Shown: in pieces, positions 1 to 64,000 of the stretch | Numbering within the stretch: the first letter of the stretch is position 1 | Layout: every line of letters begins with the position of its first letter | Assembly: GCF_008831285.2 (NCBI RefSeq) | Contig: NC_045149.1 | Coordinates: forward strand, 17,747,035 to 17,811,034 | Origin: Nymphaea colorata | Taxonomy: Eukaryota > Streptophyta > Magnoliopsida > Nymphaeales > Nymphaeaceae | Direction: 5' to 3' | DNA length: 64,000 nt | The notes under the pieces: generated by a model | Database searches by the model: none | Told to the model about the DNA's origin: nothing | What the model saw: only the letters and a program-made list of their open reading frames with translations | Made by a program: the position numbers and the translations under genes

Positions 1-294
1 TTTCAGGGGAAGTCATCTATTTCCGTAAGTGGTTGCTGAATTTTGCATACCCACATTAAGAAATCATTCTATCGTTTCCGCATTTACATGTTTTGCTAGC
101 TTTTCATTTGAACAGCAAAATCTGATTTGAGATCTATCATCTTGAGACACCCTTGTGTGCATAACTGTTCAATAAATAGAAAATCAGACTGTTACTGGTT
201 GACATTATCGACTGTTTCATCTTTAGTTATCTGTTCATTCAGATGACATTCAAATGCCACGTTTTATATATGAAGTTGCATTTTATTGTTTCAG

Positions 295-1951
<1,657 letters not shown>

Positions 1952-2204
1952 ATACGATCAGAACATGTCAAGTTGGGCCAGTCTTGGTGCTTGCCTCGTA
2001 TTGACATAGCTGGAGTCTGCTGCACTTTGAATTAATCTAATCATGTTGAAACTGTCATTGCTTCAGTCGATAACAAGTTTATTACGACTGCGAGACCCTA
2101 CCCTTTTTCATTCTGCTAATGCAATAATTTTGTGGTATTCACAAGGCACAGATAAGTTTTGCAGGCCTGTCAACTGCCGGTGTCTTCTTATCAGGCTTGC
2201 ACCA

Positions 2205-2210
2205 AATAAA
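2205..2210 (+). promoter_or_regulatory. Probable poly(A) signal of ADH
   Basis: AATAAA lies 254 bp after the ADH stop codon, in ordinary AT-rich 3'-UTR sequence. Function is inferred from motif and position only. Confidence 0.4.
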
Positions 2211-3094
2211 AGATTAGAATTACTTTAGAATCGTATAGCTTGCCAAGAGTTTTAGTTTTTTTCAAATAATTCACTGTCCAGGGTATTACATTCTCTGCTT
2301 GAATGATCTTTGACTATGTGATATTTATCCAGAATGAAGAATTTTCTCTTCTCCTCTTCTTCGTTTCTCTTCTCCTCTTCTTCTTCTTTTCTTTTTTATC
2401 TTCCATGAAGAATACGGCCTCAGTCATTGCAGGCATCCTTAGACACCATTAGTTTAGAGCGTCCTACAATTGAAGGAGCATTCAACAGCTTGTGCTAAAT
2501 GGCAGGTCACCTCTCTCTTTTCGCTTCACTTCCAAGCTGTAGAATATACCGCCTGGGATTCGAATTATTCCCTTTATACGACAGAGAGATACCCTGTTAA
2601 TCCAGCCATGGGATATCGGATCCGCAGAATCTTAAGACACTCTATGGGCTTCAGCTTGTAAGAAAGGGTATAAACCAATATTGTCAATATTGGCTCGTCG
2701 GTGCATGTCAGGCGAATGGTCAGATGCCATGCTGGTTGATTCAGCCCATAGCAGGGACTTTTTCAGTAAGAGGACAATAAATAAATATCTGTCATTTTTA
2801 AAAGCTAAAAGGCACTTCGCAATTACTGATTCAGGCCCAAATGCATCCGGCGACATGATCGAAAGTACTTTATCGTTTAGAGGAGCATGGCTTCTGATAC
2901 CCATATTTGCAGCAGTGGTGTAAATAACGTCTTTCTTCTACATGTTGAATTGTACAACTCTAGAAAGTCCACAAATCCCTTTTGAAAGTAAGGTCACTGA
3001 TTGCCCCTTATTAAAATCTCAAGAAATAACAAGCACAAAACAATGTCACTTTAACATCAAGAAAGCACTTCCGATAAATTGGGACCCACTAAGT

Positions 3095-3130
<36 letters not shown>

Positions 3131-3307
3131 GGTTATAACAACGAAGAAAGAAACATAATGATGTGTATTGCAGATGCAATGGCCTTTCTTAGACTATTAA
3201 AATGTAATGCATCTTACACCATCTTTTTCAATGTCACGGAAGGGAAAACTGTTAATTGATGGGGAACAGATAAACTTCATATATCGGGATATGTTGCACC
3301 TCCCCGG
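2211..3307. other. Convergent spacer between ADH and ITPase, no gene seen
   Basis: This is the space between two converging 3' ends. Short ORFs occur but none shows recognisable motifs or splice structure. It contains pyrimidine-rich TTCTTCTC runs around 2340-2400 and one GA microsatellite. Confidence 0.6.
3097..3128. repeat. (GA)n microsatellite
   Basis: Uninterrupted AG dinucleotides over about 32 bp, in the spacer downstream of the ITPase stop. Confidence 0.9.
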
Positions 3308-6056
3308 TCAATCTGTCTGGAACACATAATTGGCAGTGGCAAAATGAGATTTCACTAATTCAAGTGCCTTGGAGCGGTGTGAGATCCTATTTTTTTCTTC
3401 CTTCAACATCTCTGCATATCTGAAAAGCACAATTACTCGTAAGAAATAAACGTGGAACATTTTAGCTGAACATGCCATCAAATCTCCTTGAAGAGAAAAA
3501 CACAACCACCAACCCATCTATCCGCAACGCCTCAACAATCAGTACTAGTTTCTTTTGTCAAAATGAAAATAATAGACAGATATTCATTAACCAGAAAATT
3601 GAAAATGAACAAGCAGACTAAGTAGAGATGAAGTGGAAAAGAGGGCAGCTTTATGTGCGTTGAAGGTCTTGGCAGATTACTTGGATTGAACACTTACGTC
3701 TGCTCAAAGCCATCAGGTTGGAAGATGGGATCCCAACCGAAATCTGGTGGACCCCTTGGAGGCACGATTTTCCCCTGGACAAGAGTAAGGCACATATTAC
3801 AACATTACACAGGAAAAACCACCAAACTTAAAAGATAAAAAACCCAGTACCTCAGTCTTTCCAATAAAAGTAAGTGGTTCAGAATTTGGGCCAAGTGCAA
3901 CAGAAAATGCACATAGTGCATAAGCTGATTTATCATCATAAGCTTTCAAAAGATTGTTCAGACCTGTCAAGATGGAGGCATCGCAAGAGAAAGATGAGAT
4001 GATAGAAGAATGCTGCATATGCACACAGATCATGTAAGATTTCATACCTTCATGCCCAATCTTTTGCAGGAACCATTTGCTTTAATTCCAAGTTTAAGCA
4101 GTTGAATGAGGAACAGTACCAAAATCAGGAAAAGGAAAGGTTAAATGCAAAATATTTGAAGACTAAGAAACAACACCAATGAACAAAATATTAGGAATGG
4201 CTGTCACTACAGAAAGACTATCATAAAATCCACGTGCTGGATAAACGTCCAAGTTGCAGGCTTGAAGAAAAAATAGACTAACTTCCCCCAAAAGGACAAG
4301 GTGCATCACTTACATATATGGCCCAGGGAGGCCACCTAGTGCATTGAAACAGAGGCAGGTGTCTTCAACAAGTACAGGCCCCTTTACCTTGAAAGAAAAG
4401 GAACAGAAGTTCAGAAAATATATTAACCATGAAATACCTTCAGCCCATGTTACTCAAAATTGATGTGAATGTATGCCCATCCCCACGAATGTACTCCAAT
4501 GGAATGACTTCAAATTCAAGTAAAGCATGCAATATGAAACGGGTGGTATTTCCTACTTTGACAAATTCAATTTGTACTTCTTCAAACTGCATTAACCATC
4601 ATTAACCATTCAAATCAAATGAACAATTATCAAGATGTCTTGATACCAAATGCAAAAAGGCTTCAATAAAATGAAAGTAACCTTTTATAAACTTAAATCC
4701 TGAACTTACAAAAACTTCCCTTTAAAAAATCCCATAAAAAAATCAACGTCAAAGTCACTCTTATGCCATCTCTTACATATAAGCATGTTCAATTGTTGAT
4801 GCACCAACCAAGTTAATTCTAATCTGTTCAGGAAACACCCTTTGAACAGAGACTGACTCGAGAGCAGAAGCTTTACGATTTCCTACAAAACCAAATCATA
4901 TCAGAGAACGGAAGCTGACTAGGTTCCAACAGGAAAGTATGCTGGGAGGCAGGCTCAGAAGCTGACTAGGTTACACACTTGGAACTGTATGTACCATGAA
5001 TCATTTGAATTGAACATCATGGTCATATATGAAATTTTACAGGAAAAACCAAGACCCTTAATCCACACAAAAAGCACAACACAGATAACCTTGCAAAATG
5101 AACTGGTGGGTGTATAAGCCAGCGCAACTTATGTTCTGGTAAATCCACCTACATCAGCCACAAAATCTGAAGTTTACTTTCTTTCGACCTTTTGAGTGGG
5201 TAAAATGGCTATTATGCATGTCACCTATTGTGAAGTAAATTATGTAAAACAATAAGCAATAGCACTACATTGAAAAGCCAGAAGAAAATGCAGACCTCGT
5301 TTGCTGCTAAACGAGCCTTTTCCTTGGAGATTTCTTCAGGCTCTCCTTGCAACTCAGGTACTGCAAAACAAAACATAAAAAGAAAAAGAATAAGGCCTTT
5401 GTCTATTCAACAAGAGAAGATAAAATGAATTTGTTATGATTTATCTACTGCAGCTAGATATTGCATCAAAATGGTCAGTTTAATTATAATACTGAGCTCT
5501 CAAAAGCTAAGAGCCTAAGACTCAACCTAGATTTCGACATGTAGTTCATCTTAGAAGAAGGAAGCTAACTCGTGCAGCTTTAAAGGACAGAAAAGGAAGG
5601 CAATGGATAAACAATCAGGAGGACAAGAATGCTGACCTTGCAAATGTAAACTAAGAAAAGTAAGAAAAGATGCTGCTACGAAAAACAAAGAAGGCCTCAA
5701 AAACATAGGTGAAGACTTCCAGAATGTTGAGTATTTCTCACGGAGAGAAGATAATCAGCCACCATCTAGTTTCCCATTTTTTTCCATTAATATACTTGGG
5801 AAGCATGACTTGAATAGCAGCAGAGATTCATGTCGTATTTGAATAATGTAGGAGAAGGTAGATCCATATAATTGCAAGCATGAGCGAGACAATTTACATC
5901 TGAAAAGAAAAATTAATAAAGGCATTGATGATTACAGTCTAGCTTCAAGGATTGGAAAGGGACAGAGTGACCCAAAATGGCTTTGACCTCCTCCAACTTC
6001 TTTGCATTACCAGTGACAAATGTGACGGGCTTGGACAACACCAAAGGTGATACCAT
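3308..6056 (-). CDS. Inosine triphosphate pyrophosphatase (ITPase/HAM1 family)
   Basis: House-cleaning enzyme that hydrolyses ITP, dITP and XTP to the monophosphate and pyrophosphate, keeping deaminated purines out of nucleic acids. Seven minus-strand exons: 5936-6056, 5296-5360, 4314-4387, 4048-4079, 3851-3963, 3698-3774 and 3308-3419. All junctions are GT-AG and the phases close to 197 residues, close to the family norm of about 200. Exon 1 begins [10 protein letters not shown] and holds [13 protein letters not shown], the nucleotide-binding strand. Exon 3 has [11 protein letters not shown], exon 5 [11 protein letters not shown], exon 6 [18 protein letters not shown], and exon 7 [14 protein letters not shown] and the end YVFQTD. 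The start is the ATG just before the first conserved strand. An acceptor-like CAG about 20 bp further upstream suggests a 5'-UTR intron reaching the GC-rich block near 7.1-7.2 kb (inferred). No transit peptide is evident. Confidence 0.93.
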
Positions 6057-6303
6057 CGTCCTTTACTTGCTGTTTTGGTTTCTGCTGCCAAAAAAAGGGG
6101 GGTCAAAATGCAGCAAATGCAAAATGCAAGTTGTGGTTCTCTTACATACACAAGCATATATCGATTGCAGGTTTCAGAGATTATAACTCAAAGTTGCAGC
6201 GAAAGATGATTGAGAAGTTCCACTCCTGGTGGCTCACGGAGAATAGCCTGGTTCCAAAATCCCTAATCCACACCAAAAGCAGGTAAAAACTTTCCAGTGG
6301 AGA

Positions 6304-6307
<4 letters not shown>

Positions 6308-6371
<64 letters not shown>
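6308..6371. repeat. (TA)n microsatellite
   Basis: About 32 uninterrupted TA units, in the probable 5'-UTR intron or promoter region of the ITPase gene. ORFs reading IYIYIY across it are artefacts. Confidence 0.95.
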
Positions 6372-6372
<1 letters not shown>

Positions 6373-7275
6373 CCGTCTCTTGCTCCTTGTCTCTCTCGTT
6401 CACTTCTGTATTTTGTGAAGTTTCCATCCTCAGAGGTGATTCTGAAGTAAGAAACTTTGTTTGTGCTACATCATTTTCTTTCCACATACTCAATCGACCA
6501 AAGAAACTCTATAACAAAGGACCTCAGTGCAAGACCACAACCATTAGTCTATTGCATCAAGATTGCCCAAACTCATTTTATTCAAGAGCAAGTTAGAGCA
6601 CGACAGTGACGATTTAAACAAAATATTTGCCAAGCATTAATTCTGGCTCTGCTACTAGATCTACGTGAATAGATGCTTTCAAGTTTTAACTACAAGAAGA
6701 AATTGTTCTACGACTACATGTTCTGATGTTATAAAAAAAAAACACGAAATTGATCTCAACAGTCAGAAGCAGTACAATAAATTGGTTTTCCACAAGACTA
6801 TCAAGCGAAACATTGCCAGTCCGAACAGAGACACGACAAACTCGCAAGCAAGAAGAAAGAGAAAAAGGAAATGTAGTGAGCAAGGGAAAGGAAGACTGAA
6901 CTGGATGTTCTAATGAATGGTGGAATGCCAACAGAAGACCGGTGCTAAAGGTGGTCGTTCTCTTTCTGCATTAGCAGTAAGAAAACCACATAACCAATCA
7001 ATTCTTGGCAGATTTCAACTGGACGCGAGAGAGAGAAAGAGAGACAGATTATACCCTTGATTATTATGATCTCTAGGCACTCCAACCCACCAACCAAACC
7101 AAAAGCGCGTCGACCGCGCTTTCGCGGGCAGAGAAGCTCCGCTCTTTGTTCAGAGAGAGGAGGAGAGGACAGGGGGCGGAGAAAGCACGGTCCCACTCGT
7201 AAAAATCGATTAACGAGTCGGCCTGCTTGGACGAACGGGGAGGGAGGGAAAAAAATGAAAAGAAATCTTTCCTTC

Positions 7276-7494
7276 CGTGTTTAGATACAAGGAAAAAAAA
7301 AGAAAAGAGATGAAAAGGTATTGAGTTTTTAATATAATTTTAATCCTTTCGAAAATGAAAAAATTGAAAGTAAAAAGAATGAAAAAAAATTGAAAGTAAA
7401 AAGAAAAATGGATGATCTTTTCTTTTTTCTTTTTTTTCCTTTTTTTTTTCTTTCTATCCATTTCTTTCCCTCTTTTTCCCTTCATCCAAACGTA
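7276..7494. mobile_element. MITE-like element with purine/pyrimidine-rich arms
   Basis: The left end reads GTGTTTAGATACAAGG and the right end, reverse complemented, ACGTTTGGATGAAGG, giving imperfect terminal inverted repeats. The purine-rich left half is complementary in character to the pyrimidine-rich right half, so the unit could fold into a long hairpin. No clear target-site duplication was found, so the borders are approximate. Confidence 0.4.
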
Positions 7495-7850
7495 ACATAG
7501 CATAAGAGAGAACTCGATTCTTCATATTTTCTTGTTGGGTGGCCGTGAGGGACTCGGATCTAATTTAGAATTTAAACAAGAAACAGTCTGCAACTCAAAA
7601 TGTAGGAATGTTTTTTATAGTTTTCTTATAAGCTTGATGCGGTACTATTGAAAATGTTCCGAAACTTAAGAATTCTGTTTAAAATTTTCCACTAAACTAA
7701 AGGATGCTTTCTAAGTATTTACTTGGAAAAAAGTACACCATGATATGTAAAATTGCATATTTTATGCTTCACTACTGTGCATCCTTGTCATTGATTCTTT
7801 TTGGTAAATAAGTTTTTATTTCTAATAAAGATGGAAAGCTTGTCTCCCAA

Positions 7851-8254
7851 TAGGGCTACACACGAGCCCACTCCAGCCCGAGCTTGACCAACTGGGCTAA
7901 AAAAAACTCAAGCTCGAGCTCGGCTAGCACTTTATAGCAAGCTCGAGGTCAACTCGACTAAACAAAATTGAGCTTCAACTTTACTCGTTTAACCCATTTA
8001 ACTCAATTAAGTGTTGACTCGTGTAAACATTAACTTGTTTAACTTGTGTAAGCCTTGTGAAAATTTGTTTTTGCTCTAAAAGTTAAAACCAGTGATCATG
8101 TGAATCGGTTTTGGCAATATTATATAAAGATGAGTCGAGTCAAGTTCTTAAAACTCGAAGTCGATTTATTTATAGTTTTGAGTATCTTTATAAGCTCGAA
8201 CTCGGCTCGCTTATAAAAGAGTGAGTACCAGACGAGACTCATTGTGCAGCCACA
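7851..8254. mobile_element. Non-autonomous element of a CTCGAGCTCG-rich repeat family
   Basis: The ends GGCTACACACGAGCC and, in reverse complement, GGCTGCACAATGAGTC form imperfect inverted repeats. The interior is full of CTCGAGCTCGG-like segments. Related sequence occurs at 53754-54137 and about 58575-58732, so this is a dispersed family. It has no coding capacity. Confidence 0.5.
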
Positions 8255-9085
8255 AAACCTCCCGTGTTGTGTGCCCAAACATAGAATATCAGCTTCGACT
8301 ATGAAAGAACAAACGCGACTTCGAAAGAAACGGTGTTTAGTTTACAACGAGCAAATACTTCGTACAACATAGAGCATCCATTCTTATGAGTTCTAAATTT
8401 ACTCTAAAAATGACAATCTTCCAGAATGATCCAGCTTTTTGACCGTTAACATTTAGATCTTTGATGTTAATTTTGACCGTTGGTTGCCTTACTACTATCC
8501 CCTTTCTGACCTTGTTGAAACTTGAAATGGATTGCTTCCCTCAATCATGGTTAAATTTTTTTGAAATTTTTGTGAGGAAATATTATCTTAGTTTTGCTTA
8601 AATTTAGCAGGACAAAGTTGCTTTCAATGGTTGCAATTATAATGAGAGAAAATTGAGGGGTCCTAATTAATATTGCAAGAGGGAAATAGCTATATTTTAC
8701 TTTGAGTTAGAACTGGATTCAGAACCATAAAAATGGCAAAACAACTCTTTTGCAACCCCAGCCAAAACCGTTAATGAAAAAAATTGTGTATTTTCAATAA
8801 AGAAGAAAAAAAAAACTTAGAAGAAATTGCAAAAGTCTGATCAAACTGCAAGCCTGTTTGGTTTGGTGGAAGAGGAAGCTCCAATTAAAACCAAATTATA
8901 TTTTCAAAAGACAGAAATACCGTTCAAAAGAAGGCAATGAATCTTGATTAAAAACTCATTTGCTTTTTTCTTCTCAAAATACAACTTGGTTTCTTTTTTC
9001 TTTTCTTTTTTTTAATCTTTACCATCTAATTCTCTTAAAATTGATGGACAGACAATTCCTATCTAATATAGCATATAAGGGTCTA

Positions 9086-9118
9086 GTGTGTGTATATATA
9101 TATATATATACACACACA
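9086..9118. repeat. Palindromic (TG)n(TA)n(CA)n microsatellite
   Basis: TGTGTGTA runs into TA repeats and out through TACACACA, giving a near-perfect 32-33 bp palindrome that could extrude as a cruciform. Confidence 0.85.
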
Positions 9119-9383
9119 ATTTGATTCCTTTGAATTCCATTTTCGAAGTTGCAATCAGCTATGGATTCTAATAAAATGAAAAGATGAAAATTAAGTTGTA
9201 AATACAAAAGTCAAGTTCTTTTCTCTAAAATCTTAAATACCGTTCTATAAGCAAAAGGAAAAAAGAGAAAGAGAATCAAATAAGTTTATTTAAATGAAAA
9301 CCCATAGTTTCCTTTGAGGGCCTTTCAGACTCTTCGTAAAATAGTTTGATCTTTACAACCTTTAATCTCCATGAAATAAAACT

Positions 9384-9386
<3 letters not shown>

Positions 9387-9446
<60 letters not shown>
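9387..9446. repeat. (TA)n microsatellite
   Basis: Thirty uninterrupted TA units in intergenic DNA. Confidence 0.95.
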
Positions 9447-9449
<3 letters not shown>

Positions 9450-12245
9450 AACCAGTCAAACTTGAATGTCATTGCTATTCAACCTTTCATAGATAATAGA
9501 TATCATGGCTGACGTATTTAAATGCATGTTGAAGTGCTGAGCTTTACTTTGAAACTAAGATATTATTAAAAATAATGGTCAAAACGGTGGAACTGTATTA
9601 AATTATGTGCTTTCCTCGTATCTTCCAGCGTATTTTCCCCTTTTAAAGTTAAAAAAAAAATTAAGAGAAATATAAGATTCACAAATTGGAAAAAGGAACC
9701 ATTTTTAAATTTTAATATCACGTCGAAAACTGGCTTTTACACAGATTAACTAGATTTGTCCTACATTTTCCAGGAATTGCTACATATTCTTGAAGCATAT
9801 TTTCAAGAAAAGAGCTCCCCATATGCATGTAGAATCTCTACCAACTTAAAAGTAAAGAATTCAGTACGCCATTTATAAACTTTACTAACATAATTGAAAT
9901 GAATATATTAATCTCAATTATCTGCCTATGAAAAACATGAAAGAAATGATAGACCTAAGTTAAGTATACAAAAAAAAAAAGCACATTCCATGTTAAAACA
10001 TTATGGTTGGGGCGAGTTATGCATTAAATAACTTATTCGAGCTCATGAATACGTTTGTTTCATCATAAACAATTCAACTTGACTTGACTCACTTGATCGA
10101 AGTAGCCACTAAGCAATATATATTGCTCTTATATTTAATCAATACAAAGTGAATGGATGATGATCTTTTTTTCTCTTTCTTAGGTGAAATCATAAAGTTG
10201 AGAAGGAAACCCGGTTGATGCGTGTTTGTTTACTGCGGATCTGAAGTCCGACCCTCAGAAATATTCGCATCTAATGATTTTCCTATGCTATTGAAATCCA
10301 CTGTTTGTTAAAGAGTCCACTTCATGGGGCATGGATTTCAAATCCCTTGGATGCCTTCAAAAGCTCATTTTATGGCATGGAAAAATTATGACGCAAATTT
10401 TTCATGGGCACCGCCGTTAATATGTCAAAACAAAAAAAGTCAATGGCCTCTGAAAGTTTTCTGTTATTAAATTGAAAAGTTGGTGAAGTTTTTTGGGAAA
10501 AAAAAAAGTTCACCAAGTCTGAAGCAAAGTTTATGAGTGGTACGAGCAACTTCACCCATTCAGTTTTAATTTTTAAATTGTGATTTTGACCTTGAAATAG
10601 AGAATTTCTTTCTGGGCAAGTTATCTCCATCCTAATGGCAGTTTCAGTAAAATTCAAAGTTTGAAAATTTTCATCTAGCCATTTATTTATCACAATATGT
10701 TCGTTAATTGATTATTTCACAAAAAATTACGAAGCTTTTTCTAGTTTTTGTTTGTTTTTTCAAACTATTTTCACTTTCAAATAATACATTTTCTGCAAGA
10801 TTGTGGAAAAGGGGGGAAATTAGATGAGGTGCACCGACAACCGCTCACCGACAAGCTGCAACGGTATGACCCAAATTCTTTGAACTTTTGTGTCACTAAA
10901 TTCTTTTCTCTCCACATCTTATTTCCACTCTCTTAACTTTTGTCACTATTACTCATCCCTAATTTATGCCAGAGTGGGAAAAGAAAGCACAAGATCTCAA
11001 TTTGTTCTTCAATATCAAATAGAATATTGAAGAGTTACTGGTGATGATCATTTGTTTATTCTGTCCTTTTGAAGCTAAAAAATGTCTACCCATTAGATTA
11101 GATTAAGCTTTCCTTTCATGTCTAATTTTTCTTTTCTTAGTAGGCAAGTTGGTGTTAAGTTGACCTCTACCAAATTATGCCAGTAGAAATCCACTCAAAC
11201 ATTATTGGCCTTGAAAACTCGAAATTTAATTGTCTGGCTAAGTGGATTAAGAGTTTGCTAGCTAAATTAAAGGGTGTGTGATTACTGAAGAACTTTGTAA
11301 CAAATCCGCCTACTTTCACATGCGCTGGGCTCATAGTTCAGCAGGATAAAAACTCGCTCCTTAGCAGTTTCAATTTTTGTTATAAAAAGAATAGAAATCG
11401 AGATAACTAATTGTTTAATCAACCCATTTATAAACTTTTAAAGATGTTCAAGAATTTTCAGTATGAGATGAAACTTTCTCATAATAAGGTGTTATTAAAT
11501 TGAAACATTTCTCAAATTTATGGCCTTAACAAACTGTTGATTTAATAAGCATGAATTTAACTCTCTCGTTTTGGTTCAAATTCACGGACATCAAGTTAGA
11601 GAAGCAAGAATCTCATTCGAGGTTTGCAAACATAAGTACAAATTCGTGCATTTTTCATCAAAATCTACATGTCTTTGCTGAAAGACAAAATAATCGAAAT
11701 CTTAGAATTTAAGATCATAAAATACATAATCAAGGAAGATTCTAGATCCGAGACAATCAAAAGGGCTCGCTCTCTAGATACTTTTTGATAGTATTTATGA
11801 GCTGCCTGAAGACCCTAATTTAAAGCCAAAGCTTTGAAATTGAAAAAGCAGCACTATAAAAGGTGTTTATGAAACGTGTAGGCCATATTGTGCCTGCATA
11901 TTATAGCAATTACACTTCTTTTCAATTCTATAGTTTTTATCATTTATGTTGTTGGGAAAACGAGCCCTGAAAAAATGCAAAAGCTTTCAAAATGTAATTA
12001 AAAGCACTTGTGCAGTCATAAATAAATCAGCAGGCCAATAATAATAACACTAGAGTTGTTTTTTTCTTTCAATAATTTGACAAATTGTCTGCAAAAATTA
12101 ATCTTCAATTAGAATTGAAGACCCACATGAGGTAAGGATGGTGACCGTTTGCATGGTAAAAATCTGAAGGGTAGTAAATACCATAAAGAGAGACATCCAC
12201 CTCTGGTGTTCGGGCATCGCTGTCTCTGAACTTCTGGCTGCCTAG

Positions 12246-12274
12246 TCTTCTTCTTCTTCTTCTTCTTCTTCTTC
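12246..12274. repeat. (CTT)n microsatellite in F-box leader
   Basis: About nine CTT/TTC units roughly 120 bp upstream of the F-box start codon, probably in the transcribed 5' leader. Confidence 0.8.
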
Positions 12275-12307
12275 ACAATACCAAAGAAAAAGAAAAAGGG
12301 TAGGCGA

Positions 12308-12394
12308 ATGGTCCAAGCGTCGCTCCGTCAGGGCCGTTCTGACACCACCATTTATGTGAATTGCCTCTCTCTCCTCCGACCCACCTGCGGATGA
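12308..12394 (+). promoter_or_regulatory. Upstream ORF ending on the F-box start codon (ATGA overlap)
   Basis: ATG at 12308 opens 28 codons and stops at TGA 12392-12394, overlapping the F-box start ATG (12391-12393) by ATGA. A start-stop mini-uORF (ATGTGA, 12354-12359) lies inside it in another frame. If the transcript includes this leader, ribosomes must leak past or reinitiate to make the F-box protein. The arrangement is read directly; a regulatory role is inferred. Confidence 0.5.
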
Positions 12395-13578
12395 AGATGG
12401 GTTTCCGCCTAGAAGAAGAGCACGATTCCAAATCACATTCTTCCGATTGGAGTTGTCTGGACAACGATCTGACGGAGCTCATCCTCTCCTACCTTCCTCT
12501 CCGTTCCATCGTCCGAGCTCGCCTGGTCTGCAAGCAATGGAACTCCCTCATCGCTCAGGAGTCATTTGCTTCTCGCGTTTCTAGGAAGAAGAAGCCGTGG
12601 TTCTTCCTCTTTGGGCAGAACAACGTGTTCTTGAAGAACAACCAGGCGTTCGGGTTCGACCCCGAATCGAAGGAGTGGATTCGCCTCTCCAGCTCGCTGT
12701 TTCCTCGCCCCCTACGCCAGGAGGACTCCTTCATTGGCTCTAGCGGGTTTTTCTTCCTCACCACGGGCTCTACGCTCTCCCAGTTTCGCTACACCCCTCT
12801 TCTTTCCGATTCATGGCAGTTCACTCAGCCGCTCCGCTTCTCGAGGTCGAATCCGTTGGTGGGTGTCTTCGAAATTGGGGGTTCCCTCCGGTTTATCGTC
12901 GCCGGAGGGGCCCGGTTCATCGGGGGTTTGGTGGATATTGAGGAGAGGCTGGCGGTCGAGATCTACGATTGCCAATCAGACTCGTGGGTGCTTTGCCCAC
13001 CGCTCCCTGCCCATTTCCGACCGGGGAATTCTTCTCAGTGCCTGTGTTCTACTTTGCTCAATGGGAAATTCTTCGTTTTCGGAATCCATTCGGGGTTCGT
13101 TTCCGCTTTCGATCTCAATCAACACCTCTGGAGTGCTGTTCGGGTACTGAAGCCGCCTGGGGTGATTTTCTCCTTCTTGGTGTCTTGCCAGAACCAGCTT
13201 ATCCTTGCCGGTCTGTGCAACAATTCCGATGGGCCTTCGTTTAATCTGTGGCGGGTCGATGAGGGATCGATGGTGTTTACTGACCTTGCTGTCATGCCGA
13301 GGGATCTTTTGAGTTGCTTGATTGAGAGCGATGAGGATGAGAAATTTGCTAGCTTGAAGTGTGTGGGATTAGGGAATCTCATCTATGTCTTCAATGAGGA
13401 GCACCACCGAGTTTATCCGGCCTGCGCCTGCGAGATATCTCCGGACTTGGGATGCACGTGGTGGCGTGTGCCAGAGTTGCCCCCTCCGGTGAACAAATTC
13501 CACAAGGTGATCGGCTTTTGCTCGAAAGTGCCCTTAAATGGTATCTTGGGCCATGGCCCAAAGAGCTGGTTGTTGTGA
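12391..13578 (+). CDS. F-box/kelch-type protein, single exon
   Basis: A probable substrate-receptor subunit of an SCF ubiquitin ligase. The frame from ATG 12391 gives 395 residues. The F-box lies at about residues 22-56, with the core LTELILSYLPLRSIVRARLV followed by CKQWNSLI, the usual SKP1-binding helices. The remainder (about 60-380) is rich in beta-type segments with G/W spacing such as GFDPESKEWIRL, VEIYDCQSDSWVLCPPLP and SAFDLNQHLWSAV, consistent with a galactose-oxidase/kelch propeller. The tail WWRVPELPPPVNKFHKVIGF matches the plant F-box/kelch style. The frame is open to 12361 but lacks an ATG there. M3 at 12397 has the better start context (A at -3, G at +4), so either start is possible. 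The substrate is unknown. Confidence 0.85.
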   Translation: MKMGFRLEEEHDSKSHSSDWSCLDNDLTELILSYLPLRSIVRARLVCKQWNSLIAQESFASRVSRKKKPWFFLFGQNNVFLKNNQAFGFDPESKEWIRLSSSLFPRPLRQEDSFIGSSGFFFLTTGSTLSQFRYTPLLSDSWQFTQPLRFSRSNPLVGVFEIGGSLRFIVAGGARFIGGLVDIEERLAVEIYDCQSDSWVLCPPLPAHFRPGNSSQCLCSTLLNGKFFVFGIHSGFVSAFDLNQHLWSAVRVLKPPGVIFSFLVSCQNQLILAGLCNNSDGPSFNLWRVDEGSMVFTDLAVMPRDLLSCLIESDEDEKFASLKCVGLGNLIYVFNEEHHRVYPACACEISPDLGCTWWRVPELPPPVNKFHKVIGFCSKVPLNGILGHGPKSWLL

Positions 13579-16500
13579 AGACAACCGTCCTTCCGTTCCT
13601 TGTTTGTTATGTCTAACATTCTCTTCAGACTGTATATTATCCGTCAAAACCTGTGAATTTCTGCGTTTTTCAGTTGCTATACATTTGCTTTTAATACTTT
13701 TTTTCTTCATACTGGCGGTAGTTGTGGTCTTCTACGTATCATTGTACTGCAATAGTTGGAGGACCTCTGCATCTAAAAGTGTATGTTTCAGTATATCTTC
13801 TTGAATTTCTGTTTCAGTTTCTCCTGCTTTATGGGACCTAGGCACATGAAATTCTTTGACAGCGATAATGCAGGACGAGCCTGTCGTGGCATTTTACAGA
13901 AAATGATATGCATTAGTCTGTGTTCTCTACGTAATTGATATCGAATTCAAGCTTGACGCAGAACTATCCTGACCTTATGATGATTATGGTGTCTAAAACG
14001 AGTTTGTATGCTTAGAGTCTCTCAGTTAATTTTGGTTTTCACAGGGACAGTCACCTATATACTTGGAAGTTTCTGTTGGATTTTGTACTTTTTCTGACAA
14101 TATATGTCGCACAGTCGCTTCACTACTAGAAAGGACACTCAGGAAATCGGTTAACCTCCTGTACTTCGATAGTATGGTACTATGGTTATATTTGTTTATC
14201 TTTTACAGTGATTTGGAGTGCTTGCACAATTTTATCTGATCCTGCTCACGCTGCTTTTGCTGGTCTCTGACCGTTCTTCTAGGCTGTCAGGCTGCATGCA
14301 GTGGGGGATCTTGGAACTGACCCATGCAGGAGGAATTTTCTTGTGATGTTTTCCACAAAATTCTGAGATTTAAAGGGCATGACCTTCAGATTATTCTTTT
14401 CTAATCATCCAAGCATCATTGTCACTTCTCCCAAAGATGAAGTTAAGGGTACCCCCATTTAGATAACAATTCTCAATCGCCAATTGCATGTCTTAGCTAT
14501 TTCATTGGCTTGACTGTTTATAGCACAAGTTGCCGTAGGCAAGTTGCTCTTTCTACCTGTTGCATTTGCTTTCTCTTGTCTCGTGATGATAAAGCTGAGC
14601 ATAAGACGTAACCGCCAGATGCTAAGAGAAATTGCATGATGATAGGTCTTGGCCTTCACACTGAAAGTTTCTTCCAAGATGGAGATATCTTATTTGCTTC
14701 TGAAGAAAAACCATATACTAGGTCTGTAGTGCCATAATGGCTGGTCAAGTCTCTCGGTCTGATATAAATGCTACGCATTGGCTGCAAATTACCTGAATAT
14801 TAATCGCAGGCTCTCGATGCCTGCATGGCAGAAGCAAAACTTAGGTGCGGAAAGTTCTGCATCCTGGATTAAATATTCTAGAATAGATTAGCAAGTTTTC
14901 ACGGATGACTCTGAGGTTCCTGCAATTTTTTTGACTTGGAAATCTGCACGAACTTGCCAAAGCTGCATTTTATGGCTTCTGAAAACCCTGTGAACCTCGT
15001 ACATGAAACATTATATTTTCTCAAGTGATTGAGAATTTGAGCTCTAAACGGCGTGCTTGAGAAGTAGCACCTGCAGATGAAAGCTGTCGTTTTTCTTCAA
15101 GCAGGAAAACCTTGGACTGATAGATCAACACAGGTTTCGACTGCCTACTGATTGCAATCTCTTTGCATCTGATGCTTGTGGAACCACTTGTGGCGGGAGA
15201 AGACCTTCAGGCTAATAGAATGCAAGCGATATCATGACCCAAAAGGCTTGTCAATCTCTAATACTTGACTATGTTACACGCGTCCATGAGTAGGAAAAAG
15301 TCAGCAGGTATAATGTGTCAAAGCTATATCTTTAGTATTCAGAAATTGGGCAGCTTCGTTCTTCTTAGGTCATGTGGGGCGATCATCAACTTAAGCTTAA
15401 CTATCTTATTGGTTTTAGAAGTCTTTGTTCTGCTTTTATTGTGACCTAACGATGACGACGGCACCAGCTTGGATCCTCAAATTCAGATAAACGAATTGTC
15501 GCAAAAGCTGTTTCTTTTTCATATCAGACCGTTCCGCAGGTTGGTTTTACATTGGCCATGTCATGTGTCGTCATGATTATATGCTTGAATATCCTCATGT
15601 TCTCAATGTGGTGGTTTTTTTGTCACTTGTCTGATAACGTAATGATGAACAGAATTCCTCGCTTAGTTCATCGATTCTCAGAAGACAAACACTTCTATAC
15701 CGAAAAACATTGGTCGCCTTGTTGCATCCCTTTCCTGAAATTCTGAAAGAATTTTTTTGTCCACATTCATCCCTGATCCAGTGGCAATTGAGACATTCTT
15801 TTCTTCCTTGCTGTGTGATCGACAAATTCTTCCCTCACCTTTACTATTTTTTATGACAAAAACTTGGTTGGTTACTGGTTACGTTAACCATGCTTAACAG
15901 CTTCTCATAGTTGTCATATAGCAAAATGGGTTCATTCGAAGAATACGTGTATGCAGTCATATTAACTCTTTCTTTCTCTTTCCTTAACTTCACTGAAAGA
16001 GGATCGTTCTAACTGAAATTTTACCTCAAAGACTCGTTTGGAATATCAAGTAAATGGCAAAGATGGATTTTTCAATACTAGCAGAAAGCACAGATTATTC
16101 GTCATGACTGGAAGTTGTGGAGAATCTGGAAAAAACTGGTTACTGAAAAAAGCAAAGATGTTCTTGGATTACTGCGAAAAGATCTGTTGGAACCTAGCAC
16201 TTTGGGCTAGCGTAGCATTATGTCGCTTGACTCTTGTTCCTTGTGTCGCTAAACTATAGCACCATCAGCACAAATGGACCTGGTGGGACTTTCATACATC
16301 ATGGTGGTTGAGGCAGGAACTGGGGGAATTGGTTTAGGTTCTGGTCGAACTGTTTACGAATGATAATGCTGAAACAAGCATCTTTTGCAAACTCTTCCAA
16401 ACAATTCGATTGCCTTCCTGGAAACCAACCATACGTTAGGTAACTGCACTGCCATAACAGAGTCTGCGGGCTCAAGCTCCTAAAAGCTAGCCAAGCGTTC

Positions 16501-18286
16501 TGATTTGCAGCCACATATAAAGTCAAGCGTATAAAAGCTATGCAAGCATTCTGATTTCCATCCTGTTCAAACGAACTCAATCCTTCCTTCACGGCCTCTG
16601 CGAGCTGAATGTTCTATCACGCCGACGGTGTTGGAACCGAATCTCGGCTTTCCTCAATCCTTCCTTCACGGCCTCTGCGAGCTGAAGCAGGTGCATGTTG
16701 CAAGTTTTCCCCTCGTACCAAACAGGCGCTCTCCCCGCTTGAGGCTTGTTCATATCGTCGTCAGCGTGGCCGACGCCACACAAGAAGGCCCGAGACCCTC
16801 TCTGGGACTTGGGTTGGGCGATTCTGCTGCTGTACTTGTTAAGGTTCTCTGCCGGCGATGGCGGCGTTTATGACCTTTGTGGTGGCGGAGCAACAGGAGA
16901 GGAGGAGGCTCTGATAGAGAGAGAATGGGGTCTACAAAGATAGTGGTGGCGATGCTGCGTGGTGGGTGTCACGGTGAAGGACGATGTCAAGCAGGCTGCT
17001 GCAGTCATGGCGGACAGTAGCTACTGCTGCTGAGCCGCTAGGTTCTCGGTAGTGCTGGTGAGGTTTTCTCGCCGGGAGAAGGAAGGGGCTTTTAACGGAG
17101 ATCGGGGTTATAGATCGTCAGTGCTATATATGGAATTGGTTGTCTTTTAACGTGTTAAAAACGTTGGGTGATTCTGATGTGAAAAATATGGCTCGGAAAA
17201 CAACCATGAAAATGAAATAAGCGCCAAAATATCTCAAAAGAAATAAGACCACTCTAAAATTTGAATAAGAATTAACGAAACGTGCCAATTTTTAATCGCT
17301 TTTGAACTTCAACCGTTTGTTGTCTGCATTGGCAGAGAAGATGGTGCTTCCGTCCAAATCTTAGGCCTCGGATGCTTTCCGAGTCAGATTCTCATCGTTC
17401 TTGTGTTGCTATGCACGTTCTTCCTTTTTTTAATGTTCTGAAGACGCTTAATTGCAATTCTTCTCGTAGTTCATCATAATATGACAAAACAGAACAAGTT
17501 AAGACGTTTCCAAGAGTTCTGTTTTGGTGGGCTCCTCTTCCCAGCATGCACCCGTAGTTATAAAAGAAAGAGCGTTGAAAATTCTAATCAGATTAAGCCG
17601 GAGAAAATCATTTTCCTTTTTTCATTTTCAATGCTTATCATTCCTCCTTTTTGTTTAGGTTGGAACTGATTTATTGTGTTGCGAACACACAACGTTAAGG
17701 ATGACACATAAAATAAAAGGCAAAAGACAAGAAAGTAAAACAAGTTTTGTATCAGCCTAATTAATCAGCAACTCAAGTCTAAATTGGAAGATAAGACCAA
17801 ATGACGTGTGCAAGGGGGAACGTTGCTGAAACACTTGTTCTGAACCGGAACAATGTCTTCTTTGCTGTATTTAGTTCAAAGAGAGCCATCAGAAAGCAAC
17901 AGCATGGAAGCTCTGTTACTTTGAAAAAAAGCCAGAAAAAATGCTTCCCCTTTTGATTGGATCAAAAACTGACTGAGAGTCCAGAATAACTGAATGCTGA
18001 GAGCTCTGTCATTGAAATAATGTCAGGTAATCCTACAACAGAAATGCCAAATATTATGAAAAGACCCCTAATACACAGTGCTACATTTCAAGAATGAAAA
18101 CCCTGGACTATAAATTATAATAGCAACCTTCACGTCACGGTAAATAACCTGACGACCTTATTTCCCAACCCCAACAAAGGTTCTCCCTTTGCTCACATGT
18201 AGATTGATGCAGCTGGTCATGAATAACAGCAAAATCATTACCTCGTTCACCACCAACCATTAGAGGCTTTACGCTGGTTATAGTGC
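13579..18286. other. Long spacer after the F-box gene, no gene recognised
   Basis: 13579 to about 13900 should contain the F-box 3' UTR. From 13.9 to 16.2 kb the base composition is less AT-rich than in the repeats and short ORFs occur on both strands, but I find no conserved motif or exon chain. It could hold a non-coding transcript or decayed sequence. A GC-rich patch (about 16570-17060) includes a 34 bp direct repeat. 17.7-18.29 kb is probably the 3' flank of the minus-strand isopropylmalate dehydratase gene. Confidence 0.5.
16576..16686. repeat. 34 bp direct repeat pair
   Basis: A 34 bp unit beginning CTCAATCCTTCCTTCACGGC occurs at 16576-16609 and again, identical, at 16653-16686, separated by 43 bp. 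One frame reads LHGLCELKQVH, faintly like a pentatricopeptide linker, but this is not enough to call a gene. Confidence 0.8.
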
Positions 18287-21200
18287 TCATTGCAAAAACT
18301 GTCTAGGGTCGGTAACATATCCAGTCAATGCAGATGCTGCTGCAGTGAACGGTGATGCCAAATAAATTTGGCCTTCCTTGTGCCCCATTCTCCCCGGGAA
18401 GTTACGGTTGGTGGTAGATACACACACCTGCTCAACAAAGTGATCAGATAATCATTGTTCAGAAAGACTTCAGTGACTCCAGAATAGCTTCAACAGCACA
18501 TGCCATCTCAAGATAATGCATAAGGTGAAAATAAGCACGTTAAATTTTTTAACTGCATGGAAAATTAAGCTATCTAGACATCATTCAGTGGTGTGCCATT
18601 CTACAAGAAGAGCACTACTGTAGTGAACAGAAGAAAAAGCAGAGTTCAGAAAAGCTAATTTTGGCTCCACGCTGCCAAGAGGATATCCTCCATAGTGAAC
18701 TTTGTGCAGCCAAACAATTTGTAACCCTTCGGCATCAGAAAATGCTGCAATTCTTACAATAATACCATACTTTCAAAGTGGGATTTTGAGGTCATTTAAA
18801 AGAAAAGTGGTCACTCAACATTCCAATCATGTCAAGCCTTAATATAATTTTGTCAACAAACAGATATCTGCCAATCTCAATTGGAATATACCAGCAAAGG
18901 AAATAATAACAAAGCAGCTATGTCACATGGGTGCAGGTTCGGGTATGGCAGTACGAGTTCGGACACGGCAATTTCGAAAATTGTGGGTACGCGGGTACTG
19001 CAAATTTTATATTTTCAAAAATGATAAAATGAAAAAAGTTGAAAATCCTGCTCAAGAAATACAATTTTTCTCTGGCATAAATGGTGAGATTTTCAACTTT
19101 GCTATATTATGCCTGAGAAAAATCTCACCGTTGAAAAACCTGCTTAAAAATCTCACCATTAGAGAAAAAATTAAGTTTGAAAATATAATTTTAAATGTTT
19201 TAAAAGGCAGCCGTACCCACGTACCAACACGGGTACCTGGGAAAATTACACATACCCGTGTCACATAGCAAAGCAGTTATTTTAGGAAAATTTGACTTTC
19301 AGACTCAAAAGTAAATGATCAGAAAATGCATTTTACCAAATTTGAAGTGTGAAATACAGGGGGATATGAGGTCTCTCAGTTAGGAATTGGAAGGCATCTT
19401 GTTCCACATGAATGATGTTGGTCAGTTTGTGTGCAATATGATCATAAGTCATACACGTAAAAAATCTTACAATTACCAGAAGCCAAGATTTTTCTGAGAC
19501 ATTTTTTCTTACTCTTCCAACACACCCACCATTTTCTTAGGGGAAACACAATTTTTTAAATCAATTGATATATTCTATGGCCAAAAAGTTCCATAATTGA
19601 GATTTATGACTTGAACTGTTAAGAATGATGTAAAACCACATGTGTGTGTTTCACAATGCTACACTTCCCTCTGTTTCCATTTGAACTAGACAAAGAGGGA
19701 CTCTAAACCCAGATACAAGAAATAGCAGTAGCAGTAACAATATAATAACAACCAAGAGAAAAGGATTAAAGAAAAGAAAATACACTAGTGGTGTACTTAA
19801 GAAAACAAGCATGTATTTGTAAGGCAAGCTGGCTGACCTGAGGTTCATTCATCCTAGCATAGGTATCACGAGGTCCACCTAAACAAGCACCACAATTGGG
19901 ACTAGCCGGAGTATCACAGCCAGCTTCTTCAAAGATCTGAGAGCACGTCTTACCACCAGAACCTGGGACCTCAAGAGTATATACATCCATCCAAACCTGC
20001 ATATCATATCATTTTTCACTTCAGAAAACACCTTCAAGCTTTTCAAAAGAGAGAAGATTATGTAAGATAATAGTGTAATTGTGTCCAACCTTCTGAGTTG
20101 CAGGAACAAGAAAAGTTGGCACCTTAACCTTTTTGCCCTGTTGGCAAAACATTTCATGGTTAATCCCTAGGAAAAAATAGCAGGGAAACAGATCTTGATG
20201 TGCATTGTAGACATAATGCCATCACATATTACATAAAACCACAAAAAAAATGAGATGTAGCCAGAACTCTAGTTCATCGGGACAAAATTACAACACCGAC
20301 AAATGAATGGAATGGTATCAGAGTTAGCCACATAAACCCACTAAAAGAAAAGTATTCTCAAGTTTAAAACGTCTCTCAAGTTAAAGTTGTTGGCCTTCAT
20401 TGCTGAAAGACAGTAACCTTTTTGCAAATAAATTAAAGGATCTTTGTGGACACAGTAAAAGAACAGACCCAAGTAGATATAATGTGTGTCAGTAAATGGA
20501 CAAACTCAAAACTAAAGGTGACTGGCTCCAAAAGAACAAGCCTGATCACAATGGAGCCTTAGCATATGATGCATGCTCAAGATCTCCAGCGTTTCCACTT
20601 TCTACTTCGGCTACATCTTTTTACACACTTTTTCTTCTTTCTCCTAAAGAAGGAAAAGGTCAACCTAAGCTAACATTGCAAGGAAAAAAAGTCAAATGAA
20701 GCAAGAGGCGGATTCCAGGAAGCATATAAAATGATGAAAGCAGTCCTCTCCAATTTGTGATAAGAATAGACACTATGGCAACACAAGAACATTGCGTATC
20801 TCAAAGGGCATGGACATAAGTGCCAAAAAAATTGTATCAATGATAAGGGAGCGTTTGCTTCACAGGAAATATACTGTTCAACAGGAAATTTATTTCAAAT
20901 TTTTAAAATTTTTCCATGTTATCAAACATGGGGAAAAAAAAATCGACTGTTGGAAGAGAATCCGAAAATATATTTCCGGAAACATCTTTCTACCTAGCGG
21001 GATGGAAAGATATTTCCTGGTTTTTTTTTCTGCCCGATAGGGCAGCGTCGTCGTCTTCCTCTCCTCACGCCCAGCACCTCACGCCCACCACCATCGTCGT
21101 CTTCCTCTCCTCACGCCCAGCACCTCACGCCCACCACCATCGTCGTCTTCCTCTCCTCACGCCCAGCATCGTCTTCCTCTCCTCACGCCCAGCATCGTCT

Positions 21201-24200
21201 TCCTCCTGCACAGCGTTCTCACCAGCTGCTTGATTGGGCATCTCCTCACCAGTGCAGCGTCTAGCAGCGGAAGGGGTAAGAGGAAGAAAAAGGAAGAACG
21301 AAGGGGAAAGAAGAAGAAGGAGGAAGAACGAAGGGGAAAGAAGAAGAAGGAGGAAGAACGAAGGGGAAAGAAGAAGAAGGAGGAAGAACGAAGGGGAAAG
21401 AGGAAGAAGGAAGGGGAAAGAGGAAGAAGGAGGAAGAACGAAGGGGAAAGAGGAAGAAGGGAAGAAAGGGGAAAGAGGAAGAAGGGAACAAAGGGGAAGG
21501 AGGAAGAACGAAGGGGAAAGAGGAAGGAGGGAAGAAAGGGGAAAGAGGAAGAAGGGAACGAAGGGGAAAGAGGAAGAAAGAGGAAGAACAAAGGGGAAAG
21601 GGCATCGTCCGTCGTCTTTCTTCTTCCGTGTCCCTTCTTCCTCCCTCCTTCCCTTCTTCCTCTTTCCCCTTCCTTCTTCCTCTTTCCCCTTCGTTTGCAC
21701 CAATTCCAACTTTTTTTCATCAAACGATGAAATTTGCTTTCAGAAATATAAATCCAACTTAACAAACACAACATGGTTTTGGAAAAATGGAATTTTATTT
21801 CCCATTCATCAATTCCAGAAATAAATTTCTGGAAACTTGTTTCTGTTTCCACTTTTCCAGCCATCAAATGGGCCCTAAAAGAAAGAAGTAACAGCTTACA
21901 GTAGAGGTCTTACAAAGAAAGGCAATGCATACAGCTGTACCAGAGAAGACAAGAAAGGAAGGAGAACATTTTCATGCAGTCATTACAACTCCAGCTTTGT
22001 TTAAATAACATTAAGGCAGAGGAGAGAAATACCGAATGACAGCTACATCAAATAAACCAGCACTTACAGAAGCCAAGAAGAGCTTCGCTGCAGCCATAAA
22101 GTCCTCAGTCTTGCCACCAGTACAGGACCCAATGTATACTCTGTCTATTTTGACATCCTTGCACTCTCTTGCCAATGCACGGTTATCAGGAGAATGAGGC
22201 TGTAATTAGCATAAGAATAATAAGTAATGTTTTTTCTCATCTTAAGTGAAAATTCCCATGGATAAATCAGGTTGGAAGGTAACTGAATGATACTGCAGTT
22301 GGAAGCTTAGATAAACAAGATGTAGGATAGGATAAATAACCTTTGCGACAACAGGTTCCAATTTGGATACGTCAAACCTATACTCTTGAAGGTATCTGCA
22401 GATCAATATCTATTAGGTAGGGCCTTAAAAATTTTTGCATATTTAATACAGGAAAAGAAATCTAGGAACACACTTCTTTTTCCCTTTCTGAGGGGAATCC
22501 AAATCACAGCCAAAGATATAAATAAAATCATGTTTTCATCTTCCCATTTGAAGGAAAACTACGTAGCCACACATGAATTGGTCAAGCAAATCAAGACAAT
22601 TATGGACCATCAGATGAAGTTAAATGAAATAAGATGAATTATCCAGTGATCCTGTAAATAGAAACGACGGAAATGTGCAATGAAATAGCCTGCTTAATGA
22701 GTGGACAGGGACCTAAAAAAACCTTGATAATCCAATTCTAACATGCCTCGACAAAACAAACAATGTAAACCTATGATACGACTCTCATATCCTCCAGCTA
22801 TATACAACAAGGTTAAAGCATAGGCTGTTAAGTGAATACCAGACAATGATCCTTAATAAACGTGAAGACAAGTCTTCTTCCATTTGACAAATTTGAAGGG
22901 AAAAAAAACTGAATCCCACTATTTTTTATCTGATCAGGCTAAAGAGACTCGCTATTTTTAACTTTCATTGTTAGAGTTTATAAAATATATGTGTAGTAAG
23001 GACAATGGCATTTCCTTTGTAGTTTCACCTCCCAACAAACACAAGTTTTGCTTATTAGCCACATGAAGTTCACTGCCGTTGCTCTCTAAAAAAGGTAAAA
23101 ACTATATTCGATTTCAGAAGGTTTTCTTCCCATTGTTTAAGCCCCTAAGCTGCCCTAATTGATTCTATTGTCACAAATATCACCGGTTTTCTCAAAAACA
23201 TGTGAAAAGGGGGGAAGTAAAGAAAAACAAAAAGCGAAAACATGGCAATTTTTTGAAAAATTTGCCAAAATGAAATAGAATATTTATTGTGTTTTATGAT
23301 TTTATAACAGCTTTGAGCTTTCCTTTCTTCAGAATTTTTTTAAATATATTTAATTTCCTTTTTGTTTCTTCTAATATTTTAATAACTTTTGAATTGTTAT
23401 CAATGCTTTCATAAGAAATCAGTAAAAAAAAATATTTTTTATACTTAAAACTTTCGAATTCCTGAGATTTTCCAAAGCAAAACAAACTTCCCATTTAATA
23501 CCCAAGCAAAATCTCACCAATCAAAACCCAAAATGATACTTGTGACAATCATTGATTCCCATGAATACCTCAACGTGACACCCTGAGTGCCACTTCCCAC
23601 ATTTTTATGAACAGCGCATCTGTTTCTCAGACCAAGAAATACAGTGGCTTTGCAAAACATGTAGGTCATCAGATTTTCAGAACACAAATTCAATATCTCA
23701 ATAAAAGCAAGGACAACCTAGGAAGGAAATACTGAACCAAATTCTAAATTTCAAACTAACCAAAACAGAGGAGGTAAATTAACAGGGTTATTCTCAAGAG
23801 CGTGAAACCTAAGAGGTTCATCGTTTACACACATGCAATTAACTGAATAACACAACAAGCCTCATCAATGAGAACTAGCAGCTTAAAATTCTAGTTGACA
23901 AATTCCAAAGGTGCATGAATGCAGACATATCACCTTGCATTTTGATCACTGTAAACAGGTTCAAACTCCTTGAAAGTCTTACCCTGGGCAACAAAAGTAT
24001 GTCAACTATTCAGGATAAGCTAATGCTACTATAAAAAAAAGACCTCCTCAGTAATTAATAAATTCCCAAACTGCTGAGGATTTTCAACAAGATTTTGCAA
24101 AGCAAGATACTAGAACATCTCTGGCTTGATTTAACATGATGGAAATACCCGTCCACTATCAATAGCACCATGAAAGTTTCCCACGTCTTCTCAAATAATT

Positions 24201-25977
24201 AGAAAAGCCAGAATTTTATCCATATGTGTCAAACATTCCAACTCTTTTCCAAGAAAAGAGATGGAAAAGTATTAGATATAAATAATTAGAAAAGCCAGAA
24301 TTCTGTGTTTGTCAAAACACTCCAAAGTCTTTTTTCCAGGAAAAGAAATGGAAAAGAATTAGATATTTCTTTGCTGAATCACATCTTCTACCTGACAAGA
24401 GAGGTTTTTAAAGTTACCTTGAGGTAGTTGAATGTAGTTTGGTCAGCAGGAACAACACCATTCTTACCTCCAGCTTCAACCACCATATTGCACAGTGTCA
24501 TTCTTTCTTCCATCTTTTAGAAACAAAAGACAAGTTTCCGTAATAATAAGTTACTATGTATGATGAAAAATAAGCATCAAGCTCAAAAACTCGAGACGTT
24601 AGGTGTTGCATGTCCATGCACAAACAGAAACAGCTACATGCATAGATATGTGAAATAACCAGGAGTGGGTGGTGATTACAGTTAATGCTTCAACGGCTGA
24701 GCCAGTGAACTCCATGGATTTATATGTAGCACCTGCCACTGTGATCTCACCTATAATCTGCACATAAAGAATCACCCCTTTGAAGATAGGTCGAAAACAA
24801 ACTGCCTAAACAGCTAACTTCATAGTGGAATATCCATGGGATTGTGGCTAAAGCAAACAATATAAGAAAATGGTGCTGTTGGTCATGCTCATTGGGGAAA
24901 AGAAAGATCCACGGAAGTGAAGATTAAAAACCCATAACACCATTGACATTAATTGTACCTGCAAGATCAAATCCTTGGCAAGCAAAAAATTTGGCATCTC
25001 TCCATCCAAAACAAACCTCAAAGTTTGTGGTACCTGAAAGTAGCCTATCAATGCATACACAACATACTTGCTGATATTTGCACTTGCAATGATACTTGCA
25101 TAAAAGAGAGCAAAAATAAAGATGAATATGAGAAGATGAGGAAAAGGACAAGAATGAGAAGATGATAATAGCCAATTGTGCCACTTCAATCCATAGAAAA
25201 GGGTTAAATGAGCCTGAGTGCTTTCAGCAATTTCTGTCCATCTTAAACATCTTTCTCAAGCAGTTGGATTACGGACCTCAACATCTGTAAAATGACAGAC
25301 TACTCATAGAGGGATGGCATATGCAAGTGAAATGACAATGAACTAGCAAAATCCAAAATTCAAGACGCTGAGACCACTTTGTGGCGTTAAGACGCTCATG
25401 TGGACAACTGCAGTTCCTTGAAGAACAGCCACTGACTAGTTTCCACTTTGGCCTCTATAGGCAACTAGTGATTCCTATCGTTCACACTAACTGTTCATGT
25501 TAGTATCGCAACCAAATTAAACTGCTCTGTTGAGCCCAATCATGTACATATGAAACGTGGGGCCAATTGAAGGATGACTATCCAGTTTTTGGTATTTCTC
25601 TGATTAGAAAGCTGGAATACTAGGTAAGACCACCAGATATGAACAAAATTCAATTTTGAGTGTTTAGTTGGTAACACCAGTTGTGTCACTTTAATTTGGA
25701 TCCATGTATCAACTTCTCCATTTTCACCACACTGCGAGTCAGCTAGCCTCTAACTTACCCCACTGAAAACTTTATCCACACATGGATTGCAATGCCAAGT
25801 TTAAGTGGCATGCTTTGTCAGATGAGGATATGGCCATGATTCTATAAATTACAAACTATAATGTCCCTTTATAGATAAAAGATACTCAATGGATCCACAG
25901 TAGAAGAAAAAGATAAATGAGTAAAGGAATGCAAATCACATGGATATGTATTTTTCCTTTCTAAATATTAAACAGAC

Positions 25978-26057
<80 letters not shown>

Positions 26058-27615
26058 AATAAGAGGATCAGAGAGATGGGCAACCACTCACTGAAATCCA
26101 TGAAACACTGAACACTACCTTTAAAAGAAGCTTCCCAGTCCCCATTACAAACCCAGCATCTGTGTTCCCAATACCAGTTGCAAACATCCCAAATGCACCA
26201 GCATTGCATGTATGAGAATCCGTCCCAAGCAGAACCTAAAAACAAGGTATAATGCTCAAATAGGATCATGATAGAATATCTTTATACATTTAATAAGGAA
26301 AAAACAGTCAGATGGATTACCTCTCCAGGCCTGCAGTGTCCTTCTTCAGCAAGGGCGATATGACAAACACCTTTGTAATCAGGATTTGCCTGTTAAGCAG
26401 CCACCGTCAAAGTTCAAAAGCCATGCCAGAGGAAGCCCGATATCTCCTCGTTATCACACAGGAGAGTAGACAACACAAATTGAATAAGAAAATTTGCCTG
26501 AAAATTTCCACGATCAGTGATATCGTAGAAGTACTTGATGTTCTGTTCCAAGCAGAAATCTCTCAATATGTCCACGTTACGATTTGCACGTTCATCATTC
26601 GTGAATATATAGTGATCCGGTATGATAACTATCTTTTCACGGTCCCATACCTGAAATTTCCGATTATGAAATTAATGATCCCCAATTCACTGAATGCACG
26701 ATATTAACAGATAAGTTATTGAACTAAGTAAGATCAAGAAATGTAGACCATCAATATCGGTGATCAACAAGGATGGTAACCTGAATAAGCAGAAACCAAC
26801 AAAAAGAAAGTAAAACGGGCCTCACTCTAATTGCCTATCAATTAGCAGACATGTTCACTGCAATTTTAAAGGCCCGAAATTTCACAACGAAAATTTCGAA
26901 TTCTCTGAGCTTAAATCCAACAGAATTGGAACAGATATGATGACCAAAAAGCCACGAAGACCCAGTTCAAGCCTGCCCATAACAAAAACTTGCTGGTTCA
27001 TGGTCTCACACAAAAAGCCACAGGTGACGAATCAAGGAAAATGGCCAAAGGAAATGGTCCGGGTGGCAGCGATCGAAAACTAATATCTAATAGCGAAGCA
27101 TGGGTACCCTCGCATTTTCGCCGAATTCCTTCTTGAAGATACCAATGGTTCCAGGACCGCAGACGTCATGGGTCATGAGCACGTCAACATTAACCCAGAC
27201 GTTCTCCCCGGGCTCGATCTTCGCCCTCTCCGACGCCCTCGCCAGTATCTTCTCCGTCGTCGTCATCTCGTGCTTCACCTAAACCAAACCCACCAATCAA
27301 AAACGAAATCAATCCATGGGAACACAGACTAATAACCATCGTCTAACGCCTTACCGAGCCAGTAGACACAGGAGGCCGCTGCTGCGGCTGCGGCGGAGCC
27401 ATGACGGCGTGAACGGGTCGTACAATTCTCCTCCTGGAACCCATCTTCAGACTGGAGCCAAAAGAAGGAACTTGAGAGACGGCCGACGAGAGATCCATTT
27501 CTTTCTGCACGAGAATAGAAAAATATGAAGAAGTCCAATTGTTCAATCAGGAGAAAGAGAGAAACCATACCTTGATGAAGCAAGTAGAGGTTGAGGTCAC
27601 AGCAGAGGAAGCCAT
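18287..27615 (-). CDS. IIL1: 3-isopropylmalate dehydratase large subunit, plastid
   Basis: Large subunit of isopropylmalate isomerase, a [4Fe-4S] aconitase-family enzyme that pairs with a small subunit to convert 2- to 3-isopropylmalate in plastid leucine synthesis. Fifteen minus-strand exons: 27571-27615, 27355-27504, 27108-27278, 26498-26650, 26321-26389, 26119-26235, 24959-25033, 24680-24757, 24418-24513, 23934-23983, 22341-22395, 22068-22199, 20090-20137, 19838-19996 and 18287-18427. They close to 512 residues, near the 509 of Arabidopsis IIL1. The first ~60 residues ([13 protein letters not shown]..., Ser/Arg-rich, few acids) fit a transit peptide. Motifs: [24 protein letters not shown], cluster Cys in [13 protein letters not shown] and [10 protein letters not shown], and [20 protein letters not shown]. 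The intron after exon 4 uses a GC donor. Introns carry two MITEs, a 72 bp TA run and an 87 bp tandem duplication. The start is the first ATG before the plastid-like N-terminus. Confidence 0.96.
18918..19268. mobile_element. hAT-like MITE in the last intron of IIL1
   Basis: Flanked by a perfect 8 bp duplication CAAAGCAG (18910-18917 and 19269-19276). The terminal inverted repeats are CTATGTCACATGGGT and, in reverse complement, CTATGTGACACGGGT. The 351 bp unit has no coding capacity. The 8 bp target duplication points to the hAT superfamily. A relative lies at 41915-42309. Confidence 0.75.
20847..21875. mobile_element. Tourist/PIF-Harbinger-like element in IIL1 intron
   Basis: Flanked by TAA on both sides (20844-20846 and 21876-21878). 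The ends GGGAGCGTTTGCT and, in reverse complement, GGGCCCATTTGAT form imperfect inverted repeats. The TAA duplication and GGG..C.TTTG end fit PIF/Harbinger MITEs. The 1029 bp body is largely low-complexity: ACGCCCAC-type repeats (21040-21200), a polypurine array (21280-21600) and a complementary polypyrimidine tract (21617-21692). It lies in the 1.93 kb intron between IIL1 exons 12 and 13. Confidence 0.75.
21301..21600. repeat. Polypurine tandem array (30 bp unit)
   Basis: Three perfect 30 bp units beginning AAGGGGAAAGAAGAAGAAGG fill 21301-21390. Degenerate copies with AGGAAGAAGG variants run on to about 21600. All lie inside the Tourist-like element. Long open frames on both strands here (Lys/Glu/Arg or Ser/Pro/Leu runs) come from composition, not from genes. 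Confidence 0.9.
24193..24367. repeat. 87 bp tandem duplication in IIL1 intron
   Basis: Two adjacent units begin AAATAATTAGAAAAGCCAGAA and end near GGAAAAG(T/A)ATTAGATAT, diverged by point changes. They lie in the intron between exons 9 and 10. Confidence 0.7.
25984..26055. repeat. (TA)n microsatellite in IIL1 intron 6
   Basis: About 36 TA units, 64 bp beyond the exon 6 donor on the transcribed strand. Confidence 0.95.
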
Positions 27616-28000
27616 CTCTCTCTCTCGGTGTAGTGAGAGAAACAACAGCCTTCTCACTTGAGCTACAGTATAGAAAGAGAGACACACGAGCTGCAGGAGA
27701 CAGAGAATAGGAGATACGCTGAAAGCCTGAAACACAACCACGAACGTCCTCCGTCACTCCGTGGGGGCGTCCGCCCTTTGGCACAGCTCTTCCCACTCCA
27801 CAAGTTTAGGGTCGGCTTCAAATCCGGTTTGGATCCACGCAAACTGTCAATCTAAAGTCTAAAACTCTCATTCTAGCCAACGGATGAAATGGATTGGGAT
27901 ACTGAACTGAATCCGTATGCACCCCCACCGCTGGTACCGCTAGATTGAGGGCGTGAGCCAATAAGAGCACATCACTAACAAAAGACATACTAACTAAATG
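27616..28000 (-). other. Presumed IIL1 promoter and 5' UTR
   Basis: The 385 bp between the IIL1 start codon and the 71 bp tandem array has a CT-rich leader directly before the ATG (minus strand). I see no convincing TATA box. Confidence 0.45.
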
Positions 28001-28334
28001 GGACATAGTTTTTTTGTTGGGTGTTCATCTTTATTATGGGTGCTCATCTTTATTATCTAATAACAAGAGGGGGACATAGTTTTTTTGTTGGGTGTTCATC
28101 TTTATTATGGGTGCTCATCTTTATTATCTAATAACAAGAGGGGGACATAGTTTTTTTGTTGGGTGTTCATCTTTATTATGGGTGCTCATCTTTATTATCT
28201 AATAACAAGAGGGGGACATAGTTTTTTTGTTGGGTGTTCATCTTTATTATGGGTGCTCATCTTTATTATCTAATAACAAGAGGAGGACATAGTTTTTTGT
28301 TGGTGCTCATCTTTATTATCTAATAACAAGAGGG
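28001..28334. repeat. 71 bp minisatellite array upstream of IIL1
   Basis: Four near-identical 71 bp units start with GGACATAG at 28001, 28072, 28143 and 28214. A fifth, internally shortened copy starts at 28285. Within each unit the sequence TCATCTTTATTAT occurs twice, so the array arose from a smaller duplication. Unit-to-unit identity is very high, implying recent expansion. Confidence 0.9.
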
Positions 28335-31047
28335 TTGAAGCATTCTATCATTCCCTTCATTTTTCAAGATACTATTATTGTTTTTAGTGTTTGAACTTAT
28401 ATATTGATGTATTCCTTTAAAGAAGTTGAGGTCTCGATATTCAAAACGATGACTGCCTACCAACCTTTGTCCCATCTATTGCACTAACCCCTTAAAATAA
28501 ATGGGACACTAGTTTTTAACTAGATGGAATGAATGAGTGGAGGCTGAAACTGAATATTCCGTTTGCTTTTCAAGGGTTGTTAAAATGTCCATTTGAAACA
28601 CATGATTTATGATAAATTGGCAGAACTTTTCTTCATCACACTTCTAAAAAGAAGAAAAACATAAGAAAATTAACTAAAATCTAAATATTTTGTCATCAAC
28701 AGTTAGTGCGGTCTTAGTTCATATCATCCTACTCTACGAGTAGACAGAGCCGAACAAATACTTGTTAAAGAATTTCAGTAACTTTCTTGAGACTCGACTG
28801 AGAATAAAGTTCATCTGAGAAATACTTCTAATAAAGGAACTCCCATAGTGTCTAGTTTTCTCAATAAACCAAAATGCCGGTCAATCGTCGGATGGTGTTT
28901 GATTGGCACGGAGAAATTTCAAAATTTATCTTCATTAAAAAACTTGGAAGTTTAAGGAGGAAGGGCACATGTGACCGCCTCCATCTATATCAAAGGGACA
29001 ACGCCGTGATCCCGTATTTCCTGCTGCTCATTCCGACGCAACCTGCGGGAAGAAAGGGCCCTCCGAGCCCTTTTATTAACAAAAAAAAAAGGATATTAAA
29101 AAAAACAATAATACACAAAGATAAGAACAAGCTAACTTTCTAGCAACTAAACGCCAGACGTAACTAAATCATTTCCTTGGAACAATAATATAATGTTGTT
29201 GAAACACGTGTTATTAAAAAAATGCATTCTAAAAGCACAATGTTCTCACCAAACTCCCTTTATAGAAGGGTGATTGCTAAATAAGTACTAAGGTGTCCTT
29301 AAACGAATCTAGATCTTCACTAAATCTAGAGGATCATGATCAGTGTTGAGGTGAAACTCAAAAAGGGGATATCGGCGGCAAGCAATGAACAGATTAAAAG
29401 GGTGCTTAAACGGTAGAGAAGAACAAACAGGATAGATGTTCAAGACAGATGCAGTGTGTGGATTACACAACACTTCCTACCAGTGCTGGAGTCACTGCCC
29501 ACACCAGCCCATTATTTTTCTCTTTTGAATTTATATAGTGATACTCTTATGTTTCTGACTCCGCCACTGCTTTCTCTGCTTGAACACGATGTTATCTTCC
29601 ACTTGACCATGCTAAACAAACCTTCTTTTCCCTCAAAATTTTATCTCAGACGTCATCTTCCATGCTCTTAAACATGTTCCAAGGACATGAATGTTGACAA
29701 CTGAGTAAGAAATTAATCTAAAAGTGAATTGAATTAATCGGTGTGAGCATGTTGGTTTACCTTACTGCTGAACAATTTTTGCATGTTGGGTCTTTCAGAA
29801 ATTAAGGGCCCTCAGCCTCTCACAAGTGGGCAGCTGCTCAAAGCCATTAACCCCCAACTTGTGCGTGGGAGTCTCATCATATTTGCTCGGAGAAGTCTCC
29901 CAAGTTTGAAAACTTCTCGTCTCAAAATATCGTCTGCCAGTATTGTAAACATCGACATCGGTGCCATCTCACAGTTTTGGCCTGTACGATAGTTGTAAAT
30001 ATACAGATATTTAAAAATACAGAGGTAATTATCATCTTTATTATTTTATTTACACGTTGGCTGCTACAAGGCCGAAGCAAAGACTAAGGCCAAGGGTTTT
30101 TCAGGCCTCATCTCAACCAATACTTGGAAAACTTATAGGATATCATGTGGAAAGTTCGCGTCTGGGGGCCTTCATGTATTGCTCGTCTAACCCGATCGAC
30201 ACATATGTCATACAAAAGAGAGGCCGAACGCATTTATTTTTGTTCGGGCCTGAAAAATATACACGCTTCAAGCCTATCAGATCTTACACGTAGCTGATGC
30301 AATCTTTATCGTTTGATTTAGCCCATCGTAAATCCTGAAAAAGGAGAATTTGAGTCAACAAATCAAAGAACACTAACTGAACTATAAACTTTCCACTGTG
30401 AGTGAAAAACAAGCGGGGCAAATACTGTGCATGTAAATCACGATGTCCGAAGCTTTCGTTCAAAGGACAACACTTGAACCGTCGTACTCCTGCAAAGACT
30501 CCTGGCCATTAGCGACAAGTAAGGATTACTGCCTTCAAAATTATCAGAGAACCGTATAGAATGAATCTTCTTCCTGCATCGCACGTCACGGCCGGAAAGC
30601 ATAATGGTGATACTTCCCAATAAGGACAATCAATTGCCTGGCCTCTCCAAATTTCCACGCACAATCAAAACACCAATGTTATTCACGAGGTGGCTCCTGG
30701 ATCTGCCACATCCAATCAAGACCACCTCCAGAAGCCAAGCGTCTGCAAACAAGTCTTCGCTCGTCGTCCTCACTCATATTATACAGTATACGTTCGTGCT
30801 GCAGCAGAAAGCCACGTCTCAAGGTTCAGAAGGGCCATCCCCTACATCGTGGGAGCATGCCACCTCCATTTTCTGGCACTGTCTGTACAGCACTGGAGAG
30901 AGAAAGAGATGCAGAGCAGTTAAGCGCCTAACCGGCAACTTCAAGCCACGTAGAAACTTACAGTTATCCATGCAAATCGTCCACCAGCCATGTGTGCAAA
31001 CTGTGTCACGTGGTTAGCAATCCACCTGAACCAGTAAAACTATTCCT
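28335..31047. other. Divergent spacer between IIL1 and the DREB2-type gene
   Basis: AT-rich with scattered short ORFs and no recognisable gene. 30.4-31.0 kb is richer in GC and probably belongs to the DREB2-type promoter. No protein motif was found in it on either strand. Confidence 0.5.
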
Positions 31048-31056
31048 TTATATATC
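31048..31056 (+). promoter_or_regulatory. Candidate TATA box of the DREB2-type gene
   Basis: TTATATATC sits about 170 bp before the start codon, a plausible distance for a core promoter with a moderate leader. Assigned from motif and position only. Confidence 0.4.
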
Positions 31057-31221
31057 AACCGTAGTATAACAGTAACTACTTGCCATTAGTCATGTCAGCT
31101 TCTTCGTCCCTTTGGAAACCTCTGCTTTCTGTGTTTGGATGTGATGCCCCTCTTTTGAGTATCTTCCAAACACCAGAGGTTTAGGCAGAAAAGCACCTAC
31201 CACCCACTTCACATCTACGCC

Positions 31222-31926
31222 ATGGAGAATGGAGAGGCCAAACCAGTGAAGAAAACCAACCATAGGTGCTCAAGAAAAGGGTGTATGAAGGGCAAAGGAG
31301 GGCCTGAAAATGCACTTTGCCACTACAGGGGTGTGAGGCAGAGGACTTGGGGCAAGTGGGTAGCTGAGATACGTGAGCCCAACAGAGGATCACGCCTGTG
31401 GCTCGGCACCTTTGACACCTCCCACCAGGCTGCCTTGGCCTATGATGCCGCAGCCCGCAAGCTCTACGGTGATTGTGCGGTGCTGAACCTTCCTGAGTCC
31501 TGTGTTATCACCACAGAGCTTCCTTACCAACAGGAGATTGCTCACAACTCCCTGTCTTCATCACCTTCTTTGCGCCGAAGCGTTAAGCCTCGGAATTCAG
31601 GCAATTCACAAGGCCGCGGAGGCTGCAGTGGCTCAGAAACAACCACCACCGCTGCCAGCAACACGACCAACGGGACCAGCGCCACTTCACAGGCTAGTTT
31701 TCCTGAGTTCGCCACGGAAGCGTTTAGAGATGACGAAGGAGAAGGTGAGCTATGGAGCAGCAACGACGCGGTTCGGTTTTCTTTGGACGAGATGACGGCC
31801 GGCTGGTTGTCGTGCCCTGAGAGCTTGCCATCGATGGAGGACCAGCAGCTTCCAACGTCCTTTGAGTGGGGAAATGGGGAGGAGCTGATGGGCTTTGAAT
31901 CCACGCAGTTGGGCTGGTGTACATAG
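31222..31926 (+). CDS. DREB2-type AP2/ERF transcription factor
   Basis: Nuclear AP2/ERF regulator of the DREB A-2 type, whose members bind DRE/CRT (A/GCCGAC) sites and act in drought, heat or salt responses. Single exon, 234 residues. Residues 1-34 hold a basic stretch ([14 protein letters not shown]) and the A-2 signature [13 protein letters not shown] just before the domain. The AP2 domain spans about 35-92: [20 protein letters not shown] with Val at domain position 14, the [16 protein letters not shown] helix and [11 protein letters not shown]. The C-terminal half is Ser/Thr/Gly-rich and then acidic ([27 protein letters not shown]), as expected for an activation region. The start is the first ATG and precedes the basic segment. 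Which DREB2 member it is cannot be decided here. Confidence 0.92.
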
Positions 31927-32761
31927 AAGGCCGCAGCTTAATGCGTATTTTGAGCTTGAGGAAATGAGAATTGTTTGCATCTTGTGCACACGTCCTTCAG
32001 AGGAATATAGTTCATACATGCTGCCCACATGGTGGCTGTTTCCACTCATCCTATAGCAGATGTATGTGCATCATCTTCTTGTAGCTACAGAACCTTACCT
32101 TCAATAGTTTGAGATGGGACAAACTGGTTTTCCACAATAACCTGTCATAGAGAGAGAGAGAGAGAGAGATGCTTTATATTACAGAGAGAGACGCTTTATA
32201 TTACTTTTTCCAGAATCTTCTTTTTTGCCATTGAGGTGAACGAGGCCGATGGAAAGATTCTTTATCCCTCTTCCCCAATGCACCCATTCAAACAAAATAC
32301 ATGAAAGTGCACTCTGTCAGAAAATTGAACTAATTCGGATGGATTCATCAGATTGATTGTCAAACAATCGATCTTTAATATATTTGTGAACAACAATATA
32401 CTTTTTGTTAAGCAAGCTCACATCGGTCTTTTCATATTTACTGGTCGTTCGTGCAACTTATCATACCATTAATTTAAACACCTGCTCGATGCCAAAGTAT
32501 GCTAGTTTACAGGATCATACTGGAGATTTTGACGCCAGCCAGATATTTTTTATCACTTGGCAGTTGGCAGACCCCCATGCAACGAAGTGTTTCTGCTACT
32601 TCACAGATATACAGATGATGCGTCTATAGGATAGGACCTTGCATGGGGGATTTTGCGCATTTTGCAGCCAACTAGGCGCTAAGCATATTTAGCCTTCAAT
32701 TAACGACGTCTGAAGTGTACGGTGCTGGATGAACGCCTGCCGAAGTGTCGGGTTTTCAACA
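31927..32761. other. Convergent spacer between DREB2-type gene and HCAR
   Basis: Two 3' ends converge here. No ORF of interest. It contains a GA microsatellite and a short duplicated GCTTTATATTAC segment near 32170-32205. Confidence 0.6.
32149..32169. repeat. (GA)n microsatellite
   Basis: About ten AG units in the 3' flank of the DREB2-type gene. Confidence 0.85.
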
Positions 32762-35700
32762 CTACTTGTTTGAAAGCAACGAATCAATCTGGCCGTTCTT
32801 GTTGTACATGTCTATAAGCCTTTTTGCATACGATGGCATGTGCCGCTCTGCTCTGTATGGCGCAGCACAAAGAACAAATTAAAAAGAGCTGTGGCGCCAA
32901 GTACAAACCAAGTTGTTACTTACCTGCGTTCTCCCCATGTACGGTATACATGTAGGAAGTTGCGGATGGTGTGGTAGTCCAACGAGTAACGTGCAAATTC
33001 AAGACCTTTTGGTCCGATCTGCAAGATTTTTTGTATACAATAACATGTATAAATTGAGAATATGGTACTTAGTGTAGTGAATTAATCTAGGTGGTTAATG
33101 AAAGAGTCACTAACCAGATTAAGGATAAAGGCAATCAGATCACCAACAAACTTTGGAGCAGGAGGAGATGCCTTCCCTGCGAATGTTAGGAGTCATGGTT
33201 AACAAAGTAAATAGATGTCAAACAGTAAACCTTCCCTGCAAATGTTTGATGTATAGATATACAGTAAACTGTAGATGATACAGCGATGCAACCTCGTGCA
33301 ACATATAGTTTGAAACTACGCAGCTCAGAAAAGAAAGTCTCATAACAGAGGTCAGCCAAGTCAGAGAGAACATTTGCAGGCCTGAAAGGAAATGTAAGCG
33401 GCTATGCTAAAGTAGCAAAATACAACAAATGGTTCATGAAGTACGAGAACTCGGGTCCTTGGTTGAGAATCTGAGACTCGCTTACCTGTTAAAACGTGGG
33501 CTACCCTTCTCAGATTCTCGTAAATAATTTTTGAAGGCACTTTTATGCTTGGAAAAAATACACCGAAGAAAATGTGTCGAGCGAAGCAAGCAATACCTTG
33601 GTGAACTAGCTGCTAGTCCTATGGCACTTGGGTGGCGTTTGGGTAATCACTAGCTTCGACTCTATAGCAAGTGGAAAGTATTTGAGAGTACAATACAAAC
33701 CTGATTTGGCCTGGTCATCTGCCTTGACAGTTTCCATCACATATGGTTGTCGGTTGCCCTGAAGGTTAACGGATAGAATTTGTCAAATGAGAGACAAAAA
33801 GAGAGTCGGATAACATGATTAGAAGGTGATACATAAAGTAGATTCTGAAACGCACGCTGCTGATTGTAGGAGAGGTCTCCAAAAGATTTTCCACTAAGCG
33901 AAGCATTTCTCTTCCTCGTTCATTTCTGTAAATAAAACTAAACCTTCTATCATCACGACCATAAGAACGGAAAATGCAAAGCGGAAGAAGGTCTGTACAA
34001 CACACCTAACAGTGATATATTGCGGATGCTGTGACATACTAACACCTGAATACTTTGGTACTCCCATGTACCCCACTACCAAGTCCTGCATGTTTAAAAT
34101 CCGAACTTGAAAAGGTATACGCAACACACCTACGTAAGTCAAATTATTTCCAAGATGACAGAATACTTCCAAGTTGAGTAACTAAATCACTATGATGAGG
34201 ATTAGTTGAGTAACTAAATCAAACAATTTTGCAAGTTTCAATGCTCAGATGTACCTTCCAATGGTCATTTTTTTAACCATCCTTTTTTAAAGTATTTTGC
34301 TTAGTTCCAAATTGTGGTTCTCTTTTATTCTTCACACTTGGTGAATAAACGTACTATTCTGCAGAGCTAAATTGAATCATGTGTAACAAGTTTCTGTAGG
34401 TAAATTTCATAGTGAACTGTTGACAGAAAGCATAAGACAACAGATTTCTTTGGTGATGAAGCAATAGTTGAGAAGTCATTTTTCATTTTTCCTACTATCT
34501 TGTCAAACTTTTGCTTCTGATCCCTACCTAAAACGTATACACTGTGCAAAGTCCTAAATTTCCTACTTAAGATTTGTTGCTTGAAGAGAAGCTATAACTG
34601 CAACAATGAATCGGCTTATTTTTTTCCACGTACTGTAGATGCACTAACTGCAACTTCATCTGTTCCAATACTAAGGCACAATCAAGAAAAGGAGGAATCA
34701 GCATTTCAAATTACAAGAGTAATTTGCACAGTGTTAAACAAAATAACTATGCATTATGCTATCACGTGCAGCAACACTATTATATTTTATTGTTGCTATG
34801 CCACATGTCAAGGACCTTTTCCAACATGATTGTGCGATAGCCCTAATCTATCCATATTCTTTCACAATTATCCATGAAAGAAAATAGAAGACCTGATTAT
34901 AAAAGGAAAAAAAAATGCTAAAACAATTTCTATCATGCCAATGCAGTTTTTTTCAATTACTGATCAGATAAGAACTTACCGCTAGGGCATTAGTGTAATC
35001 AAAGCAACTGCACATCACCAAGAAGCAAACATGTTAGGAACAGAAAATGAAACATGGGAGACAAGTCGGTCAAAACTCAAAAGATACACAGAATTCTTCT
35101 GGCAATTATCACAAACTTATCAACAAAAAAGGCTGTAAAAGGATACAAAAGGTTAGGCATATATCAACTATGAACAGTATCCTTGATGAGTACGAGCTGC
35201 AGTTCATCATCTAAGGGCATCCACTATGGGAGGAAAAATTCTAGAAAAGACGAGCAGGAAACCTGAATCTTTTGAGACTACGATTGCTTTAACAAGCAAG
35301 TCTATTTCGTAGTTGTAGGTTAGGGTGGTGCTCACACATAATATCTGAATGAAAGGCATACAAGAAGATGATAGAAGAGAAATTGCTTAAAGTAAATTGA
35401 GTTTGAGATGGAGTTCAACAAAACCATGATGCACAGACTGATCTTACAGGCATGTTAATATATGTCTTTTGAAACGTGGCCGAGCTCATTTGATCTATTT
35501 GTCATATCTTTCAACCATCATCCAACAAAAAATCACTTCTATCAAGAAAATGAGGAGGGATATTTAAGTGTGAGGGGTTAGATCTTGGCTGGATCGAGAG
35601 AATTGCCAACCATTGATTGCCCCAAGTAGTAGCTGGAGCAACAACTCTTGATGGAAAAGCTCACTATAAGGTCATATGGCAAAGAAAATAAAAAAGTTCT

Positions 35701-38700
35701 GCCAAGGAAAGCCAGAAAATATCAAATGATAAAGATAAATCTATATGCAGACAATTAAGGGAAAGAAAGATGAAACCAAAATATCTGAGGCATTCTTTAC
35801 CAACCAAGGCTCCAAAGTATTCAGCAACTGTTTATAAAGCTTTAAATAATTTCAGGGAAATATATTCATAGAAGAATGGGAAACTTACCTATAGCAAGAA
35901 GATGCTATTACATCGACCAATTCATTAGCTGGAAGACAGAAATAAGGTACCTGTTTTAGAAATCACATGAAGTCTAAGATGAAATGGAAGTACTAAAATA
36001 ACAAATATTAAAAAAATAAAAAGGAGAAAAAAGAATATTCTACCCTATATTGTAAACAAATAGGTGCAAACTTTTATACCTCCTCGATATGGCCATCCAA
36101 ATGCTTCAGGTGGACCTGTTCACAGGGCACTTAAAATTTCAGTATGGAATTTACAATTAACTATCCACTAGTAATACAATATCTAGGATTTTGATGTACA
36201 TGCAAGATATTTGGTTACTAGAGGATTAATATTTTAGAAATATGAGATTTGAATCATTTAGTTATTGGCTATTGGTTGAATAGTGCAACTTGCTACTCTT
36301 TAACTTGCAGCATCTTAGACAGATGCCTTTACTGCTTTACATTTAGAGATGCTAAATGACTTCTCTCTGCAGGAAACGGACAACCCATTAGCATTGCATA
36401 ACAAACTTGTGACTCGTGAGTCTAGTAAAAAACGGATTTTTACTCCCAAGGTGCTTTAACAGGAATATGTACTAAGAGTGTAAAACACTTCTTCGTTCAC
36501 TGTTTATGGAGGAAAACAGGAAATTGCATAGAACATGAAACCACACAAGTGGCCAAACAGTACAAAAGGAGATATTCTCCGAAGCAACAGTTCTTTTAAG
36601 GATTCTGTCTTGATGATTTTAGAAACAATATATATATATCTCAATTATGATGTGGAACAAGGTCAAACTTTTCACTATACATATAAGCGGCTGACTGGAG
36701 GTGATATTCGACCGTGGTTGTAATTTTGGACTTCATGCCCTTTTTTACGAACATATTGGAGGCCTCAAATTTTGATACTTTGTAAAATAAAGACACAAAG
36801 TAGATGAACAATAAAATCAAATACAGATGTTCCTTGTACATAAGACAGAATTTTTAATTGAACAATTTTCTAAGCAAGTAAGAGTTTTGATTTCTCCAAA
36901 GAACATCTGAAGTAAACAATCATTTAATATTGGAAACAGACAGCAGGGACATCAATAATAGCAAAATGGTGTCAGATTTGTCACTATAATGCTGTTCTAA
37001 AGTCAAATTGAAAAAGCCGTGTGACACTTTGAAACTCAAGTTATGGTGTTTGGCCACTCCAACCATAAGGCAAATGACCTCAGACATGGCTAACATTCTG
37101 CCAGTAACATTTTAGTTCAATTCCAGTGTAAAACCTTTCTTCTAAAGAATGTGTTTGCAAATTCCATAGACACGAACCAAATTTATGGAAAAGAGATGAT
37201 ACCAGTAACTCCTGGATTCAAGTATCTAGACACATGTAATTTAGAGATCAGAATAATAAATGCCAAGTAAGAGATTCAAAAGCAAGCGTCTCTTTTTAAG
37301 AGGCCAAAGTACCTTGTAGTCTTGCATAAATTCATAATGAAGAACAGTCTCAGGCTCTCTGCTTGCAGCTTGTAGAAACTTTTGCAGCCCTTCACGGGTT
37401 CCATTATCAACTAAAAGCAGAAAATTTTTGTTCAGAATAGAATTGTCTCCAGAAAAGTTTCATTAAGGATAAGGCTTTGTAAGATGTAATGACTCAACAG
37501 ATGGCATTGGAGCCACTTCCAAGTGACACTTGGTCAATCTGTTCAAAGTTACTCACATGATCCAACCAATCTTTAACTATTATGCTCCACTCTAGAACAA
37601 CTATTGGCTTAGCAACTTGTTAGACAAAGCATTTGTGAACTTGATTACACAAAATAATCCAACTCCTGACTACATTGTAAAGTGACTCCTCACTCACCAC
37701 AGTTGGTGCCGAGTACATAAAGCTTGTCTAAATTCAAATGGTGCTCTACTGATCGCAATGCTGCAGTTTCAGAAATGACTCTGCATTACAATAATAGAAG
37801 TTACAAGGAATCACAAGTTGTGCGTACAAGTAGCAGGTAGGAAGACAGCAAACCTTGTACTTGGCAACCCACACCACAGAAAAGTAGACGTTTCACACCT
37901 GCTGCCTATACAGCAAATACATCAAAGCAGTTAATGTCACTCTTTAGGGAAAAAGCAAAGGAGAAGAAAATGGAAAGGAATGCACATGAACTCAAAAAAA
38001 ACAGCAGGCACTAATTTTTATCTGACATTAGTTAAACAAAATAAAAGACTGTTGAACCAAGGTCCTCAAAGGGGCAATGCCTTATGAGAAAATGAGAAAT
38101 AAAATTCAACATCAACAATAGCAATGATCGTTATGTTTTATCAGAACAGTCACCTCAACTAGGGCAAGGGTGTTCAGATTGGGAGATAATGTTGGCTTGA
38201 CTCCCTTTGCTGCAAGAACTTCATCAGGTGTCCTATATTTGGAAACAGTGAAACCATTGCACAATGGTTAAGCACGTTTAATAAAATGTTAAGACAGATT
38301 GTAATAAAATCACAGGAATATGAAAAAGGTTACTTCTAATCTAAACAACTAGTAGCCAGAAAACTAGCAGCATAAAACTCCAACAAGGTTGTGATCACCT
38401 GGCTAAAATGGGCCTCGGGCTCAATCTATCATCTGGGTCACTGCATTAAATTGAAGTTGAAGTACCGAGTCATATCTCCAATACTAACAGAAGAACCAAA
38501 AGAAGGTCCAAAAATCAGTTACTCCTGAATGAACTTAATTCTTTGTATGCATACCTCTGCACACAAATTACAGCATCAACCAGGTTTGCTTTCAACATTT
38601 CAATTGCAATTGTTGTGACAATGCCGGTCCATTGGGCTCCTGCAAAACCATCAACAGAAGCCAATTCTAGTGAATGGTGATAGGGAAAAAATAATTAACT

Positions 38701-40098
38701 TGTTCATTAGAAATAGCTACGGTATTTTAATATAAATTATCTCTGCTTAAACATCAAAGTGATAAAATACAAAGACCGAATGCTTATCCTATTCCTCAAG
38801 CTTTATTGTGCGAAATAAGATCTAATAGGGAGGACATAAAGTTACATATTTGTAACTGAAATGGCCCAAAATATTCTCCTTATATATGCACTTGATATGG
38901 TCAAATGAAGAAAATGGCTCCTCTGTAAGTTCCTAAAATCATGCTTTAGTTACTCTTAAATCACTTTATCCGTCCAGTACTTTTGTCAGTCCTGGTTCTA
39001 CCATGGTGGAACACGATTCAGACTTCCATTACCACTATCTTTTACACCAAATGCCTTGAGAAGTCATATCATAAATCCCAAATAAATTGAAGGAAGTTCT
39101 AGAAACGTAGCACATATCTAGTTGTTCAGTAAGTAAATCATTGTCACCATAAGATGCGAAATTTTTTACATGGAAAAAAAAAAATTGAATACCTTCAACG
39201 GGCGCCATCTTTTTAGCATACAACATCTTCTCATGCACTCCAAAATAGACGTCATCTAATGAGTCCAAGTTCCTTCCTCTACCATGAACAGAAGGCTCCA
39301 AAGCCTACAAAATTTAAGAAAGACATTAGAAGGTGAAGGCCTGAAGGGGAGCAGCAAATAGGGTGGCAGAACACCAAGAGCAGCTAACTTGTTTTAACAA
39401 GCTGTAGTTAGGGTACCTCCTACCAGAAAGCACTAAATTGCAGAAATACAACAACATTTAGAATACATATAAGTAGCTATATATGCTATTGCATCCACCA
39501 AAGCCGACAAGTTCTTAATGTCTCCATGAAATCCGTCACAGACGATCATATGTATAAATATATTCTTATACCATGAAAGAAACAAAGGAACTAGCCTGTC
39601 GGAGACGAGATGACGAAAACTACCTCGATCCTCGACATGCCATCTCCCAAGAAAGCGCAAGCGTTCTTGACATGGGCAATGTAGTAAGTATCACATAGTC
39701 CACAACGGCTGCAGATAAAAAAGCAAACAACACCATCAAACAACACTGAGAAACTGATACAGAAACCACCAAGGAAACGAACCATAGAAAAGAAACAGAA
39801 CAAAAGGAGGGCGGAAAAAGGAGAAACCAAGAACCTGCAGTGATCCTTAGCAGGATAAACACCACCTGGCCTAATGGGTCTCGACTTCTCCCTCCAATCC
39901 TCCCTTACTTCCCCAGAGGTCTTCCTTTCCCCTGTACCGGAGAAACCAATAGTATGCCATCAAGGATTAGTGGCCAAGGTTTCAGGAATGGAAACAGATG
40001 AAACGGCGAAGAAAGGAACAGAAGAGTCCACCACGGATGGAAGCTCGCGGGATGGGTCGTGTGATTGCAACCGCGTGAAGCCCCGCCATGGACGTCAT
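32762..40098 (-). CDS. HCAR: 7-hydroxymethyl chlorophyll a reductase, plastid
   Basis: Ferredoxin-dependent flavin and [4Fe-4S] enzyme that reduces 7-hydroxymethyl chlorophyll a to chlorophyll a, the last step of chlorophyll b to a conversion, in plastids. Nineteen minus-strand exons: 40035-40098, 39835-39931, 39624-39708, 39193-39304, 38555-38639, 38399-38440, 38154-38232, 37854-37905, 37698-37760, 37313-37410, 36080-36115, 35889-35950, 34980-35007, 34006-34085, 33856-33925, 33701-33758, 33115-33176, 32924-33018 and 32762-32852. All phases close to 452 residues; Arabidopsis HCAR has 462. Cluster-type Cys: CSRCGLCDTYY, LLFCGVGCQVQ, VLGTNCVDNGT and SSCYSCFDYTNALADLVVGYMG. The end is NGQIDSLLSNK. 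Exons 2-19 are secure. Exon 1 (MTSMAGLHAVAITRPIPRA) is my best choice for the short transit peptide; ATG 40089 is an alternative start. Exons are small (28-112 bp) and introns AT-rich. Confidence 0.94.
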
Positions 40099-41762
40099 TG
40101 GCGGAGACGGGGAGCACCGGCGGTGGAATCGATGGGCCGGCAGCAATCGGTGGGCCGGCCGGCCAGTGGAGTCAGAGCAGCAAAGCCACACGTGGAGCTA
40201 GGAGAGGATAACGTCCCCCCCTTCCGGTGCTATACAACAAGCCGGGTTCCGCATGGATCCAGCCCGACCAGTCTCGTTAGCTCTGCAACAGAACAGCATC
40301 GAGACAAGTCAGAATTTTTTATCAGTCCGACCAATCCCACCCATTCGACTCACTTTTCTCTTTCATTTTCTTCCAAGAACGATTATATAAATGTAAACTT
40401 TCTAACTATAATGTTACAGATCCACATAAAAAAACACATTCTTTATTGTGTAAATAAGATATAAGGCCAGCAGTTTGGTTCTTTCTGTTTATAAAATGCC
40501 AAAAACGATGTTTGTTATGTTTATTTTGATGTTTTTAAGTATGAAAAATACGTTCAAATAATTAGTTTTTTGACATTCGAAAATATGCTACTCAGTAGAT
40601 CTCTTTTCCATGAGAGAGGCAGCTTACGTGGTTCTTCTACATTTATTTGCTGTCTGTTTTCACCTTATGAATCAAAGCCAAACACTATTACTGATTTTAG
40701 AGCCTTTGCTTGAGCGCCGGTTTGTTCAATTCACTGCCTTTTGCTTCTTTCCTTTATGTAATCTTTAAATTGCTACTTTTTATTTCTACACCCAAAAGGA
40801 ACAATATAAAGCAAAGTCTATTGTGACAGATTTATGAACATTTAATTCTATTGTTTTTTTATGAATCTGCTTAAATTTTTGAGATAAATTTATAAAACAA
40901 TGGCAGCACATCTACTACCAAACGACCTCTTAAAATGCTCAATGTTGATTAAAAGGTAGAAGTATAGCTTACTTATTTGATGCAGGGAATTAAGCGCCAC
41001 CTGACAAATAATAAAATGTCATTTTATTAGGCGAGGTAATCAATGCCACAAGAAACTTTTCAGCACCGTACATTGGTAGCATTAAGTGAGAGGAGATGAG
41101 GATTTAATAAGTATATATATATATATGTTATTTGAAAAGCCGGTCGATATGATTAGTGATAATGTGTGGCTTCAGCTTCACTCATGTCCCATCAATTGTA
41201 TATCTAATAATAAGGTCTTTCTGATTATGAAAAGACAAAACCATAAAAATAAGGTTGTTAGGATCATTGGAGTCAAAATATGAAACGGGTAGTGAAGAAA
41301 AAGACTATTTTATCATTTAGTACGCATTATTACATAAATAATAAGTTTTCCGTTTTTGCAAGTGTAGTTATGGTTTCATATCCCAAAACATTAAAAAAAT
41401 GATATAAAAATAATTTTTATTCCATATGTAATTGAAATCCTATAAGCCCGAAAATGTCCCTCCATTTTTATGTACATCCAAAATCATCCTCAATGTTATA
41501 ATAGGCTTATCTATGCTAACTGTTTATAAGTTTAAGAATCGAACATTTGTCGTGGTAATTTAAGACTGAGGTTTTTATGAAAGAAACTCTCCACATCAAT
41601 CATAAATTAGAGGTTGGTACACATTCTAACTTACCGAGGGAAGATAAGTTATGTTAAGAGTGGAAGCTCTTCCTCCATTGACAGACAATATTGAGAGTTT
41701 TCATGTCTTCACTCTTATTATGTTCATAAGCAATAAATTGTCCTTTTAGCTCAAAGCTGGTT

Positions 41763-41832
41763 ACATGCACAAGCATGTGTAACTACTTACTATTGAAACA
41801 TGCACAAGCATGTGTAACTACTTACTATTGAA
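41763..41832. repeat. Perfect 35 bp tandem duplication
   Basis: Two identical 35 bp units (41763-41797 and 41798-41832) begin ACATGCACAAGCATGTGTAA. Each starts with the inverted pair ACATGC/GCATGT. Confidence 0.85.
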
Positions 41833-41914
41833 CCGAGAGGCATTTGTCCCTTATCTTCTTTTGTTTGAACTTTTTATGCATATGGTGACAATCTCTGTCA
41901 TACGGATAAGTAGG

Positions 41915-42309
41915 ATTTGCCCACGTACCCATATCCAATATGCAGACACGCGTATCCGGATACGGGACGTGGGTAGAACATGCCAAAAAATAAAGTATTA
42001 ATTTAATGTTTTTTTTTATATTATCATTTTTTTTGTGATGCATCCAATTATTTTTATGAACAATCTTTTCAAATACTCAACGTTTTTGTGATAAAACAAA
42101 CTTTTTTACGATATTGTAAGAGTGAACTATTAACTTTTAATGTTTTTTTTATTTTATCATTTTTGAGAATATAAAATATATTGTATCCGTGTATCCAAAA
42201 TTTTCAAAATTATCGTATATGCATATCCAAAATTTTTCAAAATTGTCGTATATGCATATCCAAAATTTTCAAAATTGTCGTGTTCATAACTCACACCCAT
42301 GTAACATAG
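41915..42309. mobile_element. Truncated hAT-like MITE related to the one in IIL1
   Basis: Reverse complemented from its right end it reads CTATGTTACATGGGTGTGAG, then ACACGACAATTTTGAAAATT, matching the start of the 18918-19268 element (CTATGTCACATGGGT..., ACACGGCAATTTCGAAAATT). It contains three tandem units of about 33 bp with TATGCATATCCAAAATTTT. The opposite terminus is not recognisable, so the left border is approximate. Confidence 0.55.
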
Positions 42310-43925
42310 GTGGCAATTTGTTATTGAACCATTTTATTTAGTTGGCTTTGTAAGATGTAGGTTTTTGGCGAAACCACAATTTAAAAAAAAAATAAATGGA
42401 AAATACCCCTCACATGACTGCGGCCGAACACAGGACTCCATATGCTGTCCTCGAACACGCAGAACTTCTTTCTTCATGAAAAATTGTTTTATGCATTTGA
42501 AGTATATGCCTGTAATTTTTAAATATTATTATTTGTTAAAATTAAAAAAACCCACCCATCTCGGGTATGGACCGTTCCTTTCACCTGGTTGATGATTCGT
42601 GCGGCTCCACTCAATGAACCAGGCGGAGACAGCGGCAGCATTGACGTGGCGGCACCACGCCCACGCCCCTCCCTAACTACCCCCCCCCCCCCCCCACCAA
42701 ACCTCTTTCTCGGGTCCAGGTCATTCTAGACCCGCGATCCGAAGCATAGGGCCCGCTCATTTGCCCCCTTCAGGTGGCGGTTGCCATTGCCATACAAAGC
42801 ACCTAACCCTAAGCGGCTAAGCGTGTACCTTTCATATTAACGCAGCCAATTGAATGCCCGTTTTGTCCTTCATCAACTTTCCTTTACCTTTCTCGGCGTT
42901 GATGGTAAACCCGTGACTCGAACTCGGATCGACTGGGGCCGACTCGGTTAGGTTAGGTCCCGTTGCATTTTTATAGATGAAGTAAGATCTTAGACTTTTT
43001 AAAGGGTTATTTTTAATGTATTTTTACTGCACCTAAGTCTTACTATTCTGGACCAGCCAGGTTCTACTTCACCTAAACCCTTGACTTGTGAACAGTGTAA
43101 GAACAGTTTTACACGTGAACTGAGCTAACTCGAACAGTAGAACTGAGTCAGCCCCACGAATTTGCCTTTCCGAACTTTATTAAGTTGGCCGTCCCGATCC
43201 AAACACCCCTCGACGTTTCGTGTTTGAAACTTTGAATCGGAACGCTCTACTCTTTCACCATTCAACCATGGCTTAAGAAATACACATAAATCTCCCAATC
43301 AAACTAATTGCTAGTCCACAAAAGCTCCAGTTCTACTTGATTTAGACGAGGCTTTGATTCTTTTGGACAGTTAACACACATTGACTTGTATTAATTGAAA
43401 AAAACTAGACTTACTGTATGGTAGCGCCGCGTCCATTTTGCTCACTTATATATGTATATCAAACAAATTATACACATGCATATGTGCATCCAAACTCATA
43501 TCATTGTGATTATGCGTACCTTCTATAAGGTAATGTTTGGTAGCCTTGAATATTATTGAATGTGAAATTGATGCGAACTGCACGACATTGGAGATTATCA
43601 CTATGTTTACTAAACAGAGGATTTTAAATATAGCATGAATTTCATACATGTAAAAAAAAAAAAAAGTTGATCATGATATGCGGTTTGAGTATCTTAGATC
43701 CTCACTGATTATATATAGACCACCCTTAGTTTTACATGATACAAAATGTATTGAAAATGTCTGAATGTTCACAAAATTAATCTCATTACTATTAGTTTAA
43801 TTACATTCACATATGGTAAAGTATTGTGCTAAAACAGTAACGACCATCATTTAAAAGAAAAGGAATTGGTAGGCACATTTTCGTTTACGTGAATTAGCGG
43901 AGGAGGGTTCAACTAACCCGCTTGT

Positions 43926-44069
43926 CACGTGCGAGCCATAAACCGTGCATGCTTAGTTGCGCACATTTAAGTTGGGTGAGCACGTGAGCTCCCAGCTACC
44001 ACCCCGAACGCCATTTCCCTATTTTATCTTTCCCCAAATACCCTTACCTCTGCCTCCTTTTTATAAATA
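43926..44069 (+). promoter_or_regulatory. CHS1 promoter: G-boxes and TATA box
   Basis: CACGTG at 43926-43931 and 43981-43986, followed by a CTACC element (MYB/H-box-like) and TATAAATA at 44062-44069. The TTTAAGTTGG, CACGTG, CTACC order and TATA recur in the CHS3 and CHS5 promoters. G-box plus MYB-type sites form the known light/bZIP-MYB unit of CHS genes; occupancy here is inferred. Confidence 0.7.
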
Positions 44070-44103
44070 CCAACCCCTCCGCCTCATTCCCTTCCAGCCT
44101 TGA

Positions 44104-45770
<1,667 letters not shown>

Positions 45771-48700
45771 GAACGGAACGGACGGAACCGATCTGGTCGT
45801 AAATGTTAGCTCTGTACTTCAATATCGTTCTCTTACTTGTCCCCACTCTTAAAGATTGTGACCTAGTGTGTCCGTGTTTTTCATTTTTCTTCTCTTTTTA
45901 ATAATATCTTTGTTTGGCTATGAAAATTAAGAGCGCAGGAACGAGTCACATGGCTTCTGTCATGAATGGCTAAAATTATGGGACCTTCATTAATTAATAC
46001 TTCTTTTATTATAAATGTTTCTGAGATTGAGAGAAAGTTAGGTGGAAGCTGTAAATGGGCAGCCAGTAAAAGAATTGTGTGTTATTTTACTTTGTGCCGT
46101 ATATGGTAGTGGGAAATTCTTGAATAATTTAAGATCATCATGCAACCCGAGAAATTGCTCAAAGGGTGTGATCTTGCAGTTCGGGGAGTCTTAAACATGC
46201 ATTAAGTATGATAAAAGAGTCTCGGAGTTTTAGCAAAAGTTAAACGCTGATTTAGAATTTCATAGGTTAAAACAATAAAAAGGAGCATTCTTTGTTTATT
46301 TTTCAATTATGAACAAGACGAATTAGTCCAAATCATTGGTATTAGTTCATCGGATGGGCTCCGGCCAGTAATGGAAGCTAGGCAACCGGTCACTGGTTTG
46401 AGTGGCATGGGTGCTCGCTCTCTCCTTGTGTTCAAGTATTCAAGCAGTGGAAAATCAATCAGTCCCCAAGTTATATAGCTTGATTGTTTCCGGCCAGCAG
46501 TTGTCCGGCGACCAATCGCTGGTCTGAGTGACAGTGTTCCACCTTACAGGCGACCTTAGAGGCCCGAGTAAGATAAAATACTCTTCCTACAAGATAAAAA
46601 AAAAAAAAAAATCAATTGATTATGAGAAGCAACAAACCATGTGGATGCGACATCTAGTTTCCCTTTTTAATACAAGTTGGGCAACCGATCGGTTAACTCT
46701 CAATCTCAAAGGAAATGTCTTATTCTACTACGTAATAAATGAAATTGAACAATAAAACGGGGTTTTAAACTTTCATGTTCATTCCCTGCTCGTAGACATA
46801 TTCTGATATTCATCTTTACGATTATTCATAAATTCATTCAAACTTCCTAAGTAGCCGCTCCAAGTCGGTTCTTGAAGTTGACCTCATGAACTGATAAAAT
46901 TTTTTAATTAAAATATGATAAATGGCCTAGTCTTTTAAGTCTATGAACCACATAAAGCAAGTTCAGTGAGCATCATCACCAACATTTGTGTAATCGTTGC
47001 TAATAGTATTACCAATGCCTGATAACGTCGGTAATAGTATACCTAACTATGTTGAGCATATGTTGATGAACACAATCTATGCCGATGCGTGCAGCGGAAA
47101 TGCCGATTATAGTATTCATTGACAAATTGCTCATATATGTTTGAAATAAGCGTCAGTAAAAGTTTTACCGACGTTTATGTTACTTGATTCACGAGTCGAG
47201 CCAAACTTGATTCCACCAATTTAAGGTCGGACTGGGGCTGACCTAAACCCTAAACCCTTTTTTATGGTTCGGGTTCTAAAGCCCGACAAGCTGCTGCCCC
47301 GGTACACAGCCTTATTTATTTATATAGTAGACTTTTCTTTGCTGTGGTCAGTTGCCCACATTAGCCCCATAAAATTTACTTACTTTTTTATTTTTTTTCA
47401 ACAAAAAATGTATATATTTTTTTAAAAATGACCATCCTCATTAAAATAACAAAATTTTTTACTGATGGCATAACTAAGGCTCCGTCCGATGCACAGGAAA
47501 AATAATACAACGTGGGGTTTTTTCAAGTTTGTACGGAAAAAGTTTTTTCCTCCAACATCAAACATGAGAAATTTTATCATGTTTTTTTTTTCCTGTTAAT
47601 CAAACGAGGCCTAATCAAACGAGGCCTAAATTATGTTGTTATAGAAGGGCAATACGGGTGACGGCTTCCGGAGTCTGAACATGGATCCAATAATGTGGGT
47701 TGGATTCAGATGTGGTATTGTTTATCGTTGGATCCAAATGCAACTATACTCGGTTGCCTTCTTACCCCCTTTTTTTTTAAATATAAAATGGAGTGGTCAA
47801 CGCTGATGACGTTCGAACATGAGGACGTCTTTTGTTGGAAAATTACATGATATGCACACAGCTTCTCTTGCGCGTTTGATAACGCGGACAAATACTGCCG
47901 AGAAGCGAAATTTTTCAAAACCCTACTCTTTTCCCTCGCCGCATCAAACGCCGAAAAAGATTTCGGCTATTTCCAATACCGTAGGCTGAAATATTCCCCG
48001 TGAAATATTTCTCGTCCTGCCCACCCGAGGCAAAAAATATTGTATTTCAAATCTGCTTTGAACAAACATGAACGCATGATTTTTTTTTTTTTGTAAATGG
48101 AAACATTTTGTGGGTGTTTGGTAGAACCTCACTGCCGAGGCTCTATCGCTACCCAAGATCATGATCAGCAGGGCGGATTGATCTCAGCTTTGTGATCTGC
48201 CATAGCTTCTCCTCCTATCGCATGATAGGAGGAGGTGGATGTTCGTTCGTCCGTAGATGGTCGTACTGCTACTTTGGAAGTCGAACACCAGATCTACTAG
48301 CGTGCTCATTAGCTGCAGCCTTCCCTGTCGCGTTTCCAGCCTCTAAACCTTCGTGGGTATGCAAAGGATTGCACCGTGAAGCACCTCTTCTTGCGCTCTA
48401 GCTGGGGTATGAACCATGAGTTGCAGAAGCCAAGATGCTGCTCTGAGCTACACCTTGATGTCTACCACTCGTACTTCCTTCGGCCGTTGAGAGAAGGGAC
48501 TTGAGAAGAGAGGAGAAGCTGAAATGGAGGAGGCCATGAGGTTGAAGAAGAACAAACCAGCCGTCGCCTCGCCGGTCATGGGTGAGGAGAATCCTCCAGC
48601 CATCATTGAGAAGACAATCAAGATTGCATGAGAAGAGAAGGAGAAAGCCCCTCGCGGGGAGGTGAAAGAAGTTGACGCCAAATGAAAATCACTTCATCAT

Positions 48701-48963
48701 TCAGCATAATTCCAAAAACCCTAATTACAAAGCTTATATACATGAGAAGCGTATCGGTTCACTTAGCTCCTAACCCGAGACGGTATAAAGAACTTAAAGT
48801 TAAACGATTCTAACAATTTTCAAACCGAGACAGTACAAAAGAGTAAATAAACATAAGCAAAAGGGTGCCTAGAATGGATTTGGTTGCACCCGCTCTCTCT
48901 ATGGATCTGGACCCAGTCTTACATTTTTCGACCATCCACTCCTCCCACTACAGCCATATAAGT
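45771..48963. other. 3' flank of CHS1, partly duplicated downstream of CHS3
   Basis: The first 200 bp match the CHS5 3' flank (GTGTCCGTGTT, CATTTTTCTTCT, CGAGTCACATGGCTT). 46566-46960 matches 57001-57350, and 46968-47185 matches 58769-58985, so the CHS1 and CHS3 blocks share ancestry beyond the genes. A small MITE lies at 47478. 48.15-48.96 kb is GC-richer with an open minus frame (48448-48681) of unknown nature. No gene called. Confidence 0.6.
47478..47611. mobile_element. Small Tourist-like MITE with TAA target duplication
   Basis: Bordered by TAA at 47475-47477 and 47612-47614. The ends GGCTCCGTCCGATGCACAGG and, in reverse complement, GGCCTCGTTTGATTAACAGG are inverted repeats. The last 14 bp plus TAA are repeated once more (to 47628), as if the end had been duplicated. 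Confidence 0.7.
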
Positions 48964-49569
48964 AATGCCCAAGGGTTCTGTAAGTGTCGAATCCTAAACC
49001 AGGCCAAGGTGCCTTGTGGTCCAACTCACTCGCGTGCACTTGGCCCTACGCACATAGGTGCTAGTGGCCGACCCTACAGGTCACTTCTTGGGCTTGTGTT
49101 CATCCTCGACCGCCCCCAATGCTGCGACCTGTTGCTCTCGGCGCTCCTTGCCGAGGCTAACCTCACAAGGCAACGAGGGCATAAGCCTGTCGGGTGGTAA
49201 TCGGCGTGCTCAACTGTTACTCACGCCGCTGGTCAGCTCTGCTCTAGCGCTCTCCACCAGGCCTTCGGCCATCCTCGATGGTGCCAAAACTAGGCACGTA
49301 TCAATGTTTTATTGTTCCACGAAAATGCCCAAATCTTTGGGTTAGATTAAAAAATATTCACCAAATATTCCAAGTACCAAACGACTCTTAAGTTAGATCA
49401 TCAGTCATAGAATTAAAGGAAGTCATTATAGATGGCTAACATTTCATTCTGACATTTTAAAACATTCCATATTCATTTATGACTTACCAAACTACTTTTA
49501 CATGACACACTTAACACATTTATTGTCACAATTGATACTTTAGGAAGGAGATATACGTCTCTTTCGACG

Positions 49570-49648
<79 letters not shown>

Positions 49649-50335
49649 ACAGAAAATACATATTGGACAAGAGAAAACATTTGTAATGCCTAATGGGTTA
49701 TGTAAGTGTCGAATCCTGAACCATGCCAAGGTGCCTTGTGGTGCAACTCACTCGCGTGCACTTGGCCCTACGCACATAGGTGCTAGTGTCTTGGGCTTGT
49801 GTTCAACCTCGACCGCGCGCAATGCTGCGACCTGCTGCTCTCGGTGCTCCCTGCCGAGACTAACCTCACAAGGCAACGAGAGCATAAGCCTGTCGGGTGG
49901 TAATCGGCGTGCTCAACTGTTACTCACGCCGTTGGTCGGCTCCGCTCTAGCACTCTCCGCCAGGCCTTCGACCATCCTCGATGGTGCCAAAACTAGACAC
50001 GTATCAATGTTTTATTGTTCCACGAAAATGCCCAAATCTTTGGGTTAGATTAAAAAATATTCACCAAATATTCCAACTACCAAACGACTCTTAAGTTAGA
50101 TGATTAGTCATAGAATTAAAAGAAGTCACTGTAGTCAGTAGATGGCTAACATTTCATTTCTGACAGTTTAAAACATTCCATATTCATTTGTGACTTACCA
50201 AATTACTTGTAGATGACACACTTAACACATTTATTGTCACAATTGATACTTTAGGAAGGAGATATACGTCTCTTTCGACGTTATATATATATATATTTTA
50301 CAGAAAATACATATTGGAGAAGAGAAAACATATGC
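48964..50335. repeat. Two tandem ~0.7 kb units downstream of CHS2
   Basis: Unit 1 (48964-49683) and unit 2 (49684-50335) have the same order. Part A is GC-rich (AAGTGTCGAATCCT...GTCGGGTGGTAATCGGCGTG). Part B is AT-rich (CCAAATCTTTGGGTTAGATT...GGAGATATACGTCTCTTTCG), followed by a TA run and TTTTACAGAAAATACATATT. Part B recurs as a third copy next to CHS2 and again, diverged, at 59311-59480. Open frames in part A (48865-49200 and 49686-50048) are not kept between units at their ends, so I do not call a gene. Confidence 0.8.
49571..49646. repeat. (TA)n microsatellite, unit 1
   Basis: 76 bp of TA in part B of unit 1. The homologous sites have about 15 bp (50283-50297) and 132 bp (50675-50806). 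Confidence 0.95.
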
Positions 50336-50399
50336 TTAAGGTCTTACAGGTAAGCTGTGTAGGACGACGGTGTCAACGGTGAGGCCAGGTCCGAACCCA
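50336..50399 (-). pseudogene. CHS2-type 3'-terminal relic
   Basis: On the minus strand these 64 bp read [20 protein letters not shown] and stop, the same C-terminus as CHS2, with only a few nucleotide changes. Nothing upstream of it is CHS. It sits exactly between repeat copies 2 and 3, in the position CHS2 itself occupies next to copy 3. It is therefore the stump of a deleted or recombined CHS2-type gene. Confidence 0.85.
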
Positions 50400-50844
<445 letters not shown>

Positions 50845-52283
50845 TTAAGGTCTTACAGGCAAGCTGTGTAGGACGACAGTGTCAACAGTGAGGCCAGGTC
50901 CGAACCCAAGGAGCACACCCCACTCGAGCCCTTCTCCGGTTGTGGCCGCGCCATCCTCCATCGATCTCTTCCTCACCTCGTCCATGATAAAGAGCACGGT
51001 TGCACTGGACATGTTGCCGTACTCGCTTAGCACGCGCCTAGACGCCCGTAGCTTCTCAGCTTTCAACTTGAGCCTCTCCTCCACTCGGTTCAAGACGGCA
51101 GGCCCGCCAGGGTGCATGATCCAGAATATGGAGTTCCAGTCCGAGACCCCGAGTCGGTCAAAGGCCTCTGCCAAAACCTTCTCGATGTTAGTCGAGATGA
51201 GGCTCGGCACACTCTGTTGGAGATGGAAAGTCAAGCCCGCCGCGCCTAGGTGCCCTCCCACAGCCCCTTCGCTGTCGGGCAAAATGGTCTGACCAGTCCA
51301 AGCGAGCTCGAAAATCGGCTTCTCCATGTTAGGGACTGGGTCCGCGCCAACAATGACTGCAGCTGCTCCATCGGCAAAAAGGGCTAAACCAACCAGGCCG
51401 TCTGGGTACGTCCCGCAGGGCCCGCGGAACGTAACTGCAACCATCTCGCAGCATACGACCAACACCCTTGCCCCCCTGTTGTTCTCGGCGAAGTCCTTGG
51501 CTATGCGTAAGACCGCGCTGCCGGCGAAACAGCCCTGGTGAGGTAGCATGACGCGCTTGACTGCCGGGTTCAGGCCCAAGAGGTTGGTCAGTTGGTAGTC
51601 CGCACCAGGCAGCTCCCCGCCGCTGCTGGTACAAAAGATGAGGTGCGTGATGTTTGACCTGGGCCGCGCCCACTCGGCGATGGCCTTGACCGCGGCCTCC
51701 TGCGCCAAGCGCGGCACCTCTTTAACCAGCATGGCTTGGCGCGCGTCTAGGGAGGGAGCCGCCTGGTCACAGATGCTGGGGTTTGCCTTCAACATCTCTT
51801 CTGTCAATTGCATGTGCCTCTTCTTTATCCCAGAGTTACCACCTGCATCCATACTCACAAGCCCCATATTAAGCATATCGAATAAAAAACCCAATCACAT
51901 ATCAACATATTTGCTACCAATCATTTATCAAAGATCAAAGCCATCATATATATGGAATGAAAATAAAGAAAGATTAGGTCAGGTATATATATGATATATA
52001 GTGGGCTATGTATGTACAAGAAGAATGTTAAGACATGAATGCTATACGATGGCTGCGATTGTCTAAAAAACAATGGTTATGGTGAGAGAAGAATGTAAAG
52101 TTTACATATTTTGGTGAACTTCTCCTTAAGGCCGGTCAGGTGCTCGGAGTTGGTGACCTTGAAGTAGAAGTCGGGGTACGTGCTCTGGTCGATGACATTG
52201 GGCGGGTTGGCCGTTCCAATGGCCAACACGGCTGCCGGACTCTCAGCCCTCTGCATCTTCCATATCTGTTCAAGACTCACCAT
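50845..52283 (-). CDS. Divergent CHS-like type III polyketide synthase (CHS2)
   Basis: Exons 52106-52283 and 50845-51842 give 391 residues, collinear with the other copies. Cys164 (HQGCFAGS), His303 (WIMHPGGP), Asn336 (SEYGNMSS), Phe215, Phe265, Thr197, Gly256 and Ser338 are present, so a working condensing enzyme is expected. Many conserved positions differ from CHS1: Asp96Ala, Val98Leu, Thr132Ser, Val135Gly, Met137Leu, Tyr160Pro, Thr194Val, Gly216Ala, Ile254Val and Asp255Gly. Several of these lie in the loops that decide between chalcone (Claisen) and stilbene (aldol) cyclisation. The product cannot be named from sequence. Head-to-head with CHS3, 2.05 kb between start codons. The leader contains a CT repeat directly before the ATG. 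The frame is intact. Confidence 0.9.
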
Positions 52284-52285
52284 CT

Positions 52286-52329
<44 letters not shown>

Positions 52330-52371
52330 TGGATGGATGGATGGTGTTCTTTCTCCTGGCTTTCTTTTATA
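52284..52371 (-). promoter_or_regulatory. CHS2 leader microsatellite and TATA box
   Basis: Read on the minus strand: TATAAAAG at 52371-52364, then CCAT repeats (about 52326-52343) and a (CT)n tract (52324-52287) ending three bases before the start codon. The orphan exon at 59808 has TA repeats in the same place. Confidence 0.65.
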
Positions 52372-53500
52372 GGGAGAGGAAGTCATGAAAGCCAAAATGT
52401 TTAGTAATAAAGGAGAATATATTCAAGTTGTTTGAAACAATCTATGTGCCCCTTCAAATTTTCTTCTTCGATCGCGTCCCCGCACAAGCAACGATCATAT
52501 AAATAAGCTGATCTCAAGCTGACTCATTATTAATTTTCATGCAACTAACATATCTTCCAGCCACCGTTGAGATCCAAACGTCTATTAATTTAACGAGTGC
52601 TTTCAACAAATTGCTTTTAACTATTTGTTTAATATATATATATATATATATATATATTGAATCTAGAACTACTTAGAGATGTCATTGAAATGGAAGGTCA
52701 AGCGATCAAGGATGCACGTTTCTGCCGTCATGTTTGCTTCTCACGATCAATGCTTGTTGCTCAATCTGAATGAATGAAAGTAAAATTTGAATATTTAATT
52801 TACTGAATCCTAAAGCACAAGGATAGCGGTTGCATCTTCCAACAGCATGGTTGAAAGATAAGCATGTCAACGGATTGGATTCAAATTAAATATACCTTCA
52901 ACCATATCTGCATTTTCATATATTCACATCTTTGAATTTAAATTCGGATTATTCAAATGTGAACAAAAAAAGTCGTATCTGAATCCAAAACCAAAATCCA
53001 ATTTTTACATTTCTATCTAAATCTGAATTTGCATTTCGGAAGAAGTTAGAGGAAAGCAAGGTAATTATATTTTGCTCCCACACGGCAACCCGGTGGGTCG
53101 GACGTGGGTCCCCCTCTCGTCTCAACTTCTGACCGTTGACCAGGCGAGGTGGACGAAGCAGGACTCTATTGGTTCATGAATGCCGATCTTTTTTGTTTTG
53201 CAATTTCAGGAAGAGTGAAATTGCCAGATCTTTTTTGTTTGTAGAAATTGAGTTTTCTTTTTCCATTTATTGGTTCATGAAATGCACCAGATGAACACAT
53301 TCGACAGATTCCAATCCAATAAGCGTCGAGTTCGGATATGTTTCTCAGATCCAAGATAAATATGGATCCAGCTTTGTAAAAGCCGAAAATAATTTATGCA
53401 TGTTAAAGGTAAGAAATTATGAGTTTAATCCACATTCATTTTCAATAAAGTTTGTCAGTCTTGTGAACCAGCGGCAGCGGTTGAGTGCCGCTGGTTGAGA

Positions 53501-53544
<44 letters not shown>

Positions 53545-53725
53545 GAGCATTAACTTGGATCTCGTGAAGTTACTTCATATAATTAAACCCAAGTTTTAAA
53601 ACTATGTTTCAAAGTGAAGCATATGCTGCACTTCCGCCCCAGTCCAGTTGTGAAGATACATATATTATATATGGCATGCATGGCCGACGCTGCGCACTTG
53701 GTTGAGCACATTTAAGTTGGTTGGG
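52372..53725. other. Head-to-head spacer of CHS2 and CHS3, distal part
   Basis: AT-rich, with a TA run at 52632-52658 and a poly(T) tract of 37 at 53505-53541. Segments near 52660-52960 and 53050-53300 match 60265-60560 and 60890-61000 upstream of CHS5, showing the whole divergent spacer was duplicated. No gene. Confidence 0.65.
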
Positions 53726-54203
53726 CACGTGGGCTCCCATCTACCTCCCCTACACTTATCGATATTCAATGAGTCCAGCTAAGTCGAGCGCGACTCACTC
53801 GCTCGATAAACTTGACTCGAACTCGACAACCTAATCGCATCAAGCTTGAGTTAAGTGGGCTCGGCTCTGCTAAACTCTGTTAAGTTTGAGAAAGAAAATA
53901 TATAAAATAAGTAGATTACTCAAATGGATGTACAATTGATTGGTATGTGGGAGGTTCTTTTACTTTAAAAAAATAAAATTTTTTAATGAAATGCTTGGCT
54001 TGGCTCAAGCCAACGGCTAGAGTTTAATCGAGCAAGTTCAAGAGTCGAGCTCAAGCAATAGAAATCAAACTCGAGTCAAGTGCGAGCTCAGTTTAAACTA
54101 GCTCAACTTGACTCAACTGGCTCATGAACAGCCCTATCCTACGTGCCTCTTCCCTATGTCACCTTTCTTCAACACAACTACCCTTTTCTCTCTTTTATAA
54201 ATA
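53726..54203 (+). promoter_or_regulatory. CHS3 promoter split by an insertion
   Basis: CACGTG at 53726-53731 and a CTACC element follow the TTTAAGTTGG motif as in CHS1 and CHS5. TATAAATA lies at 54196-54203. G-box to TATA distance is 470 bp, against 81 bp in CHS1 and 90 bp in CHS5, because an element lies between them. Confidence 0.75.
53754..54137. mobile_element. 384 bp insertion in CHS3 promoter
   Basis: Comparison with the CHS5 promoter places it between CTACCTCC.CTAC and GTGCCTCTTCCC. It is flanked by CCTAC on both sides (53749-53753 and 54138-54142). The interior is rich in ACTCGAGCTCG-type sequence and the ends are imperfect inverted repeats (ATGAGTCCAGCTAAG versus ATGAGCCAGTTGAG). 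Same dispersed family as 7851-8254. Confidence 0.7.
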
Positions 54204-54330
54204 GCACACCCTCAGCCTCACTCTCACTGCAACCTTGAGGGAGAAGTTCCTTCTTCGTCAACTCCACCACCAACTGCAGTTTCTGGCGACAGCTTCCCCT
54301 TCCCCTGTCCTCGCACTTCCGAGCAACAGA

Positions 54331-55902
54331 ATGGTGAGCGTTGAGGAGATCCGGAGGGCACAGAGGGCCGAGGGTCCTGCCACCGTGCTCGCCATCGGAA
54401 CCGCCACTCCGACCAATGCAGTCGACCAGAGCACGTACCCTGACTACTACTTCAGGATCACCAACAGCGCGCACAAGACCGAACTGAAGGAGAAGTTCAA
54501 GAGAATCTGTAAGCCCCCATCTTCCCCGCTTTTCTAGCCGAGTATTAAACCGAGTTCAGTAGCCAACTTGGTCTACTTCTCTCTCTGGTTGCCATCTGCG
54601 TACGCCTTAGGGAACGGAACTTAGCTTCTCGGCCTCTTGTATGTATGTTAATGTGCCTACAACTGACTGAAAGGACTCGAGTTGGTCGCTTTTCCTCTTT
54701 TAGAGATGTTGATTCAATATGTGAGATGCATCTGTAACATATAAATGGGTTAATATCTGTTTCCCCGGAATATGCTAAAGATCTTGGAATATAAACCGTC
54801 AAGCTTTCAAGTCATACACAAATGTACAAACTTGTTCATTATACATAATGAAGATGTACATATTTTTCAATTATATGTCCTGTGACGTGCAAGTTGTTGT
54901 GCAGGTGAGAAATCAATGATAAAGAAGAGGTACATGCACTTGACGGAAGAGATAATGAAGGAAAACCCAAACATCTGCACCTACATGGCCCCATCACTGG
55001 ACGCACGGCAAGACATGGTGGTGGTGGAGGTGCCCCGGCTGGGGAAGGAGGCTGCGGCCAAGGCCATCAAGGAATGGGGGCAGCCCAAGTCCAAGATCAC
55101 CCACCTCATCTTCTGCACCACCAGCGGGGTGGACATGCCCGGTGCCGACTACCAAGTGACCAAGCTCCTGGGCCTGCGCCCCTCTGTCAAGCGGGTCATG
55201 ATGTACCAGCTGGGCTGCTTCGCCGGCGGCACGGTCCTCCGCATGGCCAAGGACCTGGCGGAGAACAACAGGGGTGCTAGGGTGCTGGTCATATGCTCCG
55301 AGATCGCCGCTGTCATGTTCCACGGGCCGAGTGACGCCCACCACGACAACCTCATCGGTCAGGCGCTCTTTGGCGACGGAGCGGCTGCAATCATCGTTGG
55401 AGCAGACCCAGTCCTTGACATGGAGAGGCCCATTTTCGAGCTGGTCTGGACGGGGCAGACCATCCTGCCGGACAGCCATGGGGCTATAGAAGGGCACCTA
55501 CGCGAAGTGGGCTCGACCTTCCACCTCCTCAAGGCCGTGCCCGGGCTCATATCGAAGAACATCGAGAAGAGCCTGGTCGAGGCGTTCGACCCGCTCGGCA
55601 TCTCGGACTGGAACTCCTTGTTCTGGATCGCCCACCCCGGCGGTTCTGCCATCCTTGACCAGGTCGTGGAGAAGCTGAAGCTCAAGACCGAGAAGATGCG
55701 TGCTGCCAGGCACGTGTTGAGTGAGTACGGGAACATGTCCAGCGCCTGCGTGCTGTTCGTAATGGACGAGATGAGGAGGAAGTCGAAGGAGGAAGGGGCG
55801 GCCACCACCGGGGAAGGGCTCGAGTGGGGTGTTCTCTTTGGGTTCGGACCAGGGCTCACGGTCGAGACCGTCGTGCTGCACAGCGTGCCGATCAGCGCCT
55901 GA
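54331..55902 (+). CDS. CHS: Chalcone synthase-like, copy 3 (CHS3)
   Basis: Exons 54331-54508 and 54905-55902, 391 residues, intron at the Cys60 codon like its paralogues. Very close to CHS1/CHS5 overall. Cys164, His303, Asn336, Thr132, Met137, Gly211, Phe215, Gly256, Phe265 and Ser338 are kept. It differs inside and around the reaction cavity: Gln162Leu beside the catalytic Cys, Thr194Ala, Thr197Met, Arg199His, Asp255Glu and Leu263Ser. Thr197 lines the cyclisation pocket, where larger side chains are known to change products in related synthases. It may still make naringenin chalcone, or may have shifted or reduced activity. The start is the ATG shared with CHS1; the frame is open further upstream (54235) but that part is homologous to the other copies' 5' UTR. 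Confidence 0.93.
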
Positions 55903-55998
55903 ATATGGAACGGAGCAGGTCTATAGGGTGTGATCAAGCTGTTTGGTGAATCTTGCACATGCCTTGGGTTCATAAACATCTCCCATGTTGCACCTAAT

Positions 55999-56008
55999 AA
56001 TAAATAAA
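55999..56008 (+). promoter_or_regulatory. Probable poly(A) signal of CHS3
   Basis: Overlapping AATAAATAAA about 100 bp after the stop codon. Assigned from motif and position. Confidence 0.45.
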
Positions 56009-56397
56009 GAATAAGGAATAAAATGAATGACGTTTTCTTATGGGGAACGCGTGTTGTCCTTGGCATTTTATTGTGTTTCCAATTTGTTTTCAATCTTCTC
56101 TAATTATTATTATTTATTTTTCCCTCTGGTTTTTGCTTATAACTATCAAAATGACTATTCGCTGGTCATTCGAAAAATTTCGAATTTCTGAGATTCAGCA
56201 ATAATTTTTCCAATAAATATATTGGGCAGAAGAAAAATAATAACATGCGTGGTAGTCTTTCATCGTGTCTAGAATTTGTATAATCCTTTACTCTCTGTCG
56301 TCATTTGCTGCTTATGTGGAGTATTTGGTTTATGTTTGAGTGTTCACCTGCGACCAAGCACCCTCCAATCCGGTCCCAAGCGTATGTTGAAATTGTA

Positions 56398-56492
56398 AGC
56401 ACTGGACATGTTGCCGGTCTCGCCCGGCACATGCCTAGACGCTGTCGGCCTTCAACTTCAGCCTCTCCTCCATTTGGTTCAAAATTGCAGCC
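56398..56492 (-). pseudogene. CHS exon 2 relic downstream of CHS3
   Basis: Matches the plus-strand image of CHS2 at 51002-51110 (GCACTGGACATGTTGCCG..., GCCTAGACGC..., AGCCTCTCCTCCA). It corresponds to residues of about 312-340 around SEYGNMSS, on the minus strand. An 8 bp net deletion breaks the frame and no other part of the gene surrounds it. Confidence 0.8.
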
Positions 56493-56979
56493 GGACGACT
56501 CATTCGGGTACTGAACCCCAGGTTCTATTCGACTCACGACTAATGCATTGGATCCAATCAGACCTCACAAAAATTTTCCATTATCCAAGCACTAATGGAC
56601 TTTTCTGAAACCAGACCTCACAAAAATTTTCCATTGTCACTAAAATTTTCTCATGGTAGACGTGCATTATGCAGATGACAAAGTAGGCACCTGGTTAAGG
56701 AATTTTATAAGGTTGGTTGACGGATTTCAAATTCGGTATGCGGGTCTGTATCTGGATCTGAATCCAGAGTTTGAAGGTCTATGGAACCAGACCAAGATCT
56801 GAACGAGAAAGTTTAAACATATTGGGATCTAAGCGAATCTAGTCTGTATCTAATATTTTACATTTCCAGGTCGTTTGTGTCAACTTGAGAAACCCAGCTC
56901 TTAATTGGGTGGAACCCTAGAGAGCTGGAGCAAGTAGTATGGACGATGCTGCTGCTTCTCTCAAACATTAACATCCACT

Positions 56980-57350
56980 CTTTAGCGACAGAAATACAAA
57001 AGATAAAATACTCTTCCTACTCACATACTCAAGATAAAAAAGTCAATTGATTCTCGGCAAGAAACCATGTGGATGCAATTAATCTAGATTCTCTTTTTAG
57101 TACAAGTTGGGCAACCTATCGGTTAACTCTCAATCTTAAAGGAAAGGTTTCTTCTACTACTACGTAACGTAATGAATGAAATTGAAGAAGAAAACGGGCC
57201 TTTTACCTTTTATCTTTATTCCCTGCTCCTACACATATTCTGATATTCATCTTTATGATTATTTAAGCTCATGGACAGATAATTTTTTTAATTAAAATAT
57301 GACAAATGGCCTAGTCTTTTAAGTCTGTCGAACCACATAAAGCAAGTTTA
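56980..57350. repeat. Duplicate of the CHS1 3' flank
   Basis: AGATAAAATACTCTTCCTAC, CAAGTTGGGCAACC.ATCGG and GACAAATGGCCTAGTCTTTT parallel 46566-46960, with about 10-15% changes and small gaps. It marks a shared ancestral block downstream of the plus-strand CHS genes. Confidence 0.8.
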
Positions 57351-57810
57351 AAACAAAACAACACTAAAAAAAAAAACTTCTCAAACGCTGGTGACCAACG
57401 TCTGGATGATTGTCTGTTTTGAAGGAGAGAATTCCTCTCTGAAAAGTAAAAGCCCAAAGTTTAAGCAGATTTTCCTATCAAAAAAGGCCTTGAACGAGTC
57501 TCTCTTATTAGTCAAATATACAAGGGCTTTCCATGTTCACTTATGCACATATGTAATCTCAGTTCCCAAAAGATAAACATGATGTTTCAAAAGAGTAAAA
57601 CATAATAGAGGATTAAAAGATGGAAGCAGGACAATCAAAATTTACAGGCACAGTGGTTGCAGACTTGTAGCATCTCCAAAAAGAAGCCCTAGTACATTGG
57701 GAATAAAACCCAATGCCCCCCCTGATCTGGGCAATATGCTCAGTTTCTGACAAGAAACAAGCATTGAAAGCAAACCAATGTTTCAGTTTTTGAAGAAAAC
57801 ACTAGAAGAT

Positions 57811-57900
57811 ACACTAAAAGATATAAACAGCACAAACAATACACTAAAAGACATAAACAGCACAAACAATACACTAAAAGATATAAACAGCACAACAGTA
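57811..57900. repeat. 30 bp tandem repeat, three units
   Basis: Units beginning ACACTAAAAGATATAAACAG at 57811, 57841 and 57871, nearly identical. Confidence 0.85.
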
Positions 57901-58574
57901 TATAAATCAGTGAAAGAAGGAAAGAACAGGAGGAAGAAGTAGAGAAAGGAGGAAGAAAAGAAAAAAGATGAGTAAGAATACGTACGTAATATAATATGCA
58001 CTTGTGTTACTGTGTGTGTGAGAAAGAGAGAGACAGGTAGGGGCTCGAAGGAAGGTACCTGAAAGAATGTTGATCAAAGCAGCAGCCAGCAGGTCACCAG
58101 AACGGCGACAGGTCTCCGGAGCAGCTACAGAACACCAGAGAAGGAGAGAATGGCCCATCAAACACGGGTTTAGACATTACGAGTCATAGAGCAACCAAGA
58201 AAGAGAGAGAGAGACAGAAAAAGAGAGAGAGAGAGAGAGAGGCGACCTTCGGCGCAGGATGCACTGCCTTTGAGTTGGATATCAATGACTCACTGGAGAA
58301 GCGGAGAGGCGGAGAGCACATTGACGCAGGGCAGCAGGAGCGTAGAGCACAGGCGGAGAAGAAGCACAGTGAAGCAGTGAAACAGGGCGGGAGCATAGGT
58401 GGAGAAGGAGAAGTCGGAGACACCGATGCGAGAGGCCAGAGAGGGAGAGTCGGAGTCGGAGAGAGAGAGAGAGGGAGAACGAAACAAACCCTAGAACGAA
58501 AAAAAACCCTTTCCCGTTCCCGCTTGAGAAGAAGTGAGTCGTGACTAGTGAAGTGAGACAGTTGAACCGGTTTT

Positions 58575-58732
58575 TTTAAAACCAGTATGTTAATCGAGCC
58601 GAGTCGAGCTTTAACGAGTTCGCAAAGTGAACTCGAGCTCGACTCGTTTAACTAATGAAGCAGCTCGTTTACACTTACGAGTCGAGTTAAACGAGTCGAG
58701 TTCGAGTAACTCGACTCGTTGTGCACCCCTAT
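58575..58732. mobile_element. CTCGAGCTCG-family repeat fragment
   Basis: Dense GAGTCGAG and AACTCGAGCTCGACTCG segments ending in GTGCACCCCTAT, the terminus type seen in the relatives at 7851 and 53754. It marks the right edge of the 57.35-58.77 kb insertion. Confidence 0.5.
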
Positions 58733-58768
58733 TGTCGGTAATAAACTTTTATCAACGTTCATTAAACG

Positions 58769-58985
58769 TTAGTGAGCATCATCACCAACATCATTTATGT
58801 GATCGTTGCTAATACTATTACCGATGGCTGACAGACGTCGGCACGTCGCTAATAGTATATTTAACTATGTTCAGCATGTGTCGGTGAACACAATCTGCGC
58901 CCATGTGTGTAGTGGAAATGCCGATTATAGTGTTCACTGACAATTAGTTCACAGATGTTTGGAAGAAGTTTTACCGACGTTTATG
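58769..58985. repeat. Second duplicated segment of the CHS1 3' flank
   Basis: GTGAGCATCATCACCAACA, AACTATGTTCAGCATGTGT and TTTTACCGACGTTTATG match 46968-47185 in the same order. Confidence 0.8.
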
Positions 58986-59310
58986 GACATTCTTTTTATC
59001 GACATGGCTTAGTCTTCACAGTGATTGGAAACAGAGATTGGAAGAAGAAAAGAGCAGAAGAGGTTGTAGACTGTAGGGAAAGATCATAATTTTTTTATAC
59101 TTAATCTACAGACTATTTTCTAATAGCATACATAAAATATGAAAATATGAAATTTTCTTATTTTCTATCTTTCTACAAGTAAAGATGTATTTCAGAAAGA
59201 AATGACCGTCTTTGTTAAAATAAAAAAATTTGGTAAATAGAAACTTTCATGTTCTTGTTTAAAAAAAATTGGAGCAAATTCATGGACACCGAGTTTTATT
59301 CTTCTATGAC

Positions 59311-59480
59311 CCAAATCTTAAACTAGTCACTAAACATTCCAACTACCAAACGACTCTTAAAGTTATATCGTCAGTCATATGAAATTATTAAAGGAAGTCA
59401 CCATAGATGGTTAACATTTCATTCTGAGACTTATTAAACTACTTTTAGATGACACACTTAACACATTTATTCTCACATTT
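59311..59480. repeat. Diverged copy of the CHS2 3'-flank repeat (part B)
   Basis: CATTCCAACTACCAAACGACTC, GGAAGTCACCATAGATGGTTAACATTT (read in parts) and GATGACACACTTAACACATTTATT match 49340-49520 in the same orientation. Its place beside the orphan exon shows that exon once belonged to a full CHS2-type gene. Confidence 0.75.
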
Positions 59481-59630
59481 TTTTGGGGACTTTTCTTTTT
59501 TACTATCATCGGACAAACTCAATGCCGTCGTTCGTTTATTCGTCTGATCCGTACCGCATTGGTAGAAATGGTATATATATATATATATGATATATAGTGG
59601 GTTATGGTGAGAGAACAATGTAAAATTTAC

Positions 59631-59808
59631 ATATTTTCGTGAACTTCTCCTTGGGCACGGTCATGTGCTCTGAGTTGGTGACCTTGAAGTAGCAGTGAGG
59701 ATACGTGCTCTGCTCGATGACATTGGGAGGGTTGGCCGTTCCAATGGCCACCCCGCCTGCCGGACTCTCAGCCCTCTGCATCTTCCATGTCTGCTCAAGA
59801 CTCACCAT
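59631..59808 (-). pseudogene. Orphan exon 1 of a CHS2-type gene
   Basis: 178 bp with ATG, an open frame and an intact GT donor, matching CHS2 exon 1 ([18 protein letters not shown] versus [18 protein letters not shown]). About 50 bp of intron sequence is still recognisable. No exon 2 lies further along the minus strand; instead part-B repeat follows within 150-300 bp. So exon 2 has been deleted. Changes such as AAVLAIG to GGVAIG suggest relaxed constraint. The CT leader repeat of CHS2 is replaced by TA repeats here. Confidence 0.88.
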
Positions 59809-59810
59809 TT

Positions 59811-59812
<2 letters not shown>

Positions 59813-59855
<43 letters not shown>
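59813..59855. repeat. (TA)n microsatellite before the orphan CHS exon
   Basis: About 21 AT units directly upstream of the pseudogene ATG. Confidence 0.95.
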
Positions 59856-59856
<1 letters not shown>

Positions 59857-61288
59857 TCTACATGCTCGAAGCTGTACATCCGAAACTTGAACCAGCTTGC
59901 CTCGAGCCGGAACTTGAAACCTGGGCATGGGCTCGTCCGACCATTAAAACTCCGGCAAGATTCGATTAAATTAAAAAATATACTTTTAATATAAAATAAT
60001 ATATAAATGTAATTAATTATAATAAAATATTATATATATATAAATTAATAAAATAAATACTTAAACAATTATCGAGCCCACCCAAGTTTATCCGACCCAA
60101 CTGAGACAGCCCAATAAATTATCAGGCCGGTCTGGAGCCTTTTTTTTTGGGACCGAGCCTGAGCCCGAGTCGAGCTGGATACCGAGTACCCACCGGCCAC
60201 CCAGCCCAATGCTCAACCTTTACTTGGTACCCACCGGCTACCAGCCCCAGCGCCCAACCTTACCTTGGATCTAAAACTGTTTGGAGATGTCATAGAAATG
60301 GACGGTCGAACGATCAAGGATGCAAGTTTCTGGTTTTGTGAATTCTGGGGGTTGCTTCTCACGTTCAATGGTTACTCAACCTGAACGAAAGTAAAATTTG
60401 AATATTTTATTTATTGAATTCTAGAACATAAGGGTAACTGCTGCATCTTCCAACATGTGAGGTTCAAATTAAATATACCTTTAACCATATCTGTATTTGC
60501 GTATATTCACATCTTTGAATTTAAATTGAGATTCAAATATGAACAAAAGGTCATATCTGAATCCAAAACTGAAATCTTTCTATCCAAATCGATTTTCAAA
60601 GCATTGAATATAAGATGTTTATTTAAAACTAAATCCGATGAATCTATTATGTATATCTGATTCCAATCAGATGTCATTTTAAAAATCTGATCCAAATCAA
60701 ATATATTAACATCAAAATGCCTGCCACCTTCGTTTGTCAATTCTCCGTTAATTACAAGAATTTTGTTACCCGGTGCTGCAACCTGAAGTCAAATGCGAAA
60801 ATGGTAGGCAGACTGACGGGTGCACTTGCAAACATCACCGACGTATGCATAACAAGATCAATTATTTGAAGTTAGGAACAAGTTAGAGGAAACCAAGATA
60901 ATTATGTTTTGTTGCCAGATCTTTTTTGCAGAAATTGAGTTTTCTTTTTCCATTTGTTGGTTCATGAAGATGCACCGAAATGATGCAGCCATGTCTATCA
61001 AAGATAAATATGATCAGGCTTTGTAAAAGCCGAAAATAATTTATTCTTGTTAAGGTCAGAAATCGAAATTTTTTATGGGGCACTAAATATATAGTTAACA
61101 AATTATCAATTGACTATAAAACATTAATTTGAATTTGAATTTGACGGAGCTACCTCATATAATTAAACCAAGTTTCCATACTAAAGTAAAGTTTCAAAAA
61201 ATGGGTTCCGTGAAGCCAATGCCCCACATAGACCACATTTAAGTGGCCGACGCTGCACACTTAGTTGAGCACATTTAAGTTGGCTGAG
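59856..61288. other. Head-to-head spacer between orphan exon and CHS5
   Basis: AT-rich, homologous in patches to the CHS2-CHS3 spacer (60265-60560 with 52660-52960; 60890-61000 with 53050-53300). No gene. The CTCGAGCTCG insertion found in the CHS3 promoter is absent. Confidence 0.65.
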
Positions 61289-61386
61289 CACGTGGTCTCT
61301 CATCTACCTCAACTACGCTCCTTCTCCCTATTTTACCTTTCCTCCAACACAACTACCCCTTTCTCTCTTTCTCTCTTTTATAAATA
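61289..61386 (+). promoter_or_regulatory. CHS5 promoter: G-box, CTACC element, TATA box
   Basis: CACGTG at 61289-61294, CTACCTC just after, and TATAAATA at 61379-61386, preceded by TTTAAGTTGG. Same order as CHS1, and the uninterrupted version of the CHS3 promoter. Confidence 0.7.
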
Positions 61387-61421
61387 GCACGCCCTCAGCC
61401 TCACTCTCACAGCAACCTTGA

Positions 61422-63067
<1,646 letters not shown>

Positions 63068-64000
63068 ATGTGAAACGGAGGGGACCGGACCTGGTCTATA
63101 TTTTTCTCTTTCGTGTGTCCGTGTTCTTCATTTTTCTTCTCCTTTTGGTAATATAATATCTTGTTTGCCTTTGCAAGTTGAGAGTGCAAGAACGAGTCAC
63201 ATGGCTTGTGATAAAGAAGTATAGTTATACGAAGTTGGGGAGTATTTCTTTGATGGTGAAAGTTCCCCAGATTGTGTGGTTGAGAGAAAGTTTGGCGGAA
63301 GCTGGAAATGGGCAGGCAGTTATGTATTCAGGCACAGGATAATTTAATAAATTGTTTGTTATTCTATTTTGTTCTTTATATGATATTGATGCGTTCATAA
63401 ATAATTGGAAACTCAAAGGGTGTGATCATGTTGTTTGGTGAGTCTTACACATGCATTAGGTTGATAATCGACTCTCTTGTTGCACCTAACAAACAAAGAA
63501 TAAGGAAAAAAATGAATGAGGTTTTCTTATGGGGAGCCACGTGTGGCCTTTGGCATTTCAATTGTCTTCCCAATTTGTTTTCAATCTTCTCAAATTGTTA
63601 TTATCTATTTTTCCCTTTTGTTTTTGATTTATAAATATCAAAATGACTATTCGCCGGTCATTCAAAAACGATTCTGTTATTCTGATTCGGTTTTCTGGGA
63701 TTCAGTAACATGTTGCCCAGCTCCCCCAGCACACACACACACATTGGACTTATGCATTGGATCCAATCTGACCTCAGAAAACTTTTCCATTATCCAAGAA
63801 CTTATGGACTTATGCTTTTCTCAAACATTATTAACATACACTCTTTAGCTACAGAAATATAAAGAAAGTTTAGTGCTTGAGATGGGCAGGCCAAAGCCCC
63901 TCTCCCTTCGAATCAGCTCCCATGGTTCAAGGCTACTTCAGAGGAACCTGGGTGGCCTGGCCATTAAGCATCATTCATATGGTTTGCATTCTGAGAAATA
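63068..64000. other. 3' flank of CHS5
   Basis: The first 150 bp match the CHS1 3' flank. From about 63420 (GGGTGTGATCATGTTGTTTGG) it matches the CHS3 3' flank at 55930-56200, and 63750-63870 matches 56540-57000. At 63707-63734 ACATGTTGCCCAGCTCCCCC resembles the CHS relic at 56404, as a much shorter remnant. No gene. Confidence 0.65.

Follow-up and report, generated by a model that had tools for sequence, protein, structure and literature searches.

The window, i.e. the whole 64,000-nucleotide stretch of Nymphaea colorata DNA analysed here (C12:17747035-17811034, placed within a survey of the plant's own genome, 407.8 Mb in 783 contigs), contains the genes CHS1 (44212..45770, plus strand), CHS2 (50845..52283, minus strand), CHS3 (54331..55902, plus strand) and CHS4 (61509..63067, plus strand). 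CHS1 is of the ordinary chalcone synthase (CHS) type and serves as the comparison gene; CHS3, the divergently transcribed neighbour of CHS2, is 93% identical to it, and CHS4 is 99.7% identical. CHS1 and CHS4 are identical along ~1.4 kb, intron included (44262-45660 in CHS1), with flanks at ~38-83% identity, a pattern suggestive of recent gene conversion. For N. colorata PMC10283260 describes a fused 'triple CHS' gene model, which would match the three CHS genes on the plus strand of the window. At 12343-13575 (plus strand), ~31 kb from CHS1, there is a reading frame whose matches are to F-box and kelch, and another one, at 31159-31923 (plus strand), carries one AP2 domain. CHS is turned over by certain F-box proteins of the kelch type.

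CHS2 is encoded on the minus strand, at the coordinates given in the earlier note. Exon 1 (52106..52283, minus strand) comprises residues 1-59 and the first base of the Cys60 codon, and ends at the donor T/GTAAAC. The intron (51843..52105, minus strand, 263 bp, GT...AG) splits the Cys60 codon, i.e. it is at the same place as the introns modelled in CHS1, CHS3 and CHS4, and exon 2 (50845..51842, minus strand) contributes the remaining Cys60 bases, residues 61-391 and the stop. The spliced frame is 391 amino acids long and unbroken, with a single terminal stop, and the catalytic triad is whole (C164, H303, N336), which bears out the earlier description of a full-length protein with intact triad and no frame breaks. 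Exon 2 matches the Pfam domains Chal_sti_synt_N and Chal_sti_synt_C (257 and 221 bits, respectively), and with both domains, the Cys-His-Asn triad and a length of ~390 amino acids CHS2 belongs to the plant type III polyketide synthases (PKSs). Its residue numbering is that of Medicago CHS2 with zero offset.

A TATA box (TATAAA, 52366..52371, minus strand) lies 88 bp upstream of the CHS2 ATG. The nearest G-box is at -1448, as compared to -231/-286 in CHS1, -220 in CHS4 and -605 in CHS3, and regulation may differ since a proximal G-box is missing in CHS2. A candidate poly-A signal (AATAAA, 50623..50628, minus strand) starts 217 bases past the stop. Further downstream there is a partial tandem copy of the 3' end of the gene (50282..50399, minus strand; last 20 codons and flank, 96% identical); in the region 49305-50749 the 3' end with an (AT)n tract is partly tandem-repeated, and the flank is present three times.

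Integrity, selection and descent of CHS2

The array to which CHS2 belongs covers 64 kb of C12 and consists of CHS1, CHS2, CHS3, a CHS2 remnant, CHS4, L009, L010, L011b, L011a and L012. The remnant is exon 1 of a decayed CHS2 paralogue (59629..59808, minus strand, 90% identical DNA), and a scrap of exon 2 (56383..56490, minus strand) is most likely of the same paralogue. The loci L009, L010, L011 and L012 are situated just outside the window (G000:C12:17814928-17854830). They form a CHS-derived lineage with D255R, G256A and Ala197 (position 197 aligns beside an extra residue); the exon frames of L009, L010 and L011a, with putative splice sites, are open, and L011b (stops) and L012 (deletions) are wrecks. 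A sister gene of CHS2, an intact relative, lies on C5 (L015; exon 2 at C5:11276128 and on, minus strand) and will be called the C5 gene. Part of CHS2, 1,288 bp corresponding to 50855-52142 of the window, has a copy on C1 (G000:C1:43721062 and on; L017 2564-3851) at 98.9% identity; this copy carries the intron, lacks the start and stop codons, and is a recent gene-fragment transposition. The survey also gave a wreck on C5, weak matches on C14 and C6 (L018, L019) and on C8, which were set aside, and two genes, labelled LAP5/6-like by us, with 43% identity to CHS2. One scan of viral contigs confirmed no relatives of exon 2, and among the titles listed by a literature search none dealt with the CHS2 gene.

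The earlier note had asked for a type III PKS tree, and the trees place CHS2 among the CHS genes of its own plant. With 22 other rows CHS2 joins CHS1, CHS3 and CHS4 (support 96/90), and it does so as well in a 21-row tree built without the switch columns and without the rows of DCS and BBS (82/89), two enzymes whose panel sequences are provisional and are called presumed below. In a 29-row tree, from which the C1 fragment, L011b, L012, L014, the C14 and C6 matches (L018, L019) and the C8 match were omitted, CHS2 and the C5 gene are sisters (98/92), adjoin L009/L010/L011a (93/93) and are inside a clade of the plant's own CHS-type rows (95/96). The AU test rejects orthology with the stilbene synthases (STSs) of pine, grape or peanut or with STS 9uud (p between 4.6e-6 and 0.010), and likewise a grouping with presumed BBS, with CURS1 and presumed DCS, or with OLS (all p values, STSs included, are between 4.6e-6 and 0.047). 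The curcuminoid clade had been suggested by I254V, D255G and F371L, and for the grouping with CURS1 and presumed DCS the AU p value is 0.027.

The C5 gene carries 12 of the 45 derived exon 2 residues of CHS2 (D96A, V98L, M137L, S191C, I254V, L268Q, F371L and others). Since D96A, V98L and M137L are common to the two genes, they are most simply older than CHS2; they may alternatively be convergent, as pine STS has the same three replacements. The C5 gene is without V135G, Y160P, T194V, G216A and D255G, its Y160 and Q161 are unchanged and, unlike CHS2, it has Ile132, Gly133, Leu197, Glu255 and Ile265. The two proteins differ at 33 of the 45 positions, therefore two different activities are possible. 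CHS3, a young copy, has changes of its own with respect to CHS1 (T194A, T197M, Q162L, R199H, D255E, L263S, D270A and P307S) at an overall omega of 0.091, which affect 4 of 19 positions that we take to line the cavity (p = 0.028), and it is possibly a second enzyme shifting its product, at the chain-length position 197.

CHS2 is intact, and its own branch shows strong purifying selection. The pairwise comparison with CHS1 gave dN 0.157, dS 1.73 and omega 0.091 (LRT against omega 1 = 220.5). A branch test was carried out on 330 codons of seven exon 2 sequences (CHS2, the C5 gene, L009, L010, L011a, CHS1 and CHS3; CHS4, the two LAP5/6-like genes, the C1 fragment, L011b, L012, L014, L018, L019 and the C8 match were omitted) with the topology of the 29-row tree. 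Omega is 0.138 on the CHS2 branch and 0.118 on the rest, i.e. the two do not differ (p = 0.55), and for the CHS2 branch a value of 1 is rejected (LRT 35.5, p = 2.6e-9). A dN/dS near 1 across orthologues had been named beforehand as a sign against a functional change in CHS2; run on the paralogues, the test gave the above 0.138. CHS2 departs at only 3 of the 85 positions that are invariant in 21 other rows, and the changes (G118A, I309V and E380D) are all conservative; 11 non-CHS rows, each left out in the same way, show 1-13 departures.

Changes at the aldol-switch positions

Over its whole length CHS2 shares 72.6% identity with CHS1, 63-70% with eight CHSs from the Protein Data Bank (68.6% with Medicago CHS2, 1bi5) and 61-64% with four STSs. 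The eight substitutions with respect to CHS1 that were pointed out in the earlier note (D96A, V98L, V135G, M137L, Y160P, T194V, G216A and D255G) are all found in the alignment. The changes it omitted, namely V100K, T132S, D136E, M159L, Q161H, G168S, I254V, L268Q, K269Q, D270S, G273S, A302M and K62N, matter at least as much. F215, F265, G256, E192, S338 and G374-P375-G376 are retained. Pro160, situated 4 residues before the catalytic Cys, is absent from all 22 sequences compared with CHS2 in the first panel and could harm folding. A structure prediction with CHS2 exon 2 and three paralogues resulted in an unusable model (mean pLDDT 34.6, pTM 0.32).

The natural reference for these changes is 18xCHS (PDB 1u0v), the engineered CHS-to-STS switch, that differs from alfalfa CHS (1bi5) at positions 96, 98, 99, 100, 131, 133, 134, 135 and 137, and further at 157, 158, 159, 160, 162, 268, 269, 270 and 273. 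Four replacements of CHS2 had previously been taken for the engineered ones. D96A, V98L and M137L are indeed present in 1u0v, but D255G is not, as Asp255 is unchanged there in the sequence alignment; Gly255 is natural in pine STS (1u0u), as well as in peanut STS, CURS1 and OLS, and a literature search joining Asp255/D255 with STS and CHS found no matching paper. The same applies to the list of switch positions proposed at that time: the loops stand, 255 does not belong there, and 268-270 and 273, all four of which are changed in CHS2, had been left out. Pine STS and 18xCHS have other residues than CHS2 at 100, 135, 159, 160, 268-270 and 273, and are changed at 99, 131, 133, 134, 158 and 162 where CHS2 is not, whereas CHS2 loses Thr132. 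In the loop 131-137 CHS2 shows none of the pine replacements T131S, S133T, G134T and V135P, and it is Thr132 itself that is replaced.

The loops of the engineered switch are clearly rebuilt in CHS2. Ten CHSs are unanimous at 240 positions and CHS2 departs from them at 48; the changes fall on 10 of the 16 testable 18xCHS positions, as compared to 38 of the 224 others (p = 1.4e-4). The ten CHSs, each compared to the rest, show 0 changes at 16 such positions, or 1 at 17 in one case. If the 18-site pattern is slid along the protein, the 11 differences from CHS1 observed in CHS2 are reached in 2 of 376 placements, with the unshifted pattern counted, and a codon model of CHS1 and CHS2 gives omega 0.308 at the 18 positions and 0.084 elsewhere (p = 5.1e-4). 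The 19 positions assumed to line the cavity are not enriched in CHS2 (6/19, p = 0.15; codon model p = 0.45).

The enrichment is not specific to STSs. At the 16 positions pine STS is changed at all, which follows by construction, Vitis STS at 8, peanut STS at 7 and 9uud at 6. BAS is changed at 9 (p = 5.6e-4), presumed BBS and presumed DCS at 9 each, OLS at 7 with a weaker excess (p = 0.025), and 2-PS is borderline with 5 (p = 0.058); no excess was detected in SPS1, CURS1 and CHS3. The slide control singles out BAS (3/376) and leaves STS 9uud unremarkable (74/376). The enrichment was therefore rejected as a proof of STS activity, given that BAS, OLS and the presumed BBS and DCS show the same; changes at the switch positions are a better sign of an enzyme other than chalcone synthase than of a stilbene synthase.

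Areas 1-4, the second-shell segments that set cyclisation, are rebuilt in CHS2, and part of this is common to the C5 gene. The motifs TTSGVDM (Area 2) and LKDVPG (Area 4), well conserved in CHSs according to a passage of PMC5870536, are both lost (TSSGGEL and QQSVPS, respectively). Area 1, QAMLVK, resembles QAMLAM of pine STS, and Area 3, VMLPHQ, is one residue off VMLYHQ of Vitis STS and STS 9uud. The review PMC6274091 lists positions 132, 133, 194, 197, 256, 265 and 338 as constant among CHSs and, as a rule, substituted outside them. CHS2 is changed at two of these (T132S and T194V) and keeps five; the four solved STSs change 0-1 and the other PKSs of the panel 2-4 of them. Regarding the STS network Glu192-Thr132-water-Ser338, CHS2 keeps E192 and S338, and Ser132 retains a hydroxyl; the network is not universal among STSs, as the STSs of Polygonum and Rheum and the BIS of apple are listed with Ile or Ala at 132 in PMC5870536.

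Areas 1, 3 and 4 were also scored with a small profile, our own build after the idea of pPAP outlined in PMC5870536 and not pPAP itself. CHS2 obtained 12.1 for R-4-C, the Claisen or chalcone synthase class, 33.6 for R-4-A, the aldol class, and 28.0 for R-2-X, the diketide class; the C5 gene obtained 15.4, 43.5 and 24.5, respectively. Nine CHSs, each left out, score 60.4-69.6 as R-4-C. In the leave-out trial 12 of 17 rows were assigned correctly, including 9/9 CHSs, while 3 of 5 R-4-A and 2 of 3 R-2-X rows were wrong. Among the training rows, one for R-4-A and one for R-2-X are provisional sequences, and the R-4-A call is weak. By the share of identical derived residues CHS2 falls between STSs and other PKSs, the value for STSs (0.139) being scarcely above that for the others (0.120); true STSs favour other STSs 1.4-2.3-fold, but this measure is blunt as SPS1 and 2-PS do so ~1.6-fold too. 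A universal consensus sequence of the aldol switch is denied in a passage of PMC7217186, consequently the product of CHS2 cannot be read off. In that source the CHS-like replacement G249D (CHS 255) in a tetraketide synthase lowers olivetol 8-fold, and Thr194 borders the coumaroyl pocket as described in a section of PMC6274091; these two facts suggest a less polar starter site in CHS2 and a role for Gly255. As far as the sequence can tell, it is well supported that CHS2 would not be a chalcone synthase, while we only lean to the aldol type.

Possible products of CHS2

We think that CHS2 is probably (about 0.62) a working, CHS-derived type III PKS of its own plant's lineage that no longer makes chiefly naringenin chalcone. 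It would load a ring-type acyl-CoA on Cys164 and extend it with malonyl-CoA as CHS does. T194V, T132S, I254V, G216A and A302M are expected to lower the polarity of the starter and cyclisation pocket, which could favour a starter without the 4-hydroxyl, e.g. cinnamoyl- or dihydrocinnamoyl-CoA. The neighbourhood of Ser132, Glu192 and Ser338 may be shifted by the repacking of segments 96-100, 131-137, 157-162 and 268-273, and following that shift the chain would leave Cys164 before Claisen closure. The freed chain might then give an aldol product of the stilbene, bibenzyl or resorcinol type, for which we see slightly less than even odds, or, with a lower chance, a lactone or short product. The earlier note had proposed that CHS2 independently evolved another cyclisation or a pyrone product, and the core of this proposal survives: CHS2 is intact, selected and of its own CHS lineage, and its aldol-switch loops are changed, which together make the independent evolution of another product likely. 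What does not survive is the argument from D255G and the specificity for STSs.

It is instructive to weigh this reading against others, two of which, a plain stilbene synthase and an enzyme with a short product, are sharper sub-cases of it, so that their likelihoods overlap with its own. A stilbene synthase would take p-coumaroyl- or cinnamoyl-CoA and release resveratrol or pinosylvin by aldol closure. STSs derived from CHS several times, as stated in a passage of PMC8133574, and CHS2 has residues identical to pine STS (96A, 98L, 137L and 255G), to peanut STS 1z1e (137L, 161H, 216A, 255G and 270S) and to 9uud (98L, 161H and 268Q); M159L and Q161H are found in both Vitis STS 3tsy and 9uud. E192 and S338 are retained, the area profile is highest for R-4-A, and even the loss of Thr132 is compatible with such an activity in view of the Polygonum and Rheum enzymes mentioned above. 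However, 3tsy, 1z1e and 9uud keep Thr132 and Thr194, unlike CHS2, and each groups apart; CHS2 changes 2 of the 7 product-controlling positions where the four solved STSs change 0-1, the pine replacements in the loop 131-137 are all absent, and CHS2 is apart from all four STSs in the AU test, although this shows a separate origin only. We consider a plain stilbene synthase unlikely. A short or derailed product, i.e. a styrylpyrone or triketide lactone, or a diketide of the kind made by benzalacetone, diketide-CoA and curcumin synthases, is a doubtful though still tenable possibility. CHS2 shares 9 of 70 derived residues with CURS1 (3ov2) and 9 of 48 with presumed DCS, as compared to 7/40 with pine STS, 6/32 with peanut STS, 5/28 with 9uud and 4/30 with Vitis STS, an excess of CURS1 over the STSs in number and not in proportion; the residues common with CURS1 and presumed DCS are G106A, I254V, D255G, C341T and F371L among others. 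BAS, changed at 9 of the 16 switch positions, has K100 and H161 as CHS2 does, and the sister C5 gene has Ile132 and Leu197. On the other hand SPS1, BAS, CURS1 and presumed DCS change Thr197 (the last two also Thr132 and Ser338), while CHS2 keeps Thr197 together with Phe215, Gly256, Phe265 and Ser338, and the clade with CURS1 and presumed DCS is rejected as described above.

The remaining two readings leave CHS2 with its old function or with none. That it is still a chalcone synthase, with a shifted regulation or starter preference and nearly neutral loop changes, seems quite improbable to us. CHS2 resembles R-4-C enzymes such as 1bi5 and CHS1 in length, fold family, intron place (CHS1) and triad, shares Phe215, Phe265, Gly256 and Ser338 with them and is overall nearest to CHSs; the positions that we take to line the cavity are not accelerated, and the missing proximal G-box would fit a change of regulation. 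It differs from them in the rebuilt Areas 1-4 and in T132S, T194V, G216A, I254V and D255G, and against a retained function stand the ten real CHSs, which keep their switch positions with hardly an exception, the loss of the Area 2 and Area 4 motifs and the alteration of Thr132 and Thr194. A young pseudogene, or a gene drifting towards one, could be imagined because the array holds wrecks (the scraps of the CHS2 paralogue, the stops of L011b and the deletions of L012), a piece of CHS2 was copied to C1, and Pro160 is odd. Yet the frame is unbroken and omega = 1 is rejected on the branch; in a neutral simulation with point changes only (300 copies each) a divergence of 0.1 substitutions per site left 5% of the copies stop-free, and one of 0.2 left none. 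Exon 1 changes, polarised with CHS1, CHS3 and CHS4, amount to 6 nonsynonymous and 3 synonymous ones in the remnant and to 1 and 3 in CHS2 (5 unresolved), although these are small numbers. Decay is thus very unlikely as an explanation.

A broader and more speculative idea, rather unlikely in our opinion, is that water lilies independently evolved a whole family of aldol-type PKSs (CHS2, the C5 gene and perhaps L009, L010 and L011a), which would release their chain without Thr132 (position 132 is Ser in CHS2 and Ile in the C5 gene), take a starter other than coumaroyl-CoA and make stilbenoids, bibenzyls or resorcinols.

CHS1, CHS3, the C5 gene, CHS2 and L009/L010/L011a are a natural series within one genome, in which a single CHS lineage has had the same loops rebuilt; it is therefore possible to test in which order the loop changes came and whether each was needed. 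CHS was recruited in such a manner many times, and water lilies are among the first lineages to have split off within the flowering plants. If the product of CHS2 is not chalcone, this would be a further independent recruitment of CHS, here in an ANA-grade angiosperm.
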